Below are positions 1 through 64,000 of a DNA stretch of 64,000 bases, in pieces (positions within the stretch are counted from its first letter, which is position 1; every line of letters starts with the position of its first letter). The translations under genes and the position numbers were made by a program. The notes under the pieces are model-generated. The model was not told the origin of the DNA and ran no database searches. It worked only from the letters and a program-made list of their open reading frames with translations. This DNA comes from Fimbriimonadaceae bacterium (GTDB taxonomy: Bacteria; Armatimonadota; Fimbriimonadia; Fimbriimonadales; Fimbriimonadaceae). Location: the NCBI GenBank assembly GCA_026129685.1, contig JAHCHO010000002.1, positions 248,001 to 312,000 on the forward strand, read 5' to 3'.

Positions 1-1
1 C

Positions 2-265
2 GAGGTCCTTCGGCTGGACTACCTGGCGTTGCGGCAAGGGCCGGTCTGCTTCGCCTACGAGCCGCTCGACGGATTCGCCCGCGAGGCCACCGTGCGCATG
101 CCGACCCTCTTCGACGCGTCTCGATTCCGCGCCTCGAACGACGGAACGGGCTACGACCTCGACGCCCCGGGCCATGCGCCGATTCGGTTCGTTCCCTATG
201 CCAAGGCGGGACGAGAGCGTGCGGACGGCTGGCGAAACACCTGGCTCCCGGTGGTGTGGCAGTGA
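2..265 (+). CDS. C-terminal end of a GH127/DUF1680-like protein (5' truncated by window)
   Basis: An open frame enters from the left edge and stops at 263-265, giving about 87 residues. It contains 'ALRQGPVCFAYE', which resembles the 'RGP..Y..E' strand near the end of the DUF1680/GH127 beta-L-arabinofuranosidase fold. It closes with 'PYAKAGRERADGWRNTWLPV', comparable to the 'PYYAWANR...VW' tail of that family. The catalytic barrel lies outside the window, so activity cannot be judged. The TTG at 29 is internal and not a likely start. The next gene overlaps its stop, so the two are probably cotranscribed. Family assignment rests on short motifs only. Confidence 0.5.
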   Translation, partial: EVLRLDYLALRQGPVCFAYEPLDGFAREATVRMPTLFDASRFRASNDGTGYDLDAPGHAPIRFVPYAKAGRERADGWRNTWLPVVWQ

Positions 266-1377
266 CCGAAGCGAGGGCCGGACACGCCGGTCCGGACGTG
301 CGCGCCGACTGCCTGGTGACCGTACGCTACGACGACCAAGCTCGATTCGCGTTCGAGTCGCCCGTAGCCGCGCTCTACCGTGGCCAAACCGAGGTCCTCG
401 CGAGAAACGCGTTGGCGAGACTCGGCGCAAGCGGATGCTCGGTGGAAGTGGTGGACGCCGGAGCCCTTCCCTTCACGATCGTCGCGCGCCTCGAAGCGGC
501 GGTGCGACGGATGGGCCGAGCGAGGTCCGCCGCCCTGCCCACCGGGCCATCCCCCCTAACCCTCGACGAAGTTCGAGCCCGACGACTTCGGACCCGCCTC
601 TACCTGCCGGGGGACACCCCGAAGTTCTTTCCCAACGCCTGCCTCTACGGGGCGGACGCCTTGATCCTGGACCTCGAAGATTCGGTCGCGACGCCCGACA
701 AGGACCAGGCTAGGATCCTCGTCCGCGAAGCGCTGAGGACGCTCGACTTTGGGGAATCGCTCCGAACCGTCCGTATTGACGGTGTGGAAGACGTCGGGGC
801 GCTCGCGGGCTCGCCCGTCGACCTGTTCTTCGTTCCGAAGTGCGAGGACGTCCGCGACGTGCTGGCGGTCGTCGAACTCGCCCCGAACACGGCGGTGGTT
901 CCGATTCTGGAGTCCGCGTTGGCGGTGCAGCGAGCCTACGAGATCGCGTCGGCCCACCCCAACGTCGTCGCCCTCGCCCTCGGGGCCGAGGACTACCGCA
1001 AGGACTTGGGCGTCGATCGTTCGCCGGACGGCGCAGAGCTGGCCTGGGCGCTCGGCGCGCTCGTCAACGCCGCGCGGGCGGCCGGGGTCGCACCCCTCGG
1101 CTCCGTTTTCGCGGGGATCGACGACGATGCCGGCTTCGAGGCTTCCTGCCGCGCGATGCGGGCGCAAGGCTTCGTCGGAGTCGCCTGCCTCCATCCGCGC
1201 CAGGTCGGCTTGGCCCACCGGGCGTTCGCGCCGACCGAGGCCGAGTTGGAGAGGGCGCGAAGGGTCGTCGCCGCCTTCGAGGCGTCGCCCGGTGGCGCGA
1301 TCGCCGTCGACGGGCGAATGGTCGATCTTCCCATTTACCAGCGGGCGAAGTCCACCCTGCGGGAGGCGGGCGAATGA
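256..1377 (+). CDS. citE: citrate lyase gamma-like (CitD) and beta (CitE) fusion protein
   Basis: The 373-residue product joins two citrate lyase subunits that are normally separate. Residues ~15-95 resemble the acyl-carrier subunit CitD, including the late motif 'GALPFTIVARLEAAVRR'. Residues ~105-373 are a complete CitE of the HpcH/HpaI aldolase family, with 'LYLPGDTPKFF', 'ADALILDLEDSV' and 'GAEDYRKDLG'. CitE cleaves citryl-CoA or the citryl-carrier to oxaloacetate and acetyl-carrier. In CitD the phosphoribosyl-dephospho-CoA is attached to a serine in 'ES(G/S)D'; here that position reads 'VRAD' and no serine occurs before residue 35. The start is GTG 256 or GTG 262; the latter would give a GTGA overlap with the upstream stop. 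citF follows with an ATGA overlap. citC, citX and citG are not in the window. Confidence 0.85.
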   Translation: MAVTEARAGHAGPDVRADCLVTVRYDDQARFAFESPVAALYRGQTEVLARNALARLGASGCSVEVVDAGALPFTIVARLEAAVRRMGRARSAALPTGPSPLTLDEVRARRLRTRLYLPGDTPKFFPNACLYGADALILDLEDSVATPDKDQARILVREALRTLDFGESLRTVRIDGVEDVGALAGSPVDLFFVPKCEDVRDVLAVVELAPNTAVVPILESALAVQRAYEIASAHPNVVALALGAEDYRKDLGVDRSPDGAELAWALGALVNAARAAGVAPLGSVFAGIDDDAGFEASCRAMRAQGFVGVACLHPRQVGLAHRAFAPTEAELERARRVVAAFEASPGGAIAVDGRMVDLPIYQRAKSTLREAGE

Positions 1378-2945
1378 AGCGGTTCGAAACCTCCGAGTTC
1401 GTCGTGAACGGTGCCGGACGATCGGTTCCGTTGTTCTGCGACCGCCGATCCTGGCGCCCCTACGCGGAGCCGAGGGGCGTCCCCCCTCCCGTGGTCCGCG
1501 TCGAACGGGCGCCCCGGTCTTGTCGCGAGTTCCCGGCCTCGGGCGACAAGCGCGCCCCATCCTTGCGCGAGGCGATCGTCCGGGCAAACCTCCATGACGG
1601 GGCCACCATCTCGACCCACCACCACTTTCGCGACGGGGACCTGACCGCCCTCCAAGTCTTCGAGGTCGCCCGCGAACTCGGCTTGCGGAACTTGCGCTGG
1701 TTCCCCTCCGCCACGTTCCCCTGCCACCGAGCGCTGATCCCTTACCTTGAGGACGGGACGATCCGGTGCATCGAGGGGAGCCTCAACGGACCGCTGGGGG
1801 ACTTCGCCACGGACGGGCGGATGGGCGGCCCGTCCGTACTCCGTTCGCACGGGGGCCGATACCGGGCGGCGCAGGACGGGGAAGTGACCATCGACCTGGC
1901 GGTCATCGCCGCGCCCTGCGCGGACGCCTTTGGAAACGCGAACGGTCTTCGGGGGGCGGCGGCGTGCGGACCCCTCGGCTTCGCCTTGGCCGACGCCCAG
2001 TTCGCCGAACACGTGATCGTCGCGACCGACCGGTTGGAGCCGTTCCCGTGCGTCCCCTGGCATATCCAGGGCAACCACGTCGATCAGGTGGTCGTGCTCG
2101 AGCAGATCGGCGATCCGTCGAAAATCGTGTCCGGCACGACGAAGGTCACCCGCTCCCCGGACCGTCGGCTTATCGCGGAACTCGCGGCCGCTTTCGTCGA
2201 GAAGGCGGGCCTGATGCGCGAAGGGTTCTCCTTCCAAGCGGGGGCGGGCGGAACGAGTCTCGCGTTCACCATTTACCTCGCCGAGAGGATGCGCGCGGCC
2301 GGGGTCCGGGCGCGCTTTATCCGGGGCGGAGGGACCAAAGTGCTCGTCGAAATGCTCCGTGACGGTCTGGCCGACTACGTGCTCGACGGGCAGTGCTTCG
2401 ACCTCGACGCCGTCGCCTCGATGCGCGACGACCCCCGTCACCAGGCCACCAGCCCCTTCACGAGCTACAACTATCACGGCAAGGGCAACTTCGCTTCGAT
2501 TCTGGACCTTGCCGTCCTCGGGGCGACCGAGATCGACCTGGAGTTCAACGCGAACGTCGTCACCCACTCCGACGGACGCATCCAGCACGGCATCGGGGGC
2601 TGGCAGGACGCCCTGTTCGCGGGTTGCTCGATTCTTGCGGTGCCGACGTTCCGGAACCGTCTGCCCGTAATCCGGGATCGAGTGACCACCCTTTGCGCCC
2701 CCGGGGCGTTGGTGGACGTGGTGGTCACCGAGCGTGGCATCGCGATCAACCCGGCGAGGCCGGACCTGGTCGAGTCCGTCCGGGGCGCAGGCTTGCCGCT
2801 TCGCTCGCTCGAAGAACTGAAGGCCGAGGCGGAGAGGCTGTGCGGCACCCCGGAACCGGTCGCCTTTAGCGACGAACTCGTGGGCCTCGTCTCGTGGGTG
2901 GACGGCACCCTGATCGATTCCCTGTTCCGACCGGAGACCCCTTGA
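1374..2945 (+). CDS. citF: citrate lyase alpha subunit (citrate CoA-transferase)
   Basis: The 523-residue product has normal CitF length. The alpha subunit swaps the acetyl group on the carrier for citrate. Recognisable family segments include 'GATISTHHHFRDGD', 'IQGNHVDQVVVLEQIGDPSKI', 'FSFQAGAGGTSLAF' and 'HGIGGWQDALFAGCSILAVP'. The start is ATG 1374, which shares four bases (ATGA) with the CitDE stop, so translation is probably coupled. A longer in-frame open region upstream is only the shadow of citDE. Together the two genes encode all three citrate lyase subunits in two polypeptides. Confidence 0.9.
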   Translation: MKRFETSEFVVNGAGRSVPLFCDRRSWRPYAEPRGVPPPVVRVERAPRSCREFPASGDKRAPSLREAIVRANLHDGATISTHHHFRDGDLTALQVFEVARELGLRNLRWFPSATFPCHRALIPYLEDGTIRCIEGSLNGPLGDFATDGRMGGPSVLRSHGGRYRAAQDGEVTIDLAVIAAPCADAFGNANGLRGAAACGPLGFALADAQFAEHVIVATDRLEPFPCVPWHIQGNHVDQVVVLEQIGDPSKIVSGTTKVTRSPDRRLIAELAAAFVEKAGLMREGFSFQAGAGGTSLAFTIYLAERMRAAGVRARFIRGGGTKVLVEMLRDGLADYVLDGQCFDLDAVASMRDDPRHQATSPFTSYNYHGKGNFASILDLAVLGATEIDLEFNANVVTHSDGRIQHGIGGWQDALFAGCSILAVPTFRNRLPVIRDRVTTLCAPGALVDVVVTERGIAINPARPDLVESVRGAGLPLRSLEELKAEAERLCGTPEPVAFSDELVGLVSWVDGTLIDSLFRPETP

Positions 2946-2947
2946 CC

Positions 2948-4069
2948 ATGTTGACCCTTGCACTTCTGCTGTCCATGCGCGACGGAGGCGCCCCCGTGTC
3001 CGGATTCGACCCCAAAGCCGCCCAAGCGATCCTAGACCGGGCCGTCGCCGGCCGACTGGTTCCTTCGGCGAGTTTCGTCGCGAGCGAGAAAGGACGGACG
3101 ATGGCGTTCGTCGCCTCCGGGTTGGCGGATCGCGAAGCCAAGGTGCCGGTGACGCGCGACACCGTGTTCCAGATCATGTCCATGACGAAACCCGTCACCG
3201 CGGCGGCGGTGATGATCCTCGTGGACGAGGGCAAGGTCTCCTTGGGCGCCACGGTCGATCGGTACCTTCCCGAATTCGCGCGTCCATCGGTCAAATCCGG
3301 CGACGGCGTCAAGCCATCCCCACGCGCCCCGACAATCGCCGAACTCCTCACCCATACGTCTGGCATGGACCCCGACAATCCCCCCGGGGTGAGCGACGAG
3401 GACAAGCGCCGGATGACCCTTGGGGCGTACACCGCGTTGATCGCGAGGATGCCCCTCAACACCGAACCCGGGGCGAGAGTGCGCTACTCGGGAACCGGGT
3501 ACACGGTCCTGGGTCGGCTTGTCGAGGTCGTCGCGAAGGAACCGTTCGAGCGGTTCGTCAACCGTCGCCTGTTCGAACCGCTCGGCATGAAGCGCACGTG
3601 GTTCTTCCTGCCCACCGCGCAACGACCTCGGTTGGCGAGGATGTACGTCGAGCCCGAGGCGGGATGGAAGGAGCTTGGCGAGGACCCCTTCCGAAACGGG
3701 GCCAAGCTCCCGAATCCGGCGGGCGGGTTGTATTCGACCGCCGAGGACATGGCGCGCTTCATGTCCCTGTTCGCGAACGGTGGCAAGGCGGGTCGCCGTG
3801 TCGTCCTCAAACCCGAGTCGGTTCGCCGCATGACCACCCCCCAACTGAGACCGGGGCTGCCAGGAAGCGAATCCGGCTCCGACTGGGCCCTCGGCATGGT
3901 GGTCTACAAGGGCGACCGGCCCCTTGCCGGCTCCTTTGGGCATACGGGCGCGTTCGGGACGGCGATGTGGGCGGACCCCAAGAGCAGCCGGGTCGGCGTG
4001 TTCATGACTCAGTGCTTCGGCCCGACCGTCGCCATCCGCGAGGACCTGGCGCGACTCTTGCGCCCCTGA
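2948..4069 (+). CDS. serine hydrolase, beta-lactamase class C / penicillin-binding protein family
   Basis: The 373-residue protein belongs to the class C beta-lactamase-like serine hydrolases (esterases, D-aminopeptidases, PBP-like proteins). The SxxK nucleophile motif is 'SMTK' (near residue 80), the second motif Y-x-x is in 'VRYSGTGYTVLG', and the third is 'GHTGAFG', the HTG variant of KTG. A short hydrophobic N-terminus ('LTLALLLS') may be a weak export signal. ATG 2948 is preferred over an upstream in-frame start that lies inside citF. It begins three bases after the citF stop, so it may be read through from that operon. The substrate cannot be predicted. Confidence 0.85.
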   Translation: MLTLALLLSMRDGGAPVSGFDPKAAQAILDRAVAGRLVPSASFVASEKGRTMAFVASGLADREAKVPVTRDTVFQIMSMTKPVTAAAVMILVDEGKVSLGATVDRYLPEFARPSVKSGDGVKPSPRAPTIAELLTHTSGMDPDNPPGVSDEDKRRMTLGAYTALIARMPLNTEPGARVRYSGTGYTVLGRLVEVVAKEPFERFVNRRLFEPLGMKRTWFFLPTAQRPRLARMYVEPEAGWKELGEDPFRNGAKLPNPAGGLYSTAEDMARFMSLFANGGKAGRRVVLKPESVRRMTTPQLRPGLPGSESGSDWALGMVVYKGDRPLAGSFGHTGAFGTAMWADPKSSRVGVFMTQCFGPTVAIREDLARLLRP

Positions 4070-4106
4070 CGGCCCCGGGTCCGGGCATCCATAATAGGAA
4101 CGCCCC

Positions 4107-6317
4107 ATGCCCCTTGACCTGGAATCCCTCAATCCTGCCCAGCGCGAGGCCGTCGAATGGCCCGGCGGGCCGATGCTCGTGTTCGCAGGGGCGGGTTCGG
4201 GCAAGACGAGGGTCATCACCACCCGAATCGCCCGCCTGATCGAGGACGGCGTCTGGCCCTCGAGAATCCTCGCCGTCACCTTCACCAACAAAGCGGCCAA
4301 AGAGATGCGGGAACGCGTCGCCAACCTCGCCGAGGCCGACGTCAAGAACATGTGGATCGGCACCTTCCACGCCGTCTGCGGGCGAATGCTGCGGATGGAC
4401 GGCCAGGCGATCGGGATCGACCGCAACTTCGTCGTCTACGACGACGCCGACCAGCTCAGCCTCGTCCGCGACATCCTCAAGCGCAAGAACGTGGACGACA
4501 AGAGCGTCCAGCCCCGGGCGCTACTTAGCGAGATCAGCTCCGCCAAGGAGAAGCTCCAGTCGCCCGAGAAGTACGCGGAGCGCGCCGCCGGGTTCTTCGA
4601 GCGCATCTGCGCCGACGTCTACAAGCAATATCAGGCCGGTCTGCGCCGGGCCAACGCCCTCGATTTCGACGACCTGCTCGGCATGGCCGTTCGGTTGCTG
4701 AGGGAGCGCGAGGACGTGCGCACGAAGTACCAGGAACGCTTCCAGCACCTGCTGGTGGACGAGTATCAAGACGTCAACCTGGCCCAATACGAACTGGTGC
4801 GGGCGGTGGGGGACGGAAGCCGCAACATCATGGTGGTCGGCGACGACGACCAGTCGATCTACGCCTGGCGGGGCGCCGACGTCGAACTCATCCTGCGCTT
4901 CGGGTCCGACTATCCCGACGCCAAGGTGATCAAATTGGAGCGAAACTACCGCTCCACCCAGATCATCCTCGACGCTGCCTACGAGGTGATCAAGAACAAC
5001 CGAGCCCGCGCCGACAAGCGGCTCTGGACCGACCGCAAGGGCGGGGCTTCCATCACCCTCAGCGAGGCGGGGACGGAGCAGGACGAGGCGATGATGGTCG
5101 CCGACGCCATCCAGCGCCTGGTCAACGCCGGCGTCCGGCGATGGGGCGACTTCGCGGTTCTCTACCGGATGAACGCTCAGAGCCGTGTGCTGGAAGAGGC
5201 GTTCCTCATGCTGAGGATTCCCCATGTGCTGGTCGGTGGGGTTCGGTTCTACGAGCGCAAGGAGGTCAAGGACATGATGAGCTACCTGCGCCTCGCGTGG
5301 AACCCCTTGGACGATGCCTCCTTCCGCCGCATCGTAAACGTTCCCACGCGCGGACTCGGCGCCACCTCTCTGGCCGAGATCGGCGCTTACGCCGCCGCCA
5401 AGGGCCTTTCGCTGTTCCAAGCTGCCGCCACGCAGGAGGTCCAGGCGAGCCTCGCGCGAAAGGCGGCAAGTTCCCTGCGCGCGTTCGTGTCCGTGCTCGA
5501 GGAAGCGACCCACCTGGCCCAAGAGGGGCGCGTCACCCCCGTCCTGATGAAACTGATGAACGACTCGGGGTACCTCGAGTCGGTTCGGACGGACGCGAGC
5601 CGCGAGGGCGTCGATCGCCTCGGAAACCTCCAGGAACTGCAGAACGTGACCGCCCAGTACGACGAGACCGCGGACGAGCCGACCCTCGGCGAGTTCCTCG
5701 AGAACGTTGCCCTGGTGGCCGACGTGGACACCTTGACGTCGGCGGGAGAGGGGGTCACGCTCATGACGCTGCACTCGGCCAAAGGCCTCGAGTTCCCCGT
5801 CGTGTACCTGGTAGGACTCGAGGAAGGTCTGTTCCCGCATTCCCGGTCCCTCAACTCCGATTCGGGCATCGAAGAGGAGCGGCGGCTCTGCTACGTCGGA
5901 ATGACCCGCGCCAAGGAGGAATTGCACCTCTTTCACGCCCACCGGCGCGCGCTTTTCGGCCAGCCCACCTTCAACCCACGCTCCCGGTTCCTCGACGAGA
6001 TTCCCGACGCGCTGCTCGCCTCGCCGAAGCTGTATCGAAGGGACCACCAACTCCGCTCCGAGCCCGGTAGGCGGGTCGAGTCCGGCATGGCGCCGCCCGA
6101 TGGGGGAGGAGCGTCGTTCCGTCGGGACGCGCCCCGGTCCGTCCCGTGGAACGCCCCATTCGAGGTTGGCACGAGGGTGCGACACGCGAAGTTCGGCGTC
6201 GGGGTCGTCGTGGCGTGCAGCCCCCTGCGCGACGACGCCGAGGTCACCGTCGCGTTCCCCGGGGCGATGGGCGTCAAGAAGCTCGTGCAAAGCTTGGCTA
6301 AACTGGTTCCCGAATGA
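4107..6317 (+). CDS. pcrA: ATP-dependent DNA helicase, UvrD/PcrA family
   Basis: The 736-residue superfamily 1A 3'-5' helicase acts in repair and replication-fork maintenance. It has the Q-motif start 'LNPAQREAVEWPGGPMLVFA', Walker A 'AGAGSGKT', 'AVTFTNKAAKEMRERV', the DExx box 'VDEYQDVN', 'GDDDQSIYAWRGAD' and 'LTLHSAKGLEFPVVYLVG'-type motifs V-VI ('MTLHSAKGLEF', 'YVGMTRAKEEL'). The C-terminal ~50 residues form the Tudor-like PcrA tail ('VRHAKFGVGVVVA...KKLVQSLAKLVP') that binds RNA polymerase in PcrA. ATG 4107 follows a -10-like CATAAT at 4090-4095. The stop overlaps the next gene by four bases. Confidence 0.93.
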   Translation: MPLDLESLNPAQREAVEWPGGPMLVFAGAGSGKTRVITTRIARLIEDGVWPSRILAVTFTNKAAKEMRERVANLAEADVKNMWIGTFHAVCGRMLRMDGQAIGIDRNFVVYDDADQLSLVRDILKRKNVDDKSVQPRALLSEISSAKEKLQSPEKYAERAAGFFERICADVYKQYQAGLRRANALDFDDLLGMAVRLLREREDVRTKYQERFQHLLVDEYQDVNLAQYELVRAVGDGSRNIMVVGDDDQSIYAWRGADVELILRFGSDYPDAKVIKLERNYRSTQIILDAAYEVIKNNRARADKRLWTDRKGGASITLSEAGTEQDEAMMVADAIQRLVNAGVRRWGDFAVLYRMNAQSRVLEEAFLMLRIPHVLVGGVRFYERKEVKDMMSYLRLAWNPLDDASFRRIVNVPTRGLGATSLAEIGAYAAAKGLSLFQAAATQEVQASLARKAASSLRAFVSVLEEATHLAQEGRVTPVLMKLMNDSGYLESVRTDASREGVDRLGNLQELQNVTAQYDETADEPTLGEFLENVALVADVDTLTSAGEGVTLMTLHSAKGLEFPVVYLVGLEEGLFPHSRSLNSDSGIEEERRLCYVGMTRAKEELHLFHAHRRALFGQPTFNPRSRFLDEIPDALLASPKLYRRDHQLRSEPGRRVESGMAPPDGGGASFRRDAPRSVPWNAPFEVGTRVRHAKFGVGVVVACSPLRDDAEVTVAFPGAMGVKKLVQSLAKLVPE

Positions 6318-6877
6318 AGCGCCTTGCGTACCTCCTGCTCCTCGGATCGGCGGTCGCCGGGTGCGGCAAGCGTTCGGAGCACTTTCCTCTTCGGGTGGGG
6401 GACGCCCGCGTCTACGAGGTGGAAGGGGGCTTCGTCGCCGGCGCGGACGAGGTGAGGGTAGCCGACACCACGACGATCCTCGATCACCCGGGGTTCGCGC
6501 TCGAGGGCGCCTTTGGACCGGCCCGGGTGGCGTGGGTCGGCGACACGCTCTTGGCGGAGGACCTTGCGAACACACGCTTCCGACCGCCCATCCCGATCCT
6601 TGTGGAGGACCTCGGCAAGCCGGAGCGAGAGTGGCGCGGCGCGATGGTCACGATGGGCCGGCTCCTGAACGCGACCGCGACCCTCGTTCAGGAGCCGAAG
6701 ACCCTCGACCTGGGCAGCCGGAAGTACCAAACCATCCACGCGCTGCTCTCGATCAGCGCGCCCGGCACCGAAATCGAGGTGTCCATGTGGTACGCCAAGG
6801 GCATCGGGCCGGTGCGTTGGGAGGAGCGCATCAACCAGGTTCGTGTCTTGAAGGCCGACTACGTGAGCGGGAAGTAG
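6314..6877 (+). CDS. putative lipoprotein of unknown function
   Basis: A 187-residue protein opens with a lipoprotein signal, 'MKRLAYLLLLGSAVAGCGKR', with lipobox VAGC (Cys 17). The rest is predicted beta-rich with no recognised domain. Its layout is a 'LRVGDARVYEVEGG' start, a central repeat-poor region and 'MWYAKGIGPVRWEERI' near the end, a layout common in exported beta-sheet proteins of this group. The 14658-15359 protein has a similar 'LKVGDIFVYEM' start. It overlaps the helicase stop by ATGA and abuts the acetyltransferase gene with no gap, so it is in an operon with both. Confidence 0.75.
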   Translation: MKRLAYLLLLGSAVAGCGKRSEHFPLRVGDARVYEVEGGFVAGADEVRVADTTTILDHPGFALEGAFGPARVAWVGDTLLAEDLANTRFRPPIPILVEDLGKPEREWRGAMVTMGRLLNATATLVQEPKTLDLGSRKYQTIHALLSISAPGTEIEVSMWYAKGIGPVRWEERINQVRVLKADYVSGK

Positions 6878-7714
6878 ATGAGCGAACTCAGGATCCAAAC
6901 GATGGGGCGCGAAGACCTGGACCTCGCGATCGAGTGGGCCGCGAGGGAGGGCTGGAACCCGGGTCTCGGCGACGCCGATCCCTTCTTCGCCGCCGACCCG
7001 AACGGCTTCTTCATGGGATTCCTCGACGGCACCCCCGTCTCGTGCGTCTCGGCGGTGGCTTACGGCGAACGCTTTGGGTTCGTCGGGTTCTATATCGTCG
7101 TCCCCGAGGCGCGCGGACGCGGATTGGGGCTCGCTACCTGGAACCACGCTCTCGCGTACCTGGGTGACCGATCGATCGGGCTGGATGGGGTCGTCGCCCA
7201 ACAGGAGACCTACCGCCGTGGCGGATTTGAACTCGCCTACCGCAACATTCGGTTCGAAGGTCCTGGCCTTGAAGACCCCCCGACCGGACTGACGGACCCC
7301 GAGGACCTCGATCCGACCGAGGTCGTGAGGTACCTACGGGGCACCTATCCGGCGCCTCGAAACGGATTCCACAAGCTCTGGTGGACCCAGCCCGGCGCCG
7401 TTCGAGTCGCGGTTTGGCGGGACGGTCAGATTCGTGGCCTTGGCCTCATGCGACGCTGCCGTGTGGGCTGGAAGATCGGGCCGCTCGTCGCCGACGATCC
7501 GGACATCGCCGACCGGCTCTTCCGCGGCCTGGCTTGCCGAGCCGGGCAGGGACCGGTGTATCTCGACGTCCCGGAGCCGAACGAAGTCGGTCTCGCCCTG
7601 GCCTCCCGCTACGGCATGACGCCCGCTTTCGAGACCGCCCGCATGTACCGAGGTCCCATGCCGGACACGGACCTTAGCCGCCTCTTCGGCGTGACCACCT
7701 TCGAACTCGGGTAG
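6878..7714 (+). CDS. GNAT-family N-acetyltransferase, two-lobed
   Basis: The 278-residue protein has an N-terminal GNAT domain (~residues 4-130) whose acetyl-CoA pyrophosphate loop is 'PEARGRGLGLATW'. It is followed by 'GDRSIGLDGVVAQQETYRRGGF', typical of the GNAT subset with a C-terminal GNAT-like domain (Acetyltransf_18). The C-terminal half, from 'PRNGFHKLWWTQP' onward, is a second lobe. It would move an acetyl group from acetyl-CoA to an amine; the acceptor is unknown. The ATG directly follows the stop of the lipoprotein gene. Confidence 0.75.
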   Translation: MSELRIQTMGREDLDLAIEWAAREGWNPGLGDADPFFAADPNGFFMGFLDGTPVSCVSAVAYGERFGFVGFYIVVPEARGRGLGLATWNHALAYLGDRSIGLDGVVAQQETYRRGGFELAYRNIRFEGPGLEDPPTGLTDPEDLDPTEVVRYLRGTYPAPRNGFHKLWWTQPGAVRVAVWRDGQIRGLGLMRRCRVGWKIGPLVADDPDIADRLFRGLACRAGQGPVYLDVPEPNEVGLALASRYGMTPAFETARMYRGPMPDTDLSRLFGVTTFELG

Positions 7715-7726
7715 AAAAGGGGCGTC

Positions 7727-8332
7727 ATGCCCCGACTCGTCCTCGTTCGCCACGGTCAATCGCTTTGGAACCTTGAGAATCGCTTCACGGGCTGGGTCGA
7801 CGTCCCGCTCACCGAACAGGGCGAAGAGGAGGCGCGACGCGCCGGGGAACGGCTGATCGGCATGGAGTTCGACGTCGCCTACACGAGCGCCCTCACCCGG
7901 GCCCAAGAAACGCTTCGCCTGATCCTGGAGACGATGGGCGTCCAGGTTCCCATCATCCGCGATCAGGCGCTGAACGAGCGTCACTACGGCGACCTGCAAG
8001 GACTGAACAAGGACGACATGCGAAAGAAGTTCGGCGAGGAGCAGGTCAAGTTGTGGCGCCGCAGCTACGACGTGCCACCCCCGAACGGCGAGGCTCTGAA
8101 GGACACCGCCGCGCGCACCCTCCCCTTCTTCGAGCGGGCCATCCTTGGCGACATACGCCAGGGCAAGACCATCCTCGTCGTCGCCCACGGGAACTCGAAC
8201 CGCTCGATCGTGATGGCGCTCGACAAGCTCACCGAGCAACAGGTGATCGAGCTGAACCTGGAGACGGGCGTTCCGCTCGTCTACGACCTGGCCCCCGACG
8301 GCGAAGTGCTCTCCAAAAGCGTGTTGGCCTAG
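7727..8332 (+). CDS. gpmA: 2,3-bisphosphoglycerate-dependent phosphoglycerate mutase
   Basis: This glycolytic enzyme interconverts 3- and 2-phosphoglycerate. The phospho-histidine motif '[10 protein letters not shown]' is at residues 5-14. The family signatures '[14 protein letters not shown]', '[12 protein letters not shown]' and '[13 protein letters not shown]' follow, with the second catalytic His in '[15 protein letters not shown]'. At 201 residues it is shorter than the usual ~230-250 but all motifs are intact. Its TAG stop shares the tetranucleotide CTAG (8329-8332) with the stop of the convergent PIN-domain gene. Confidence 0.9.
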
Positions 8333-8742
8333 GCGACGAAGGGGTTCCGGACCGTCACGCCACCGATCCGTAGCCCGTCTTGGAGGTCCTCGGTGAGGAG
8401 GGTACGGCACCCCGCCTCGTCGGCGGTCGCGACCAGCACCGAGTCCCAGAAGCTCAGTTGGTAACGATCCGAGATCGCGATCCCACGGTAGATGATCGGG
8501 CGGGTCACAAGGATGAGGGGGAACGTTTCGAGGCCCGCCAGGAAACCCCTCGCCTCGCTCACCGAGTAGCCGACCCGCTTCAAGAGGTTGACGTACGTCT
8601 CCTGGATCACCTGGGTGGAAAACGCGAGGTCGGCATGGTTTTCCACCAGGACCGTACGGGCTCGGGCTCCCTTCGGGTCGTCCTCGCCACGACCCGCCGC
8701 GTACACGAGGATATTGGTGTCCACCAACATTGGCGTCGTCAT
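8329..8742 (-). CDS. PIN-domain ribonuclease toxin (VapC-like)
   Basis: The 137-residue protein has a PIN fold: '[12 protein letters not shown]' with the first catalytic Asp, a conserved Glu in '[10 protein letters not shown]', and acidic residues in '[11 protein letters not shown]' and '[10 protein letters not shown]'. These coordinate Mg2+ for RNA cleavage in VapC toxins. It overlaps the upstream ribbon-helix-helix gene by ATGA (8739-8742), the usual toxin-antitoxin arrangement with antitoxin first. RNA target unknown. It converges on gpmA with a 4-base overlap of the two stops. Confidence 0.85.
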
Positions 8743-8984
8743 CGCTCGTGCGCCTCGTCACGCGTCATGGGCGGCCCGTCCATCGTCTTGCCGACCTTCT
8801 GGACGAACTCGAAAAGCTCCTCGATCGCCGCCTGGGTCATCGCCCGCCCGCGTTGGTCCGACTGAACGATCGCGTCCGAAACCGCCCCTCGTACAAATGC
8901 GCTCAGGCTGATCCCCCGCGAGGCCGACTCGATCCGAGCCCTGCGCAACAGGTCTTCTTCCAGCGTCACCGTCACGTTCTTCAT
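8739..8984 (-). CDS. ribbon-helix-helix antitoxin partner of the PIN toxin
   Basis: The 81-residue protein begins 'MKNVTVTLEEDLLRRARI', a beta strand plus helix typical of ribbon-helix-helix repressors, followed by 'GISLSAFVRGAVSDAI'. The acidic, flexible C-terminus probably wraps the toxin. It would repress its own promoter and neutralise the PIN protein. The minus-strand ATG lies 6 bases after a TACACT -10 element (8996-8991), so the transcript is predicted to be leaderless. Confidence 0.78.
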   Translation of the reverse strand: MKNVTVTLEEDLLRRARIESASRGISLSAFVRGAVSDAIVQSDQRGRAMTQAAIEELFEFVQKVGKTMDGPPMTRDEAHER

Positions 8985-8990
8985 GCGGTC

Positions 8991-8996
8991 AGTGTA
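8991..8996 (-). promoter_or_regulatory. -10 element TACACT of the antitoxin-toxin operon
   Basis: TACACT on the minus strand ends 6 bases before the antitoxin ATG. There is no Shine-Dalgarno sequence in the gap. This predicts a transcript starting at or next to the start codon. Confidence 0.5.
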
Positions 8997-9043
8997 ACAC
9001 GAGATTCGTGTTTTCGTGCCGATCGCATAGGCCCATCGGGGGC

Positions 9044-9077
9044 TTGCCGGTTAGCACTCTCGGCGGTATACTGCCAA
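9044..9077 (+). promoter_or_regulatory. groES1-groEL1 promoter with CIRCE-like HrcA operator
   Basis: TTAGCACTC (9051-9059), a nine-base spacer and TACTGCCAA (9069-9077) match CIRCE (TTAGCACTC-N9-GAGTGCTAA). The left arm is perfect and the right arm matches at 6 of 9 positions. The operator overlaps a sigma-70-type promoter: -35 TTGCCG (9044-9049), 17-base spacer, -10 TATACT (9067-9072). HrcA bound here would block RNA polymerase until heat stress. Confidence 0.82.
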
Positions 9078-9147
9078 CACGTTCGCCCGAAGCGAGGCTT
9101 CTGGGCGAACCACGATTCACGAGACACAGGAGCCCACGAAGGAAGCA

Positions 9148-11069
<1,922 letters not shown>

Positions 11070-11090
11070 TCCGGCCCGAGTCATCGCGGC

Positions 11091-11134
11091 AAGAGCGCCC
11101 CGTCCCCCCCTGGGATCGGGGCGCTCTTCAGTTT
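11091..11134 (+). terminator. terminator of groES1-groEL1
   Basis: A perfect 12-base inverted repeat, AAGAGCGCCCCG (11091-11102) and CGGGGCGCTCTT (11117-11128), encloses a 14-base loop. The run after the stem is only CAGTTT, so the U-tract is weak. It also faces the convergent gene ending at 11184. Confidence 0.75.
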
Positions 11135-11183
11135 CCGGGCCGACGGGAATGGGACGACGATCGGGTCCTGACCGGCCCGGTTC

Positions 11184-12347
11184 TCAGGTCCTCGGCTTCC
11201 CGAAGGGGCGCGGAGCGAAGGCGGCGAGGTCGCGGCTCGTCAGGGGTTTGGCGACGGCGTTGGTTCGCTCGCCCACCTGGATCAGACGCCCGTCCTTGGC
11301 GACCTTGGCGGTGAAGATCGCGTCGCCTACCACGAGGGTTGCCGCTGCCGCGCCGTCGGAAGGGAACGGCGCGTCCGACGGGCGCAGTGTCACCGTGACC
11401 CCGCCCGACGGTCGGGCCAGCCGCGCGGGGCCGAGCGTGGGCACGGGTGGCGGGGCGGGGGGCAGCGGTCCTCCCAATTGATGCCCCATCCGCAGTTCCC
11501 GAACCGCTAGCCCCCGACCCGTATGCGCGTCCACGACCACAAAGCGCGTGATACTCCCCTCGTCCGGATCGTAACCGCCGAGCGTCACGACGTACACGAG
11601 CACCAGTTGCCGGTTGGCGGAGGCGGCTCGGTGCTCGTCGTCCATCTCGTTCAGGTCGTTGGCGAAGTGCGGGATCGCCCAGCCGAACCGACGCTCGATA
11701 AGTCGCGGCGCGGGCAGGGGCGGCATCGTCGCGCAAACCCTCCAAGCTTCCGCGTCCGCTGCCGCCTCCGAGACACGATGGGAGCGTCCCGGGCGAGCCT
11801 CCGGCATGTAGCCGACGATGTTGGACACCCCGACCGGAAATCCGGAGAACACGTCAATGTGGACGGAACTGACCGGCCCAAACTGGAACACGGGCCGACC
11901 CGAGCGCCAGAGCGTGAAGTAGAAACGGTACGTGTCGTCGTCGTTGCGCGCCTCGATGTCGTGCGCGCGCACGGAGAAGGGTGGGCGCGCCTTCTCACCG
12001 ATGATCGCCGTCGCGATGCGGCGCGCGTCGTCCACCTTCAGCCTCTCCGCCGTCTCCCTATCGAAGCCCGGTGGTCGGATAACGGGGAGAAAGAGGTCTC
12101 CTACAAGATCGAGCTCATCAATGTAGGTCGCGCTACCAGGCCCAAAGTGCAACGAGATCACGTCGTCCCGCACCCGGAAGGTGCCCGAAGTGCGGTTGCG
12201 CCAAGCGACCTGGTTCGGTAGGGCCCCCGGATCGGCCAGGGCCCGGGCAACGATGCGATTGACCGCACCGAGTGCTCGATCGACGGCATCGTCCTGCTCA
12301 ACGGGGACCGCAAGGCAAGCGAGAATCAAGCAGGGCACTATGTTCAT
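11184..12347 (-). CDS. secreted protein of unknown function
   Basis: A 387-residue protein with a short export signal ('MNIVPCLILACLAVPV'). No domain is recognised with confidence. Features seen are a helical N-terminus ('AVNRIVARAL'), a segment 'AERLKVDDARRIATAIIGEK' followed by 'YRFYFTLWRSGRPVFQF' that is loosely like PepSY-type repeats, and a proline-rich linker 'PLPPAPPPVPTLGP' near residue 300. ATG 12347 has a good ribosome binding site (AAGGA four bases upstream). It lies downstream of another secreted-protein gene on the same strand, 65 bases away. Confidence 0.65.
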   Translation of the reverse strand: MNIVPCLILACLAVPVEQDDAVDRALGAVNRIVARALADPGALPNQVAWRNRTSGTFRVRDDVISLHFGPGSATYIDELDLVGDLFLPVIRPPGFDRETAERLKVDDARRIATAIIGEKARPPFSVRAHDIEARNDDDTYRFYFTLWRSGRPVFQFGPVSSVHIDVFSGFPVGVSNIVGYMPEARPGRSHRVSEAAADAEAWRVCATMPPLPAPRLIERRFGWAIPHFANDLNEMDDEHRAASANRQLVLVYVVTLGGYDPDEGSITRFVVVDAHTGRGLAVRELRMGHQLGGPLPPAPPPVPTLGPARLARPSGGVTVTLRPSDAPFPSDGAAAATLVVGDAIFTAKVAKDGRLIQVGERTNAVAKPLTSRDLAAFAPRPFGKPRT

Positions 12348-12412
12348 TTCGTCCTTCTAGCTTCCGATTGGTAGCCGTACCCACTGCAGGTAGACATCGC
12401 TGGGTTCGCCTC

Positions 12413-13669
12413 CTAGAAGGTAGGCCTCGGCAAACCCAGGTAGACGCCTCTGCGGCGCGCCCAGGGGTCGCCTCGCCGCAGCATCCCGCCGATCACTTTT
12501 GTGAACTGCCGCGACCCCGGAACCGGTTCATAGACGGGCGGGTAGTCCACGTTCGCGGACGCAAGAGCATCGTCCACCACGAAGCCGCCCTGAAGCAGAT
12601 TCAGGAGGACGAATGCGTGTTCCTGAATGCCGTGGGTCGGCGACGCGCTGGGTTGCGTCTGGCCCTTCGGAAGGTTGGTCCAAGCCGACCCCGGCCAGAG
12701 ACCTCCGCTCACGTTCTCGGCGAAGCCCAGGTAGGCCCGGTCCGGAATGATCGCTCCGGACCCGAAATCCAGAACACGAAACGCCTTTGGACCGAAATTG
12801 TCCGAGGACAGCGTGTGGCACGAGTACAGCGCGACGATGCTGTGGAACGGAATCCCGGCGGCCGCCTTCTCTCCGGTCCGCGCGCTCACCCCGTCTTGGC
12901 CTGAGAAAGCGATGAAGGGAACCGGCTCCAAGCCGTTCGAACTCGTGATACCCGCGGGCGATCCGTGCGTTACCCCGACGAACACGGTGGACTCCGTAAG
13001 TTTGCCAAGAACCGCCGCCGCCGATTCGCTTCGCGCGGGCGCCTCGGGTTGCGGATCGGGGTGACACGGCGGGAAGAGCTTGGTGTAAGCGGCGTACGTG
13101 ATGGCGTCGCTGGTGTCCTCGAACCCCTTCGACGGAGTCGGCGGCTGGCCGGGACCGACGCCTGTGCCCAGCAACTGCAACTTGTGGTGCGCCTGCACGG
13201 TGTAGACGTGCTCGTACGACAGGTTCGTCGAGGCGCCTTCGAACGGGATCCACGTCGCGCCCTCCCACCGACCCAGGTCCACTTTCGCGGCGGCGGTGAT
13301 CGCGATGGGGTCGCCGTTGACGAACGGCCAGGCGGTGAACCGAAACATGAGAACCTCGTTAGCCGGAACGAACCCGGCGTAGGTATCGATCACTTCGGAC
13401 CCAAGTTTGAGTTCGACATCGTGCCACCGCGCGTGGGCCCAGGTGTCGCCGGTAAGGCCAGGCTCGTTGCGAACCGGGGCGTGCCGGAACCGAATCTCGA
13501 ACTCCACCTTCGACCCGGAGACCCTCTGCCCCTGCGTCAGGCCGACCATCGTCGAGCCGTATTCGCCGATTCCGTAGGGTACGGCGTGAGACGAATCGGC
13601 GAACGCCGACCCTAACAACAGGGACGTGCCGACAACCCCAAGACCGATGCGAACAAGCGCGACTCCCAT
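12413..13669 (-). CDS. secreted protein of unknown function with a possible His/Cys dyad
   Basis: A 418-residue protein with a signal peptide, 'MGVALVRIGLGVVGTSLLLG' then 'SAFA'. ATG 13669 is chosen because the longer frame begins with TTG (13705) and adds a polar stretch before the signal. The N-terminal ~150 residues are predicted beta-rich. The second half holds 'STVFVGVTHGSPAGI' and, about 65 residues later, 'FHSIVALYSCHTLSSDNF'. This His-Gly then strand-Cys order resembles caspase/gingipain-fold peptidases, but the match is by eye and weak. The C-terminus has no sorting motif that I can identify. Confidence 0.6.
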   Translation of the reverse strand: MGVALVRIGLGVVGTSLLLGSAFADSSHAVPYGIGEYGSTMVGLTQGQRVSGSKVEFEIRFRHAPVRNEPGLTGDTWAHARWHDVELKLGSEVIDTYAGFVPANEVLMFRFTAWPFVNGDPIAITAAAKVDLGRWEGATWIPFEGASTNLSYEHVYTVQAHHKLQLLGTGVGPGQPPTPSKGFEDTSDAITYAAYTKLFPPCHPDPQPEAPARSESAAAVLGKLTESTVFVGVTHGSPAGITSSNGLEPVPFIAFSGQDGVSARTGEKAAAGIPFHSIVALYSCHTLSSDNFGPKAFRVLDFGSGAIIPDRAYLGFAENVSGGLWPGSAWTNLPKGQTQPSASPTHGIQEHAFVLLNLLQGGFVVDDALASANVDYPPVYEPVPGSRQFTKVIGGMLRRGDPWARRRGVYLGLPRPTF

Positions 13670-13819
13670 CTTGCCATCCCGTGGCGAGCCGACCGAGGCT
13701 CCCAAGCGCGATGTGAGCCCGTCCCCCCCCCCCCGAGGATGTGACGGCCCGAAAGACCCAACCCATGCAGACGCGGACGGTCGCCTCCGCTCCGGGGTTC
13801 ATCTCGTCCACAATGGGCG

Positions 13820-14602
13820 ATGCTCGTCACCTCCGACCTCATCGCAAGGCTGGCGCGGTCCAACGCGGTCTGGCTCGCCCGGGCCGTGCGCGCGGCCGGG
13901 GGGGACGTGCTCGAGATCGCGGGCGGCACCGCCGCGTTCTGCGGGGCGGGCAACGTTCTGACGCAAGCGGTCGGCATCGGGATCGAGCGGGACCCGTCCG
14001 ACCAGGAGTGGGAGAACCTCCTTGCCCACTTCCGAGGACGTTGCGAGCGCTTCGAACTGGCCGTCTCGCCTCTCGCGAAGGAGGGGTTCCGACGGCGGGC
14101 GGTTCAGGTCGCCGACGACGTCTCCGAGTTCGGAACGGTGCTGGTGCGCGAGACGGACGGCCCGATTCCAGACTCGCCTTCCGTCTCCGTCGAGGAACTG
14201 CCGAAGGAAGAGGCGCGCGCGTTCGTAGCCCTTTCCGCACCCTGGTTCTTCCCGGACGGCGCGCCGCCCGGTTTTGAGGACACGATCGTCGCCGCGAGTT
14301 CGATCGAGGGCAGCCACACCTTCGTCGTACGGGTGGCGGGCGACATCGTGGCGGGCGCGACGCTGGTCGCTTGCGACGGCATCGGCCGATTCATGGGCGG
14401 CGGGGTCGCTCCCGCGCACCGTGGGCGAGGGTACCACCGCGCCCTCATCGCCCACCGAATCCGGGTGGCCCGCGACCTCGGCCTTCCGCTCGTGAGTCAG
14501 GGCGCGGAACCGGGCACGGTTTCCCAGCTCAACGCCCAGCGCAACGGGTTCTCGATCGCCGCCATCGAACCCGTGTTCTGGGTGCGTCCCCAACCGGTCT
14601 AG
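13820..14602 (+). CDS. GNAT-family N-acetyltransferase
   Basis: A 260-residue protein whose C-terminal half (~residues 120-255) is a GNAT domain. The acetyl-CoA binding loop is 'GGGVAPAHRGRGYHRALIAH', followed by 'ARDLGLPLVSQGAEPGTVSQ' and 'AQRNGFSIAAIEPVFW'. The N-terminal half ('LARAVRAAGGDVLEIAGGTA') is probably a degenerate GNAT lobe. The acceptor is unknown. ATG 13820 is five bases after CACAAT (13809-13814), so the message may be leaderless. Confidence 0.75.
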   Translation: MLVTSDLIARLARSNAVWLARAVRAAGGDVLEIAGGTAAFCGAGNVLTQAVGIGIERDPSDQEWENLLAHFRGRCERFELAVSPLAKEGFRRRAVQVADDVSEFGTVLVRETDGPIPDSPSVSVEELPKEEARAFVALSAPWFFPDGAPPGFEDTIVAASSIEGSHTFVVRVAGDIVAGATLVACDGIGRFMGGGVAPAHRGRGYHRALIAHRIRVARDLGLPLVSQGAEPGTVSQLNAQRNGFSIAAIEPVFWVRPQPV

Positions 14603-14644
14603 GCCTTTCCACCCGCCACCCTTGGTCCGGAGCGAGGTTCCCGC

Positions 14645-14650
14645 TACGAT
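14645..14650 (+). promoter_or_regulatory. -10 element TACGAT
   Basis: TACGAT ends 7 bases before ATG 14658, with no ribosome binding site between. It supports ATG 14658 over the ATG at 14649, which overlaps this element. Confidence 0.5.
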
Positions 14651-14657
14651 GGCCGCC

Positions 14658-15359
14658 ATGTCGTCGCTCCTGCCCTGGCTCGTTGCCTCCATCGCCCTCT
14701 CCGGTTCGGGCGCAACCCCCAACAAGGAGGAGCATTCCCTCCTTCCAACCCTCAAGGTCGGTGACATATTCGTCTACGAGATGCGGGCCGAATCGAAAGC
14801 GGGGGAAAGGGCGTCGGGCATGAACGCGATCGTCGAGATGCACGTGGACGGTTTCGAGGACGGACTGATCCGTTTCAAGAACTACCAGAAGAACACCAAG
14901 ACCAAGGTCGGGGTCAAGGAAAGCTCCCTACCCGATTCGGTCTACGGCTCGAAGCTCAAGCCCACCGGCGAGATCGTCTGGATGGAGGTCCCCGCCTCGA
15001 GTCCCGAGCGGACCCGGTTCGGCCGTCTCATGCTGTTCCAAGTCCCCACCGAAAAGGTAGCGGTCGGCTCGAAGTGGACCTGGGCGACCGAGCCCTCGGC
15101 GGCCAACGGCCAGGTCGGCGCCGAGTCCCGCGCCGAATGCCTCGGCTTCGAGGAGCACGGGGGCACCCGGTGTGCCAAGGTGCGGGTCGCCGTCCGCGAG
15201 ACGTCCGGTGAAAAGCCCGCTTCCGGAACGATCGAAACCTGGGTTTCGCTCAAGGACGGTCTTGGCACCGAAATCCGCATGGCGTTCGAGAACACGCCCT
15301 TCGCTCCCGGCGTCGCCGGGTCGTTCCGGGCCACCTACATACGCGTGCCCGGCGCCTGA
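14658..15359 (+). CDS. secreted protein of unknown function
   Basis: A 233-residue protein with a signal peptide ('MSSLLPWLVASIALSGSGA'). It has a beta-rich body beginning 'LKVGDIFVYEMRAESKAGE' and ending 'TIETWVSLKDGLGTEIRMAF', which suggests a single beta-sandwich exported domain. The 6314-6877 lipoprotein has a similar 'VGD..VYE' opening and similar length, so the two may be distant relatives. It converges on the cytochrome gene with six bases between the stops. Confidence 0.68.
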   Translation: MSSLLPWLVASIALSGSGATPNKEEHSLLPTLKVGDIFVYEMRAESKAGERASGMNAIVEMHVDGFEDGLIRFKNYQKNTKTKVGVKESSLPDSVYGSKLKPTGEIVWMEVPASSPERTRFGRLMLFQVPTEKVAVGSKWTWATEPSAANGQVGAESRAECLGFEEHGGTRCAKVRVAVRETSGEKPASGTIETWVSLKDGLGTEIRMAFENTPFAPGVAGSFRATYIRVPGA

Positions 15360-15365
15360 TCGTGG

Positions 15366-16400
15366 CTACCCGCCCCCGAACTCCGCTTCGTTGACGCGAT
15401 CCTGAACCGTCGCCGACTTGAAGTCCATCCACCAAGCCTCGCCGTCCGCAAAGGTCGCGACCACCTTCATCGGCGCCATCGCGCCTCCGACCTTCTTGTA
15501 GTTCGTATAGTCGAAGGCGGTCACGACCGAGCCAAGCGAGCTGCGACGAACGTTGACCATCCGGACCAGCAATCCCGTCTTCGCGTCGAACGACAGCTCT
15601 TCCGTCGACAAAGTGGCGGGCCGGGAGCCGCGAACGACCACGACGCTCGCCTTGCCAACCGTGTCCTTGCCCGTCACGGTGAGGCGCTCCAACCCGTCGA
15701 ACGCGCTTTCGCCGCGCCAGGCCCGGCCCATGCGCCCGAAAATCGCCGCCGCCTCGTCGGTCACCGGGAAGCCGCCGTACCAGACCTGCTTGCCGTCCGA
15801 ACTCGCCTTGTGCGCGGGCGAAGTCAGCCGGAACTTGCCGCCGTCCGCCTGTACGAGTTCGAGCGGCGTGGTTTCGGGTTTGTGCGTTTCGTTGTTCGCG
15901 GCGGTCAGGGTTCCCTTTCGGACAAGGACGGGCGGGACCTTTCCAACGGCGGCGATGTGCTTGGCGAGCAGGTCTTCCGGCTTGGGCGCGGCCTCCATCC
16001 GCTCGTGACGCAGGCTGATTCCCGCCGGGAGCGGGGTGCCCGCCGGATGCTCTTTGCCCCCGTGGCACGAATGACACGTGATCTCGTTGCGGCCGTTGAA
16101 GTGCTTGGCGTTGATGTCCCGCTGCATCAGCACCATGTTGCGGGCGGTCTCCTTCGTCCGGTTGTCGGCGGCGTAGTCCTTCGGGTCGTGGCAGTCCGTG
16201 CATTGGAATTTGAGGGACGCCGCCATGAACTCCATCGCCGGAATCAGGTCGTTGGCCGGTACGCCCTTGAACACCTTGATGTTCTTGAACACCTGCTCGC
16301 AGGTGGGCGTCGGCTCTTGCGCGGTCGGTTGGGCGGAGACGACGACGATCGGCGCGATGCCGAGGGCAAGGAGAACGAGATGGGCGTATCGGCGCGACAT
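15366..16400 (-). CDS. diheme c-type cytochrome with reaction-centre cytochrome-like N-terminus
   Basis: A 344-residue exported protein with signal 'MSRRYAHLVLLALGIAPIVV'. Residues ~25-115 resemble the photosynthetic reaction-centre cytochrome c subunit family (PF02276): 'FKNIKVFKGVPANDLIPAME', haem site 'CTDCH', 'TARNMVLMQRDINAKHF' with a potential axial Met, and haem site 'CHSCH'. Only two haem motifs are present, against four in true reaction-centre cytochromes. The C-terminal ~200 residues are an unassigned beta-rich domain. No photosynthesis genes are nearby, so a respiratory or redox-sensing role is more likely. ATG 16400 is chosen because the ATG at 16409 overlaps the TATAAT -10 element. 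Confidence 0.78.
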   Translation of the reverse strand: MSRRYAHLVLLALGIAPIVVVSAQPTAQEPTPTCEQVFKNIKVFKGVPANDLIPAMEFMAASLKFQCTDCHDPKDYAADNRTKETARNMVLMQRDINAKHFNGRNEITCHSCHGGKEHPAGTPLPAGISLRHERMEAAPKPEDLLAKHIAAVGKVPPVLVRKGTLTAANNETHKPETTPLELVQADGGKFRLTSPAHKASSDGKQVWYGGFPVTDEAAAIFGRMGRAWRGESAFDGLERLTVTGKDTVGKASVVVVRGSRPATLSTEELSFDAKTGLLVRMVNVRRSSLGSVVTAFDYTNYKKVGGAMAPMKVVATFADGEAWWMDFKSATVQDRVNEAEFGGG

Positions 16401-16407
16401 GGGTCGC

Positions 16408-16413
16408 ATTATA
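16408..16413 (-). promoter_or_regulatory. -10 element TATAAT of the diheme cytochrome gene
   Basis: A consensus TATAAT on the minus strand ends 7 bases before ATG 16400. The first possible ATG (16409) overlaps the hexamer and would not be in the mRNA. No -35 match is visible at the usual distance. Confidence 0.6.
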
Positions 16414-16483
16414 GGTCAATGGCCGGGGAGGAGACGCCACGGGGATAGCGCGACCAATCGCCCCGCCACCCCTGGACCTCGTG

Positions 16484-16489
16484 TACAAT
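16484..16489 (+). promoter_or_regulatory. -10 element TACAAT for the riboswitch transcript
   Basis: TACAAT predicts transcription starting near 16496, exactly at the 5' strand of riboswitch helix P1 (16497). No convincing -35 is seen. Confidence 0.55.
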
Positions 16490-16496
16490 CTCCGTT

Positions 16497-16598
16497 GCAT
16501 CAAGAGCGGTTCGCCCAAAGGGCGAACCCGGCAACCGAGCCCTGAGACGGCCACGGTGCCCAAACGATGCGCGGCCCGCAGGCTGAAAAACGAGTCTC
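16497..16598 (+). ncRNA. SAM-IV-like (SAM clan) riboswitch
   Basis: Helix P1 pairs GCATC (16497-16501) with GATGC (16566-16570). Then comes AAGAGCGG, as in the SAM-I/SAM-IV core. P2 is a perfect 9-bp hairpin, GGTTCGCCC (16508-16516) with GGGCGAACC (16520-16528), leading into the signature CGGCAACC (16529-16536). P3 pairs ACCG/CGGT and GCC/GGC, followed by the signature GGTGCC (16555-16560). After P1 there is a further hairpin, P4 (16572-16585, loop CGCA). Then GTCTC (16594-16598) can pair with GAGAC (16544-16548) in the P3 loop, like the second pseudoknot of SAM-IV. There is no SAM-I kink-turn or P4 inside P1. The three-base P2 loop would not support the first pseudoknot, so it looks like a reduced variant. 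It precedes the gene at 16635. Confidence 0.82.
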
Positions 16599-16634
16599 TC
16601 GCCTTTCACCTTGTTCGGCCACGAGGACAGCCTC

Positions 16635-17159
16635 ATGGAACACGAACCCACGTCCCCCATCGTCATCGGCCGCTTCGACGGCACCTCGATTCTGATCGAC
16701 CCGCTTACGGGAATGGAGATCGCGACGACCGAGTCGCCTCGCGACCCCTTCGATTCCTTCGCCGACCCGGGGGAGCGCTACGCTCTCGCCGTCCGCTTGG
16801 TCGAGTTCGCGCACGCGCGCTATCCGCGCCATCCCATGTCCGAGCCGTGCCTGGCGGCTGCCCATGCCCTGATTCGCGGAGACGACGACGCGTGCGGGCG
16901 CCTTGACGAGTTGCGCGTCGCGTACGGCAACCTGGCGGGTACCGCCGGCTGGCTCGGGGTCAAGGTCGGCGACCCGAGCGCGGCCACGTGCATGGCGGCC
17001 TACCAGCTCGCTCGTCGCGACCCCGACGTGCTGGAGCGCGCGTTCCAGAACCTCGCGCTCATGGTGTATCTCGCCGAGCGAGGCGGGAATGCCACCGTCC
17101 GAAGAGAGTTCGAGCGCTTCGTCGACCTGCTGATCGAGCAAGGCTCCCGGCTCGGTTGA
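16635..17159 (+). CDS. protein of unknown function under the SAM riboswitch
   Basis: A 174-residue protein, predicted soluble, with no signal peptide or membrane segment. It starts with a short beta region ('SPIVIGRFDGTSILIDPLTG') and continues as an Ala-rich helical bundle ('RYALAVRLVEFAHARYPR', 'LAAAHALIRGDDDACGRL', 'LERAFQNLALMVYLAERG'). I do not recognise a family, and nothing resembles a methionine or SAM enzyme. ATG 16635 is preferred over TTG 16611 because GAGGA lies 7-12 bases upstream; GAGG there could pair with CCTC just before the ATG. It is a single-gene unit, ending at a bidirectional terminator. Confidence 0.72.
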   Translation: MEHEPTSPIVIGRFDGTSILIDPLTGMEIATTESPRDPFDSFADPGERYALAVRLVEFAHARYPRHPMSEPCLAAAHALIRGDDDACGRLDELRVAYGNLAGTAGWLGVKVGDPSAATCMAAYQLARRDPDVLERAFQNLALMVYLAERGGNATVRREFERFVDLLIEQGSRLG

Positions 17160-17199
17160 CCCGGGGGCGGGGCGTCGCGCCCGCTCCATGCTTGAAGTA

Positions 17200-17234
17200 G
17201 GCCCCTGCCCGGTCGAGGCGACCGGGCAGGGGCC
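17200..17234. terminator. bidirectional terminator between the 174-residue gene and groEL2
   Basis: A perfect 16-base inverted repeat, GGCCCCTGCCCGGTCG (17200-17215) and its complement (17219-17234), has a 3-base loop. It sits between two convergent genes. U-runs are poor on both sides, so its strength depends on the stem. Confidence 0.75.
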
Positions 17235-17247
17235 GAGGTGGACCTTG

Positions 17248-18972
<1,725 letters not shown>

Positions 18973-19362
18973 TCAAGCAGACGGAGCTCCGGACTCCCGC
19001 GCGATACGATCGCCCGAGATCTTGGCGGCTAGATTCCGCAGTCTCACTCCCAGATCGCGGAGTAGCTTCTCGTAGCTCGCCAACTCCTCCACCGAGCCCA
19101 TACGGAGTTCGGAGGCAATGCTCAACAGCGTTTCGACCTCGTTGAGGGAACCGAGCGCGATCCGGAGAAAGCGCAAGAAGTCCGCGTCGGAATCTCTTCC
19201 GGCTCCCTCCGCAATGTTGGCCGCCACGGACACGGCCGCCCGACGCAACTGCCCGGTCAGCCCGAAGGCCTCGGACGTCGGGAAAGACTGGGAGACCCGG
19301 TAGCTTTCGACGGCCATCCGGCGGGCAAGCTGCCAGACCTCGAGCTTCCGGTAATCCCTCAT
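18973..19362 (-). CDS. four-helix-bundle protein, 23S rRNA intervening-sequence (IVP) family
   Basis: The 129-residue protein is typical of the S23/IVP family: 'YRKLEVWQLARRMAVESYRV', 'QLRRAAVSVAANIAEGAGR', 'DFLRFLRIALGSLNEVETLL'. These proteins form four-helix bundles that assemble as pentamers. They were first found inside intervening sequences of 23S rRNA genes and are otherwise of unknown function. The gene lies between groES2 (48 bases upstream) and groEL2 (94 bases downstream) on the same strand, so it should be transcribed as part of the heat-shock operon. This placement is unusual. Confidence 0.88.
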   Translation of the reverse strand: MRDYRKLEVWQLARRMAVESYRVSQSFPTSEAFGLTGQLRRAAVSVAANIAEGAGRDSDADFLRFLRIALGSLNEVETLLSIASELRMGSVEELASYEKLLRDLGVRLRNLAAKISGDRIARESGAPSA

Positions 19363-19409
19363 CGCGACGCAACGCCATTGCTATGCCATGCCAAGCTGCC
19401 GAGCGAAGT

Positions 19410-19700
19410 TCAGCCAACGATCGCGTAGACCTGGTCCTCGTCGAGGATCGTGTACTCCTGGCCCTCGACGGTGACTTCGTTCCCGCCGTACTTGCTGAAG
19501 AGCACGCGGTCGCCGACTTTCACGGTCAGCGCGTTGCGCTCGCCGTTGTCGAGGGTGCGGCCGTTCCCGGTCGCGATCACGGTGCCCTCTTGGGGTTTCT
19601 TCTTGGCGCTGTCGGGGAGGAAAATGCCGCTGGCGGTCTTCTCCTCCTGCTCGACGAGTTGGACGACGATCTTGTCTCCGAGCGGTTTCAATGCCGGCAT
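19410..19700 (-). CDS. groES: co-chaperonin GroES (copy 2)
   Basis: The 96-residue GroES starts '[20 protein letters not shown]' and has the mobile loop '[20 protein letters not shown]' and '[20 protein letters not shown]'. ATG 19700 is chosen over the in-frame GTG at 19745 because family members begin near this residue and an AGGAGGA motif lies upstream, although the ~14-base spacing is long. First gene of the groES2 - IVP - groEL2 operon, behind a CIRCE-like operator. Confidence 0.95.
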
Positions 19701-19766
19701 AGGGTGTGTCTGAGTCCTCCTGATCGGTTCAAACGATGCGTTCACGGCGGACCGGGGGTCCGCACG

Positions 19767-19793
19767 TTAGCACTCTCGTGCTGTGTCTGCTAT
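19767..19793 (-). promoter_or_regulatory. CIRCE-like HrcA operator upstream of groES2
   Basis: On the plus strand TTAGCACTC (19767-19775), nine bases and GTCTGCTAT (19785-19793) match CIRCE. One arm is perfect and the other matches 6 of 9. It lies 66 bases upstream of the groES2 ATG. As at groES1, one arm has drifted, which suggests HrcA in this organism tolerates asymmetric sites. hrcA itself is not in the window. Confidence 0.8.
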
Positions 19794-19907
19794 TGTGAAC
19801 CCCGCCCCCCTCGGTCGTCAAGGGCGGGTTGGCAGAAACGGGACCAGAGTGCCAAAACTCGGTGGTCCTTTGGATTTCGGGGCTTCCGTCCTATACTCCA
19901 GGTGGAA

Positions 19908-21266
19908 ATGAACCTGCGCCTTCTCGCCGTAGGGGTCGGGATCGCTTGGTTACCGGGGTCCGTCTGGGCCGACTGGGACCTCCGCGTCACCGAGGTGTTC
20001 GCTTCGGACGAGACCGGGGCGCGGCGGGAGTTTCGTCTCGGCGAAGGACCGGTCTTCCTCACCGTGCGGGTCAAGTGCCAAGGGACGGGCGCCGGGACGT
20101 ACGACCTCGACGTCGAACTCGCCGGCAAACGGCACACGTTCGCCGATCAGAAACCCGAAAACGGGGCGACCGCCTCCTTCGTGTGGAGTCCCGGGTTCAA
20201 CGCGCACGTCGCCCTTCCCTATCGCGTCCGGCTGACCCCCCGCGTCGAGTCGGCGGCCCGTTCGCGTCCGGAGGAAGCGTCGACCGGCGAGATCAAGCCC
20301 GTCTACCCCGAGGAAATCGAATGGTATGGGCCCCGGCAATACGAAATCCGTCAGCGATGGTCGGCTTCGTTCCCCGCGGCGAAGCCCACCGAAGTCGTCG
20401 TTGCCGTCCCCGTGATCGCGCCAGGCCTCCACCAACAGGTCCAGACATGGACCAAGGACGAACGCAGCGTGCTGGCGCGCCTGGCGCCGATCGACCTTCC
20501 GGTTCTTCGTCTCGACACAAGTTCAGGGTTCGATTCGCCGGTGGTCGTCGAACAGCGCGCCACGGTGAGGGTCCGTTCGTTCCGCGTCAACCCGGGTCTA
20601 CTCGAAGCCGATTGGAAGGCCTACGAGGCATTGCCCTACGACGTGCGGCCGTTCCAGGCGAACCCCGAGCCCCGAGAGGGTGAACGGGCCGCCCTCGACT
20701 CCCTTTTCGCCTCGGCGCTGCCGGAAGGGGGACGCGACCGACTCTCGCCCCGCGAGACGGCGGAGCGGCTCTTCATGGCCACCTTGGGCGCGCTTCAGTA
20801 CGACGCCGAAGGTCACGCCAAGGTCGTCGAAGCGCTTCGAGACAAAGTCGCGGTGTGCGAAGCCTACGCGGAAACCTACGCGAGGCTCCTTCGGATGGCG
20901 CACATTCCCGTCCGGGTCGTCAACGGCTGGATCGCGGACGGGGCGGGCGGACCCAAGCCGCCCTTGGATGCCCACTCGTGGGTCGAGGTGTGGTTCGTCG
21001 GCGCAGGCTGGGTTCCTCAGGACCCGACGTTCGCCGATACCGCCGCCCCCGGGGCGACCGTCCCGTTCTACTTCTACACCGTGCCGGACATGAACCGTCG
21101 GATCGCCGTCTCGTACAACGTTCCCTATAAGTTGCGCGAGGGCCTCGAACCGGTCGGACTGGTCGGGCCGGCCCACTGGTACCGTTTCGAAGGGAACGAC
21201 CCGAAACCCGTGATCGACCGGGTGTTCACGATCGAACCCCTGGAACCCGCGACCCGAAAGGGCTAA
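19908..21266 (+). CDS. secreted transglutaminase-like protein
   Basis: A 452-residue exported protein (signal 'MNLRLLAVGVGIAWLPGSVW'). An N-terminal beta-sandwich region (~20-270) precedes a transglutaminase-like cysteine protease core. The catalytic Cys is in 'VAVCEAYAETYARLLR' (~residue 317), His in 'LDAHSWVEVWF' (~354) and Asp in 'VPQDPTFAD' (~370), in the order of the family. Such proteins act as cysteine proteases or amidases at the cell surface. ATG 19908 follows -35 TTGGAT (19870-19875), a 16-base spacer and -10 TATACT (19892-19897). The leader would be very short. Confidence 0.85.
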   Translation: MNLRLLAVGVGIAWLPGSVWADWDLRVTEVFASDETGARREFRLGEGPVFLTVRVKCQGTGAGTYDLDVELAGKRHTFADQKPENGATASFVWSPGFNAHVALPYRVRLTPRVESAARSRPEEASTGEIKPVYPEEIEWYGPRQYEIRQRWSASFPAAKPTEVVVAVPVIAPGLHQQVQTWTKDERSVLARLAPIDLPVLRLDTSSGFDSPVVVEQRATVRVRSFRVNPGLLEADWKAYEALPYDVRPFQANPEPREGERAALDSLFASALPEGGRDRLSPRETAERLFMATLGALQYDAEGHAKVVEALRDKVAVCEAYAETYARLLRMAHIPVRVVNGWIADGAGGPKPPLDAHSWVEVWFVGAGWVPQDPTFADTAAPGATVPFYFYTVPDMNRRIAVSYNVPYKLREGLEPVGLVGPAHWYRFEGNDPKPVIDRVFTIEPLEPATRKG

Positions 21267-22447
21267 CGCGCCCGCTCGACCCGAACGATCGTCGCCGCGA
21301 CGGCGCCCTCCTTGGCGTCGATCTCGCCCTCGACGCTGACGGGAAGCACCTTCTGCGCCTTGATCCGGCCGAGTAGGTCGTCAAGGCTGATCGCCGCCCC
21401 CCGATCGCCGACGATCTTGGTCGTACGGTCCGCCGTCACCTTCACCGTGAGGCGATCGGGCAGGAAGCCGCGCGCTTGCTCGACCTTCAGAGTGAAGCCG
21501 CCGCCGTCCTGAGCCATCGTCGCCAACCCGTGCATCGCGCTTGGCGCGCGGTCGTCCGCCAAGAGCACGATCGTCTCGGCGACCAAAGCCCGTTGCCGCG
21601 CGTCGTAGGTGCCCCGAACCATCGCCGGCCGATCCGCTTCGAGCAGTGGCGCGGTCCCGGCTCCCACGATCGCCGTGTCCTGGTCGGTGACCACCCGCAC
21701 CGTGCGTCCGCTCCGGTCGAGAAGCGTGAATTCGCGCGCGCCGTTTCGCTCGCTCAGGTCGCGTACCCGCCCCGCGTGATCGCCCCGCATCTGGTTGCGG
21801 AAGTCGTCGTTCCCCGGTTCCGGTCCGTCCTTCAGCGCCGGTCGCACCGTTTCACCCTCAATGACCCAATTCGCCACGTTGAAGTCGATCTCCATGTCTC
21901 CGTTTCCGCCCTTCAGCCGGCGGCTTCCGGCGACGTTGGCTTCGACGGTCGCCTTCCCGTCCTTCGCCCCGACGACCTTGTACGTCTTCGGGGTTGCGGA
22001 GTCCTTCGTGAACACCACCAGTTCGTCGCCCAGGATCACCCGGAAGCGCTCGAAATCTCCCGCCCCCAGGGCCCCTTCGCCCAGGAAGAGGGAACGTGCC
22101 TGCTTGGTGCCGAGCGCGCAGAGGTCCAGAGAACGGCCTTGCCCGTCCTCGAAAACGCGCGAGACCGATTCGCCGCGAACCATATCGAGCGCGTACACCC
22201 TGACCCATGCCTGGGAAAAGGCCTTCTTGGTGGTGTCGGTCGCGATGAGCGCGAACCGGCGCCCGAGCGGAATCTCGCGGCGGTCCGGATTTGACGAGTT
22301 GTTGGCCATCGGAGATCCCCCGAATCCCGACCCGTAGCCGTATCCCGTGTTGCCGCCCATGCCGGTCGAACTTCCGGTTCCGCCGCACCCGGCCAGAACC
22401 AGCGTCGCCATCGCGCCCAAAGCCATCGCTCGTCGCATCGTCTTCAT
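21263..22447 (-). CDS. lipoprotein with DUF4382-like and DUF5666-like regions
   Basis: The 394-residue lipoprotein has lipobox 'LVLAGC' followed by a Gly/Ser/Asn-rich linker ('GSSTGMGGNTGYGYGSGFGG'). The central region ('AFSQAWVRVYALDMV...LDLCALGTKQARSLFLG') is like DUF4382. The C-terminal repeats ('FTLLDRSGRTVRVVTDQDT', 'VRGTYDARQRALVAETIVL') look like DUF5666 beta-barrel units. Both families are known only as surface-exposed domains. The stop shares CTAA (21263-21266) with the convergent transglutaminase gene. A small gene lies 16 bases upstream on the same strand. Confidence 0.75.
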   Translation of the reverse strand: MKTMRRAMALGAMATLVLAGCGGTGSSTGMGGNTGYGYGSGFGGSPMANNSSNPDRREIPLGRRFALIATDTTKKAFSQAWVRVYALDMVRGESVSRVFEDGQGRSLDLCALGTKQARSLFLGEGALGAGDFERFRVILGDELVVFTKDSATPKTYKVVGAKDGKATVEANVAGSRRLKGGNGDMEIDFNVANWVIEGETVRPALKDGPEPGNDDFRNQMRGDHAGRVRDLSERNGAREFTLLDRSGRTVRVVTDQDTAIVGAGTAPLLEADRPAMVRGTYDARQRALVAETIVLLADDRAPSAMHGLATMAQDGGGFTLKVEQARGFLPDRLTVKVTADRTTKIVGDRGAAISLDDLLGRIKAQKVLPVSVEGEIDAKEGAVAATIVRVERAR

Positions 22448-22463
22448 TATGGGACGCCCGGGC

Positions 22464-22664
22464 TTACCGTCGTTGTTCGCATATCGCGAACCGGACGACC
22501 TCGGTCGTCTCCGGCGCGACCGCCACGACGACGCTCCGGGCGGGTCGCCGCGCGACGGGCTCGTTCGCCAGCGACTCGATCGCCTGGGAAAGGGCGCCCA
22601 GACGCACCGCTCCTTCGCTCGAAGCGCCGTTTCCGCATTCGACGGGAATGTGCCGATCGCCCAT
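22464..22664 (-). CDS. small protein of unknown function
   Basis: A 66-residue frame starting ATG 22664, with GGAGG upstream (13-base spacing). Third codon positions are strongly G/C while the first two are not, as expected of real coding DNA here. The sequence ends 'VVVAVAPETTEVVRFAICEQ', a possible beta pair. It precedes the lipoprotein gene by 16 bases and could be translated with it. No homology is recognised; a non-coding interpretation remains possible. Confidence 0.5.
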   Translation of the reverse strand: MGDRHIPVECGNGASSEGAVRLGALSQAIESLANEPVARRPARSVVVAVAPETTEVVRFAICEQRR

Positions 22665-22798
22665 GGTTGTCGTTGACCTCCAGTTCCCCAAACCTATCGT
22701 CGGTTCCTGTAAGCGTTTCGACGCCTCCGCTTGGCCGAAAACTCGGAACACCGTCCGAACGTCCCGAACGAACGCCTTCCCCGGCCTGCCTCGGGGCG

Positions 22799-22804
22799 TA
22801 TGAT
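22799..22804 (+). promoter_or_regulatory. -10 element TATGAT
   Basis: TATGAT ends 6 bases before ATG 22811. Transcription would start at about the A of the ATG, giving a leaderless mRNA. Confidence 0.52.
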
Positions 22805-22810
22805 GCGGGC

Positions 22811-24010
22811 ATGACGCCTCTCCTCTGCGCCCTTCTCCTCGGCTCGGTCACCGACCCCATGCGAAGCCTGTCCGACTTTGGCGTCTCGCCGCGCAACTCG
22901 GCCACGGAGAACGCCGCCAAACTGCAGGCGGCGATCGACTGGGCCTCCCCGAGGGGCGAAGCCCTCTACCTCGAGCCGAGCCCCACCCCCTACGAGGTCG
23001 ACGGCGGCATCGTGTTGCGCGCCAACGTGTCGCTCGTCGGTCCGCACGGGCCGGTCGGACGCGGGACCGTCAACCCCACCGGCAAGCATCCCGTAGGTGC
23101 GGTGTTCGCGATCCGTAACCGTGAAAAACCGTTTCTTACCGTTGAATCTGCGACCCAACTTCGAGGACTTCAGTTTTGGTACCCCGAGCAGACGCTTTCA
23201 GATCCCGGGAAGGTGATCCCCTATCCGCCCACGATCCAGGTTTCGCAGACCGCCCCCGCTCAAGGAGTCACCCTGTCCTGCCTGACATTCTACGGGGAGT
23301 TCTTCGCCATGGACTTTCGGGCCGCCGCCGCGCACCCGTGCGAGCAAATCCTGGTGGAGCACTGCTACGGCTATCCCTTGGGCGGCACGTTCGTCGCGAT
23401 CGACCGATGCTACGACATCCCGCGCATCCTGCACTGCCACGCGAACCCGGCGAACATGCGGCTGTTCGCGGGCGGGTTCGCCAAACCCGTGATCGACTCC
23501 GTCGTCGCGCGCGGAACGTTCGCCTACGCCATCGACCGAACCGACAACGCGGTCTTGATGGACGTGTTCACTTTCGGCACTTACGGCGGCGCATGGTTGG
23601 GGCCGGCAACCTACGGCCAACTGACCGGGTTCAACTTCGACTGCGTCACGATCGGGGTCCAGAAAAGCGGCGACGGTCCGTTCAACCGAAACTGGCAGCT
23701 CAGCCAGGGCTCGATCATCGCCAACACCGGTCCGTCGCTCGACCGAGTTCATCCCTTCGTCGTCGAGGGGAAGGGCCACCTTTCCATCGGCAACGTCGAA
23801 GCGTTCTCCGGCGCGAACGGGGCTCTGACCACCCTCGACCAGAGCCAAGACTTCCTCGTCGTTCGCGGCGACGAACGCTGTACGGTCTCCCTGTTCGGTT
23901 GCCGGATGCGCAACTACGCGGCAGACGCCCCCCTTACCCTCCTGAACCCGAACGCCACGGTGCGCGCGGTCGCCTGCGTGGACAAGGACGAGAAACCGTT
24001 CGAGCGATGA
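22811..24010 (+). CDS. right-handed beta-helix protein, pectate-lyase-3-like
   Basis: A 399-residue protein with a short hydrophobic N-terminus ('MTPLLCALLLGSV'). 'SLSDFGVSPRNSATENAAKLQAAIDWA' is the start typical of pectate lyase superfamily 3 / phage tail-spike beta-helix proteins ('..DFGA..dg.tdnt.alqaAid'). The rest consists of short beta strands consistent with a parallel beta-helix. These proteins bind or cleave polysaccharides; catalytic residues are not identifiable by eye. It overlaps the next gene by ATGA. An in-frame extension upstream of ATG 22811 has no promoter or start support. Confidence 0.72.
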   Translation: MTPLLCALLLGSVTDPMRSLSDFGVSPRNSATENAAKLQAAIDWASPRGEALYLEPSPTPYEVDGGIVLRANVSLVGPHGPVGRGTVNPTGKHPVGAVFAIRNREKPFLTVESATQLRGLQFWYPEQTLSDPGKVIPYPPTIQVSQTAPAQGVTLSCLTFYGEFFAMDFRAAAAHPCEQILVEHCYGYPLGGTFVAIDRCYDIPRILHCHANPANMRLFAGGFAKPVIDSVVARGTFAYAIDRTDNAVLMDVFTFGTYGGAWLGPATYGQLTGFNFDCVTIGVQKSGDGPFNRNWQLSQGSIIANTGPSLDRVHPFVVEGKGHLSIGNVEAFSGANGALTTLDQSQDFLVVRGDERCTVSLFGCRMRNYAADAPLTLLNPNATVRAVACVDKDEKPFER

Positions 24011-24426
24011 CGATTCGTCTCCATCCGTGGCGTCTGAGCGTCTGCCGCATCCCGCCGAGGATCGGTCACGAAGCCGTCGGAGGCGCGTTCTCGGCGACGG
24101 TCTCCGCGCCGAACGAGACCTCGGTGGTCTGCGAGGAGGGTCGCGAACCGCTCGGCGCCCGCGTCGAGCCTGGTTGGCGAGCCTTCGAAATCCAGGGACC
24201 GATCGACTTTGACCAGGTGGGCGTCCTAGCGTCCGTGCTGAACCCGCTGGCGGACGCGCTCGTTCCGGTCTTCGCGATATCGACCTACGACACCGACTTC
24301 GTCATGGTCAAAGAGACCGACCTGCGGAAGGCGAACCGAGCCCTCCTTTTGGCCGGTCACGAGGTCTCGCCGGTCACCGCCGAGGAGTCCCGGTATTTCG
24401 ATTCATCGCCAAGGTCGCGTCCTTGA
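24007..24426 (+). CDS. ACT-domain protein (CASTOR/ACT_7-like)
   Basis: A 139-residue protein composed of two small ACT-like lobes. 'ETSVVCEEG' in the first half and 'AFEIQGPIDFDQVGVLASVL' plus 'VFAISTYDTDFVMVKETDL' in the second are characteristic of the CASTOR-type ACT family, which binds amino acids. It starts at ATG 24007, overlapping the beta-helix gene stop by four bases. It may be an amino-acid sensor; no enzyme domain is attached. Confidence 0.75.
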   Translation: MTIRLHPWRLSVCRIPPRIGHEAVGGAFSATVSAPNETSVVCEEGREPLGARVEPGWRAFEIQGPIDFDQVGVLASVLNPLADALVPVFAISTYDTDFVMVKETDLRKANRALLLAGHEVSPVTAEESRYFDSSPRSRP

Positions 24427-24438
24427 CTAATCGCTTTG

Positions 24439-24702
24439 TCACCCATTGATGGTGTCCCGGTCGTAGAGCGCGGCCGACCGCTGCAGACTCGCGCAACGCG
24501 CGGTCGCGGTTTCGAGTTCGTCCGGAGCAAGGAAGCCCTCCGCCTCTATTTGAACCCGCTCCAGGAGTCGACGGGCCGTTTGGCGAGCCTCGGCGATGGA
24601 CACGGGTCGCGCGAAGACCAGCCGCAACTCCATCGGAAAGCGGAGATCTGAGATCTTGACGAAGCGTTCAGTCTGTCGGCGCGTCGCGGGCGGCTTCTTC
24701 AT
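24439..24702 (-). CDS. small protein of unknown function
   Basis: An 87-residue, mostly helical protein ('VSIAEARQTARRLLERVQIE', 'APDELETATARCASLQRSA'). It begins at ATG 24702, 6 bases after a TACGCT -10 element (24714-24709), which argues for this start over longer versions. It is divergent from thiamine pyrophosphokinase. No family recognised. Confidence 0.6.
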   Translation of the reverse strand: MKKPPATRRQTERFVKISDLRFPMELRLVFARPVSIAEARQTARRLLERVQIEAEGFLAPDELETATARCASLQRSAALYDRDTING

Positions 24703-24708
24703 GTCCGG

Positions 24709-24714
24709 AGCGTA
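24709..24714 (-). promoter_or_regulatory. -10 element TACGCT
   Basis: On the minus strand TACGCT ends 6 bases before ATG 24702, consistent with a leaderless transcript. It lies back-to-back with the TAGAAT element at 24743-24748. Confidence 0.42.
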
Positions 24715-24742
24715 CCGAACTCCGGCGCGGCCAGCCGGTCGG

Positions 24743-24748
24743 TAGAAT
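24743..24748 (+). promoter_or_regulatory. -10 element TAGAAT of the thiamine pyrophosphokinase operon
   Basis: TAGAAT ends 7 bases before GTG 24756, with no ribosome binding site between, predicting a leaderless GTG-initiated message. This leaves no room for a TPP riboswitch leader. Confidence 0.5.
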
Positions 24749-24755
24749 CGCCCCG

Positions 24756-25388
24756 GTGCCCAAGGTCCTCGTGGTGCTTGCCGGTGGCGACGACTCGATC
24801 GGTTCACTCGCGAAGTGGGCGGCGTCCGCCGACGTCATCCTGGCGGCCGACGGCGGCGGTGATCGCGCGATCGCGGCGGGATTTGTTCCCCACATCGTCG
24901 TCGGCGACCTGGATTCGTTGAATCCGCGCCATCGCGACCAGATTCCCGAACTGATCCGGATTGACGACCAGAATGCTACGGACGCCGACAAGGTCCTGCG
25001 TCTCGCCGCCGACCGGGGATGGCGGTCGCTCACCCTCATGGGCCTCGAAGGCGACCGGCTCGACCACGTGTTGGCGAGCCTGGGCAGCGGCCTGGCTTGC
25101 GGCCTCGAGATTCGGATCGTTCTCCGCAACATGCTCGCCCACTTGGTGCGCCCCGGCGACCGTGCGTTCGCGACCCAGATGGGCCGCCGCGTCTCGCTCA
25201 TCCCCTTTCCCTTCTGCCGTGCAAGCCTAACGGGCGTGCGGTGGCCCCTTGTCGAAGCCGAGTTGGCCATCGGCGCTCGGGTCAGCGTGTCGAACGAAGC
25301 GATCGAACCGACCGTTCGGCTGGCCTTGTCGGAGGGCACCGCCCTGCTGTTCCTCGAGCATCGGGATACGGAGCCGGCGGCGTGGTGA
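24756..25388 (+). CDS. thiamine pyrophosphokinase
   Basis: A 210-residue enzyme that pyrophosphorylates thiamine with ATP to make TPP. Motifs: 'VILAADGGGDRAIAAGFVPH', 'VVGDLDSLN', 'DQNATDADKVLRLA' (the D.TD.DKAL motif) and 'GLEGDRLDHVLASL'. The C-terminal beta-sandwich that binds thiamine follows. The start is GTG 24756. The gene overlaps a sodium:solute symporter gene by GTGA, and the FHA gene after that by ATGA, forming a three-gene operon. Confidence 0.87.
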   Translation: MPKVLVVLAGGDDSIGSLAKWAASADVILAADGGGDRAIAAGFVPHIVVGDLDSLNPRHRDQIPELIRIDDQNATDADKVLRLAADRGWRSLTLMGLEGDRLDHVLASLGSGLACGLEIRIVLRNMLAHLVRPGDRAFATQMGRRVSLIPFPFCRASLTGVRWPLVEAELAIGARVSVSNEAIEPTVRLALSEGTALLFLEHRDTEPAAW

Positions 25389-26836
25389 GCCTCGCGGAGG
25401 CTCGGGTCCTCCATCTTGGCCCGACCGACCTGATCGTCGTCGGCGTCTTTCTGGCGGCGCTGTTCGGCCTTGGATTCTCCGCGCGGGTTCGCGGCAGTTC
25501 GGCGCTTCAACTGATCGCGGCGGGGCGCTCGCTGAGTCTGCCCCTGTTCGTCGCAACCTTGGTCTCCACGTGGTACGGCGGGATTCTCGGCGTCGGCGAA
25601 TCGGTCGGTTACTACGGGGTCGGCGCATGGGCGCTGATCGGTGTGCCCTACTACGCGTTCGCGGTCGTGTACGCTCTCTGGCTGGCCAAGCGGGTGCGGC
25701 GGGCGGCGGAGATCAGCATCCCCGAGCGGCTCGAGACCAAGTGGGGCCGCGCGGCCGGGTTGGTCGGCGCCGTTCTCGTCTTCCTCTTGGCGGTGCCGGC
25801 GGCGCACGCCCTCATGATCGGGGTGCTGGTGCAGGCGCTGACCGGGTGGGCGACCGTGCTGTCGGTCCTCGTCGGCTCTTTCGTCGCGACCCTGTTCCTG
25901 TACCGCGGGGGGTTGCTCGCGGACGCGCGAGCCTCGCTCCTCGCTTTCCTGATGATGTACGTCGGGTTCGGGGCGATGGTGGCGTTCACGATGTCGAGGG
26001 TTCCCTTGACGGAAGCGATCGCCCGACTCGACCCGCCCCTACGAACCTGGGACGGCGGCACCGGGTTGCCGTTCGTCGTCAGCTTCTTCATTCTGGGGGC
26101 TTGGACCTTGGTGGACCCCGGGTTCCATCAGCGGGTCGCGAGCGCGGCGAGCATGGAGACGGGGCGACGGGGGGTCCTTGTCAGCGTGCTGTTCTGGATG
26201 CTCTTCGACTTCCTCTCGATCTCCACGGGAATCTACGCGGTGACCGGATTGGCCGAGAAGCCGTCGAACGCGCTCCTGATCTACCCGGCGTTCGGGGAGG
26301 CGACCCTACCGGACGGGCTGAAAGCGGTGTTCGTGTGCGGCATGCTCGGCACGATCGTCGCGGCGATGGTCGGCTACACCCTCGTGAGCGGGGCCACGCT
26401 CGGGCGCGAGATCGTGGCGCGGGCGAGCCAGGCGCCCCTGGACGACCCTCGCGTCGCCCTCTGGACGCGACTCGGGTTCTTCGCGGCGACCCTGATCGCG
26501 GTCGGCCTTGCGCTCACCGTCCAGAGCGTGGTTGCCCTCTGGTACTCGTGGGCGGGCGCGGTGGTGGGTGCCCTGCTCCTCCCCATGGCGCTGGCGTACC
26601 GGGCAAGGCCGTATTCGGGCAGGGCCTCCTGGGTCATCGGGTCGATGGTGGCCTCCTTCGGCGCGGCGGTAACTTGGATGATCGTCGGGACGTCTCAGGG
26701 CAACCCCTTTCTCAGCGCGACCCTTCCGAACGGGCAGACCTTCAGCGTCGGCACTCTGTTGCCCGGTCTGGCGGTTTCCGCTTTGGCCCTCGGCACGGGT
26801 AGCCTTGTCGGAACGTACAAGGAAGACCGACGATGA
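25385..26836 (+). CDS. sodium:solute symporter (SSS family)
   Basis: A 483-residue inner-membrane protein with about 13 predicted helices, beginning 'DLIVVGVFLAALFGLGF'. 'GRSLSLPLFVATLVSTWYGG' matches the N-terminal Na+-site region of SSS transporters, and 'DPGFHQRVASA' is the conserved loop of that family. The GTG start at 25385 shares GTGA with the thiamine pyrophosphokinase stop. Tight coupling suggests that it may import thiamine or a precursor, as proposed for some SSS members in thiamine operons, but substrate specificity cannot be read from sequence. Confidence 0.87.
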   Translation: MSLAEARVLHLGPTDLIVVGVFLAALFGLGFSARVRGSSALQLIAAGRSLSLPLFVATLVSTWYGGILGVGESVGYYGVGAWALIGVPYYAFAVVYALWLAKRVRRAAEISIPERLETKWGRAAGLVGAVLVFLLAVPAAHALMIGVLVQALTGWATVLSVLVGSFVATLFLYRGGLLADARASLLAFLMMYVGFGAMVAFTMSRVPLTEAIARLDPPLRTWDGGTGLPFVVSFFILGAWTLVDPGFHQRVASAASMETGRRGVLVSVLFWMLFDFLSISTGIYAVTGLAEKPSNALLIYPAFGEATLPDGLKAVFVCGMLGTIVAAMVGYTLVSGATLGREIVARASQAPLDDPRVALWTRLGFFAATLIAVGLALTVQSVVALWYSWAGAVVGALLLPMALAYRARPYSGRASWVIGSMVASFGAAVTWMIVGTSQGNPFLSATLPNGQTFSVGTLLPGLAVSALALGTGSLVGTYKEDRR

Positions 26837-27222
26837 ACGAGAACGAAGCCGATATCCTGCCCGACGAGATCGCTCCGGACGCGGAGGCGCCCGTCGCCGT
26901 CGTGCCACGCCTGATCGTCAAGCGAAGCGGCTTGGAGACCGACGAGGTGTTCCCGGTCAACCCGCCGTGCACGATCGGCCGCTTCGACCCGGCGGTCGGG
27001 CCGATCGACGTGGACCTTGGTCCGTTGCCGGAAGGCGCGTACGTCTCCCGAAAGCACGCCCGAATCACCGCCGAAGACGGCGTGTACCGGTTGCACGACC
27101 TAGGGTCCTCGAACGGCACTTTCGTCCTGCGCGACGACTTCGAGCGGGTCGAGGAGACGGAACTGGCGGACGGGACCGAGTTCGCCCTCGGCAACGCCCG
27201 GTTCGTGTTCCGAGTTACGTAA
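26833..27222 (+). CDS. FHA-domain protein
   Basis: A 129-residue protein. Residues ~25-128 form one FHA domain with the phosphothreonine-binding signatures 'TIGRFDP', 'YVSRKHARI' and 'LHDLGSSNGTFV'. An acidic N-terminal tail ('NENEADILPDEIAPDAEAP') lacks an obvious phospho-threonine. It would bind a phosphorylated partner; no Ser/Thr kinase is in the window. ATGA overlap with the symporter gene. Confidence 0.88.
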   Translation: MNENEADILPDEIAPDAEAPVAVVPRLIVKRSGLETDEVFPVNPPCTIGRFDPAVGPIDVDLGPLPEGAYVSRKHARITAEDGVYRLHDLGSSNGTFVLRDDFERVEETELADGTEFALGNARFVFRVT

Positions 27223-27283
27223 GACCGGGGCCCTCCCGCCGATCGTTTGCCCGTGGGCGAACCCCGTCGATCCGGCGAAGACC

Positions 27284-28069
27284 CTAGATCGAAGACCGAA
27301 CCGCGACCGCGCAGAACAGGCGGTCGTCCGGTCGGGCGGGTTCGTGGGTGAACTCGTGGAGTAGCCGAACGTCCGTGAAGCCCGCTTCCGCGAAAACCTC
27401 GCGGACCTCGATCTGACCGTACCAGCGCCCCTCCGGGGAACGGCGATGGAACTCGGTCTGCACCACCTCGCCCTCCAACTCGACCTCGAACCGCTGTTCG
27501 GTGTGCCAGAGACGCGCCTCGGGATCCCGCCATTCCCGGGTCCACGAACGCACGGTGGCGCCGTCCTCGGGCCGGGTCTTGTCGAAGAGGAGTTCCCAAC
27601 CGGTGTCGAGCGGGTCCCCCGGCCTCCACTCGAACGCGAAGGACGCGACGAGCGCGCCGCCCGGCAACAGGTGATCGAAGAACCGGCGCAGCGCTTCACG
27701 GAAGACGGGCGGATCGGTCAGCAGTTGGAGCGCGCTCGAGGGGGCGAGAATCGTTCTGAACCTTCGCGGAAGGTCGAGTTCCTCCATGCGTTGTTCGTAC
27801 ACCTCGACCTCGATGTTCTGGGCGGTAGCCTTCGCCCGACAGAGGTCGAGGAACTCGGGCGAGTTGTCAACCCCCTCGGCGTCCATGCCAAGGGCGCGAA
27901 GGTCGAGCAGGATGCGCCCGGTGCCGCACCCGATGTCGAGGACGGGCTCGCCGAACCGGCGGATCAGGTCCACAAAGAGATGCCGGTCGCTCCAGTTCGA
28001 GGTGTCGCCCCGGGCGAGATCCCAGGTGCTCGCGAGCAAGCCGTGGTAATCGTAGCCGGCGTCCTGCAT
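27284..28069 (-). CDS. class I SAM-dependent methyltransferase
   Basis: A 261-residue methyltransferase. Motif I is 'VLDIGCGTGRILLDL', with the SAM-binding acidic residue in 'DAEGVDNS' and motif post-III 'LLPGGALVASF'. The N-terminal 'YDYHGLLASTWDLARGDTSN' is typical of small-molecule methyltransferases. ATG 28069 is chosen because residues before it are basic, low in similarity, and lack a ribosome binding site. The acceptor is unknown. Confidence 0.82.
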   Translation of the reverse strand: MQDAGYDYHGLLASTWDLARGDTSNWSDRHLFVDLIRRFGEPVLDIGCGTGRILLDLRALGMDAEGVDNSPEFLDLCRAKATAQNIEVEVYEQRMEELDLPRRFRTILAPSSALQLLTDPPVFREALRRFFDHLLPGGALVASFAFEWRPGDPLDTGWELLFDKTRPEDGATVRSWTREWRDPEARLWHTEQRFEVELEGEVVQTEFHRRSPEGRWYGQIEVREVFAEAGFTDVRLLHEFTHEPARPDDRLFCAVAVRSSI

Positions 28070-28197
28070 CCGGCGGTGATACCCGGTGCCGGCGCGTTGT
28101 GTCCGATGGCCGTGCGTTGGGTGCGGCAGGGTTGGTTCCGTCACGAGGGCCCGGACGGTGGCGAGCTAGCGATGGCCTTGCCTGGCGCGACCTAGCC

Positions 28198-29106
28198 CTA
28201 CACGTTGAGCCCGAAGTGCTCGCAGTACCGCCGAAAAAGGTTGTGGGCGGCGGGATAGCAGGAATGGGGCGACACGAAGTGCGGAAACTCGAAAGTGACG
28301 ATCTTCTCCGCGACCCGCGACGCCGCTTCCATCTTGAACCGTAGGTACCGCCAGTCGGCGGGCGGGAACTTGATGGGCATATCGCGGTCGAAGGTCTCCA
28401 GGTTCGACCAAATCGTGATACCGTGCTTTCTCCCCAGATCGCCGATGCCTTGCACGAAGGCGGGCAGTTCCTGGTAGTGAACCTGGCCGTCCTGAAACGC
28501 GCACACGTCGAACGCGCCGCGGGTTTCGGCGAAGATGCGGTCCCAGTGGTCGAACGACTCCTCGAGGGTAAACGCGGCCGCGCCCGGCTGCTTGGCGCCC
28601 TGGGGGTAGGGCGAGATGAGCACCGGAAGGTCCTTCGCCGCCTTGCAGTGACGCCCAAGGTGGTTGAAGAGCTCGATGATGTGAGCGTCGTTCTTGCCCG
28701 TCTCGTGGCAGAGGTACCAACCCGCGAACGAGGGATGATGGCCGTAGCGCGCCACCACCTCGTCCACGAACGGCTTGTTGAGTTCGACCTCCTTCCACCA
28801 GGTTCGGCGCATCCAGTGCCAGCCCGAATCGAAGAGTCCGAAGAAAAGCTTCAGGCCAAACTCGTCGGCAAGGGAGAAGAAGACCTCCGCCAGGTCCTCG
28901 TACACGGGCAGGAGATCGGGGACCGACCGGGCGGCAAAGACGCACTTGTTCTGGTAGCCCGCCCGAATAAGGATGACGGTGTCGATGCCGATGCGGGAGT
29001 AGAGTTCGAACTCGCGCCGCCACTCCTCGGGCCCCCAGTTCTGGGACGGAATGTCGTGCGTGATCTCGTCGAGGAAGGTGCCCGTGATGCGCAAGGTGGG
29101 CGTCAT
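28198..29106 (-). CDS. DUF4434 protein, glycoside-hydrolase-like TIM barrel
   Basis: A 302-residue protein with the DUF4434 opening 'ITGTFLDEITHDIPSQNWG' followed by 'GIDTVILIRAGYQNK'. A TIM-barrel-like series of strands ends with 'KIVTFEFPHFVSP'. DUF4434 proteins are related to glycoside hydrolases of clan A type. No signal peptide is present with start ATG 29106. A TACCAT -10-like motif lies 10 bases upstream. It is divergent from the M1 peptidase gene. Confidence 0.82.
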   Translation of the reverse strand: MTPTLRITGTFLDEITHDIPSQNWGPEEWRREFELYSRIGIDTVILIRAGYQNKCVFAARSVPDLLPVYEDLAEVFFSLADEFGLKLFFGLFDSGWHWMRRTWWKEVELNKPFVDEVVARYGHHPSFAGWYLCHETGKNDAHIIELFNHLGRHCKAAKDLPVLISPYPQGAKQPGAAAFTLEESFDHWDRIFAETRGAFDVCAFQDGQVHYQELPAFVQGIGDLGRKHGITIWSNLETFDRDMPIKFPPADWRYLRFKMEAASRVAEKIVTFEFPHFVSPHSCYPAAHNLFRRYCEHFGLNV

Positions 29107-29173
29107 GCTGAGGGGGATGGTACCGTTCGGGTGGCGCCGCTGTCGTACAATGGGCACGTCGGGTGATCGGCCC

Positions 29174-31207
29174 ATGAAGACTCTGCTCGCGCTCCTGTTC
29201 GGCTCCGCTTGGTTGACCGCAACGGCCGCGCCGCCGGGATGCGACCTGTGCTCCGAGGCGCGTCATGGCACCTTCCTCCCGATCTCCCGATCTCCGCTCG
29301 AGGCGCCCGATGCGACGGACGTGCTGCACTACCGTCTCGAACTGGAACCAAACTTCACGACGCAGCGGCTCCGTGGCACGTGCGACATCCTCGTGCGGAG
29401 TCTGGTCGACGGTCTGCGGGAGTTCACGATTCGCCTCGCCGACACCTTCACCATTTCGGCGACGGTGGACGAGCGGGTCGCGGGCCTCGACCGGCAGGAC
29501 TCGGCGAAATTGCGGCTCGTGTTGGGGAAGGCGTACAACCGGGGAGAGACGTTCGCGATCCGGGTCGAATACGAGGGATCGACCCTCGCGGGGCAGGGAT
29601 TCGGCTCCGTTGTGTTCACGACCCACGGGTCGAACAAGCCCTTCTTCTTCACCTTGAGCGAGCCCTGGTTCGCCTACACCTGGTGGCCGGCCAAGGACGT
29701 CAACACGGACAAGGCGACCTTCGACGTGGCGGTCACGACGCCGAGCACGATGCTGGCCCCCTCGAACGGCACCCTCCAGCGGGCGGAAACCCTCTCCGGC
29801 GGCCGGCGGCGCTTCACCTGGAGCACGGACTACCCGATGGCGCCCTACCTGCTGAGCGTGGCGGCGACCGACTATGTGTCGTGGCGCGAGTTCTTCAGCC
29901 ATCCCGGCGGTCAGATGCCGGTGGACTTCTTCACCCTCCCGGAAGAGGACACTCCTGCCAATCGGGAGGGCTGGAACCAAGCGGTCGCGATGCTCGGTAC
30001 GTTCGGCGATCTGTTCGGGCCCTATCCGTTCCTTAGCGAGAAGTACGGCATCTACCGGTTTGGGTTCGGCGGCGGGATGGAGCATCAAACGATCACCGGG
30101 CAGGGCGGCTATGGCGAGTCGCTCACCGCGCACGAACTGGCCCACCAGTGGTGGGGAGACATGATCACCTGCGAAGGATGGTCCGACATCTGGCTCAACG
30201 AGGGATTCGCCACCTACGCCGAGGCCCTCTGGCTGGAGAACAAGCCCGGAGCGGGACCCGACGCGCTCAAGAACGCGATGCTGGCACGACGACCCGGCTC
30301 GGTCAACGGGACCGTCTGGATCGCCGAGCCCAACAGCGTAGGACGCATCTTCAACGGCAACTTCTCCTACCGCAAGGCCGGCTGGGTGCTGCACATGCTG
30401 CGGGGAATCGTCGGACGGCAGACGTTCCTCGACATCCTCGCCGAATACCGAGCGCGCCACGAATACGCGACGGCGAACACCGAGGAGTTCATCCAGGTTG
30501 CCGAAGAGGTGGCGGGGCGCCCGCTTCGGTACTTCTTCGAGCCTTGGCTCTATATGGTCGGCGCCCCCGAATACCGTTGGGGATGGACGGCCAAGCGGGT
30601 GGACGGGCGGCTGATGGCGTTGGTCCACGTCGACCAGGTTCAGGAAGCGGGGTACCCAACCTTTTCGATGCCGCTCGGGTTCCGGCTGACCATCGCCGGG
30701 CAAAAAGTGGATCGCACGCTATGGAACACCGTGCGGACCCAGCACTACGCCCTGTTCCTCCCGCTGACCCCCTCGGACGCCGCCCTCGACCCGGACGCCT
30801 GGGTGTTGGCCACCGGCAACACGAAAGAGGCCTACCGGCCGGGGCCGCCGAAGCTGACGTCCGTTCTCCCGGCAACGGGGTCTTCGTCCGGCGCGCGCGT
30901 CCGGCAGGTGCGGATCGGGTTCCACACGCCCGTGCAGATCGCGCCGGCGCAGGTCACCGTGGTGGGCGACCGCGTCGGGTCGGTCCACTTTCAACTGGCT
31001 CGAGCGGGAGACGCGACCGTCGTGCTCAACTTCTTGCGAACGTTGCCGCCGGATCGGTACACGGTGAGGGTTTTGGACTCGGTGACGGCGCAGGATTCGG
31101 GTCAGAGACTGGACGGCGAGATGGGGACGCTTCCGAGTGGGGACGGCGTTCCCGGCGGGGCGGCGACGTGGACCTTCACGACGACCGGACCGGATCGGGG
31201 TCGGTAA
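29174..31207 (+). CDS. M1-family metallopeptidase (aminopeptidase N-like), secreted
   Basis: A 677-residue exported protein (signal 'MKTLLALLFGSAWLTATA'). The N-terminal M1 beta domain starts at ~50. The exopeptidase loop GAMEN is replaced by 'GGMEH'. The zinc site is 'HELAHQWWGD' (~320) with the third ligand in 'LNEGFATYAEAL'. A C-terminal beta domain (~560-660), Ig-like ('VRIGFHTPVQIAPAQVTVVG'), may anchor it to the envelope. The altered GAMEN suggests relaxed or endopeptidase specificity. TACAAT at 29147-29152 is a likely -10. Confidence 0.9.
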   Translation: MKTLLALLFGSAWLTATAAPPGCDLCSEARHGTFLPISRSPLEAPDATDVLHYRLELEPNFTTQRLRGTCDILVRSLVDGLREFTIRLADTFTISATVDERVAGLDRQDSAKLRLVLGKAYNRGETFAIRVEYEGSTLAGQGFGSVVFTTHGSNKPFFFTLSEPWFAYTWWPAKDVNTDKATFDVAVTTPSTMLAPSNGTLQRAETLSGGRRRFTWSTDYPMAPYLLSVAATDYVSWREFFSHPGGQMPVDFFTLPEEDTPANREGWNQAVAMLGTFGDLFGPYPFLSEKYGIYRFGFGGGMEHQTITGQGGYGESLTAHELAHQWWGDMITCEGWSDIWLNEGFATYAEALWLENKPGAGPDALKNAMLARRPGSVNGTVWIAEPNSVGRIFNGNFSYRKAGWVLHMLRGIVGRQTFLDILAEYRARHEYATANTEEFIQVAEEVAGRPLRYFFEPWLYMVGAPEYRWGWTAKRVDGRLMALVHVDQVQEAGYPTFSMPLGFRLTIAGQKVDRTLWNTVRTQHYALFLPLTPSDAALDPDAWVLATGNTKEAYRPGPPKLTSVLPATGSSSGARVRQVRIGFHTPVQIAPAQVTVVGDRVGSVHFQLARAGDATVVLNFLRTLPPDRYTVRVLDSVTAQDSGQRLDGEMGTLPSGDGVPGGAATWTFTTTGPDRGR

Positions 31208-31214
31208 CATCGGC

Positions 31215-32561
31215 ATGAAGAAAGGCAAGCTCATCGGGTGCGGCATCTTCGTTCTGGTGCCGCTGTTGTTGCTGTTCGGCGTCCGCGCTTACCTGAGCCG
31301 GGACTTGCGGGCGGCGGCGGGCGAGTACGACCAGGCGGTGGCGGCGGCGACGAAGGCGGGACTGGCGCTGAAGATCGAGGACGCGCTGCCGAAGCCGGTG
31401 CCCGAAGCGGAAAACGCATCGCGGGAGTACCGGGCGCTGGTCGCCTACGACAACGAGAACCGGAAAGCGCTTGCCGACGCGCTGAAGGTCCTGGCCGACC
31501 TGGCCGGCCCGGGGAAGAACGTTCCGACGACGGAGTTGCGGACGGCGCTGCGGAAAGCCGGACCGTTCCTCGCCATCGCCCGGCGGGCCGCGAACAAGCC
31601 GTATTGCGTGTTCGAGCGGGACTGGTCCAAGCCGTACGCGGTCATGTTCCCGGAGTACGCGGTCATGAAGCAAGCGGGTCGCGTCCTGATCGCCTCGGGT
31701 TGGCTGGCGGTCCGGGAGGGTCGGGTTTCCGACGGATTGACCGACCTGGGCCTGGCGATGAAGGTCTCCCGCCATGCGGCGACGGAGCCGACGATCATCT
31801 CCCTGCTGGTGGGTTCGGCCCTCGAGGCCATGGTGCTGAGTGCGGCGACCCAGATGGCGGCCGAGCGGCCCGCCTTGGCCTCGAACCAGGAGTTTCGGAC
31901 CTTCGTCGGGCAGCCGCGTCCCTTGCCAGACCTGAAGAACGCGTTTGCGGGTGAGCTTGCCTTCGCGCTCTCGATCGACATGGGCGACGCGGAGATCTCC
32001 AAGATGCTCACCGGCGGAGGTCCGGACGACGGTGCCCCGTCCGTGGATCGGCCGACCGGGGACCAGATGATGCGCTACGTCGCCGACCCCGGGACGTTGA
32101 ACCGGGCGATGCAGACCCGGGCCCTTCAGTTTTGGACGGCGGCTTCCGCGGCGCTCGAGGGGTCCGATCCGCTCACGGTGTACCGAGCGATCTCGGACCT
32201 GTCCGCCGAATACGGGCGGCGGGAGGCACGCGGCGACAACCTGAGCTACCGGTTGCTGGGCATCCTCCTGCCCTCGCTCGAGGGCGTGGCGGCGCAACCG
32301 GTGACGATGCAGGCCCAGCGAAAACTGGCGGGGCTGTACCTGGACGTGCTCGCCTTCCGAAGCGCGAACGGAGGCTGGCCCTTGGACCTCTCGAAGCTCC
32401 GGACGAACGCGACGGACCCGTGGTCGGGGCGGCCGCTGATCTACAAGGTGACGGCGGACGGCTTCGACCTCTACTCGGTCGGCCCGAACCAAGCCGACGA
32501 CGCGGGCGGGCCGGACGACCGGGGCTTCTTCTTCCCGCCGCGCTCGCCTCGAAGTCCGTAG
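31215..32561 (+). CDS. membrane-anchored protein with a pseudopilin-like C-terminal segment
   Basis: A 448-residue protein with one N-terminal membrane helix ('LIGCGIFVLVPLLLLFGV') and a helical periplasmic body. The last ~50 residues, 'DPWSGRPLIYKVTADGFDLY' followed by a Gly/Asp-rich end, resemble the Ca2+-binding tail of type II secretion major pseudopilins (GspG), but no prepilin peptidase site is present at the N-terminus. It starts 8 bases after the M1 peptidase stop, so the two are likely cotranscribed. Confidence 0.7.
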   Translation: MKKGKLIGCGIFVLVPLLLLFGVRAYLSRDLRAAAGEYDQAVAAATKAGLALKIEDALPKPVPEAENASREYRALVAYDNENRKALADALKVLADLAGPGKNVPTTELRTALRKAGPFLAIARRAANKPYCVFERDWSKPYAVMFPEYAVMKQAGRVLIASGWLAVREGRVSDGLTDLGLAMKVSRHAATEPTIISLLVGSALEAMVLSAATQMAAERPALASNQEFRTFVGQPRPLPDLKNAFAGELAFALSIDMGDAEISKMLTGGGPDDGAPSVDRPTGDQMMRYVADPGTLNRAMQTRALQFWTAASAALEGSDPLTVYRAISDLSAEYGRREARGDNLSYRLLGILLPSLEGVAAQPVTMQAQRKLAGLYLDVLAFRSANGGWPLDLSKLRTNATDPWSGRPLIYKVTADGFDLYSVGPNQADDAGGPDDRGFFFPPRSPRSP

Positions 32562-32695
32562 CGCCAAGTTCGACGAGGTACCCGTAACACCGCGTATGCG
32601 GATGCGGCGCCTCGCTAGTCAAGGGCGTCGAGCCACCCCGGGGTCTCGCCTCGTTCGGTCGAGGGAGGATCGGCGACGGTATACTGGCGTCTCGT

Positions 32696-32769
32696 TGCCG
32701 GATCGTCTAATGGCAGGACAGCGGTTTTTGGTGCCGCACGTTTAGGTTCGAATCCTAATCCGGCAGCCA
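32696..32769 (+). tRNA. tRNA-Gln (anticodon UUG), CCA encoded
   Basis: Acceptor strands TGCCGGA (32696-32702) and TCCGGCA (32759-32765) pair perfectly, followed by discriminator G and encoded CCA (32767-32769). The anticodon arm GCGGT-TTTTGGT-GCCGC carries UUG. The T arm has GTTCGAATC. A TATACT -10 element (32680-32685) lies 10 bases upstream. Confidence 0.97.
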
Positions 32770-32897
32770 AGCCTCCTGACCCCCCTCTGGTAGCGAGTGG
32801 GTTCCAGGGCCAACCCGTGGCCAAGCGCCGAGTCCAACCTCACCGGGCGCCAATCTAGCCCGCGTCCGATCGCGGTTGGGACCCGATCACCCGATCT

Positions 32898-33710
32898 TCA
32901 TAGCCTGTCCGACCCGAACGTGTTGCCCCCGTTCGGGTCGCCGGATTTCCAGCCTTTGAGGAACCAGGTGCGGCGTTGGGCGGAGGTGCCGTGGGTGAAG
33001 GAGTCGGGGACGACCTGCCCACGCGCCTTGCGCTGAAGCGCGTCGTCGCCGATCGCCTCCGCCGCGCGAAGCGCCTCCGTGAGGTCCTCCTGGTCGAGGG
33101 AAGCCATGGATCGGGCATGGTGCGCCCAGACGCCCGCGTAGTAATCGGCCTGCAATTCGGCGCGGACCGACAGTTTGTTGGCTTCGACCTCGGAGAGCCG
33201 ACGCCGGAGGTTGCTCGTCTTCTCCGATACGCCGAGCAGGTTCTGGACGTGGTGGCCCACCTCGTGCGCGATCACGTAGGCCTGGGCAAAGTCGCCGGAA
33301 GCGCCGAACCGGTCGCGGAGTTCGCTGTAGAAGCCGAGGTCCAAATAGATCGTCCGGTCCTCGGGGCAGTAGAACGGGCCGACGGCGGAGGAGGCGGTCC
33401 CGCACGCCGATTCGACCATGCCGGTGAACAGAACCAACTTCGGTTCGACGTAGCGGGGCAGGAGGCTCTTCCACACCTCCTCGGTATCGGCGAGCACGAC
33501 GGAAACGAACTCCTTGCCCTCGGCGTCCTGGGTCGGAGACGTCGTCTCCGGTCCGGTCGTGCCCAGCAATGCCGAGGGGTCGCCGCCCATCAGGAAGACG
33601 ACCAGGGCGATGACGAGGGTCAGGCCCCCGCCGCCCGCCACGACGCCGCCCACGCCCATGCCGCGTCGGTCTTCCACGTGGTCGCTCTGCCTTCGTCCTT
33701 TCCAGCGCAT
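32898..33710 (-). CDS. neutral zinc metallopeptidase, YpfJ family
   Basis: A 270-residue protein of the YpfJ/putative neutral zinc metallopeptidase family: 'MRWKGRRQSDHVEDRRG' N-terminus, one membrane helix ('LTLVIALVVFLMGG'), 'CGTASSAVGPFYCPEDRTIY', zinc motif 'HEVGHHVQNLLG' (~residue 147) and 'RAELQADYYAGVWAH'. The start is ATG 33710, which matches the family N-terminus. Last of a minus-strand cluster with Nif3 and DUF1080 genes. Substrates are unknown for the family. Confidence 0.9.
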   Translation of the reverse strand: MRWKGRRQSDHVEDRRGMGVGGVVAGGGGLTLVIALVVFLMGGDPSALLGTTGPETTSPTQDAEGKEFVSVVLADTEEVWKSLLPRYVEPKLVLFTGMVESACGTASSAVGPFYCPEDRTIYLDLGFYSELRDRFGASGDFAQAYVIAHEVGHHVQNLLGVSEKTSNLRRRLSEVEANKLSVRAELQADYYAGVWAHHARSMASLDQEDLTEALRAAEAIGDDALQRKARGQVVPDSFTHGTSAQRRTWFLKGWKSGDPNGGNTFGSDRL

Positions 33711-33743
33711 GGCCCATTGTGACGCGGGGCCGACCGACCGCAA

Positions 33744-34538
33744 TCAGGCGGTGACTTCCCGGTAGCTCGCTCCTTGGCGAATCCGGTGGACGGGGACGCC
33801 GGGAAGGAGGTCGCCAACCGCGCGGGCGAGGGAATCCATCGCCCCGTCCTCCGAGACGCCGTGGTTCACCACCACCAACGGTCGGCCCTCGTCGTGGCAG
33901 TATTCGCCGATGATCCAGGCGCGGGCGATGTCGTCCACCGTCACCGCAAGGTCCGCGCCGAGGTCGTAGAGGTCAAGGGCGTCGCTGCAACAGCCGGTCC
34001 CGACGCCGATGGTCCGGACCAAGCGATCCGGGTCGCCGTAGAACTCCACCGTCCGCTGCCCAGCCTCGGCGGTCCTCGCGGCGAGGGCCCGCGCCCAAGC
34101 GACCGCGGGGCGCGGCTCGACGGCGTAGACGTTCAGATACCGGCGGCTCGCCACGATCTCGGTCAGCCCCAGGAACCGGCCCCACTCGAAAGGCACCCCG
34201 ATCTCGCCGATCGCGTCCCACACATCGTGACAGCGGATCACCGCCACCCCGAACTCCTCGATCAGACGCGCCTTCTTCTCGGCGGCTTCTTGGAGCCGAG
34301 GGTCCCCGGGTTGCCGGCGGAACTCGTGATGATCGTAGAAGGTCGGCTCGTGGGCGACCACCACATTGGCGCCGAGGGCGCCCGCCCGGAGGAGGGTCTC
34401 CGAGTACGGCATCCAGCACACCGCGACCGCCTCCACCGTCGCGTTCGGGTCGCCCGCGATGACGCGGTCCACCGTCCGCTCCCGGTCCAACTCCGGCCAA
34501 AGAGCGCAGAGCGCGTCGTTGAGCCCCTGAACGGTCAT
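33744..34538 (-). CDS. Nif3-like dinuclear metal centre protein
   Basis: A 264-residue protein of the NIF3 family, which forms hexamers with a two-metal site. Family signatures: 'GDPNATVEAVAVCWMPYSET', 'NVVVAHEPTFYDHH' (metal-binding His), 'HDVWDAIGEIG', 'IGVGTGCCSDAL' and 'GRPLVVVNHGVSED' near the end. The family may hydrolyse cyclic or folate-type substrates; role here unknown. It is 10 bases downstream of the DUF1080 gene. Confidence 0.8.
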   Translation of the reverse strand: MTVQGLNDALCALWPELDRERTVDRVIAGDPNATVEAVAVCWMPYSETLLRAGALGANVVVAHEPTFYDHHEFRRQPGDPRLQEAAEKKARLIEEFGVAVIRCHDVWDAIGEIGVPFEWGRFLGLTEIVASRRYLNVYAVEPRPAVAWARALAARTAEAGQRTVEFYGDPDRLVRTIGVGTGCCSDALDLYDLGADLAVTVDDIARAWIIGEYCHDEGRPLVVVNHGVSEDGAMDSLARAVGDLLPGVPVHRIRQGASYREVTA

Positions 34539-34548
34539 TGCCCGCTCC

Positions 34549-35226
34549 TTACAGCTTCACCAGCTCGAGTTTGCGGAACTCCACCTCCGAGCCTTCCGCC
34601 TGCAAGGCGATCTGGCCGCGGCGGGCGGTGGCGTTCGTGCCCGCGTTCACGAGGTCTCCGTTGACCCAAACGGTGACGGTGTCCGCCTTGCACTCGATCA
34701 CCATCGTGTTCCATTCGCCCACCGGCTTCTCGCTGCCGTCGGTCAGGTTCTTGATCCTTCGCGCCTTGTCCCCGTCCACGCCCCAACGGTCTTTCGGGCC
34801 ACGGCGGGCCTCCATGTCCGGCACGACGATGTCCTCGCCGATGCACCAGAAGTCGCCCGCATCGCCGCTCTGCATCTGGACCTCGATCGACTGCGGGAAC
34901 ATCCCGTACAGCCGACGGGGGGCCGAGGTATGGACCAGAACGCCGCAGTTGCCCGGTTGCTTCGAGAACCGATACTCGACGGTCAAGCGGTAGTTCTCGT
35001 AGACGGCGTCGGTGATCAGGTGGCCTCCCGGCGTGCCGAGGCTCACGAGCATCTTGTCGCGAACGATGAACGGCTTCGGGCCGTCGGGGTTCTTCTCCAG
35101 TTCGGGAACGTCCATGTGCCAGCCCGTCAGGTTCTTGCCGTTGAACAGGGAGATCGGCTTGGACGAAGCGGCGGCGAGGGCCACCGCGCCAAGGACGGCG
35201 ATCGAGAGGATGGAGAGGGTCTTCAT
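34549..35226 (-). CDS. secreted DUF1080 protein (3-keto-disaccharide hydrolase family)
   Basis: A 225-residue exported protein: signal 'MKTLSILSIAVLGAVALAAA' and a single concanavalin-like DUF1080 domain with 'ISLFNGKNLTGWHM', 'YENYRLTVEYRF', 'NCGVLVHTS' and 'GEWNTMVIECKADTVTVWVNG'. Members hydrolyse 3-keto-glycosides. ATG 35226 is chosen from the signal peptide and from a TAGACT -10 element ending 7 bases upstream. Confidence 0.88.
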   Translation of the reverse strand: MKTLSILSIAVLGAVALAAASSKPISLFNGKNLTGWHMDVPELEKNPDGPKPFIVRDKMLVSLGTPGGHLITDAVYENYRLTVEYRFSKQPGNCGVLVHTSAPRRLYGMFPQSIEVQMQSGDAGDFWCIGEDIVVPDMEARRGPKDRWGVDGDKARRIKNLTDGSEKPVGEWNTMVIECKADTVTVWVNGDLVNAGTNATARRGQIALQAEGSEVEFRKLELVKL

Positions 35227-35233
35227 GATGCGC

Positions 35234-35239
35234 AGTCTA
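35234..35239 (-). promoter_or_regulatory. -10 element TAGACT of the DUF1080-Nif3-YpfJ cluster
   Basis: On the minus strand TAGACT ends 7 bases before ATG 35226; no ribosome binding site is seen in the gap. A leaderless transcript is predicted. Confidence 0.48.
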
Positions 35240-35315
35240 TCCCCCTCCCGCGCCACAAGGACGGTCCCGGGAGGTTTGGGTATCACCGCGCTTCGGCCCC
35301 GTCTCCTCTCGAAAC

Positions 35316-37142
35316 ATGGGATACCCCTTCCTCAAGCTCTCCTCGATCGGTTGCGGCCTCGTCGTCGCGGCGCTGTCGTCCGCCCAATACTCGTTTTCCT
35401 GGCAACGGTTCTACGATGGACCGCTCCACCTCGAGGACAACCTTCAGGGCATCGCGCTCGATCCGTCGGGAAACACCTACGTCGTCGGCTCGGTGAACTG
35501 GACGACGTGGAACCCGGACATCCAAGTCCTCAAGTACGACCCGGCCGGTGCGCTCGTATGGGAGAGACGAATCGACGGCGAGGCGAACGGGCAGGACCTC
35601 GGATTCGGGATCGCCTTCGGGGGCGACGGGTCGGTGAACATCGTGGCGAGGACCGTCACCAATACGACCGGGTCCGACATCTTGACGGTGAAGTTCCGGG
35701 CGTCGGACGGGGCGACCCTCTGGTCCCGAACGTACGATGGACCGGCGCACAGCATTGACGACGGATTTGCGATCGAGGCCGACGCCGTGGGCAACGTGTT
35801 CGTCGTTGGAGAGGTCTGGAACGACGCCGAGTTCTATTCGAACGGCGACTACGCGACGCTCAAGTACGATCAGGCGGGCAACCTCGTCTGGGCCCGCCTG
35901 TTCGACGGGCCGGCGAGTTGGATCGCGACGAGCGACCAGCCGGTTGCGATCGCCCTGGACGGCCACGGCGACGTGGTCGTGACGGGCAACTCGCCGACGA
36001 TCAACCTGGCGGCAGATTGGGCGACCGTCAAGTACCGGGGAAGCGACGGAACGCTGTTGTGGGAGGCGCACTACAGCTCGGGCGTCTCGGGGGTTCCCAC
36101 TTCGCTGGAGATAGGAAAGGACAACGATGTGTACGTCGGCGGAAGCCAGAACGCGGTGGTGATCGCACGCTACGACGGAGCAACGGGGTCCGCCAAGTGG
36201 GTGAAGGAGGACGGCTTTCCGCATGCGGGACGGCTGCGCAATCGCTGGGCGCTGACCCTGGATCCGACCGACAACCCGGTGATCTCCGTCACCTACGACG
36301 GGGATAGCGACGACAGCAACCTGAACAACAACGTTCAGACCACCAAATACGACGCGGCGACCGGCGAACGCCTTTGGTCGGTCCAGTACGGGGGAATGTC
36401 GAACCTCGACGGGCAGTACGCCGGCCAAGTGCTGTGCCAACCGAACGGCGACGTGCTAATGGTCGGGACGGAACGACTCGGCCCCGCACCCTATAAGTTC
36501 TTGCTGCTGAAGTACAAGGGAGACACCGGCGATCTGCTCTGGACCGGAACGTTCGACCAGCCCTTTGGCGGAGCGAACCCGCGCCGCTCGCGTTTCGACG
36601 CGGCCGGTGACCTGCTCGTAGGGGCGATCACCAACAGCGCGACCAACAACCCGGACATCAGCGTTCTGAAGTTCGCCGCGGACCCGATCGACTTGGCGCC
36701 CATCGCCCTCTGGCGGCGATCCGGCCTCGCGGTGAGCGGCGGTCTGACGGAGATCGGCGCGAGCGACGATCTTGTGCTGAAGGGGGCCTTCGAATGGCTC
36801 TTGGATCGGCAAACCCCCAACCTGTCGTGGGAGATCGGTGCCACCTCGCCGACGCCCGCGCCGGCCAGGCTCGACCTAACCTTCGAGTGTAGGACGAGCC
36901 AAGCCGGCTTGCGACTGGAACTCCAGGTCAAGAACCACGTCACCGGGAAGTGGGACACCGTTGGCGTCTACGGTACGACTCTCGTCGATGCGGTGCGCGA
37001 GGTCTCGATCACGGAGGCGGCGGCGAGGTACGTCGGGGCAGGGGGCGCGGTTCAGTTGCGCGCGAGCTTCCGGCCGGTCGGGCCGACCCAGCGCGTCGTG
37101 ACGGCGAGCGTCGACCACGTGCGCTTTGCGGTCACCGGATGA
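35316..37142 (+). CDS. secreted beta-propeller protein (SBBP/PQQ-like repeats)
   Basis: A 608-residue protein with a signal peptide ('LSSIGCGLVVAALSSAQ'). Residues ~30-460 are repeated blades of the form 'GxxxALDPSGNTYVVGxV...DIQVLKYDPAGALVWER', at least seven copies, each ending in a 'KYD..G..LW' strand, as in SBBP beta-propeller proteins. The C-terminal ~140 residues are a separate beta-sandwich domain. Function is probably surface or extracellular binding. Confidence 0.8.
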   Translation: MGYPFLKLSSIGCGLVVAALSSAQYSFSWQRFYDGPLHLEDNLQGIALDPSGNTYVVGSVNWTTWNPDIQVLKYDPAGALVWERRIDGEANGQDLGFGIAFGGDGSVNIVARTVTNTTGSDILTVKFRASDGATLWSRTYDGPAHSIDDGFAIEADAVGNVFVVGEVWNDAEFYSNGDYATLKYDQAGNLVWARLFDGPASWIATSDQPVAIALDGHGDVVVTGNSPTINLAADWATVKYRGSDGTLLWEAHYSSGVSGVPTSLEIGKDNDVYVGGSQNAVVIARYDGATGSAKWVKEDGFPHAGRLRNRWALTLDPTDNPVISVTYDGDSDDSNLNNNVQTTKYDAATGERLWSVQYGGMSNLDGQYAGQVLCQPNGDVLMVGTERLGPAPYKFLLLKYKGDTGDLLWTGTFDQPFGGANPRRSRFDAAGDLLVGAITNSATNNPDISVLKFAADPIDLAPIALWRRSGLAVSGGLTEIGASDDLVLKGAFEWLLDRQTPNLSWEIGATSPTPAPARLDLTFECRTSQAGLRLELQVKNHVTGKWDTVGVYGTTLVDAVREVSITEAAARYVGAGGAVQLRASFRPVGPTQRVVTASVDHVRFAVTG

Positions 37143-37149
37143 GACGACG

Positions 37150-37788
37150 CTACGCTTCGAGCGGAACGAGGATCGGACGCTCGAAGCGCAGACCGAGGCG
37201 GTCGCGGCCGCCCACCGCTTCGGCGCTCATAACAAGGGCCTCGACGGAGAGATCGGTGAAACCCAAGCGGACCTGAACGGTTGATCCAACCGGGCGGCGG
37301 AGTTCGGTCAGGACTCGGCAACCGCGGGGAGACACGTCAAGCAGTTCGGCGGGATGGCCGTCCAAGGTGGCGTTCGGCCAGGGGTTCCCGGGCAGGCGCG
37401 GCTCCCGTCGCCGGTTCTGGGGGCGGGCCGGTTCGGGCGTCCGGACGGTGAAGGTGTGGGGGTTCATCGCGCGGGCCAACACCTCCGTCCGCCAGAGCAC
37501 GAGGCCCGTCTCGCACGCGGACTCGATGACGACCCGCTCCCCGACCCGCAACGGGACGTGACGGTCGCGGGCGAGGGGGGCGGCGAACACCCACCCTTCG
37601 TCCGAAGCGGCGACGAACCGCGTTCGGTAAATCTGGTCGCTGGACCGGACCCGGACCTTCGACCCCGGTTCGAGCCGGCGCACGACCCCCTTGGCGCATC
37701 GGCGGGTCGCCAGCACGTAGCCGACGGCGAGCGACCCCGCGAACAGGATCGCCAGGTATCCGACCAATTCGGCCAACTGCGACAACAC
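37150..37788 (-). CDS. membrane-anchored PilZ-domain protein
   Basis: A 212-residue protein with an N-terminal membrane helix ('LVGYLAILFAGSLAVGYVLA'). A YcgR-like beta domain (~40-110) is followed by a PilZ domain with the c-di-GMP motifs 'RRREPR' (RxxxR) and 'DVSPRG' (D/NxSxxG). It begins with GTG 37788. It is 1.7 kb from the pilB operon and may link c-di-GMP to type IV pili, but no operon link exists. Confidence 0.83.
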   Translation of the reverse strand: MLSQLAELVGYLAILFAGSLAVGYVLATRRCAKGVVRRLEPGSKVRVRSSDQIYRTRFVAASDEGWVFAAPLARDRHVPLRVGERVVIESACETGLVLWRTEVLARAMNPHTFTVRTPEPARPQNRRREPRLPGNPWPNATLDGHPAELLDVSPRGCRVLTELRRPVGSTVQVRLGFTDLSVEALVMSAEAVGGRDRLGLRFERPILVPLEA

Positions 37789-37896
37789 GCCACTCTAGAT
37801 TGTGCCGGGGATCGGGCGCATCCTCAGCCGGACCGACGTGCGACGGCACGAACCCGGCATCGGATCGTGCCCCGCATTCGTCCCAAACCTTGACAC

Positions 37897-39207
37897 ATGG
37901 GAATTCCCGAGCCCATCGCCTGGGCCCTGAGCGTGCTCTTCCTTCTTGGCAACGCGTTCTTCGTCGCCGCCGAGTACGCGATGGTGGGGGCGCGCAAGAG
38001 CCGCGTCGAAGGTCTCGCCAAGCACGGCAACCGTTCCGCCAAGAGCGTGCTGGAGTCGCTTGGACGAATGGCCTCGTACGTGGCCGGAATGCAGGTGGCG
38101 ATCACCATGCTCGGCCTGTGTCTCGGCGCCATCACCGAGCCGCTCCTCACCGACACCCTCGTGGGGCTGATGGGTCCGCGCCTCGGTCCGGCCGGTCCCG
38201 TGATCTCGATCCTGCTGATGACCTATTCCGTGGTCGTCGTCGGCGAACTCATCCCGAAGTACATGGCCCTGCGCGCCCCGGAGCGGGTGGCCTTGGCCCA
38301 GACCCGGTTTCTGAGGGGAGCGATGGTCCTGCTCGCCCCCGTCGTCTGGGTCGTGCAACGCAGCGGCTTCGGGGTGCTGCGGGCTTTCGGCGTGGACGTG
38401 AGCCGCGACGGCGGCGAAGGACTCTCCAAGGAAGAGCTGTTGCTGGCGGTACGGGCGGCGGAAAGCGAGGGCCACCTCGAAGAAACGCACGCCAGGGTCA
38501 TCTCGAGGGTTTTTCGGCTCGATCGCCTGAAGGTGCAGGACGTGATGATCCACCGGATGGACATCCAGTGGCTCGACGAGGACGCCTCGCGCGAGGACCT
38601 GCCGAACCTGCTGCGGGACATTCGCCATTCGCGAATCCCGGTCTGCCGGGGGGACATCGACGACGTCCTCGGCGTGGTCTACTTGGGAGACATGGTGGCG
38701 CGTTGGGACGACGAGGACTTCGACCTGAAGGAGGTGACACGGCCCGTCGAGACGGTCCCGGAGAGCGTGACCCTCGACCAAGCCGCCCAACTGATGCGCG
38801 AGCGCAAAACCCACATCTTGCTGGTGCTGGACGAGTACGGGGGGACGAGCGGCCTCGTCACGTTGGAGGACATCGTCGAGGAGATCTTCGGCGACATGGA
38901 GGACTCCCTCGAGAGCGATCGTCCGCGGATCGAGCAGGTGGGGCCCTACCGCGTCTCGGCCAGGGCGGACGTTCGCTACGACGAGTTGAGGGAATGGCTG
39001 CGGACCGATCAGGAGTACCCGGACGACGCCGAATTCGAGACCGACACGCTCGCGGAAATCGTGACCAAGCGGCTGGCGCGGGTTCCGGTCTTGGGCGACG
39101 CGGTCGAACTCGGCCTGGGGACGCTGCGGGTCGACAACATGGCGCGACGACGAATCACCCGGCTCTCCCTCACCGTGAAGCGCCGACGATCGAGCGAGGA
39201 AACGTGA
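37897..39207 (+). CDS. CNNM/CorC-family membrane protein with CBS domains (HlyC/CorC-like)
   Basis: A 436-residue protein. N-terminal DUF21/CNNM transmembrane domain (~1-190; 'LFLLGNAFFVAAEYAMVGAR', 'LGLCLGAITEPL'), paired CBS domains (~205-335; 'VQDVMIHRMDIQWLDEDAS', 'KTHILLVLDEYGGTSGLVTL') and a C-terminal CorC_HlyC domain. The family is implicated in Mg2+/Co2+ efflux and resistance. No ribosome binding site is obvious at ATG 37897. Confidence 0.92.
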   Translation: MGIPEPIAWALSVLFLLGNAFFVAAEYAMVGARKSRVEGLAKHGNRSAKSVLESLGRMASYVAGMQVAITMLGLCLGAITEPLLTDTLVGLMGPRLGPAGPVISILLMTYSVVVVGELIPKYMALRAPERVALAQTRFLRGAMVLLAPVVWVVQRSGFGVLRAFGVDVSRDGGEGLSKEELLLAVRAAESEGHLEETHARVISRVFRLDRLKVQDVMIHRMDIQWLDEDASREDLPNLLRDIRHSRIPVCRGDIDDVLGVVYLGDMVARWDDEDFDLKEVTRPVETVPESVTLDQAAQLMRERKTHILLVLDEYGGTSGLVTLEDIVEEIFGDMEDSLESDRPRIEQVGPYRVSARADVRYDELREWLRTDQEYPDDAEFETDTLAEIVTKRLARVPVLGDAVELGLGTLRVDNMARRRITRLSLTVKRRRSSEET

Positions 39208-39457
39208 AACGGATTCGACGGATTTGGGCGTATGATGAGGAAATCGAGAAGCTCTCCGCAAGACGCCCGCCGGTTCAGGACTCGATACGGTCAGGTTGTG
39301 TAATATGGTTTGCGTGGCGTTGAACGCTCAGGGCAGTGGCTTTCGGTCTACAATAGGCCTCCGTGGGGTCGTCCGTTGGTTTTCGGTCCGGCGCGGCGAT
39401 CCGTCGTCGCGAGCGCTCCCGAGCCGCCTCGCGACCGACCTGGAAGGAGCGCGCTAG

Positions 39458-41236
39458 ATGGCCATGACCCGGATGCCGATGGTGCAGTACCTCGTTCAGA
39501 AGGGGTACCTGACCAAGGAGCAACTCGACGAAGCCCTCAAGGTTCAGCAGCAGACCAAGAACCCCGACCTGGGCAAAATCCTGACCGAACTCAACTTGGT
39601 CGGAGAGCGCGAGGTCATCGAGGCCCGCGCCCAAGAGGTCGGCCTCGGGTTCGTGGATCTGGACCGGCAGGAGATCGAGTCGTCCGCCGTCAACATCGTG
39701 CCCGAGCGGCTCGCCAAGCTGCATACCGTGATGCCCGTCCGCAAGGAGGGCATGGTGCTGTACCTGGCGATGGCCAATCCACGGAACATCCAGGCGCTGG
39801 ACGACGTGAAAATGGCGTCCGGTTGCCGGGTGACCCCCGTGCTCGCGGTCCCCGGGGCGATCGAGGACGCGATTCGCAAGCACTACGCGGGCTCGTCCGC
39901 CAACGGCGCCCCCGGAGGCGCGGCGGCGACGGCCATCGCCGGGCAAGGCCAGGTCAACTTCAACGCCGATATTCGCCAGGCGATCGCCTCGGCGGGCGTC
40001 GCGCAGAGCATCAACCGGGTCGGTGAGGAGGACGAGGACAGCGGCGACGAGCAGATGGCGGACCAGGCGCCGATCATCCGCCTCGCGAACGCCCTCATCC
40101 AGCAAGCCATCGCCGATCGAGCCTCCGACATCCACGTCGAACCGCAGCAGCGCCACGTGCGCATCCGGTACCGAATCGACGGCGTGCTCATGGAAGCGAT
40201 GACGGTGCCCAAGAACCTCCAGGCGCCGCTCATCAGCCGCCTCAAAATCATGGCGGACATGAACATCGCGGAGCGGCGCATCCCCCAGGACGGCCGCATC
40301 GAGGTTCGCACCCAGAGCAAAGACTTCGACCTTCGCGTCTCGGCGATCCCGACCCCCTTCGGCGAGAAGATCGTCATGCGCATCCTCGACAAGTCGAGCG
40401 TCATGATCGGCCTGAACAAACTCGGGTTCCTCGAGGAAAACCAGGCGATCATCGAGGACCTCACCGCCCAGCCGAACGGGATGTTCCTCTGCACCGGCCC
40501 GACGGGTTCCGGCAAAACCACCACGCAGTACTCCGTTCTCAACAAACTGAACGTGGTCGGCGTGAACATCCTGACCGTCGAGGACCCGATCGAGTACCAG
40601 TTGGGCGGCATCGCCCAGGTCGGCGTCAACCGCAAAGCGGGTCTGACCTTCGCCACCGCGCTTCGCTCCTTCCTCCGGCAGGACCCCGACATCATCATGG
40701 TCGGCGAAATGCGCGACCTTGAAACGGCGGAGATCGCGATCGAGTCGTCGTTGACCGGTCACTTGGTCTTGTCCACCCTGCACACGAACGACGCACCGTC
40801 GGCGACCCTCCGCATGATCGACATGGGCGTCGAGCCGTACCTGATCGCGGCGACCGTCATCGGGGTCCTCGCGCAACGTCTCGCTCGTCGCCTGTGCCCC
40901 GAGTGCAAGGAGCCGTACGAGATCGAAATGCGAGAACTGATGCGGTTCGGGATCATCGCGGGCGAACCCGACGAAATGGTCCAGATCTACCGGCCGGTGG
41001 GTTGCGAAAACTGCCGCAACACCGGGTACCGCGGTCGAACCGGCATCCACGAACTGATGGTGATCAACGACGAGATCGCCGAACTGGTCGTACGACGCGC
41101 GCCGCTGGCGGACATCCGCGCGGCGGCGAAAGCGAACGGCATGAAAGAACTGCGCGAGGACGGCCTCAAAAAGGTGCTCGCCGGTGTGACCGACCCGACC
41201 GAAGTGCGGCGCGTCGTGTTCACCGCCGGCCACTAA
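39458..41236 (+). CDS. pilB: type IV pilus assembly ATPase PilB
   Basis: The 592-residue extension motor has an N-terminal MshEN/GspE-N domain (~10-150; c-di-GMP-binding in relatives), then a hexameric ATPase with Walker A 'GPTGSGKTTT' (~350), Walker B 'DPDIIMVGEMRDLET' and the tetracysteine zinc site ('CPEC' ~480, 'CENC' ~516). It is first in a pilB-pilT-pilC operon. AAGGAG lies just upstream of ATG 39458. A TACAAT at 39349-39354 may be the promoter, giving a ~100-base leader in which I see no riboswitch. Confidence 0.95.
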   Translation: MAMTRMPMVQYLVQKGYLTKEQLDEALKVQQQTKNPDLGKILTELNLVGEREVIEARAQEVGLGFVDLDRQEIESSAVNIVPERLAKLHTVMPVRKEGMVLYLAMANPRNIQALDDVKMASGCRVTPVLAVPGAIEDAIRKHYAGSSANGAPGGAAATAIAGQGQVNFNADIRQAIASAGVAQSINRVGEEDEDSGDEQMADQAPIIRLANALIQQAIADRASDIHVEPQQRHVRIRYRIDGVLMEAMTVPKNLQAPLISRLKIMADMNIAERRIPQDGRIEVRTQSKDFDLRVSAIPTPFGEKIVMRILDKSSVMIGLNKLGFLEENQAIIEDLTAQPNGMFLCTGPTGSGKTTTQYSVLNKLNVVGVNILTVEDPIEYQLGGIAQVGVNRKAGLTFATALRSFLRQDPDIIMVGEMRDLETAEIAIESSLTGHLVLSTLHTNDAPSATLRMIDMGVEPYLIAATVIGVLAQRLARRLCPECKEPYEIEMRELMRFGIIAGEPDEMVQIYRPVGCENCRNTGYRGRTGIHELMVINDEIAELVVRRAPLADIRAAAKANGMKELREDGLKKVLAGVTDPTEVRRVVFTAGH

Positions 41237-41296
41237 GGCGGGTCCGAGCCAAACGGCGGAACCCGTTTCCGCGAGAACGATCCAATAGAGTAACGC

Positions 41297-42559
41297 ATGA
41301 GCAACGTACAGCGCCCGATGCCCGGCCAGCCTCCAATGCCGAACCCCATGGCCCGCCCTCCGATCGGCGGTCCCCTGACCCCGCCCCCGGTCGAAGAGAA
41401 GAAGGACGAACTGATCCCGCCGGGGCCGCGAAGGGTCCTTGAGGACATCCACATCGACGAGTTGCTCGACTACGTCATCGAGATGAACTGCTCGGACCTC
41501 CACGTGTGCGCGGACTCGCCCCCCGTCATCCGCCACGACGGCGCGCTCAAGCGGCTGAACTACGAGGCGTTCACCCCTCAGGACACCCAACGGATGATGT
41601 ACGAGATCATCTCGGACGAGCAGGTGCACCGGTTCGAAACGACGCTCGAACTCGACTTCTCGTACGCGATGCCCCGACGGGCGCGTTTCCGCGTCAACAT
41701 GTACCGCGACCGGGGCGCGGTGGCGGCGGCCTTCCGCCTGATCGCGACCAAGATTCCCACGGTAGAGCAGCTCAACCTGCCGCCGTTTCTGAACACCCTT
41801 ACCGAGAAGCCGCGCGGCCTCATCCTGGTCACCGGGCCGACGGGTTCCGGTAAGTCCACCTCGCTCGCGGCGATGTTGCACCACATCAACATGACGACGG
41901 CGGTGCACATCATCACGATCGAGGACCCGATCGAGTACCTGCACGAGCACCGCATGTCGGTCATCAACCAACGTGAACTGGGCGGCGACACGAAGAGCTT
42001 CGCCAACGCCCTTCGCGCCAGCCTCCGCGAGGACCCGGACGTGTTGCTCGTCGGTGAAATGCGCGACATGGAGACGATCGCCCTCGCCATCACCGCCGCC
42101 GAAACGGGCCACTTGGTCTTCGCCACCCTGCACACGAACTCGGCGGCGGAATCCATCGACCGCATCATCGACGTCTTCCCCCCCGGCCAGCAGGAGCAGA
42201 TTCGCGTGCAGCTCGCGAACAACCTCCAAGCCGTCATCACCCAGCAGTTGCTGCCGAAGGCGAGCGGGTCGGGACGCGTGCCCGCGATCGAGATCATGGT
42301 CGCCTCCCCCGCCGTCCGCAACCTGATCCGCGAGAACAAGACGCACCAGATTCCGTCCATGATCCAGACCAGCCGACAGGCGGGCATGATGACGATGGAC
42401 CAGTGCCTTCGTGAGCTCTACATTCGCGGTCAGGTCACGTGGGACGAGATCATGACCCGCGCCCACAACGTGGACGAGTTGAAGAAGATGCTCAACACGC
42501 CGCAAGAGGGCGACGACCGCCTCTCGCGCGGAGGGCCGCCTCCGACGGCCCGACGCTGA
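41297..42559 (+). CDS. pilT: type IV pilus retraction ATPase PilT with proline-rich N-terminus
   Basis: A 420-residue retraction motor. After a ~40-residue Pro/Met-rich extension ('MPGQPPMPNPMARPPIGGPL') comes the PilT core: 'NCSDLHVCADSPPVIRHDG', Walker A 'GPTGSGKSTSL' (~182), 'EDPIEYLHEHR', 'GEMRDMETI' and the PilT-specific 'AVRNLIRENKTHQIPSMIQT'. The extension is longer than in typical ~345-residue PilT. It sits 60 bases after pilB and 28 before pilC. Confidence 0.95.
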   Translation: MSNVQRPMPGQPPMPNPMARPPIGGPLTPPPVEEKKDELIPPGPRRVLEDIHIDELLDYVIEMNCSDLHVCADSPPVIRHDGALKRLNYEAFTPQDTQRMMYEIISDEQVHRFETTLELDFSYAMPRRARFRVNMYRDRGAVAAAFRLIATKIPTVEQLNLPPFLNTLTEKPRGLILVTGPTGSGKSTSLAAMLHHINMTTAVHIITIEDPIEYLHEHRMSVINQRELGGDTKSFANALRASLREDPDVLLVGEMRDMETIALAITAAETGHLVFATLHTNSAAESIDRIIDVFPPGQQEQIRVQLANNLQAVITQQLLPKASGSGRVPAIEIMVASPAVRNLIRENKTHQIPSMIQTSRQAGMMTMDQCLRELYIRGQVTWDEIMTRAHNVDELKKMLNTPQEGDDRLSRGGPPPTARR

Positions 42560-42587
42560 CGCCGATACCTAGACCGAGGAACGAACG

Positions 42588-43835
42588 ATGCCGATTTACA
42601 GCTACTCCTTCCGGGACGCCAGCGGTGGCGTGCAAAAGGGCACCGCCGACTCCGAGAGCGAAGACACCCTAAGGAAAAGGTTCGAGGAACAGGGCTTCAC
42701 CATTCTCGAGGTGAAGATGATCCGGTCGAGGGGAACCCGCCAGAAGAACTACGGGCGGGTCAAACTCGGCAACTTGGCGGTGTTCTGCCGCCAGTTCTCG
42801 ACCATGGTCGACGCGGGCGTCTCCCTTGTGCGGTGCCTGGACGTGCTGGGGGCCCAGACCCAGGATCCGAAGCTCAAGAAGATCCTGTCGGACATCGGTG
42901 AGCGCGTCGAATCCGGCGAAAGCCTCTCGCGCGCAATGCAGCGCCACCCGCGCACCTTCAGCTCGTTGTTCATCGGCTTGGTTCGGGCCGGTGAAATCGG
43001 CGGTGTGTTGGAGGAGTCCCTCCAGCGTCTCGCCCAGTTCCTCGAAAAGGACGTCGAACTCCGCCGCAAGGTGAAATCGGCCCTGACCTATCCGGTCTTG
43101 GTCGTCGTGTTCGCGACCGGCATCGTCGGCTTCTTGGTCTACTGGTTCGTCCCGCAATGGGCGACGATTCTCAACGACCTTGGGTTGAAGGGCGACCAAC
43201 TGCCCGCCAGCACCCAGTTCCTCATCGACGTGGCGAACCTGATGAAGAACCAGAGCTGGGTCATCGTGATCGCCCTCGTGACCGTGTTCGTCAGCCACAA
43301 GCTGTTCGTCAGCACCCGCTTCGGACGTCGGGTGATGGACCGCGTGAAGCTCAAGGTGCCGGTGTTCGGCAAGTTGCACCACAAAGTGTGCATGGCCCGC
43401 TTCAGCCGGACGATGGGCACGCTGCTGACCTCGGGCGTTCCGATCCTGCAGGCCATGGAGACGGTTTCCGGCGTCGTCGGCAACACGATCATGTCGGACG
43501 CCATCCTCGAGGCGCGCGCGCGGATTCGTGAAGGCGACCGCATCGGCGACCCGCTCGAGGCCTCCCGCCTGTTCCCGCCGATGGTCGTCCACATGATCGG
43601 CGTCGGCGAGGAGTCCGGTTCGCTGGACTACATGCTCCAGAAGATCGCCGACTTCTACGAGGCGGAGGTCGAAGCGTCGCTCGCGTCCCTGACGGCGGCC
43701 CTCGAACCGATCCTGATCGTGGGGCTGGGCTTCGCCGTCGGCTTCATCGTCGTTTCGATGTTCATGCCGCTCGTCCAGGTCATCAGCCAACTCTCCTCCG
43801 GTCAGGACGAGGAAGGTAAAGGCGGCGACGAGTAA
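42588..43835 (+). CDS. pilC: type IV pilus inner-membrane platform protein PilC
   Basis: A 415-residue protein with two GspF domains. 'QNYGRV'-like soluble N-domain ('LGNLAVFCRQFSTMVDAGVS'), then membrane helices ('ALTYPVLVVVFATGIVGFLV'), and a second domain ('MARFSRTMGTLLTSGVPILQ', 'VVHMIGVGEESGSLDYML') ending with a helix ('ILIVGLGFAVGFIVVSMF'). It anchors PilB/PilT to the inner membrane. Third gene of the operon, followed by a terminator hairpin. Confidence 0.95.
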   Translation: MPIYSYSFRDASGGVQKGTADSESEDTLRKRFEEQGFTILEVKMIRSRGTRQKNYGRVKLGNLAVFCRQFSTMVDAGVSLVRCLDVLGAQTQDPKLKKILSDIGERVESGESLSRAMQRHPRTFSSLFIGLVRAGEIGGVLEESLQRLAQFLEKDVELRRKVKSALTYPVLVVVFATGIVGFLVYWFVPQWATILNDLGLKGDQLPASTQFLIDVANLMKNQSWVIVIALVTVFVSHKLFVSTRFGRRVMDRVKLKVPVFGKLHHKVCMARFSRTMGTLLTSGVPILQAMETVSGVVGNTIMSDAILEARARIREGDRIGDPLEASRLFPPMVVHMIGVGEESGSLDYMLQKIADFYEAEVEASLASLTAALEPILIVGLGFAVGFIVVSMFMPLVQVISQLSSGQDEEGKGGDE

Positions 43836-43855
43836 CCCGAGACTTCTGGGCACCG

Positions 43856-43886
43856 GGGTCTGGGTGGCGTGTCCACCCAGACCCTT
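43856..43886 (+). terminator. terminator of pilB-pilT-pilC
   Basis: GGGTCTGGGTGG (43856-43867) and CCACCCAGACCC (43873-43884) form a perfect 12-bp stem with a 5-base loop, followed by TT only. Confidence 0.78.
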
Positions 43887-44038
43887 GGCGTCGCCCCTCG
43901 CACGGTTCGGGAACTAAGCGCCCGAACTCCCGAAGTTCCGGCGCAGGGACAACGAGCATGGTCCCGAAATGTCCCCGGACTCCAGAGCCTTCGGCTCCCC
44001 ATGCGGTCGGGTCGCCAAGTCAGTAAACTCTGGGGCCT

Positions 44039-46687
44039 ATGTCCGATCGTTACGAACCGGCCGCGTTCGAGGCCAAGTGGCAGGCCCGGTGGCGAGACGC
44101 CAACCTGTTCGCCACCCGCGAAGAACCCGAGAAGCCCAAGTTCTACGGCCTCGACTTCTTCCCGTACCCCAGCGGCGCGGGGCTCAGCGTCGGACATGTG
44201 CGCAACTACCTCGGGTCGGACGTCGTGTGCCGGATGAAGGCGATGCAGGGCTTCAACGTGTTGCACCCGATGGGGTTCGACGCCTTCGGCCTGCCCGCCG
44301 AAAACGAGGCGATCGCCAAGCGGACCCACCCCGCGCCGATGATCGAGCGGTACGCGGACACCTACCGACGCCAAATGGAACTCGTCGGGATCGGCTACGA
44401 CTGGTCCCGCTCGTTCAAGTCGAGCGATCCCGACTACTACCGCTGGACCCAGTGGATCTTCAAACTACTGTACGAGCGCGGGTTGGCCTATCGCCGCCTC
44501 GCGAGCGTGAACTGGTGCCCGGTGGACAAGACGGTGCTCGCCGACGAGGAGGTCGTGGCCGGGCGATGCTGGCGTTGCGACAGCCCCGTCGAGCGCAAGC
44601 AGATTCCCCAGTGGTTCTTCAAGATCACCGAGTACGCACAGCGCCTGCTGGACGACCTGGACGATCTCGACTGGCCCGAAGGCATCAAGCAGATGCAACG
44701 GAACTGGATCGGCCGCTCGGAAGGAGTCGAGTTCGCGATGAAGGTGTCCCCCACGACGCCCTCCGCCGGCGACGAAACCGACTTCCGCGTGCTGCCGAAG
44801 GAGCGAGGGCTGTCCTTCCGCGTGTTCACCACCCGGATTGACACGATCTTCGGAATGACCTTTTGCGTCCTCTCCCCCGAGCATCCTCTCTTGCCGAACC
44901 TCCTGGCCAAGGTCGACGTCGGCCATCGGCGCGCGGTCGCGGCGTACCAGGCGGCGGCGAAGCGCTTGAGCGACGCCGACCGGCAAGCGGCGACCCGCGA
45001 GAAGACCGGCGTGTTTACCGGTGCCCACGCGATCAACCCCGCGAACGGCAAACGGGTGCCGATCTACGTCGCGGACTACGTGCTGATGGGATACGGCACC
45101 GGCGCCATCATGGCCGTCCCCGGCCACGACGAACGCGACTTCGAGTTCGCCCGTAAGTACGGCTTGGACGTCGTCCGCGTCATCGCCCCGTCCGACGGCA
45201 GCGAACCGGACCTGCCGTGGACCAACAAGGAAGGGGCGGTGCTGGTGAACTCGGGCGAGTACAGCGGCAAGCCGGTCAAGGAGGCCCAGCGGCAGTTGGG
45301 TGAATGGATGGAAGCGCTCGGACTGGGCGAACGCAAGATCCAGTTCAAACTGCGCGATTGGCTGATCAGCCGCCAACGGTACTGGGGCTGCCCGATTCCG
45401 ATCCTGTACACCGCCGACGGGCACGACCATGCGGTCGCGGACGAGTGCCTGCCGGTGACGTTGCCCGACGTCGAAAACTACGAACCGGGCGACGACGGAT
45501 CATCCCCCCTCGCCCGCATCCCCGAATTCGTCAACGCGACGGACGCCAATGGTCGACTCGGTCGGCGCGAGACCGACACCATGGGCGGTTTCGCGTGCTC
45601 GTCCTGGTACTTCCTGCGGTTCTGCGACCCGCACAACGACAAGGCGGCCTGGGACCCGGAAGCGGTCAAACGCTGGATGCCGGTGGACTGCTACGTCGGC
45701 GGGGCCGAGCACGCCGTGATGCACCTGCTCTACGCCCGCTTCTGGACCAAGGTGCTGTTCGACGCCGGCTTGGTACCCGTGAACGAACCCTTCAAGCGCC
45801 TCGTCAACCAAGGCATGGTCCAGGCGCCCACTCCCTACCGCAAGCCCCGACCCGGGGAGGCGCTGGCGATCGGCGAGGAAGGGGTCCGCATCACGTTCGA
45901 GGAAGCGGCCGCTCTGCCGAAGGACGAGGTGTTCATCCGGAACGAGAAGATGAGCAAGTCGAAAGGCAACGTGGTGACCCCGGAGGAGGCTGTGGCAAGA
46001 CACGGCGCCGACGCGTTGCGCGTGTTCGAGTTGTTCGTCGCCCCCTTCGATATGGACGTCGTGTGGTCGGAGGAGGGCATGTCCGGCGCCGTGCGCTTCC
46101 TGCACCGGGTTTTCAAACTCGCGTCGGACCTGCGCCCGACCTACGACCGGCAATGGAGCGAACGGATCGGCGCCGCCGACCTCGGTCCCGCCGCCAAGGA
46201 CCTGCGCCGCGCAACCCACCAGTCGATCCGCAAATGCGGCGGCGATCTCGACCGCTTCGCGTTCAACACCTACGTCGCCGAACTGATGAAGTTCGTGAAC
46301 GCGATGAACGACTTCTTGAAGAAGGAGCGTCGGGACGACGACGCTCTTGCCGGGAGCGAGGCCCTCGAAACCCTGATCCTCCTCCTCGCCCCCGCCGCGC
46401 CGCACTCTGCCGACGAGCTGTGGGCGTCGCTCGGCAAGGACGGCTTCACCTATCGAGCGGCTTGGCCGACATTCAGCGAGGAACTTGCCCGCGACGAGAC
46501 GGTGACGATCGCCGTGCAGGTGAACGGCAAACTGCGGGACACGCTCGAACTACCCGCCGATGCGGACAACGCGACCCTCGAGGAGGCGGCGCTGGCCTCT
46601 CCCAAAGTGCGCGTGTTCACCGAAGGCCATGGCGTCCGTAAGATCATCGTCGTGCCCAAGAAGCTCGTCAACTTGGTCGTGAACTGA
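44039..46687 (+). CDS. leuS: leucyl-tRNA synthetase
   Basis: The 882-residue class I synthetase has the HIGH region 'FPYPSGAGLSVGHVRNYLG', the editing domain (~230-420; 'DTIFGMTFCVLSPEHPLL'), and the KMSKS loop 'NEKMSKSKGNVV' (~637). An anticodon-binding domain follows. It begins at ATG 44039 nine bases after TAAACT (44024-44029). No T-box leader is present. The TPR lipoprotein gene starts immediately after its stop. Confidence 0.95.
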   Translation: MSDRYEPAAFEAKWQARWRDANLFATREEPEKPKFYGLDFFPYPSGAGLSVGHVRNYLGSDVVCRMKAMQGFNVLHPMGFDAFGLPAENEAIAKRTHPAPMIERYADTYRRQMELVGIGYDWSRSFKSSDPDYYRWTQWIFKLLYERGLAYRRLASVNWCPVDKTVLADEEVVAGRCWRCDSPVERKQIPQWFFKITEYAQRLLDDLDDLDWPEGIKQMQRNWIGRSEGVEFAMKVSPTTPSAGDETDFRVLPKERGLSFRVFTTRIDTIFGMTFCVLSPEHPLLPNLLAKVDVGHRRAVAAYQAAAKRLSDADRQAATREKTGVFTGAHAINPANGKRVPIYVADYVLMGYGTGAIMAVPGHDERDFEFARKYGLDVVRVIAPSDGSEPDLPWTNKEGAVLVNSGEYSGKPVKEAQRQLGEWMEALGLGERKIQFKLRDWLISRQRYWGCPIPILYTADGHDHAVADECLPVTLPDVENYEPGDDGSSPLARIPEFVNATDANGRLGRRETDTMGGFACSSWYFLRFCDPHNDKAAWDPEAVKRWMPVDCYVGGAEHAVMHLLYARFWTKVLFDAGLVPVNEPFKRLVNQGMVQAPTPYRKPRPGEALAIGEEGVRITFEEAAALPKDEVFIRNEKMSKSKGNVVTPEEAVARHGADALRVFELFVAPFDMDVVWSEEGMSGAVRFLHRVFKLASDLRPTYDRQWSERIGAADLGPAAKDLRRATHQSIRKCGGDLDRFAFNTYVAELMKFVNAMNDFLKKERRDDDALAGSEALETLILLLAPAAPHSADELWASLGKDGFTYRAAWPTFSEELARDETVTIAVQVNGKLRDTLELPADADNATLEEAALASPKVRVFTEGHGVRKIIVVPKKLVNLVVN

Positions 46688-46688
46688 C

Positions 46689-47324
46689 GTGACCCGTCTT
46701 CTTTGCCTCGTCGGTCTGGCGTTCATCGGACTCACCATCCCGGGCTGTGAGCCGGGAGGCAAGGGCCAGATTCCGATCATCCGCAACGGCGAGACGTTCA
46801 ACCGAGTCTTGGCGGAGGCGGAAGAGCACTCGCGCGAGATTCTGGAACGCTACGACCGCGACGAGGAACTCACCGACGCGGACCGCAAGGAACTCGAGGA
46901 GGCCAAGCTCAAGTTCGAGGGACTGATCGGGTTCCAGCCCGAAGGGTTCGCCCTGCACTTTGGGATGGCCAAGGTGCTCCAGGGCTTGGACGAGCACGAC
47001 ACGGCGGTTCAGGGGTTCGAACGGGCGATCGCCCTGGCCCCCCCCCAGGGCTCGGAGGACGTCCGACGCACCGTGGCCGAGGCGTACGGACAAATCGCCC
47101 GCAGTTCGATCTTCCTGGCCCGCTACTCCGAGGCGTCCGAGGCGGCGAAACGGGCGCTCGCGATGTACCCTCGCAACCCGGACTACCTGTCCTATCTCGC
47201 CTCGGCGGCGATGCAACTGGGCGACCTGAAGTTCGCCCGCGAGACCCTCGACAAGGCGCTCCGCATCGACCCGACCCATGAGCGAAGCCGACGCCTTCGC
47301 CGGTTCCTTGATATGCGGGCCTGA
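46689..47324 (+). CDS. TPR lipoprotein
   Basis: A 211-residue lipoprotein (lipobox 'LTIPGC') with three to four tetratricopeptide-like helical pairs from ~60 on, such as 'FALHFGMAKVLQGLDEHDTA' and 'PDYLSYLASAAMQLGDLKFA'. The start is GTG 46689, two bases after the leuS stop. TPRs mediate protein contacts; the partner is unknown. A short GC stem with a T5 tract (47336-47354) may terminate the transcript. Confidence 0.8.
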   Translation: MTRLLCLVGLAFIGLTIPGCEPGGKGQIPIIRNGETFNRVLAEAEEHSREILERYDRDEELTDADRKELEEAKLKFEGLIGFQPEGFALHFGMAKVLQGLDEHDTAVQGFERAIALAPPQGSEDVRRTVAEAYGQIARSSIFLARYSEASEAAKRALAMYPRNPDYLSYLASAAMQLGDLKFARETLDKALRIDPTHERSRRLRRFLDMRA

Positions 47325-47468
47325 TTCGAGCGCTCGCCGCTTCAACGGCTTTTTCCCCTTCGCGGTGCGAAATCGCGGTGGAGAACGTCTGGAAGAAAGG
47401 CAGGGTTTGCCACCGCATCTTGCGGTTCGAGGGGTCCCAAGGCCCAAGATATGGGGCCGACGGTAGGT

Positions 47469-47942
47469 ATGCGTTGTCCGTTCTGTGGTCACGAGGAGCA
47501 CAAGGTGCTCGATTCCCGTCCGGCGCGCGGGGGCGACGCCGTGCGTCGACGCCGCGAGTGCGACGGTTGTCGTCGCCGGTTCACAACCTTCGAGGCGCCC
47601 GAAGGATTGCGGCTCTTCGTCGTCAAGCGGGACGGGTCCCGGGAGGAGTTCGACCGCGAAAAGGTGCTGAAGGGGATGGTCGTCGCCTGCCGCAAGCGCC
47701 CCGTCTCGGTCGAGACCTTGCGCGAGGCCGCCGAGCGCATCGAGCGAGACCTGCTCACCTGCTACGAGGACGAGGTCCCCAGCGGCGAGGTGGGCGAGCG
47801 AGCGATGCAGGAACTGCGCGACATCGATACTGTGGCCTACGTTCGGTTCGCCAGCGTGTACCGACGGTTCCAAACGCTGGACGACTTCTTCGAGATCGTC
47901 AAGGCGGAGCGCCGCCCGGCGACCGCCCGAAAGCGCCCCTGA
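47469..47942 (+). CDS. nrdR: transcriptional repressor NrdR
   Basis: A 157-residue regulator that senses dNTPs/ATP and represses ribonucleotide reductase genes. The zinc ribbon is 'MRCPFCGHEEHKVLDSR' with 'CDGCRRRFTTFE', and the ATP-cone domain starts 'FVVKRDGSREEFDREKVLKG'. ATG 47469 is preferred over ATG 47451 because NrdR proteins begin at the M(R/K)CP motif. nrdJ lies directly downstream, with NrdR boxes in its promoter, so the regulator sits next to its target. Confidence 0.95.
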   Translation: MRCPFCGHEEHKVLDSRPARGGDAVRRRRECDGCRRRFTTFEAPEGLRLFVVKRDGSREEFDREKVLKGMVVACRKRPVSVETLREAAERIERDLLTCYEDEVPSGEVGERAMQELRDIDTVAYVRFASVYRRFQTLDDFFEIVKAERRPATARKRP

Positions 47943-47959
47943 GAAGATTCATCCCCAAA

Positions 47960-48007
47960 ACCCCGGATATGGTCGTATACTAGACGCATATCTACCAGAT
48001 ATAGTAG
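47960..48007 (+). promoter_or_regulatory. paired NrdR boxes and -10 element of nrdJ
   Basis: Two 16-base sites, 47960-47975 and 47992-48007, each carry a central ATAT. The second (CTACCAGATATAGTAG) is a good imperfect palindrome; the first is weaker. Their centres are 32 bases apart, the three-turn spacing typical of NrdR. A TATACT -10 (47976-47981) lies between them, so occupied boxes would block transcription. Confidence 0.72.
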
Positions 48008-48022
48008 ACGGTTCGTGTTGTC

Positions 48023-51000
48023 ATGAAGATCAATCGGTACTACACCCAGGAAGGGAAAGGCCCCTACGAGGGCATCGAGTTCGTCGCGCGCAAGAGCGAG
48101 ATTCGCAACCCCGACGGCTCGGCGGTGTTCTCCATGGAAAACGTCATGGTGCCCTCGACCTGGTCCCAAGTGGCCACGGACATCCTGGCGCAGAAGTACT
48201 TCCGAAAGGCCGGGGTGCCGATGGCGGACGGAACGACGGGCGGCGAGACCGACAGCCGCCAGGTGTTCGATCGCCTTGCCGGATGCTGGCGGCATTGGGG
48301 CGAGCGGTACGGCTACTTCGATTCGACCTCCGATGCCCAGGCGTTCTACGACGAGTTGTGCAACATGCTCGCGCGCCAGGTCGCCGCGCCGAACAGCCCG
48401 CAGTGGTTCAACACGGGATTGCACCAGTCGTACGGGATCACGGGCCATGCCCAAGGGCACTTCTACGTCGATCCGAGCACGGGCGAAACAATGCGGAGCG
48501 AGAACGCGTACGAGCGGCCGCAACCTCACGCGTGCCAGCCCTACCATGCGCTCGTCAGCACGCCGGCCGGACCCGTTCCGATCGGTGAGATCGTCGAGCG
48601 AAAGGCGATCGGGCTGGAGGTGTTCGACGGCACCGCGGGCGGCGCAGGACGAACCCGCGTGGTGGCGGTCGCGGAAAACGGGGTCAAGCCCGTATATCGG
48701 ATCGTGCTCAAGAACGGCGTGCGCGTCGAAGCGACCGGAGATCACCTGGTCCTCGCCTCGAACGAGCGCGGCTGCGTCGGCACTTGGTTGCGAGTGGATC
48801 GCCTCGAGGTAGGGATGAGAATGGTGCTGTCCACCGGGACGACCGTCGAATCGCCCAGCGAACCACTGGCCGTGGACGAGGCGTTCTTGGCGGGCTGGCT
48901 GCAGGGAGACGGATTTGTGGGCCAGTACGAATCCGGGACGAACCGCAGCTTGACCCTCGAGTTCATCACCATCAACGACGACGAGTTCGACGCCGTGATC
49001 GAAGCCGTCGAACGGGTCTTTCCCGAGGCGCACTACCACGTTCGGCCGGTGGAGACCCTTGACGATTCACTCGACGTTCGACGCATCCGGTTGTACGGCG
49101 AGCGACTCCGGCCCTTTGTCGAGCGCTATGGACTCCTGCGCGACGGCAACGACTGGTCGGTTCCCTCGGCGATTCGGTCGGCGGGCGCCGATGCGCAACG
49201 CGCCTACCTTCGGGCGCTGTTCCAGGCCGACGGGACCGTCCGGCTTCGGGAACGGGGGTCGCACACGGCGGACATCGTGCTTTCCACCGTTTCGCCCGAA
49301 ATCGCCTATGGCGTCCAGGCGCTCCTCCTCAACCTGGGCGTCTACGCTCGGGTACAGCCAGGGTCGGACGGGCGCGAAAACCGACGGACCCCCTACCACG
49401 TTTCGATCGGCTACGCCTCCGCCCGGGTCCGCTTCGCCGATACCATCGGATTCGTATCGGCCGAGAAGAAGCAGAAACTGGAGGCGGCCTGCTCGGAGAC
49501 CTTTGCGGGAAAGACGGTTCCGGCCCTGCGCGAGGAAACGGTCGCCCGCATCGAACTCGTCGGTAGGCGCCCGGTCTACGATATCCAGACGACGTCTGGG
49601 CGGTACCTCTCGAACAACGTCGTTGTCCACAACTGCTTCATCCTCTCCGTGACCGACGACCTCGTCAACGAGGGCGGCATAATGGACCTCTGGACCCGGG
49701 AGGCCCGCATCTTCAAGTACGGGAGCGGGGTCGGCACCAACTTCAGTTCGTTGCGCGGCGAGAACGAACCCCTCAGCGGCGGCGGCAAGTCGAGCGGCCT
49801 GATGAGCTTCCTGAAGGTGGGAGACCGTTCGGCGGGGGCGATCAAGTCCGGCGGAACCACGCGTCGAGCGGCGAAAATGGTCTGCCTCGACGTGGACCAT
49901 CCGGACATCGAGCGCTTCGTGGGCTGGAAAGTGCGCGAAGAGCAGAAGGTGGCCGCCCTCGTGACGGGTTCTGCCCTGAACAACAAGCACCTCAACGCGA
50001 TCTTGCGGGCCGGCCACGAAGCCAAACACCTGCCTGAAGGCGACCGTTTCGATCCGCGCAAGAACCCGGCGCTGAGCCGGGCGATCGCCGAGGCGAAGTC
50101 CGTCCTCATCAGCCCGAACTACATCCAACGGGTCGTCCAACTTGGGCAGCAGGGCGCCACCCAGATCGAGTTCCCGGTCTTCGACACCGGCTACGAAAGC
50201 GAGGCCTACGTCACCGTCTCGGGCCAAAACTCCAACAACTCGGTCCGCGTTTCCAACGAGTTCTTGAACTCGGTCGAAAACGGCTCGCCGTGGCACCTGC
50301 GGGCGCGAACCCAGGACCGCATCGTGAAGACGGTCCCCGCCGGAGAACTCTGGGAATCCATCTGCGAGAGCGCTTGGGCGAGCGCCGATCCCGGCCTGCA
50401 ATACGACACGACGATCAACGAGTGGCACACCTGCCCGGGCGACGGCCGAATCAACGCCAGCAACCCGTGCAGCGAGTACATGTTCCTCGACGATACGGCC
50501 TGCAACCTGGCGTCCATCAACTTGCTCACGTTCTACGACCCCGCGACGGGCCGCTATGATCTCGACGGTTACCGCCACGCGATTCGTCTCTGGACGGTCG
50601 TGCTCGAGATCAGCGTGCTGATGGCCCAGTTCCCGAGCCGAACCATCGCCGAACTGAGCTACGAGTTTCGGACCCTCGGCCTCGGCTACGCGAATTTGGG
50701 GGCGTTGCTGATGCAGATGGCGGTTCCCTACGACAGCGGGCGGGCGCGCGCGGTGTCCGGTGCGCTCACCGCGATCCTGGGCGGCGAGGCGTACGCCACG
50801 TCGGCCGAGATGGCGCGGGAGCACGGGCCCTTCCCCGGCTACCGTCGCAACGCCGACTCGATGCTTCGGGTGATTCGGAACCATCGCCGCGCTGCCTACG
50901 ACGCGCGGCCCGACGAGTACGAGGGCCTGACGATCCGTCCGGTGGGGATCGAGGCGGCGGCGTGCCCCGACGAACTGCTCGTCGCGGCGCGCAAATCGTG

Positions 51001-52735
51001 GGACCGGGCGCTTCGCCTTGGCGAGGACCACGGCTACCGCAACGCGCAGGTCACTGTGCTCGCCCCGACGGGGACGATCGGCCTAGTGATGGATTGCGAC
51101 ACCACGGGTGTGGAACCGGATTTCGCGCTCGTGAAATTCAAAAAACTGGCGGGTGGCGGCTACTTCAAGATCGTCAACCAGTCGGTGCCTCCCGCATTGC
51201 GACGACTCGGCTACTCCCAAGAGCAGATCGAGGACATCGTCGCCTACTGCGTCGGCCACCAGTCCTTCGACGGTGCGCCCGGCATCAACCCCGAGGCGCT
51301 CCGGGCCCGCGGGTTCGACGACGCCGCCCTGGAGAAGGTCGAGCGATCCCTCGCCGGGGCGTTCGACATCCAGTTCGTGTTCAACAAGTGGAACCTTGGA
51401 GAGGAGTTCTGCACCAAGACGCTCGGCGTGCGTGCGGAAGACCTTGATGACTACGCGTTTAGTCTGCTGGAGTTCCTCGGCTTCAGCCGAGCGGAGATCG
51501 CCGCCGCGAACGAGTACGTCTGCGGCACCATGACGATCGAAGACGCCCCCCACCTCCGGCCCGAGCATTACGCCGTGTTCGACTGCGCGAACAAATGCGG
51601 GGCGAAGGGACGGCGTTCCATCTCCCCCGAGGGGCACATCCGCATGATGGCGGCGGCCCAACCCTTCCTCAGCGGCGCGATCAGCAAGACGATCAACCTG
51701 AACTCGACCGCGACGATCAAGGACGTGAGCGACGCCTACCTGCTGAGCTGGAAACTCGGCATCAAGGCGAACGCCCTCTACCGCGACGGATCCAAGTTGA
51801 GCCAGCCGCTGAACGCCAGCGTGGACGACGCGGCGGCGGCCATCCTCGAGGCGACGCTCGAAGAGCGAGCCCCCGAACTGGCGGCCCTGGCCGCCGAGCC
51901 GGAGCACGCCCAGATTCAGGCGGCCACCCGCCTCGTCTACCGCTACATCGCGAGACGCCGGCTCATGCCGGCCCGCCGGCGCGGCTACACCCAGAAGGCC
52001 CGGGTGGGCGGGCACAAGGTCTACATCCGAACCGGCGAGTACGACGACGGCACCATCGGCGAAATCTTCATCGACATGCACCGGGAGGGCGCCGCCTTCC
52101 GATCGCTGATGAACTGCTTCGCGATCGCCATCTCGCTCGGACTCCAGTACGGAGTGCCGCTCGAGGAGTTCGTCGAGGCGTTCGTGTTCACCCGCTTCGA
52201 ACCGAACGGTCCCGTACAAGGCCACGAGAACATCAAGGCGGCGACCTCCGTGATCGACTACATCTTCCGCGAACTTGCCATGACCTACCTCGGAAGGAAC
52301 GACCTGGTCCAGGTGTCCCCCGAAGACCTGCGGAGCGACACCGTCGGCAAACCCAGCCAGCCCGCCCTCGACTTCGAAGAAGAAGAGGAGCGGGGTGAGG
52401 TGGTCGGGCAGGTTCCCGGCTACACGCGCGAGGACCACGACTCGCCCGGCTTCCACAAGGGCCACCCGCCCGTTCGCGGACTCGAAGACGAGGACGAGGA
52501 CGACGAACCCGCCCTCTTCGCTTCGGTCCCGCGGGTCGAGCCCGGGTCTTTGGCCGGCCCCACCCAACGCGTCGCCACCATCGCCCGAGAAGACGAACTC
52601 GCCCGCCGAATTCGCAACGCCCGCCTGAAAGGCTACGAGGGCGACGCCTGCACCGAGTGCGGCGCGTTCACCCTCGTCCGAAACGGCGTCTGCCTGAAGT
52701 GCCAGTCCTGCGGCGCCACGAGCGGGTGCAGCTGA
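48023..52735 (+). CDS. nrdJ: class II (B12-dependent) ribonucleotide reductase with intein
   Basis: The 1570-residue precursor loses a 367-residue intein to give an enzyme of 1203 residues. It reduces ribonucleotides to deoxyribonucleotides with adenosylcobalamin. Extein features include '[13 protein letters not shown]', the rejoined '[20 protein letters not shown]', '[13 protein letters not shown]', '[20 protein letters not shown]' (active-site Cys region) and '[20 protein letters not shown]'. The C-terminus has the Cys-rich tail '[19 protein letters not shown]' and 'CGATSGCS' used for re-reduction. An acidic linker (~1455-1500) precedes it. No NrdB-type subunit is nearby. Regulated by NrdR. 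Confidence 0.95.
48533..49633 (+). mobile_element. intein with LAGLIDADG homing endonuclease in NrdJ
   Basis: The insertion runs from Cys171 (48533) to Asn537 (49633), 367 residues. Splicing block A is '[20 protein letters not shown]', block B '[12 protein letters not shown]' (the T/G-D-H motif, ~235-245) and the C-terminal junction 'VVVHN' followed by Cys538. Two LAGLIDADG helices, '[10 protein letters not shown]' (~289) and '[10 protein letters not shown]' (~394), indicate a full homing endonuclease. Removing it restores continuity with other class II reductases. All expected catalytic residues (Cys1, block B His, His-Asn, +1 Cys) are present, so splicing should work. Confidence 0.93.
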
Positions 52736-52738
52736 CGG

Positions 52739-53536
52739 CTAGCCGTCCGCGAGTTGCTCGCTCACGTGGCGGGGGTGGTTCGTGATGATGAAGTTCACCC
52801 CCCGCTCCCGCAGACGCCCGACCCATTCGCCCGGCGGGACGGTCCAGGCGAAGACGGGGAGGCGCCGGCCGTGGAAAGCGGCGACCGCCTCCTCACTCGC
52901 GTTGCCGTAGGCGAAGCCGACCCCGTCCACCTTCGCGGCGGCGGCGTCCGCAACCATCCCGGGCAGAACTCCTGCCGTCGGCTTGTCCCCGATCAGCCAG
53001 ACCCCCTTCAGCCCAGGCTCCAGGGACTTCACCTTCGCGACGCGTTCCCTATCGAAAGAGAACACGATCGCCTGGTCGAGCATCCCCTCCTTGCGCAGGT
53101 GGGCGACGACCTTCTCCTCGATGCCGTCGCCGTCTTTGATCTCGATCACCAACACGATCTTGCCCTTCGTGACGGCGGTGAGTTCCTCAAGGGAAGGCAC
53201 GCCGAGGGCGCGCAACTCGGTGGAGGTCGCCCGAGCCACTGGCCCTTTCCCCGTCGTCGTGCGGTCGAGCGTGTCGTCGTGGATCACCGCGATGCCGCCA
53301 TCGGCGTCAAGGTGGACGTCGCACTCGGTCGCCACCGCCCCCGACCCGATTGCCGCGCGGAAGCTCGGTAGCGTGTTCTCCGGCGCGTAGGCGGCGGCGC
53401 CGCGATGCCCGACGACCAGCGTCTTGCGCCAGCATTCCTCGAACGCGCGGGAGGCGGAAGGGACGTCCATCCCGCACAAGCTTACAGTGGCGAGGGCGAC
53501 GGCGAGCATCCTCGCTTGAATTCTGGCGCGAGCCAT
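52739..53536 (-). CDS. glycerophosphodiester phosphodiesterase
   Basis: A 265-residue exported GDPD TIM-barrel enzyme that releases glycerol-3-phosphate. Motifs: 'VVGHRGAAAYAPENTLPSFR' with catalytic His, 'ATECDVHLDADGGIAVIHDD' with metal ligands and second His, 'VPSLEELTAV' and 'FAWTVPPGEW'. An N-terminal hydrophobic segment ('MLAVALATVSLCG') is a likely signal. Convergent with nrdJ, three bases between stops. Confidence 0.9.
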   Translation of the reverse strand: MARARIQARMLAVALATVSLCGMDVPSASRAFEECWRKTLVVGHRGAAAYAPENTLPSFRAAIGSGAVATECDVHLDADGGIAVIHDDTLDRTTTGKGPVARATSTELRALGVPSLEELTAVTKGKIVLVIEIKDGDGIEEKVVAHLRKEGMLDQAIVFSFDRERVAKVKSLEPGLKGVWLIGDKPTAGVLPGMVADAAAAKVDGVGFAYGNASEEAVAAFHGRRLPVFAWTVPPGEWVGRLRERGVNFIITNHPRHVSEQLADG

Positions 53537-53594
53537 GCCATGCCCGCTACGTATCCCGAAGCCGAAGGAGGAGGATCGAGCAAAGGGAGTGGCG

Positions 53595-53660
53595 GAAGTC
53601 CTTCGCTCCTCGGGATGACAGCCCGGGGGCCGCTGTCATTCTGAGCCTGCGAAGAATCCC
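53595..53660. repeat. inverted pair of a short dispersed repeat
   Basis: A copy on the plus strand, GCTGTCATTCTGAG with following GCGAAGAATCCC (53632-53660), and a copy on the minus strand with core GCTGTCATCCCGAG (53622-53609) face each other about ten bases apart. The core GCTGTCAT(C/T)C(C/T)GA recurs at 57440-57488. The pair lies between two genes and could form a hairpin. Confidence 0.7.
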
Positions 53661-53762
53661 GAAACGCGGGCCCAAACTCACCGGGGTCCTTCGTCTCACC
53701 AGATGACGACCCCAGAGACGACCCTGGACCCGGCAGACGCCGGACCGGTCGGTTCCAGGTAC

Positions 53763-54539
53763 CTAAGAGGACTTCGCCCGCTCCGCCCGCGCCGTCTCCT
53801 TCCGCTCGTTCCAGGGGAAACTCCGGGGCGTTTCGCGCCGTTTCCCGGGCGCGCCGCCCCCGATGATCCAGGCGCGGCGAGGCATCGGGCTGTGGTTCGC
53901 ACCCGCATAGTGGAGCGTCCGACTGTGGTGGAACGTCGCGCCGCCCGCCGGCAGGGGACAGGCGACCGCCCCGCTCACGTCCGCGCCCTCGATCTCGAGC
54001 CCGTGGATGCGCGGGTCGTGGTTGATCGAGTGGTGGGGGAACACCTCCGTGCGGTGGCTCCCCGGCACGAACCACATACACCCGTTCTCGACCGTCGCCG
54101 GCTGAAGCGGAATCCAGATGCTCAGCGAGTTGTAGTCCCACATCGGGTCCCAATAGGCCTCGTCCTGGTGCCAGGGGGTCTCCGCCCCATGGAAGGGCGG
54201 CTTGTAGATCGCGTGGTCTCCCCCCACCCCGCCTTCCGGTCCAAGCAGCTGCTTGACCATCGCGTCGGCGTTCGCCCAGGCCTGGGTGAGACGCATCTCG
54301 GGCGCGTAGTTCGAGGGGCCGAGAATCTGCGGGAGGGACGCCTCCTTGCCCTCCTCGTCGGTTCCCGCCAAGTCGAACTGGTCGCCCTTGTCGCGCCCTG
54401 CCTTCTCGGCGAACAACCGGTCGTAGACGCCGACCAGCCGGTCCACTTCGTCCTGCGTCGTGATGGCCTCGATAGCCAGGTAGCCGTGCTCGTGGTAGAA
54501 GGCGATCTGGTCGTCGGTGAGGAGGATCGTGGGTTCCAT
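53763..54539 (-). CDS. phytanoyl-CoA dioxygenase (PhyH) family oxygenase
   Basis: A 258-residue Fe(II)/2-oxoglutarate-dependent oxygenase. The N-terminal 'LLTDDQIAFYHEHGYLAIEA' is the family start. The metal-binding H-x-D is 'TPWHQDEAYWD' and the distal His is in 'TFHHSRTLHYAGANHS', with a conserved Arg after it. Substrate unknown. No operon partner. Confidence 0.88.
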   Translation of the reverse strand: MEPTILLTDDQIAFYHEHGYLAIEAITTQDEVDRLVGVYDRLFAEKAGRDKGDQFDLAGTDEEGKEASLPQILGPSNYAPEMRLTQAWANADAMVKQLLGPEGGVGGDHAIYKPPFHGAETPWHQDEAYWDPMWDYNSLSIWIPLQPATVENGCMWFVPGSHRTEVFPHHSINHDPRIHGLEIEGADVSGAVACPLPAGGATFHHSRTLHYAGANHSPMPRRAWIIGGGAPGKRRETPRSFPWNERKETARAERAKSS

Positions 54540-54697
54540 AGTCGTGGTTCCGCTTCGATTCGCCGCCGGTGGCCGGGGTCCTCCCGGGACCGTTGGAGGG
54601 CCAAAGGTACACTCCCCTCGTCAATCTGAGGAACCCCGGTTCTGCCAAAGGCGCCGGAATCGCGCGGCCAACTCGATAACAGGAGATCCATTCCTTT

Positions 54698-57364
54698 ATG
54701 AGCCACAAGCGCGTGTACCTCTTCCGCGAAGGGAACGCTTCGATGCGAGACCTGCTGGGCGGGAAAGGCGCCAACCTCGCCGAAATGTCCAACATCGGCC
54801 TCCCGGTCCCCCCGGGCTTTACCATCACCACCGAAGTCTGCACCGAGTACTACGAGTCCGGCAAGCGACTCCCCGACGGTCTGATCGACGAGATCAAGGC
54901 GGCGCTGGCCGACGTCGAGGCGGACCAAGACAAGAAACTCGGCGACGTCAAGAACCCCCTCCTCGTCTCCGTCCGATCCGGCGCCAAGTTTTCGATGCCC
55001 GGCATGATGGACACCGTCCTCAACCTCGGCTTGAACGACGAGATTGCCGAAGCGATGATCGCCGCCGGCGCCCCGGACCGCTTCATCTGGGACAGCTATC
55101 GCCGCCTCATCATGATGCTCTCCGACGTCGCCTACTCCGACGCCACGCCGAAACTGAGCAAGCACGGGTTCGAGCACCTATTCCGCGAACTGAAGGCCGA
55201 GAAAGGCGCGACGAGCGACCTCGAGGTCGACGGCGCCGGCCTCAAGGAACTCTGCGAACGCTACAAGGCGCACGTCCGCAAGGAGGCCGGGTTCGACTTC
55301 CCCCAAGACGTGATGGAGCAGCTCAAGGCCGCCGTCGAAGCGGTGTTCCGGTCCTGGAACAACGAACGGGCGATCATCTACCGCCGCAAGGAGAAAATCT
55401 CCGACCATATCGGCACCGCCGTCAACGTCCAGGCGATGGTGTTCGGCAACATGGGCGACGACTGCGGCACCGGCGTGGCCTTCACCCGCAACGCCGCCAA
55501 CGGCGACAACCATGTGTTCGGCGAGTACCTCATGAACGCCCAGGGTGAGGACGTCGTCGCCGGCGTCCGCACGCCGATGCCGATCTCCGAGCTCGAGGAC
55601 CAGAACCCGACGATCTACAAGGAGTTCGTGGCGGTGTGCCACAAGCTCGAAGAGGTCTACCGCGACATGATGGACATCGAGTTCACCATCGAGCGGAACA
55701 AGTTGTTCATCCTCCAGTGCCGCGCGGGTAAGCGCACCGGCACGGCCGCGATCAAGATCGCGGTGGACATGGTGCGAGACGGCATCATCACCAAGGAGGA
55801 GGCCATCGCCCGGGTCAGCCCCGACCTGCTCAACCAGTGCCTCCTGCCCGTCATCCCGCCGGGAACCAAGTACACGACCATCGCGAAGGGCCTTCCCGCC
55901 GGACCGGGCGCGGCCACCGGCATGGCCGTCTTCAGCGCGAAAACCGCCGAGCGCATGGGCAAGGGTGGCGAAGGCAAGAAAGTCATCCTCGTCCGCGCCG
56001 ACACCAGCCCCGACGACCTCGGTGGCATGTTGGCGGCGCAGGGTGTCCTGACCGAGCGCGGCGGCATGACCTCCCACGCGGCCCTCGTCGCCCGTGGCTT
56101 CGGAATCCCCACCGTCGCCGGTTGTTCCGAAATCCGCGTCGGCGACGCCTCCTTCACCGTTCCCGGAACCGGCCTGACGATCAAGGAAGGCGACTTCATC
56201 TCCCTCAACGGCACCGCCGGCGAGGTCATCGAGGGCGCGGTGCCCGTCGAGGACGCGAAGATGACGGGCGACTTCGGCGAATTCATGTCCTGGGCGGACG
56301 AGTTCCGAACGCTCAAGGTGCGAACCAACGCCGACACCCCCGCCGACGTGCGAAAGGCGCTCGAACTTGGCGCGGAAGGCATCGGCCTCACCCGCACCGA
56401 GCACATGTTCTTCGACCCCGAGCGGCGGCCCATCGTCGTCGAGATGATCCTCGACATCGACAATCCCGAGGCCCGGAAAGAAGGGCTGGCGAAGCTGCTC
56501 GAGTTTCAGCGCGAGGACTTCAAGGGCATCTTCGAGGCCCTCGGCGGTCTTCCCGCCACGATCCGTCTCATCGACCCGCCGCTTCACGAGTTCCTTCCCA
56601 GCCTCGAGGAGACGATCGAGAAGGTCGCCACCCTCAAGGCCCAAGGCAAGGACGCCGCGAAGGACGAGGAGATGCTCGGCAAGATCAAGCAGATGCACGA
56701 GATCAACCCGATGATGGGCATGCGTGGCTGCCGCCTCAGCATCGTCTACCCGGAGATCGTCGCGATGCAGACGCGCGCCATCCTCGAAGGGGCGGCGGCG
56801 GTCATCAAGGCGGGCGGCAAGGCCGTCCCCGAGATCATGATCCCGCTCGTCGGCCACGTGAACGAGCTGAAGACGGTCAAAGCGGACCTCGAACGCACCG
56901 CCAAGGAGGTCGTGACCGAACAGGGCGTCGCCATCCCGTACAGCTTCGGCACGATGATCGAGGTGCCTCGCGGCGCCCTGACGGCCGACGAGATCGCGGT
57001 CGAGGCCGAGTTCTTCAGCTTCGGGACGAACGACCTCACCCAGATGACGTTCGGCTTCAGCCGGGATGACTCGGACCGGTTCCTCAAGCCGTACGTGGCC
57101 CAGAAGATCCTGCCGGGCGACCCGTTCGACTCGATCGACCAAACCGGCGTCGGCCTGCTGATGCAGATCGCGATCGAGAAAGCCAAGAAGGTCCGACCCG
57201 ACATCAAGCTCGGCATCTGCGGCGAGCACGGCGGCGAGCCGGAGTCGGTGAAGTTCTGCCACAAGCTGGGTCTGAACTACGTGAGCTGCTCTCCCTTCCG
57301 GGTGCCGATCGCCCGCCTCGCGGCGGCGCAAGCGGCCCTCGGCAAGGGCGTCAGCGACAAGTAA
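54698..57364 (+). CDS. ppdK: pyruvate, phosphate dikinase
   Basis: An 888-residue enzyme that interconverts pyruvate + ATP + Pi with phosphoenolpyruvate + AMP + PPi. The nucleotide-binding domain (~1-340) starts 'VYLFREGNASMRDLLGGKGA'. The phospho-His domain holds 'TERGGMTSHAALVARGFGIP' (~455-475). The PEP-binding barrel follows, with 'GSEG' replaced by the usual 'GAEGIGLTRTEHMF' and 'MRGCRLSIVYPEI'. 'GICGEHGGEPES' and 'YVSCSPFRVPIARLA' complete the active site. AGGAGA lies ~12 bases upstream of ATG 54698, so this gene has a leader. Confidence 0.96.
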   Translation: MSHKRVYLFREGNASMRDLLGGKGANLAEMSNIGLPVPPGFTITTEVCTEYYESGKRLPDGLIDEIKAALADVEADQDKKLGDVKNPLLVSVRSGAKFSMPGMMDTVLNLGLNDEIAEAMIAAGAPDRFIWDSYRRLIMMLSDVAYSDATPKLSKHGFEHLFRELKAEKGATSDLEVDGAGLKELCERYKAHVRKEAGFDFPQDVMEQLKAAVEAVFRSWNNERAIIYRRKEKISDHIGTAVNVQAMVFGNMGDDCGTGVAFTRNAANGDNHVFGEYLMNAQGEDVVAGVRTPMPISELEDQNPTIYKEFVAVCHKLEEVYRDMMDIEFTIERNKLFILQCRAGKRTGTAAIKIAVDMVRDGIITKEEAIARVSPDLLNQCLLPVIPPGTKYTTIAKGLPAGPGAATGMAVFSAKTAERMGKGGEGKKVILVRADTSPDDLGGMLAAQGVLTERGGMTSHAALVARGFGIPTVAGCSEIRVGDASFTVPGTGLTIKEGDFISLNGTAGEVIEGAVPVEDAKMTGDFGEFMSWADEFRTLKVRTNADTPADVRKALELGAEGIGLTRTEHMFFDPERRPIVVEMILDIDNPEARKEGLAKLLEFQREDFKGIFEALGGLPATIRLIDPPLHEFLPSLEETIEKVATLKAQGKDAAKDEEMLGKIKQMHEINPMMGMRGCRLSIVYPEIVAMQTRAILEGAAAVIKAGGKAVPEIMIPLVGHVNELKTVKADLERTAKEVVTEQGVAIPYSFGTMIEVPRGALTADEIAVEAEFFSFGTNDLTQMTFGFSRDDSDRFLKPYVAQKILPGDPFDSIDQTGVGLLMQIAIEKAKKVRPDIKLGICGEHGGEPESVKFCHKLGLNYVSCSPFRVPIARLAAAQAALGKGVSDK

Positions 57365-57385
57365 GAGCCTTAGGGCTAAGACGAT

Positions 57386-57419
57386 GCGGGTGTCGGGCGC
57401 CAAGGCGGCCGACACCCGC
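57386..57419 (+). terminator. terminator of ppdK
   Basis: GCGGGTGTCGG (57386-57396) and CCGACACCCGC (57409-57419) form an 11-bp stem with a 12-base loop, 22 bases after the stop. No U-run follows. Confidence 0.72.
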
Positions 57420-57439
57420 ACCGCGTGTACCGTGAGTCC

Positions 57440-57488
57440 TTTCATCCTGAACGAAGTGGCTGTCATCCTGAACGCAGTGAAGGATCCC
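57440..57488. repeat. tandem copies of the short dispersed repeat
   Basis: Two direct copies, TTTCATCCTGAACGAAGTGG (57440-57459) and one beginning CTGTCATCCTGAACGCAGTG and ending AAGGATCCC (57460-57488). They share the core TCATCCTGA with the inverted pair at 53595-53660. Four copies in 4 kb suggest a small non-coding repeat family. Confidence 0.7.
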
Positions 57489-57721
57489 GGTTGATCCGGG
57501 AAGTCGGCGACCCGCCTTCTTCGCCCCGGAACCAACCACGCCGGCGAGGCGAGGTCTGGCATTCGACCGGGGCGCCCGATCTTCGTGGCACGTTCGCAGA
57601 TCTCCCGGAGCGTGAGCTCGGGCATCCAAAGGGCCTCCGATCCCGGGGGCTCCAAACCGATGGCCGACCGAACACGCCGCGCCCCTCCGGCGTCGGTACA
57701 CTTGCGCCCACCGAGCATCCG
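57489..57721. other. non-coding interval, no feature seen
   Basis: Part of a 357-base interval between ppdK and the next gene. After the terminator and repeats only a TACACT -10-like motif (57697-57702, 19 bases before the ATG) is seen. A minus-strand open stretch near 57540-57625 has no start signal or recognised product. Confidence 0.5.
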
Positions 57722-58240
57722 ATGACCAAACGCCTGCTTCCCCTGATCGCCTTGATCTCCCTCTGCGCCGTCGCCGGCGCCCAACCGTGGGCCGAGTTCA
57801 AGGCCAGGGAGGCCGGGTTCGGCATCAAGTTCCCGACCAAACCCAAGACCGAGGAGTCGAAGCCGGGCGATCCCAAGGGCGTCGTCACCCTCACCTCGAT
57901 CATCGGCGACGAGGTCTACCTGGTCGCCTACAACGACCTACCCGACTTTGACGGCGCGTTGCCGGCGATCCCCGGATTGCTCGAAACCAGCAAGAACGGG
58001 TTCGCCGAGGGCTTCGGCGGTAAGGTCGTGAGCGAGCAAAAGATCAAACTGGGACCGCTCGACGCCCTGGAGGTCATGGTCCGAGACCCGGGTGGATTGC
58101 ACGCCCGAGGGCGCATCTACATCATCGGCCGGCGGCTCTACCAGACCTTCGTGTTCAACCCGACCTCGAACGCGAACGACGTGAACGCCAAGCGATTCCT
58201 CGACTCGTTCCGGTTGCTCGGGCCGGCGGACGCCGGCTAG
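57722..58240 (+). CDS. secreted protein of unknown function
   Basis: A 172-residue exported protein (signal 'LLPLIALISLCAVAGA'). The body starts 'EAGFGIKFPTKPKTEES' and continues 'LDALEVMVRDPGGLHARGRI' and 'RRLYQTFVFNPTS', a layout seen in small PsbP/DUF1795-like beta-sheet proteins. Assignment is tentative. ATG 57722 is chosen from the signal peptide. The stop shares CTAG (58237-58240) with the convergent fliT-like gene. Confidence 0.62.
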   Translation: MTKRLLPLIALISLCAVAGAQPWAEFKAREAGFGIKFPTKPKTEESKPGDPKGVVTLTSIIGDEVYLVAYNDLPDFDGALPAIPGLLETSKNGFAEGFGGKVVSEQKIKLGPLDALEVMVRDPGGLHARGRIYIIGRRLYQTFVFNPTSNANDVNAKRFLDSFRLLGPADAG

Positions 58241-58545
58241 GCGGCGCTCTTCTCGACCTCGAACTCGACCACGGCCGCCGAGGCGCGATAGCGGTCGAGG
58301 GCGCGGCGCGTGTTCTGCCCCGATCGGATTCCCTCGATCGCCTCGCCGCGTCGCTCCCGAAGGGTGTCGAGCAACCGCCCCTCGATCTCGCGCACGAGCA
58401 CCAGGGCGCGCACGTCCCCTCCTTCCGCACCGGAGAGGTTCTCGATCTCGCGCGACCGGGCCCGGACGAGCGCGCTCGCCTCGTCCCAACGCTCCGAGAG
58501 CAGGGCCTCCTCGAGGGCCATCGTCAACACGAGCAGGCGTTGCAT
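58237..58545 (-). CDS. FliT-like flagellar chaperone candidate
   Basis: A 102-residue helical protein ('LEEALLSERWDEASALVRAR', 'EIEGRLLDTLRERRGEAIEG') placed three bases after fliS, the usual position of fliT. Length and helical character fit FliT, which binds the filament cap protein FliD and FlhDC in other bacteria, but sequence similarity cannot be judged by eye. No other flagellar gene is in the window. Confidence 0.55.
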   Translation of the reverse strand: MQRLLVLTMALEEALLSERWDEASALVRARSREIENLSGAEGGDVRALVLVREIEGRLLDTLRERRGEAIEGIRSGQNTRRALDRYRASAAVVEFEVEKSAA

Positions 58546-58548
58546 GGT

Positions 58549-58953
58549 TCAGGCGGCGACCCGCTCCTCCATGGGGCGATGCTGGGTGCGCTCGATCTCG
58601 GCCCAACCGTCTCGTAGGTGCGCCAGGAGGCGGATCGAGCGATCGATCGGCTCGGGACGGTCGTGCAAATTGGCGTCCACGAGTTCGTCCGAAATATAGC
58701 TGTAGATTGAGAACAGGTTCGTCGCCAGTTCGCCGCCACGCTCCATGTCCAGGCTGGCCATGAGTTCGGCGACGACTCGTTGCGCCCGCTGGAGCTTTTC
58801 GTTCTGCCCCTCTAGGTCCCGCGCCATCATCGCGTGCTTGCCCGCTTCCATGAAGCGGAGGGCGCCGTCGTAGAGCATCACGACGAGTCCGAGGGGCGAG
58901 GCGGTCGTGACCGCGTTCTTTCGGTATTCCTGGGCGTAAGTTCCGGGTACCAC
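58549..58953 (-). CDS. fliS: flagellar export chaperone FliS
   Basis: A 134-residue helical protein with the FliS signature 'YRKNAVTTASPLGLVVMLYD' and 'GALRFMEAGKHAM', followed by 'NLFSIYSYISDELVDAN'. FliS binds the C-terminus of flagellin and prevents its polymerisation before export. The start is GTG 58953. It implies flagella are encoded elsewhere in the genome. Confidence 0.9.
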   Translation of the reverse strand: MVPGTYAQEYRKNAVTTASPLGLVVMLYDGALRFMEAGKHAMMARDLEGQNEKLQRAQRVVAELMASLDMERGGELATNLFSIYSYISDELVDANLHDRPEPIDRSIRLLAHLRDGWAEIERTQHRPMEERVAA

Positions 58954-59081
58954 GGCTTGTCCTTCGTATTGGGCGAGCCCAACGGCGTCGCCTGCCTGTA
59001 TTGTCGGCGAACCCCGCGAAAGTCACAGGTCGTTCGGGGCCGTTCTTCGAGGAACGACCCGGCGTAGAATGGGGGAGCAGC

Positions 59082-61466
59082 ATGCGGGTTCGCTCTAACC
59101 TCTCTCGACGCCTCCTCGCCGCCACCGGCCTTGCGGTTCTCGTCGGCGCCTCCACGATCCCCCTGCTCGGGCGGGCGACCGCTCAACCTGCCGCAAAGCC
59201 GGCCGTCCCGACGTTCGCGGCGGACGTGCTGCCGATCGCGACGCGGTTCTGCGCGCCCTGCCACTCTGGCAAGAACGCCGCCGCCGGACTCGACCTGGCG
59301 CGATTCCGGACGAGCCAAGCGGTCCTCGAGAACCCGGTCGTCTGGGCGAAAGTGGCGGCGAACGTGAAGGCGGGCCACATGCCCCCGAAGGGAGCGCCGG
59401 GCCCGACGAAGGCCCAGGCGTCGCGCTTCGTGGCCTGGATCGAGGCCACCCTGACCCAAGCGGGATGCGACCTTCGCGAGCCCGGCCGGGTGACCATCCG
59501 ACGGCTTAACCGGACCGAGTACGACCACACCGTCCGCGACCTCCTCGGTCTGGAAGTTCAGGCCTCGAAGGACTTCCCGTCCGACGACATCGGCTATGGG
59601 TTCGACAACAACGGGGACGTGCTCTCCCTATCCCCCCTCCTGATGGAGAAGTACCTGGACGCCGCCGAGGCCATCGCCGCGCGCGCGATCGTCGTTCCCG
59701 AAGCGCGGAACCGCCGCTACGGCGCCGACGACCTGCGCGCCACCGGCGGGGTCGCCGAGGCGTCCGACGGGGTCCGCACCCTGGCCACGAACGGCGCCGT
59801 CTACGTCGATCACGCGTTTCGAGAGGCGGGCGACTACCGCATCCGGGTGCGCGCTTACGCCAGCCGCGCGGGCGACGAGCCGGCGCGCTTGGCCGTATCC
59901 GTGGGTCAATCCTCGCCCGCGTCCTTTCAGGTGACGGCCGACCAACGGCAACCGGCCTGGTACGAGACCCCCGTGCGAGTGGAAGCCGGGACAGGCCGCG
60001 TGGCGGCGGCCTTCACCAACGACTTCTACGACCCCACCAACCCGGACCCGGCGCGTCGCGACCGTAACCTGTTCATCGAGGCGATCGAGGTGGTGGGTCC
60101 CCTCGGTGATGCGACGCGCCCCGCGTCCCATCGCCGGGTCATTCCGGAAGACCCCCCCAAGGGGCAGGAAGCTGCCTTCGGAAAGAGGCAACTCGCGAGG
60201 CTCGGCGAACGCGCCTACCGACGACCGTTGCGGCCCGCCGAGGCCGAGCGATTGGGCCGCCTCTTCGAGCGCGCCTGGGCGGACTCCCGCTCTTACGAGG
60301 CCGCCATGCGCGTCGGGCTGACGGCGGTGCTCGCCTCGCCCAGTTTCCTGTTCCGCGTGGAGACCGACCCGGACCCCGCCCGGGGGCGCGAACTCGGCGC
60401 CTGGGAACTTGCGTCGCGCCTGAGCTACTTCCTCTGGGCGTCGATGCCGGACGAAGGGCTCTTCGAACTAGCCCGCTCCGGCGAGTTGCTCAAGCCGACC
60501 GTTCTGCGGCAGGAGGTCCACCGCATGCTGAAAGACCCGAAGGCGTGGTCGCTCAGCGAGGACTTTGCCGGACAGTGGCTCCAGTTGCCCCGCCTCGGCG
60601 AGGTCAGCCCCGATCCCAGTTTATTTCGAACTTTCGACGAAACTCTAAGGTCGTCCATGCGGCAGGAGACGCTGCGGTTCTTCGCCGCCGTCGTGGGCGA
60701 GGATCGAAGCGTCACCGACTTCCTCCAGGGGCCCTACACCTTTGTCAACGAGGCCCTCGCGAAGCACTACGGAATCGAAGGCGTTCGCGGTCCCGAATTC
60801 GCCAAGGTTGCCCTGAAGGACGGACGTCGCGCCGGCGTCCTGACCCAGGGCTCGATCCTGACCCTGACTTCCAACCCGAACCGGACCTCACCCGTCAAGC
60901 GCGGCAAGTGGGTCCTCGAACAGATTCTGGGAACCCCTCCCCCACCCCCGCCGCCGGGGGTCGGCGACCTGGCGAACGACCCCAAGAAGGTCGCGGGACG
61001 AACCTTGCGGGAAAGGTTGGAGGAACATCGAAAGAACCCGGCCTGTGCCTCGTGCCATGCGCGGATGGACCCGATCGGATTCGGGCTGGAGAACTTCGAC
61101 GCGGTGGGCCGATGGCGCGACGATGAGGCTGGTCGGCCGATCGACGCTCGAGGCGACCTGCCGGACGGATCCAGTTTCACCGGCCCCGCCGGTCTGCGCG
61201 GCGTGCTCCTCGCGAAGAAGGCCCAGTTCGTCCGCAACTTCGGCGCGAAACTGCTCACCTATGCCTTGGGCCGGGGTCTCCGGCCGGAAGACGACTGCTA
61301 CGTGGACGAGATCGCCAAGGCCGCGACCAAGTCGGGCAACCGGTTCTCGGCGTTCATCGAGGCCATCGTCCTGAGCGAGCCCTTCCGAATGCGAGGACCG
61401 CTCCCGACCGCAACCGCGCGCGAGCCCGTGCCGTCAAAAGGGAAAGACCCCGGCCAGCTACCATGA
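59082..61466 (+). CDS. secreted DUF1592/DUF1588-type haem protein
   Basis: A 794-residue exported protein of the multi-domain planctomycete cytochrome group. Signal 'LLAATGLAVLVGASTIPLL', a cytochrome-like N-domain with haem motif 'FCAPCHSG' (~57), then DUF1587 ('RRLNRTEYDHTVRDLLGLEV'), DUF1595 ('RLGERAYRRPLRPAEAERLG'), DUF1592 ('ASRLSYFLWASMPDEGLFEL'), DUF1588 with a second 'CASCHARMDPIGFGLENFD' (~655), and DUF1585 ('LTYALGRGLRPEDDCYV'). Role is probably electron transfer coupled to an extracellular enzyme. ATG 59082 follows TAGAAT (59065-59070) and GGGGGAG. It overlaps the DUF1552 gene by ATGA. Confidence 0.9.
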   Translation: MRVRSNLSRRLLAATGLAVLVGASTIPLLGRATAQPAAKPAVPTFAADVLPIATRFCAPCHSGKNAAAGLDLARFRTSQAVLENPVVWAKVAANVKAGHMPPKGAPGPTKAQASRFVAWIEATLTQAGCDLREPGRVTIRRLNRTEYDHTVRDLLGLEVQASKDFPSDDIGYGFDNNGDVLSLSPLLMEKYLDAAEAIAARAIVVPEARNRRYGADDLRATGGVAEASDGVRTLATNGAVYVDHAFREAGDYRIRVRAYASRAGDEPARLAVSVGQSSPASFQVTADQRQPAWYETPVRVEAGTGRVAAAFTNDFYDPTNPDPARRDRNLFIEAIEVVGPLGDATRPASHRRVIPEDPPKGQEAAFGKRQLARLGERAYRRPLRPAEAERLGRLFERAWADSRSYEAAMRVGLTAVLASPSFLFRVETDPDPARGRELGAWELASRLSYFLWASMPDEGLFELARSGELLKPTVLRQEVHRMLKDPKAWSLSEDFAGQWLQLPRLGEVSPDPSLFRTFDETLRSSMRQETLRFFAAVVGEDRSVTDFLQGPYTFVNEALAKHYGIEGVRGPEFAKVALKDGRRAGVLTQGSILTLTSNPNRTSPVKRGKWVLEQILGTPPPPPPPGVGDLANDPKKVAGRTLRERLEEHRKNPACASCHARMDPIGFGLENFDAVGRWRDDEAGRPIDARGDLPDGSSFTGPAGLRGVLLAKKAQFVRNFGAKLLTYALGRGLRPEDDCYVDEIAKAATKSGNRFSAFIEAIVLSEPFRMRGPLPTATAREPVPSKGKDPGQLP

Positions 61467-62791
61467 TCCGACAACCCCTTCCCCGCCGAACCTTCCTGCG
61501 CGGCCTCGGCACCGTGATGGCCCTCCCGTTGCTGGAGGCGATGACGCCGTTGAGCGCGTTCGCGCAGACGAGCCACAGGCGTCCGACCCGAATGGCCTTC
61601 ATCTCGGTCCCGAACGGGGTGAACATGGACTTTTGGCGCCCCGGCCCGGAAGGTGCGCTCGGCCCCCTGCCCGAGACCCTCGCTCCCCTCGAACCGCTGA
61701 AGGACCGCCTGACCGTCCTCACCGGGCTGACCCAGAAGAACGCCTTCGCCCTCGGCGACGGCCCGGGAGATCATGCGCGCTCCTCGGCGGCTTGGCTGAC
61801 CGGCGTGCACCCGAAGAAGACCGACGGGACCGACATCCGGTGCGGCATCTCGGTGGACCAGTTGGCCGCCGCCCACGTCGGCAAACAGACGCGTTTCGCC
61901 TCCCTCGAACTTGGATGCGAGCGCGGGGCGCTCGCCGGCAACTGCGACAGCGGCTACTCGTGCGCCTACTCCTCCTCGATCTCGTGGAAAACCGAGAACA
62001 CGCCCGTGGCCAAAGAGGTCAACCCTCGACTCGTCTTCGAGCGGCTCTTCGGCAGCGGCGACCGAGCGGAGGAGTCGGCCCGGATTCGCTCGCGACGTAG
62101 CGTGCTGGACTTCGTCATCGAAGACGCCGCCGCCCTGCAGGGCCAACTGGGCGGACGAGACGCGCGCAAGATCGACGAGTACTTCGCGGGCGTACGAGAC
62201 ATTGAGCGTCGGCTGACCGCCCTCGAGCAGGAAGAACCGCCCCAGCCCGCCGGAGCCACCCGTCCCGACGGGATTCCGCAAGACTATGGGCAACACCTCC
62301 GCCTGATGGGGGACATGATGGTGCTCGCCTTCCAAGCCGACCTCACCCGCGTCTGCACCTTCATGTTCGCCAACGAGGGCAGCAACCGCAACTACCGCCA
62401 GATCGGCGTCTCCGACGGGCACCACGACATCTCTCACCACGGTCGTGACGACAAAAAACTCGACGCCAAAAAGCGAATAGACCGGTATCACGTCGAGCAA
62501 CTCGCCTACATCCTCAACCGGATGCGAACGATCGAAGAGGGCAATGCAACGCTATTAGATAATTCGATGATCGTCTATGGCAGTGGCATCTCCGACGGAG
62601 ACCGGCACAACCACGACGACCTGCCCTTGCTCCTCGCGGGCGGCGGAGCCGGAACTCTCAAGACCGGCCGCCACTTGGTCTATCCGAACGGAACGCCGAT
62701 GGCGAACCTCTTCCTCTCCATGCTCGACCGCATGGGCGTTCGAGAGGACAAGTTCGGTGACAGCACCGGCCAACTCGAGCGACTCTTTTAG
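61463..62791 (+). CDS. DUF1552 protein with Tat signal
   Basis: A 442-residue protein of the DUF1552 family, always found with DUF1592-type partners in planctomycetes and their relatives. The Tat motif 'RRTFLRGLG' (8-16) predicts folded export. The body has 'MAFISVPNGVNMDFW', 'GDGPGDHARSSAAWLTG', 'LGCERGALAGNCDSGYSCAY' and 'YGSGISDGDRHNHDDLPLLL', a metal-rich hydrolase-like layout similar to the DUF1501/sulfatase clan. Four-base overlap with the gene before it implies a two-component complex. Confidence 0.9.
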   Translation: MIRQPLPRRTFLRGLGTVMALPLLEAMTPLSAFAQTSHRRPTRMAFISVPNGVNMDFWRPGPEGALGPLPETLAPLEPLKDRLTVLTGLTQKNAFALGDGPGDHARSSAAWLTGVHPKKTDGTDIRCGISVDQLAAAHVGKQTRFASLELGCERGALAGNCDSGYSCAYSSSISWKTENTPVAKEVNPRLVFERLFGSGDRAEESARIRSRRSVLDFVIEDAAALQGQLGGRDARKIDEYFAGVRDIERRLTALEQEEPPQPAGATRPDGIPQDYGQHLRLMGDMMVLAFQADLTRVCTFMFANEGSNRNYRQIGVSDGHHDISHHGRDDKKLDAKKRIDRYHVEQLAYILNRMRTIEEGNATLLDNSMIVYGSGISDGDRHNHDDLPLLLAGGGAGTLKTGRHLVYPNGTPMANLFLSMLDRMGVREDKFGDSTGQLERLF

Positions 62792-62850
62792 CCCGTCCAC
62801 GCGGCGAAAAATCACCGCAAACAAGTCGTGATTCGGCGAGAGCAACGTGA

Positions 62851-62870
62851 TATAGTAGAGTCGCGTCTAC
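62851..62870 (+). promoter_or_regulatory. -10 element and inverted repeat upstream of the VOC gene
   Basis: TATAGT (62851-62856) is a possible -10. GTAGA (62855-62859) and TCTAC (62866-62870) form an inverted repeat with a six-base gap overlapping it, a possible operator. The match is short, so it may be coincidental. Confidence 0.35.
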
Positions 62871-62888
62871 CTTTTCGGAGCCAAGCCC

Positions 62889-63254
62889 ATGAACCGAATC
62901 ACCCATTTCGAAATCCCTTCCAACGATCCCGAGCGCGACATCGCCTTCTTCAGCCGCGTGTTCGGTTGGACCTTCCACAAGTGGGACGGTCCCGTCGAGT
63001 ACTGGCTCGTCTCCACCGGCGACGCCGGAGTCGGCATCAACGGTGGGCTCATGCGGCGCATGGATCCGGCGCAGCCCATCGTGAACATGATCCAGGTCGA
63101 ATCCGCCGACGCGACCGCGAGCCTCGTCGAAACAGCGGGCGGCACCGTGGTGGTGCCCAAGATGGCCGTTCCGGGCGTCGGATGGCTGTTCTACTTCAAG
63201 GACCCAGACGGCAACATCCACGGTGCGATGCAGGAGGATCCGGCCGCCGCGTAG
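62889..63254 (+). CDS. VOC-family (glyoxalase-like) protein
   Basis: A 121-residue vicinal oxygen chelate protein: 'ITHFEIPSNDPERDIAFFSR', 'VFGWTFHKWDGPVEYWLVST' and the C-terminal 'GVGWLFYFKDPDGNIHGAMQ'. Two beta-alpha-beta-beta-beta modules. The metal-binding His/Glu pattern is partly kept, so it may be an enzyme or a ligand-binding protein. Confidence 0.85.
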   Translation: MNRITHFEIPSNDPERDIAFFSRVFGWTFHKWDGPVEYWLVSTGDAGVGINGGLMRRMDPAQPIVNMIQVESADATASLVETAGGTVVVPKMAVPGVGWLFYFKDPDGNIHGAMQEDPAAA

Positions 63255-63261
63255 CGGGCCG

Positions 63262-63960
63262 CTACACCGATTCCGGGACGATCGCCTCTTCGAAGAACCG
63301 CTCGTCCCGGAGCCCGACCCGGTAGGCCGCACCGGTCCCCAGACCCGCCACGACCCGGGTCAGCGTCCCGTCCTCGAACAACAGGCCAACCCCCTCGTCC
63401 GCCGCGTACCCATCGGGCAACGAACCGAACTCGATGAAATTCCTGAGCGTCGGCCGACGCTGAGGCTCCGAATCGTAGTGCGGGCAGAAGCTGCCCGCGA
63501 GCCAGCCCAATCCCGCCATCGTCGCCAGCCCGTCGCCGAACGAGTCGGTCGAGCAGGCCTCGAACCAGCAGTTGGCCCCCGCACTCACCCCGCCCAGCAC
63601 CTTCCCCGCCTCCGAGGCGCCGCGCAACAGCGCGTCGAGCCCCCAATCGCGCCACAGGACGAGCATGTTGTGGGTGTTGCCCCCGCCGATCCAAAACGCG
63701 TCCATCGAGGCGACGTAGTCGGTCAGGTCGTGGGACGGTGGACGAAAGAGCTCCAGAACCTGGGGCCCGCAGTCCTGCTCACCGCACGCCCGGTAGAACC
63801 GGTGCAGCCCAAGAATCGAGTCGCCCGAGGCCGTTCCCACGTAGCACACGCGGGGACGCGCCTGTCCCGTGAGCGAGAGAAAGAAGCGGTCGAGCCCCGG
63901 CGTCGGCGTATCGCTGTTGAACCCCGCCCCGCCGACCGCCAGAATCGGCCCGAGACTCAC
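63262..63960 (-). CDS. peptidase E-like serine peptidase (S51 family)
   Basis: A 232-residue protein: 'ILAVGGAGFNSDTPTP' start, 'FWIGGGNTHNMLVLW' and nucleophile motif 'GVSAGANCWFEA' (Ser in GxSAG) typical of S51 aspartyl dipeptidases and cyanophycinases, with 'LGWLAGSFCPHYDSEPQRRP' carrying the active-site His. It starts at GTG 63960 and overlaps an upstream gene end by GTGA. Cytoplasmic. Confidence 0.87.
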   Translation of the reverse strand: MSLGPILAVGGAGFNSDTPTPGLDRFFLSLTGQARPRVCYVGTASGDSILGLHRFYRACGEQDCGPQVLELFRPPSHDLTDYVASMDAFWIGGGNTHNMLVLWRDWGLDALLRGASEAGKVLGGVSAGANCWFEACSTDSFGDGLATMAGLGWLAGSFCPHYDSEPQRRPTLRNFIEFGSLPDGYAADEGVGLLFEDGTLTRVVAGLGTGAAYRVGLRDERFFEEAIVPESV

Positions 63961-64000
63961 TCTTTCCCCGGGGCGCAGTAGACGAAATCGCCCAATCCGC
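63957..64000 (-). CDS. C-terminal end of an unidentified gene (truncated by window)
   Basis: The minus-strand frame entering from the right edge ends '...GLGDFVYCAPGKE' with a TGA at 63959-63957, overlapping the peptidase E-like GTG as GTGA. Only 13 residues are visible, so the product cannot be named; the overlap suggests an operon. Confidence 0.4.
   Translation of the reverse strand, partial: GLGDFVYCAPGKE

What the first reader, a model, noticed from the sequence alone, without database searches (positions are those of the whole stretch)
16484..17159. SAM-IV-like riboswitch in front of an unknown 174-residue protein
The element has the SAM clan core (AAGAGCGG, CGGCAACC and GGTGCC inside a GCATC/GATGC P1). 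It also has two marks of the SAM-IV topology: a hairpin just 3' of P1 and a GTCTC segment complementary to GAGAC in the P3 loop (second pseudoknot). P2 is an uninterrupted 9-bp stem with an AAA loop, so the kink-turn of SAM-I and the first pseudoknot of SAM-IV seem absent. SAM-IV is best known from Actinobacteria, where it controls sulfur and methionine genes. Here the only downstream gene has no recognisable relation to methionine, SAM or sulfur. This could be a new riboswitch variant and a new SAM-regulated protein family.
Basis: partly seen in the sequence, partly recalled or inferred. Interest (0 to 1): 0.87.

Follow-up and report, generated by a model that had tools for sequence, protein, structure and literature searches.

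The report
Known SAM riboswitch before orphan gene
The RNA element is a genuine riboswitch of the already described SAM-I/IV class, which senses the methyl donor S-adenosylmethionine; what is unusual is that it sits in front of a small lone gene with no detectable relatives anywhere, in a bacterium whose only other such riboswitch runs a second SAM-synthetase operon.

Summary
Window 16492-16601 (+) matches Rfam RF01725, SAM-I/IV, at 53.0 bits (cut-off 41.1). The same place scores 22.9 bits as SAM-I (cut-off 44.4) and is absent from the SAM-IV hits. Among 24 related elements 10 of 19 pairs show compensatory changes, and the SAM-pocket letters are canonical. A -10 box (TACAAT) lies just upstream, an arrangement shared by 31 of 52 SAM-I/IV elements examined, so the mRNA probably begins at the riboswitch. 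The 174-residue gene has coding-type codon usage, a ribosome-binding site and no neighbour in its transcription unit. It has no relative in Pfam, NCBIfam, PHROGs, PDB, 84,980 genomes, plasmids, phages or 291 genomes of its phylum (Armatimonadota): an orphan, not a family. The genome's other SAM-I/IV element heads a MoxR/VWA/second-MetK operon that is spread over many phyla. Best reading: a SAM-responsive, probably translational, probably OFF control of an orphan gene. Its function and the direction of control are not shown.

The parts
16484..16489 (+). -10 hexamer TACAAT; transcription would start at or next to P1
   Evidence: Sequence. A TAnnnT hexamer starts 7-9 nt before the SAM-I/IV model start in 16/22 Armatimonadota and 15/30 other-phylum elements, with hardly any at other offsets. 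No -35 consensus was found.
16492..16601 (+). SAM-I/IV riboswitch aptamer (RF01725)
   Evidence: cmscan 53.0 bits, cut-off 41.1, model 1-99 complete
16497..16570 (+). P1: 16497-16501 with 16566-16570 (5 pairs)
16508..16528 (+). P2: uninterrupted 9-bp stem, AAA loop; no kink-turn, no PK-1 strand
   Evidence: all five alignable P2 pairs show changes on both sides among relatives
16530..16560 (+). P3 (16530-16533/16557-16560, 16535-16537/16554-16556, 16539-16541/16549-16551)
16544..16548 (+). PK-2, 5' strand GAGAC in the P3 loop
16572..16585 (+). P5 hairpin directly 3' of P1
16594..16598 (+). PK-2, 3' strand GTCTC
   Evidence: complementary changes in relatives (e.g. GAAGAAC/GTTCTTC in L018)
16623..16634 (+). 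ribosome-binding site GAGGA inside a small hairpin GAGG-ACAG-CCTC just before the start codon; probable expression platform
   Evidence: sequence and folding; no terminator with a U run between the aptamer and the gene
16635..17159 (+). orphan gene, 174 aa, ATG start, TGA stop
   Evidence: codon usage; no homologue
17200..17234 (.). perfect 16-bp inverted repeat between the orphan gene and the convergent groEL; transcription-terminator-like, no T run

Best explanation
A functional SAM-I/IV riboswitch at the very 5' end of a single-gene mRNA. The promoter's -10 box abuts P1, so the aptamer folds first; SAM binding fixes P1, P3 and PK-2. The leader between PK-2 and the start codon is only 36 nt, holds the ribosome-binding site and has no terminator, so control is most likely of translation, and most likely OFF at high SAM, as in known SAM-clan switches. 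The orphan protein would then be made when SAM runs low, together with the genome's other SAM-I/IV target, the MoxR/VWA/second-MetK operon. Shown: the class, the structure, the pocket letters, the coding frame and the absence of homologues. Inferred: SAM binding, the direction and level of control, and the co-regulation.
For: Rfam SAM-I/IV above cut-off, full length. SAM-I 22.9 bits, below its cut-off; locus absent from the SAM-IV hits. Covariation on 24 related elements: 95.8% of cells paired against 86.1% shuffled and at most 37.6% slid; 46 double-change cells against 10.5; 0 of 500 shuffles as high. The pocket segments AUC-AAGAG, GGCAACC, GGUGC and GAUG match the model's conserved letters, whereas the spermidine-sensing SAM-I variants change J1/2 and the P3 internal loop (PMC10853860). 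Promoter position shared by 31 of 52 elements. Coding frame. Second element before the MoxR/VWA/MetK operon in the same genome. Same-class elements precede other lone small genes in relatives; one such family keeps its element in two genomes at 37% protein identity.
Against: No binding or expression data. The orphan gene has no orthologue, so conservation of the pairing cannot be tested. Folding shows the ribosome-binding site inside the same local hairpin with and without the aptamer, so no switching mechanism is visible. In this sequence alone the 5-bp PK-2 is not beyond chance; it rests on the relatives. No -35 box was found.
Confidence: 0.8

Rival explanations
1. A relic: a promoter-plus-riboswitch cassette that once served another gene (for example the MetK operon) and was left or carried in front of an unrelated gene, which it now only transcribes; SAM control no longer matters.
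For: In a relative (G008) the same slot between the cytochrome gene and groEL holds a different gene (DUF6584) and no riboswitch was found in that genome, so the slot changes its content. Elements with their own -10 box precede many unrelated genes.
Against: Every helix, the pocket letters and PK-2 are intact; P2 is a perfect 9-bp stem; a decaying element would have lost some of this.
Confidence: 0.12
2. A SAM-clan aptamer that has changed its ligand (as the spermidine variants of SAM-I did), which would explain a target outside sulfur metabolism.
For: Target without a sulfur link; precedent in PMC10853860.
Against: The conserved pocket letters are those of SAM-binding members; elements of the same class in this and related genomes precede SAM-synthetase genes.
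Confidence: 0.05
3. The riboswitch is real but the 174-residue frame is not a gene.
For: No homologue anywhere searched; no family hit.
Against: Codon usage in range of the window's genes in this frame only, GC3 0.86, GAGGA ribosome-binding site 7 nt before an ATG, and the frame ends just before a terminator-like repeat.
Confidence: 0.05

Closest known systems
SAM-I/IV riboswitch (Rfam RF01725; Weinberg et al. 2010; crystal structure Trausch et al. 2014)
   Same: Uninterrupted P2, no PK-1, P3 core, P5 and PK-2; passes the covariance model
   Different: P3 begins with the GGCA/UGCC letters usual in SAM-I and SAM-IV, while most SAM-I/IV elements I fetched from other phyla read GCCA/UGG; the P4 hairpin seen in most relatives is absent here, as in the Rfam consensus
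SAM-IV riboswitch (RF00634)
   Same: P5 and PK-2
   Different: No split P2 and no PK-1; not found by its model at this place
SAM-I riboswitch (RF00162)
   Same: Ligand pocket letters
   Different: No kink-turn, no P4, extra P5/PK-2; 22.9 bits against a cut-off of 44.4

Membership tests
SAM-I/IV riboswitch (RF01725) | covariance-model score above the curated cut-off | tested here: met
   53.0 bits against 41.1, full length
SAM-I/IV riboswitch (RF01725) | P2 without internal loop, no PK-1 | tested here: met
   9/9 pairs, 3-nt loop; definition in PMC2864571 and PMC6890682
SAM-I/IV riboswitch (RF01725) | P5 3' of P1 and PK-2 with the P3 loop | tested here: met
   PK-2 by position and complement in relatives, not beyond chance in this sequence alone
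SAM-I/IV riboswitch (RF01725) | conserved structure with compensatory changes | tested here: met
   10 of 19 pairs, 0/500 shuffles as high
SAM-I/IV riboswitch (RF01725) | P4 helix, as described for the SAM-I/IV crystal structure in PMC6890682 (optional: absent from the Rfam consensus, so it does not define the family) | tested here: not met
   J3/1 is CCCAAAC here; most relatives have a P4 stem, but L017, L020 and L036 also lack it, and so does the Rfam consensus
SAM-I/IV riboswitch (RF01725) | binds SAM | not testable with these tools
   pocket letters canonical
SAM-IV riboswitch (RF00634) | model score above cut-off; split P2 with PK-1 | tested here: not met
   locus not among hits at E <= 10; P2 not split
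SAM-I riboswitch (RF00162) | model score above cut-off; kink-turn in P2 | tested here: not met
   22.9 bits against 44.4

The most novel reading that the evidence does not exclude
SAM-I/IV elements with a built-in promoter mark an undescribed SAM-shortage response spread between phyla: a MoxR AAA+/small protein/VWA-HEXXH/second MetK operon at its core, with satellite genes of unknown function (DUF3293, YbjN-like, several small unnamed families and lone orphans), of which the 174-residue protein is one.
Probability: 0.35. Interest if true: 0.7.

Novelty: new member of a known kind. Interest (0 to 1): 0.42.

Why it matters
The riboswitch class is known, so the RNA itself adds one member in Armatimonadota. 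What is useful is the target: a metabolite sensor of known ligand gives the first functional handle on a gene with no homologues, and the survey around it links the same sensor to a recurrent operon with a second SAM synthetase and to several uncharacterised families in many phyla. I found no paper on that link in the library searched.

Tried and rejected
Homologues of the 174-aa protein: none in Pfam (E <= 10), NCBIfam, PADLOC, PDB sequences, genome contigs, viral contigs, plasmids, phages, or 291 genomes of the phylum (only fragments with E 1e-3 to 1e-2, some across stop codons); one PHROG at E = 0.16, ignored. AlphaFold from the single sequence: mean pLDDT 46, so no fold search was run; the outline (N-terminal strands, then helices) is only a hint. 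Looked for a terminator or a clear anti-ribosome-binding-site switch: none resolved by folding. Considered a viral or plasmid origin of the MoxR operon: one weak viral contig and only distant MoxR hits on plasmids, rejected. Considered that the protein belongs to one of the small families behind other SAM-I/IV elements: all-against-all comparison finds no link. Considered a defence system: no PADLOC hit for the 174-aa protein or the other small proteins, only weak ATPase matches for the AAA+ protein.

Full report
What is in the sequence. A scan of the whole 64 kb window against Rfam gives two matches: a tRNA and, at 16492-16601 on the + strand, SAM-I/IV (RF01725) at 53.0 bits, E = 7.6e-6, over the full model. 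In the whole genome this is the better of two SAM-I/IV matches; the other, at 42.3 bits, lies 186 kb away on the same contig. The SAM-I model gives the same place 22.9 bits against a cut-off of 44.4. The SAM-IV model does not list it at E <= 10.

Which class. Weinberg et al. 2010 describe RNAs that share features of SAM-I and SAM-IV but lack the P2 internal loop (PMC2864571). Zhang et al. 2019 state that in SAM-I/IV P2 is not split in two and PK-1 is missing (PMC6890682). So the variant is not new. The P4 helix that PMC6890682 mentions for SAM-I/IV is not present here; it is present in most related elements but not in L017, L020 and L036, nor in the Rfam consensus.

Is the structure conserved. 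I aligned 24 elements from Armatimonadota. On the RNAalifold structure 95.8% of cells pair, 10 of 19 pairs have changes on both sides, 46 cells carry such changes against 10.5 in shuffles, and no shuffle of 500 reached the observed value on any measure; partners slid by 1-3 columns pair in at most 37.6% of cells. PK-2 (GAGAC/GTCTC) is short and not beyond chance in this sequence alone, but complementary segments at the same two places occur in relatives with different letters, such as GAAGAAC/GTTCTTC in L018 and TTGGAGA/TCTCCAA in L044.

Ligand. The segments that line the SAM pocket (AUC-AAGAG, GGCAACC, GGUGC, GAUG) agree with the conserved letters of the model. The known ligand-switched relatives, spermidine riboswitches, change J1/2 and the P3 internal loop (PMC10853860). 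SAM is therefore the expected ligand; this is inference.

Promoter and leader. TACAAT at 16484-16489 lies 8 nt before the model start and 13 nt before P1. A -10-like hexamer starts 7-9 nt before the model start in 16 of 22 Armatimonadota elements and 15 of 30 elements from other phyla, while other offsets are almost empty. The mRNA thus probably starts at the riboswitch. No -35 consensus is present. Between PK-2 and the ATG at 16635 there are 36 nt with a GAGGA ribosome-binding site inside a small hairpin, and no terminator. Control of translation is the likely mode; OFF at high SAM is inferred from known SAM-clan switches. Folding does not reveal how binding would change access to the ribosome-binding site.

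The gene. The frame 16635-17159 scores as coding only in this frame and is followed by a perfect 16-bp inverted repeat at 17200-17234 and by the convergent groEL, so it is a single-gene unit. It has no match in Pfam, NCBIfam, PADLOC or PDB sequences, one insignificant PHROG, and no relative in 84,980 genomes, viral contigs, plasmids, phages or the 291 held genomes of its phylum beyond noise. In a family member, G008, the same slot between the cytochrome gene and groEL holds a DUF6584 gene, and no riboswitch was found in that genome. The slot is variable; whether the riboswitch and gene arrived together is not known.

Whose genome. The window is therefore from Armatimonadota, very likely Fimbriimonadales. 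This is an inference from lengths and coordinates.

The same sensor elsewhere. In 291 Armatimonadota genomes 18 have SAM-I/IV matches. The second element of the window's genome heads an operon of a MoxR-type AAA+ ATPase, a 150-aa protein, a VWA protein with an HEFLH metallopeptidase-like motif, and a MetK; the genome also has a standard metK elsewhere. The operon is widespread: of 80 loci fetched by its ATPase from many phyla, 62 contain a MetK relative (mostly in the same place after the ATPase) although many contigs end early; 29 of 53 have a SAM-clan core within 700 nt upstream against 4.6% of control segments, and 21 of 50 such genomes have an RF01725 match, about 15 of them directly before the ATPase. 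Other elements precede small genes of unknown function: DUF3293 proteins (one fused to the MetK C-terminal domain), YbjN-like proteins, an HHLWNNxGTW family of about 92 residues, a 226-residue family, a 168/170-residue family, and lone orphans. The 174-residue protein resembles none of them. For the 168/170-residue family both clear homologues in the phylum (37% identity) carry the element; a third, weak match is in a genome without a hit.

Judgement. Ordinary as an RNA, unusual as a target. The finding is a new member of a known riboswitch class with an orphan gene behind it; the wider link to a second-MetK operon and a set of unknown genes is the part that would interest a specialist, and it rests on co-occurrence only.

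Noticed in passing
L014:5019-9540 (own genome, contig 11, about 450018-454540): SAM-I/IV riboswitch before an operon of MoxR AAA+, a 150-aa protein, a VWA/HEXXH protein and a divergent second MetK; the operon recurs in many phyla.
   Followed up: partly
L041:8145-9014 (-): Protein made of the C-terminal domain of SAM synthetase fused to DUF3293, in a gene row behind a SAM-I/IV element; DUF3293 genes follow such elements in three other places (L043, L155, L172).
   Followed up: partly
L162, L165, L167, L169: A family of about 92 residues with the motif HHLWNNxGTW follows SAM-I/IV elements in four genomes of other phyla; no family name was sought.
   Followed up: no
L016:7946-8458, L038:1771-2021, L153/L171: Pairs of SAM-I/IV elements close together on one strand (tandem or with a short gene between).
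   Followed up: no
window 16561-16565, L017, L020, L036: The four elements without a P4 hairpin all precede lone orphan-like genes; all those before MoxR operons in Armatimonadota have P4. Too few to judge.
   Followed up: no
L055/L053:2588-3088: In G008 the slot between the cytochrome gene and groEL holds a DUF6584 gene instead of the riboswitch and orphan gene.
   Followed up: partly
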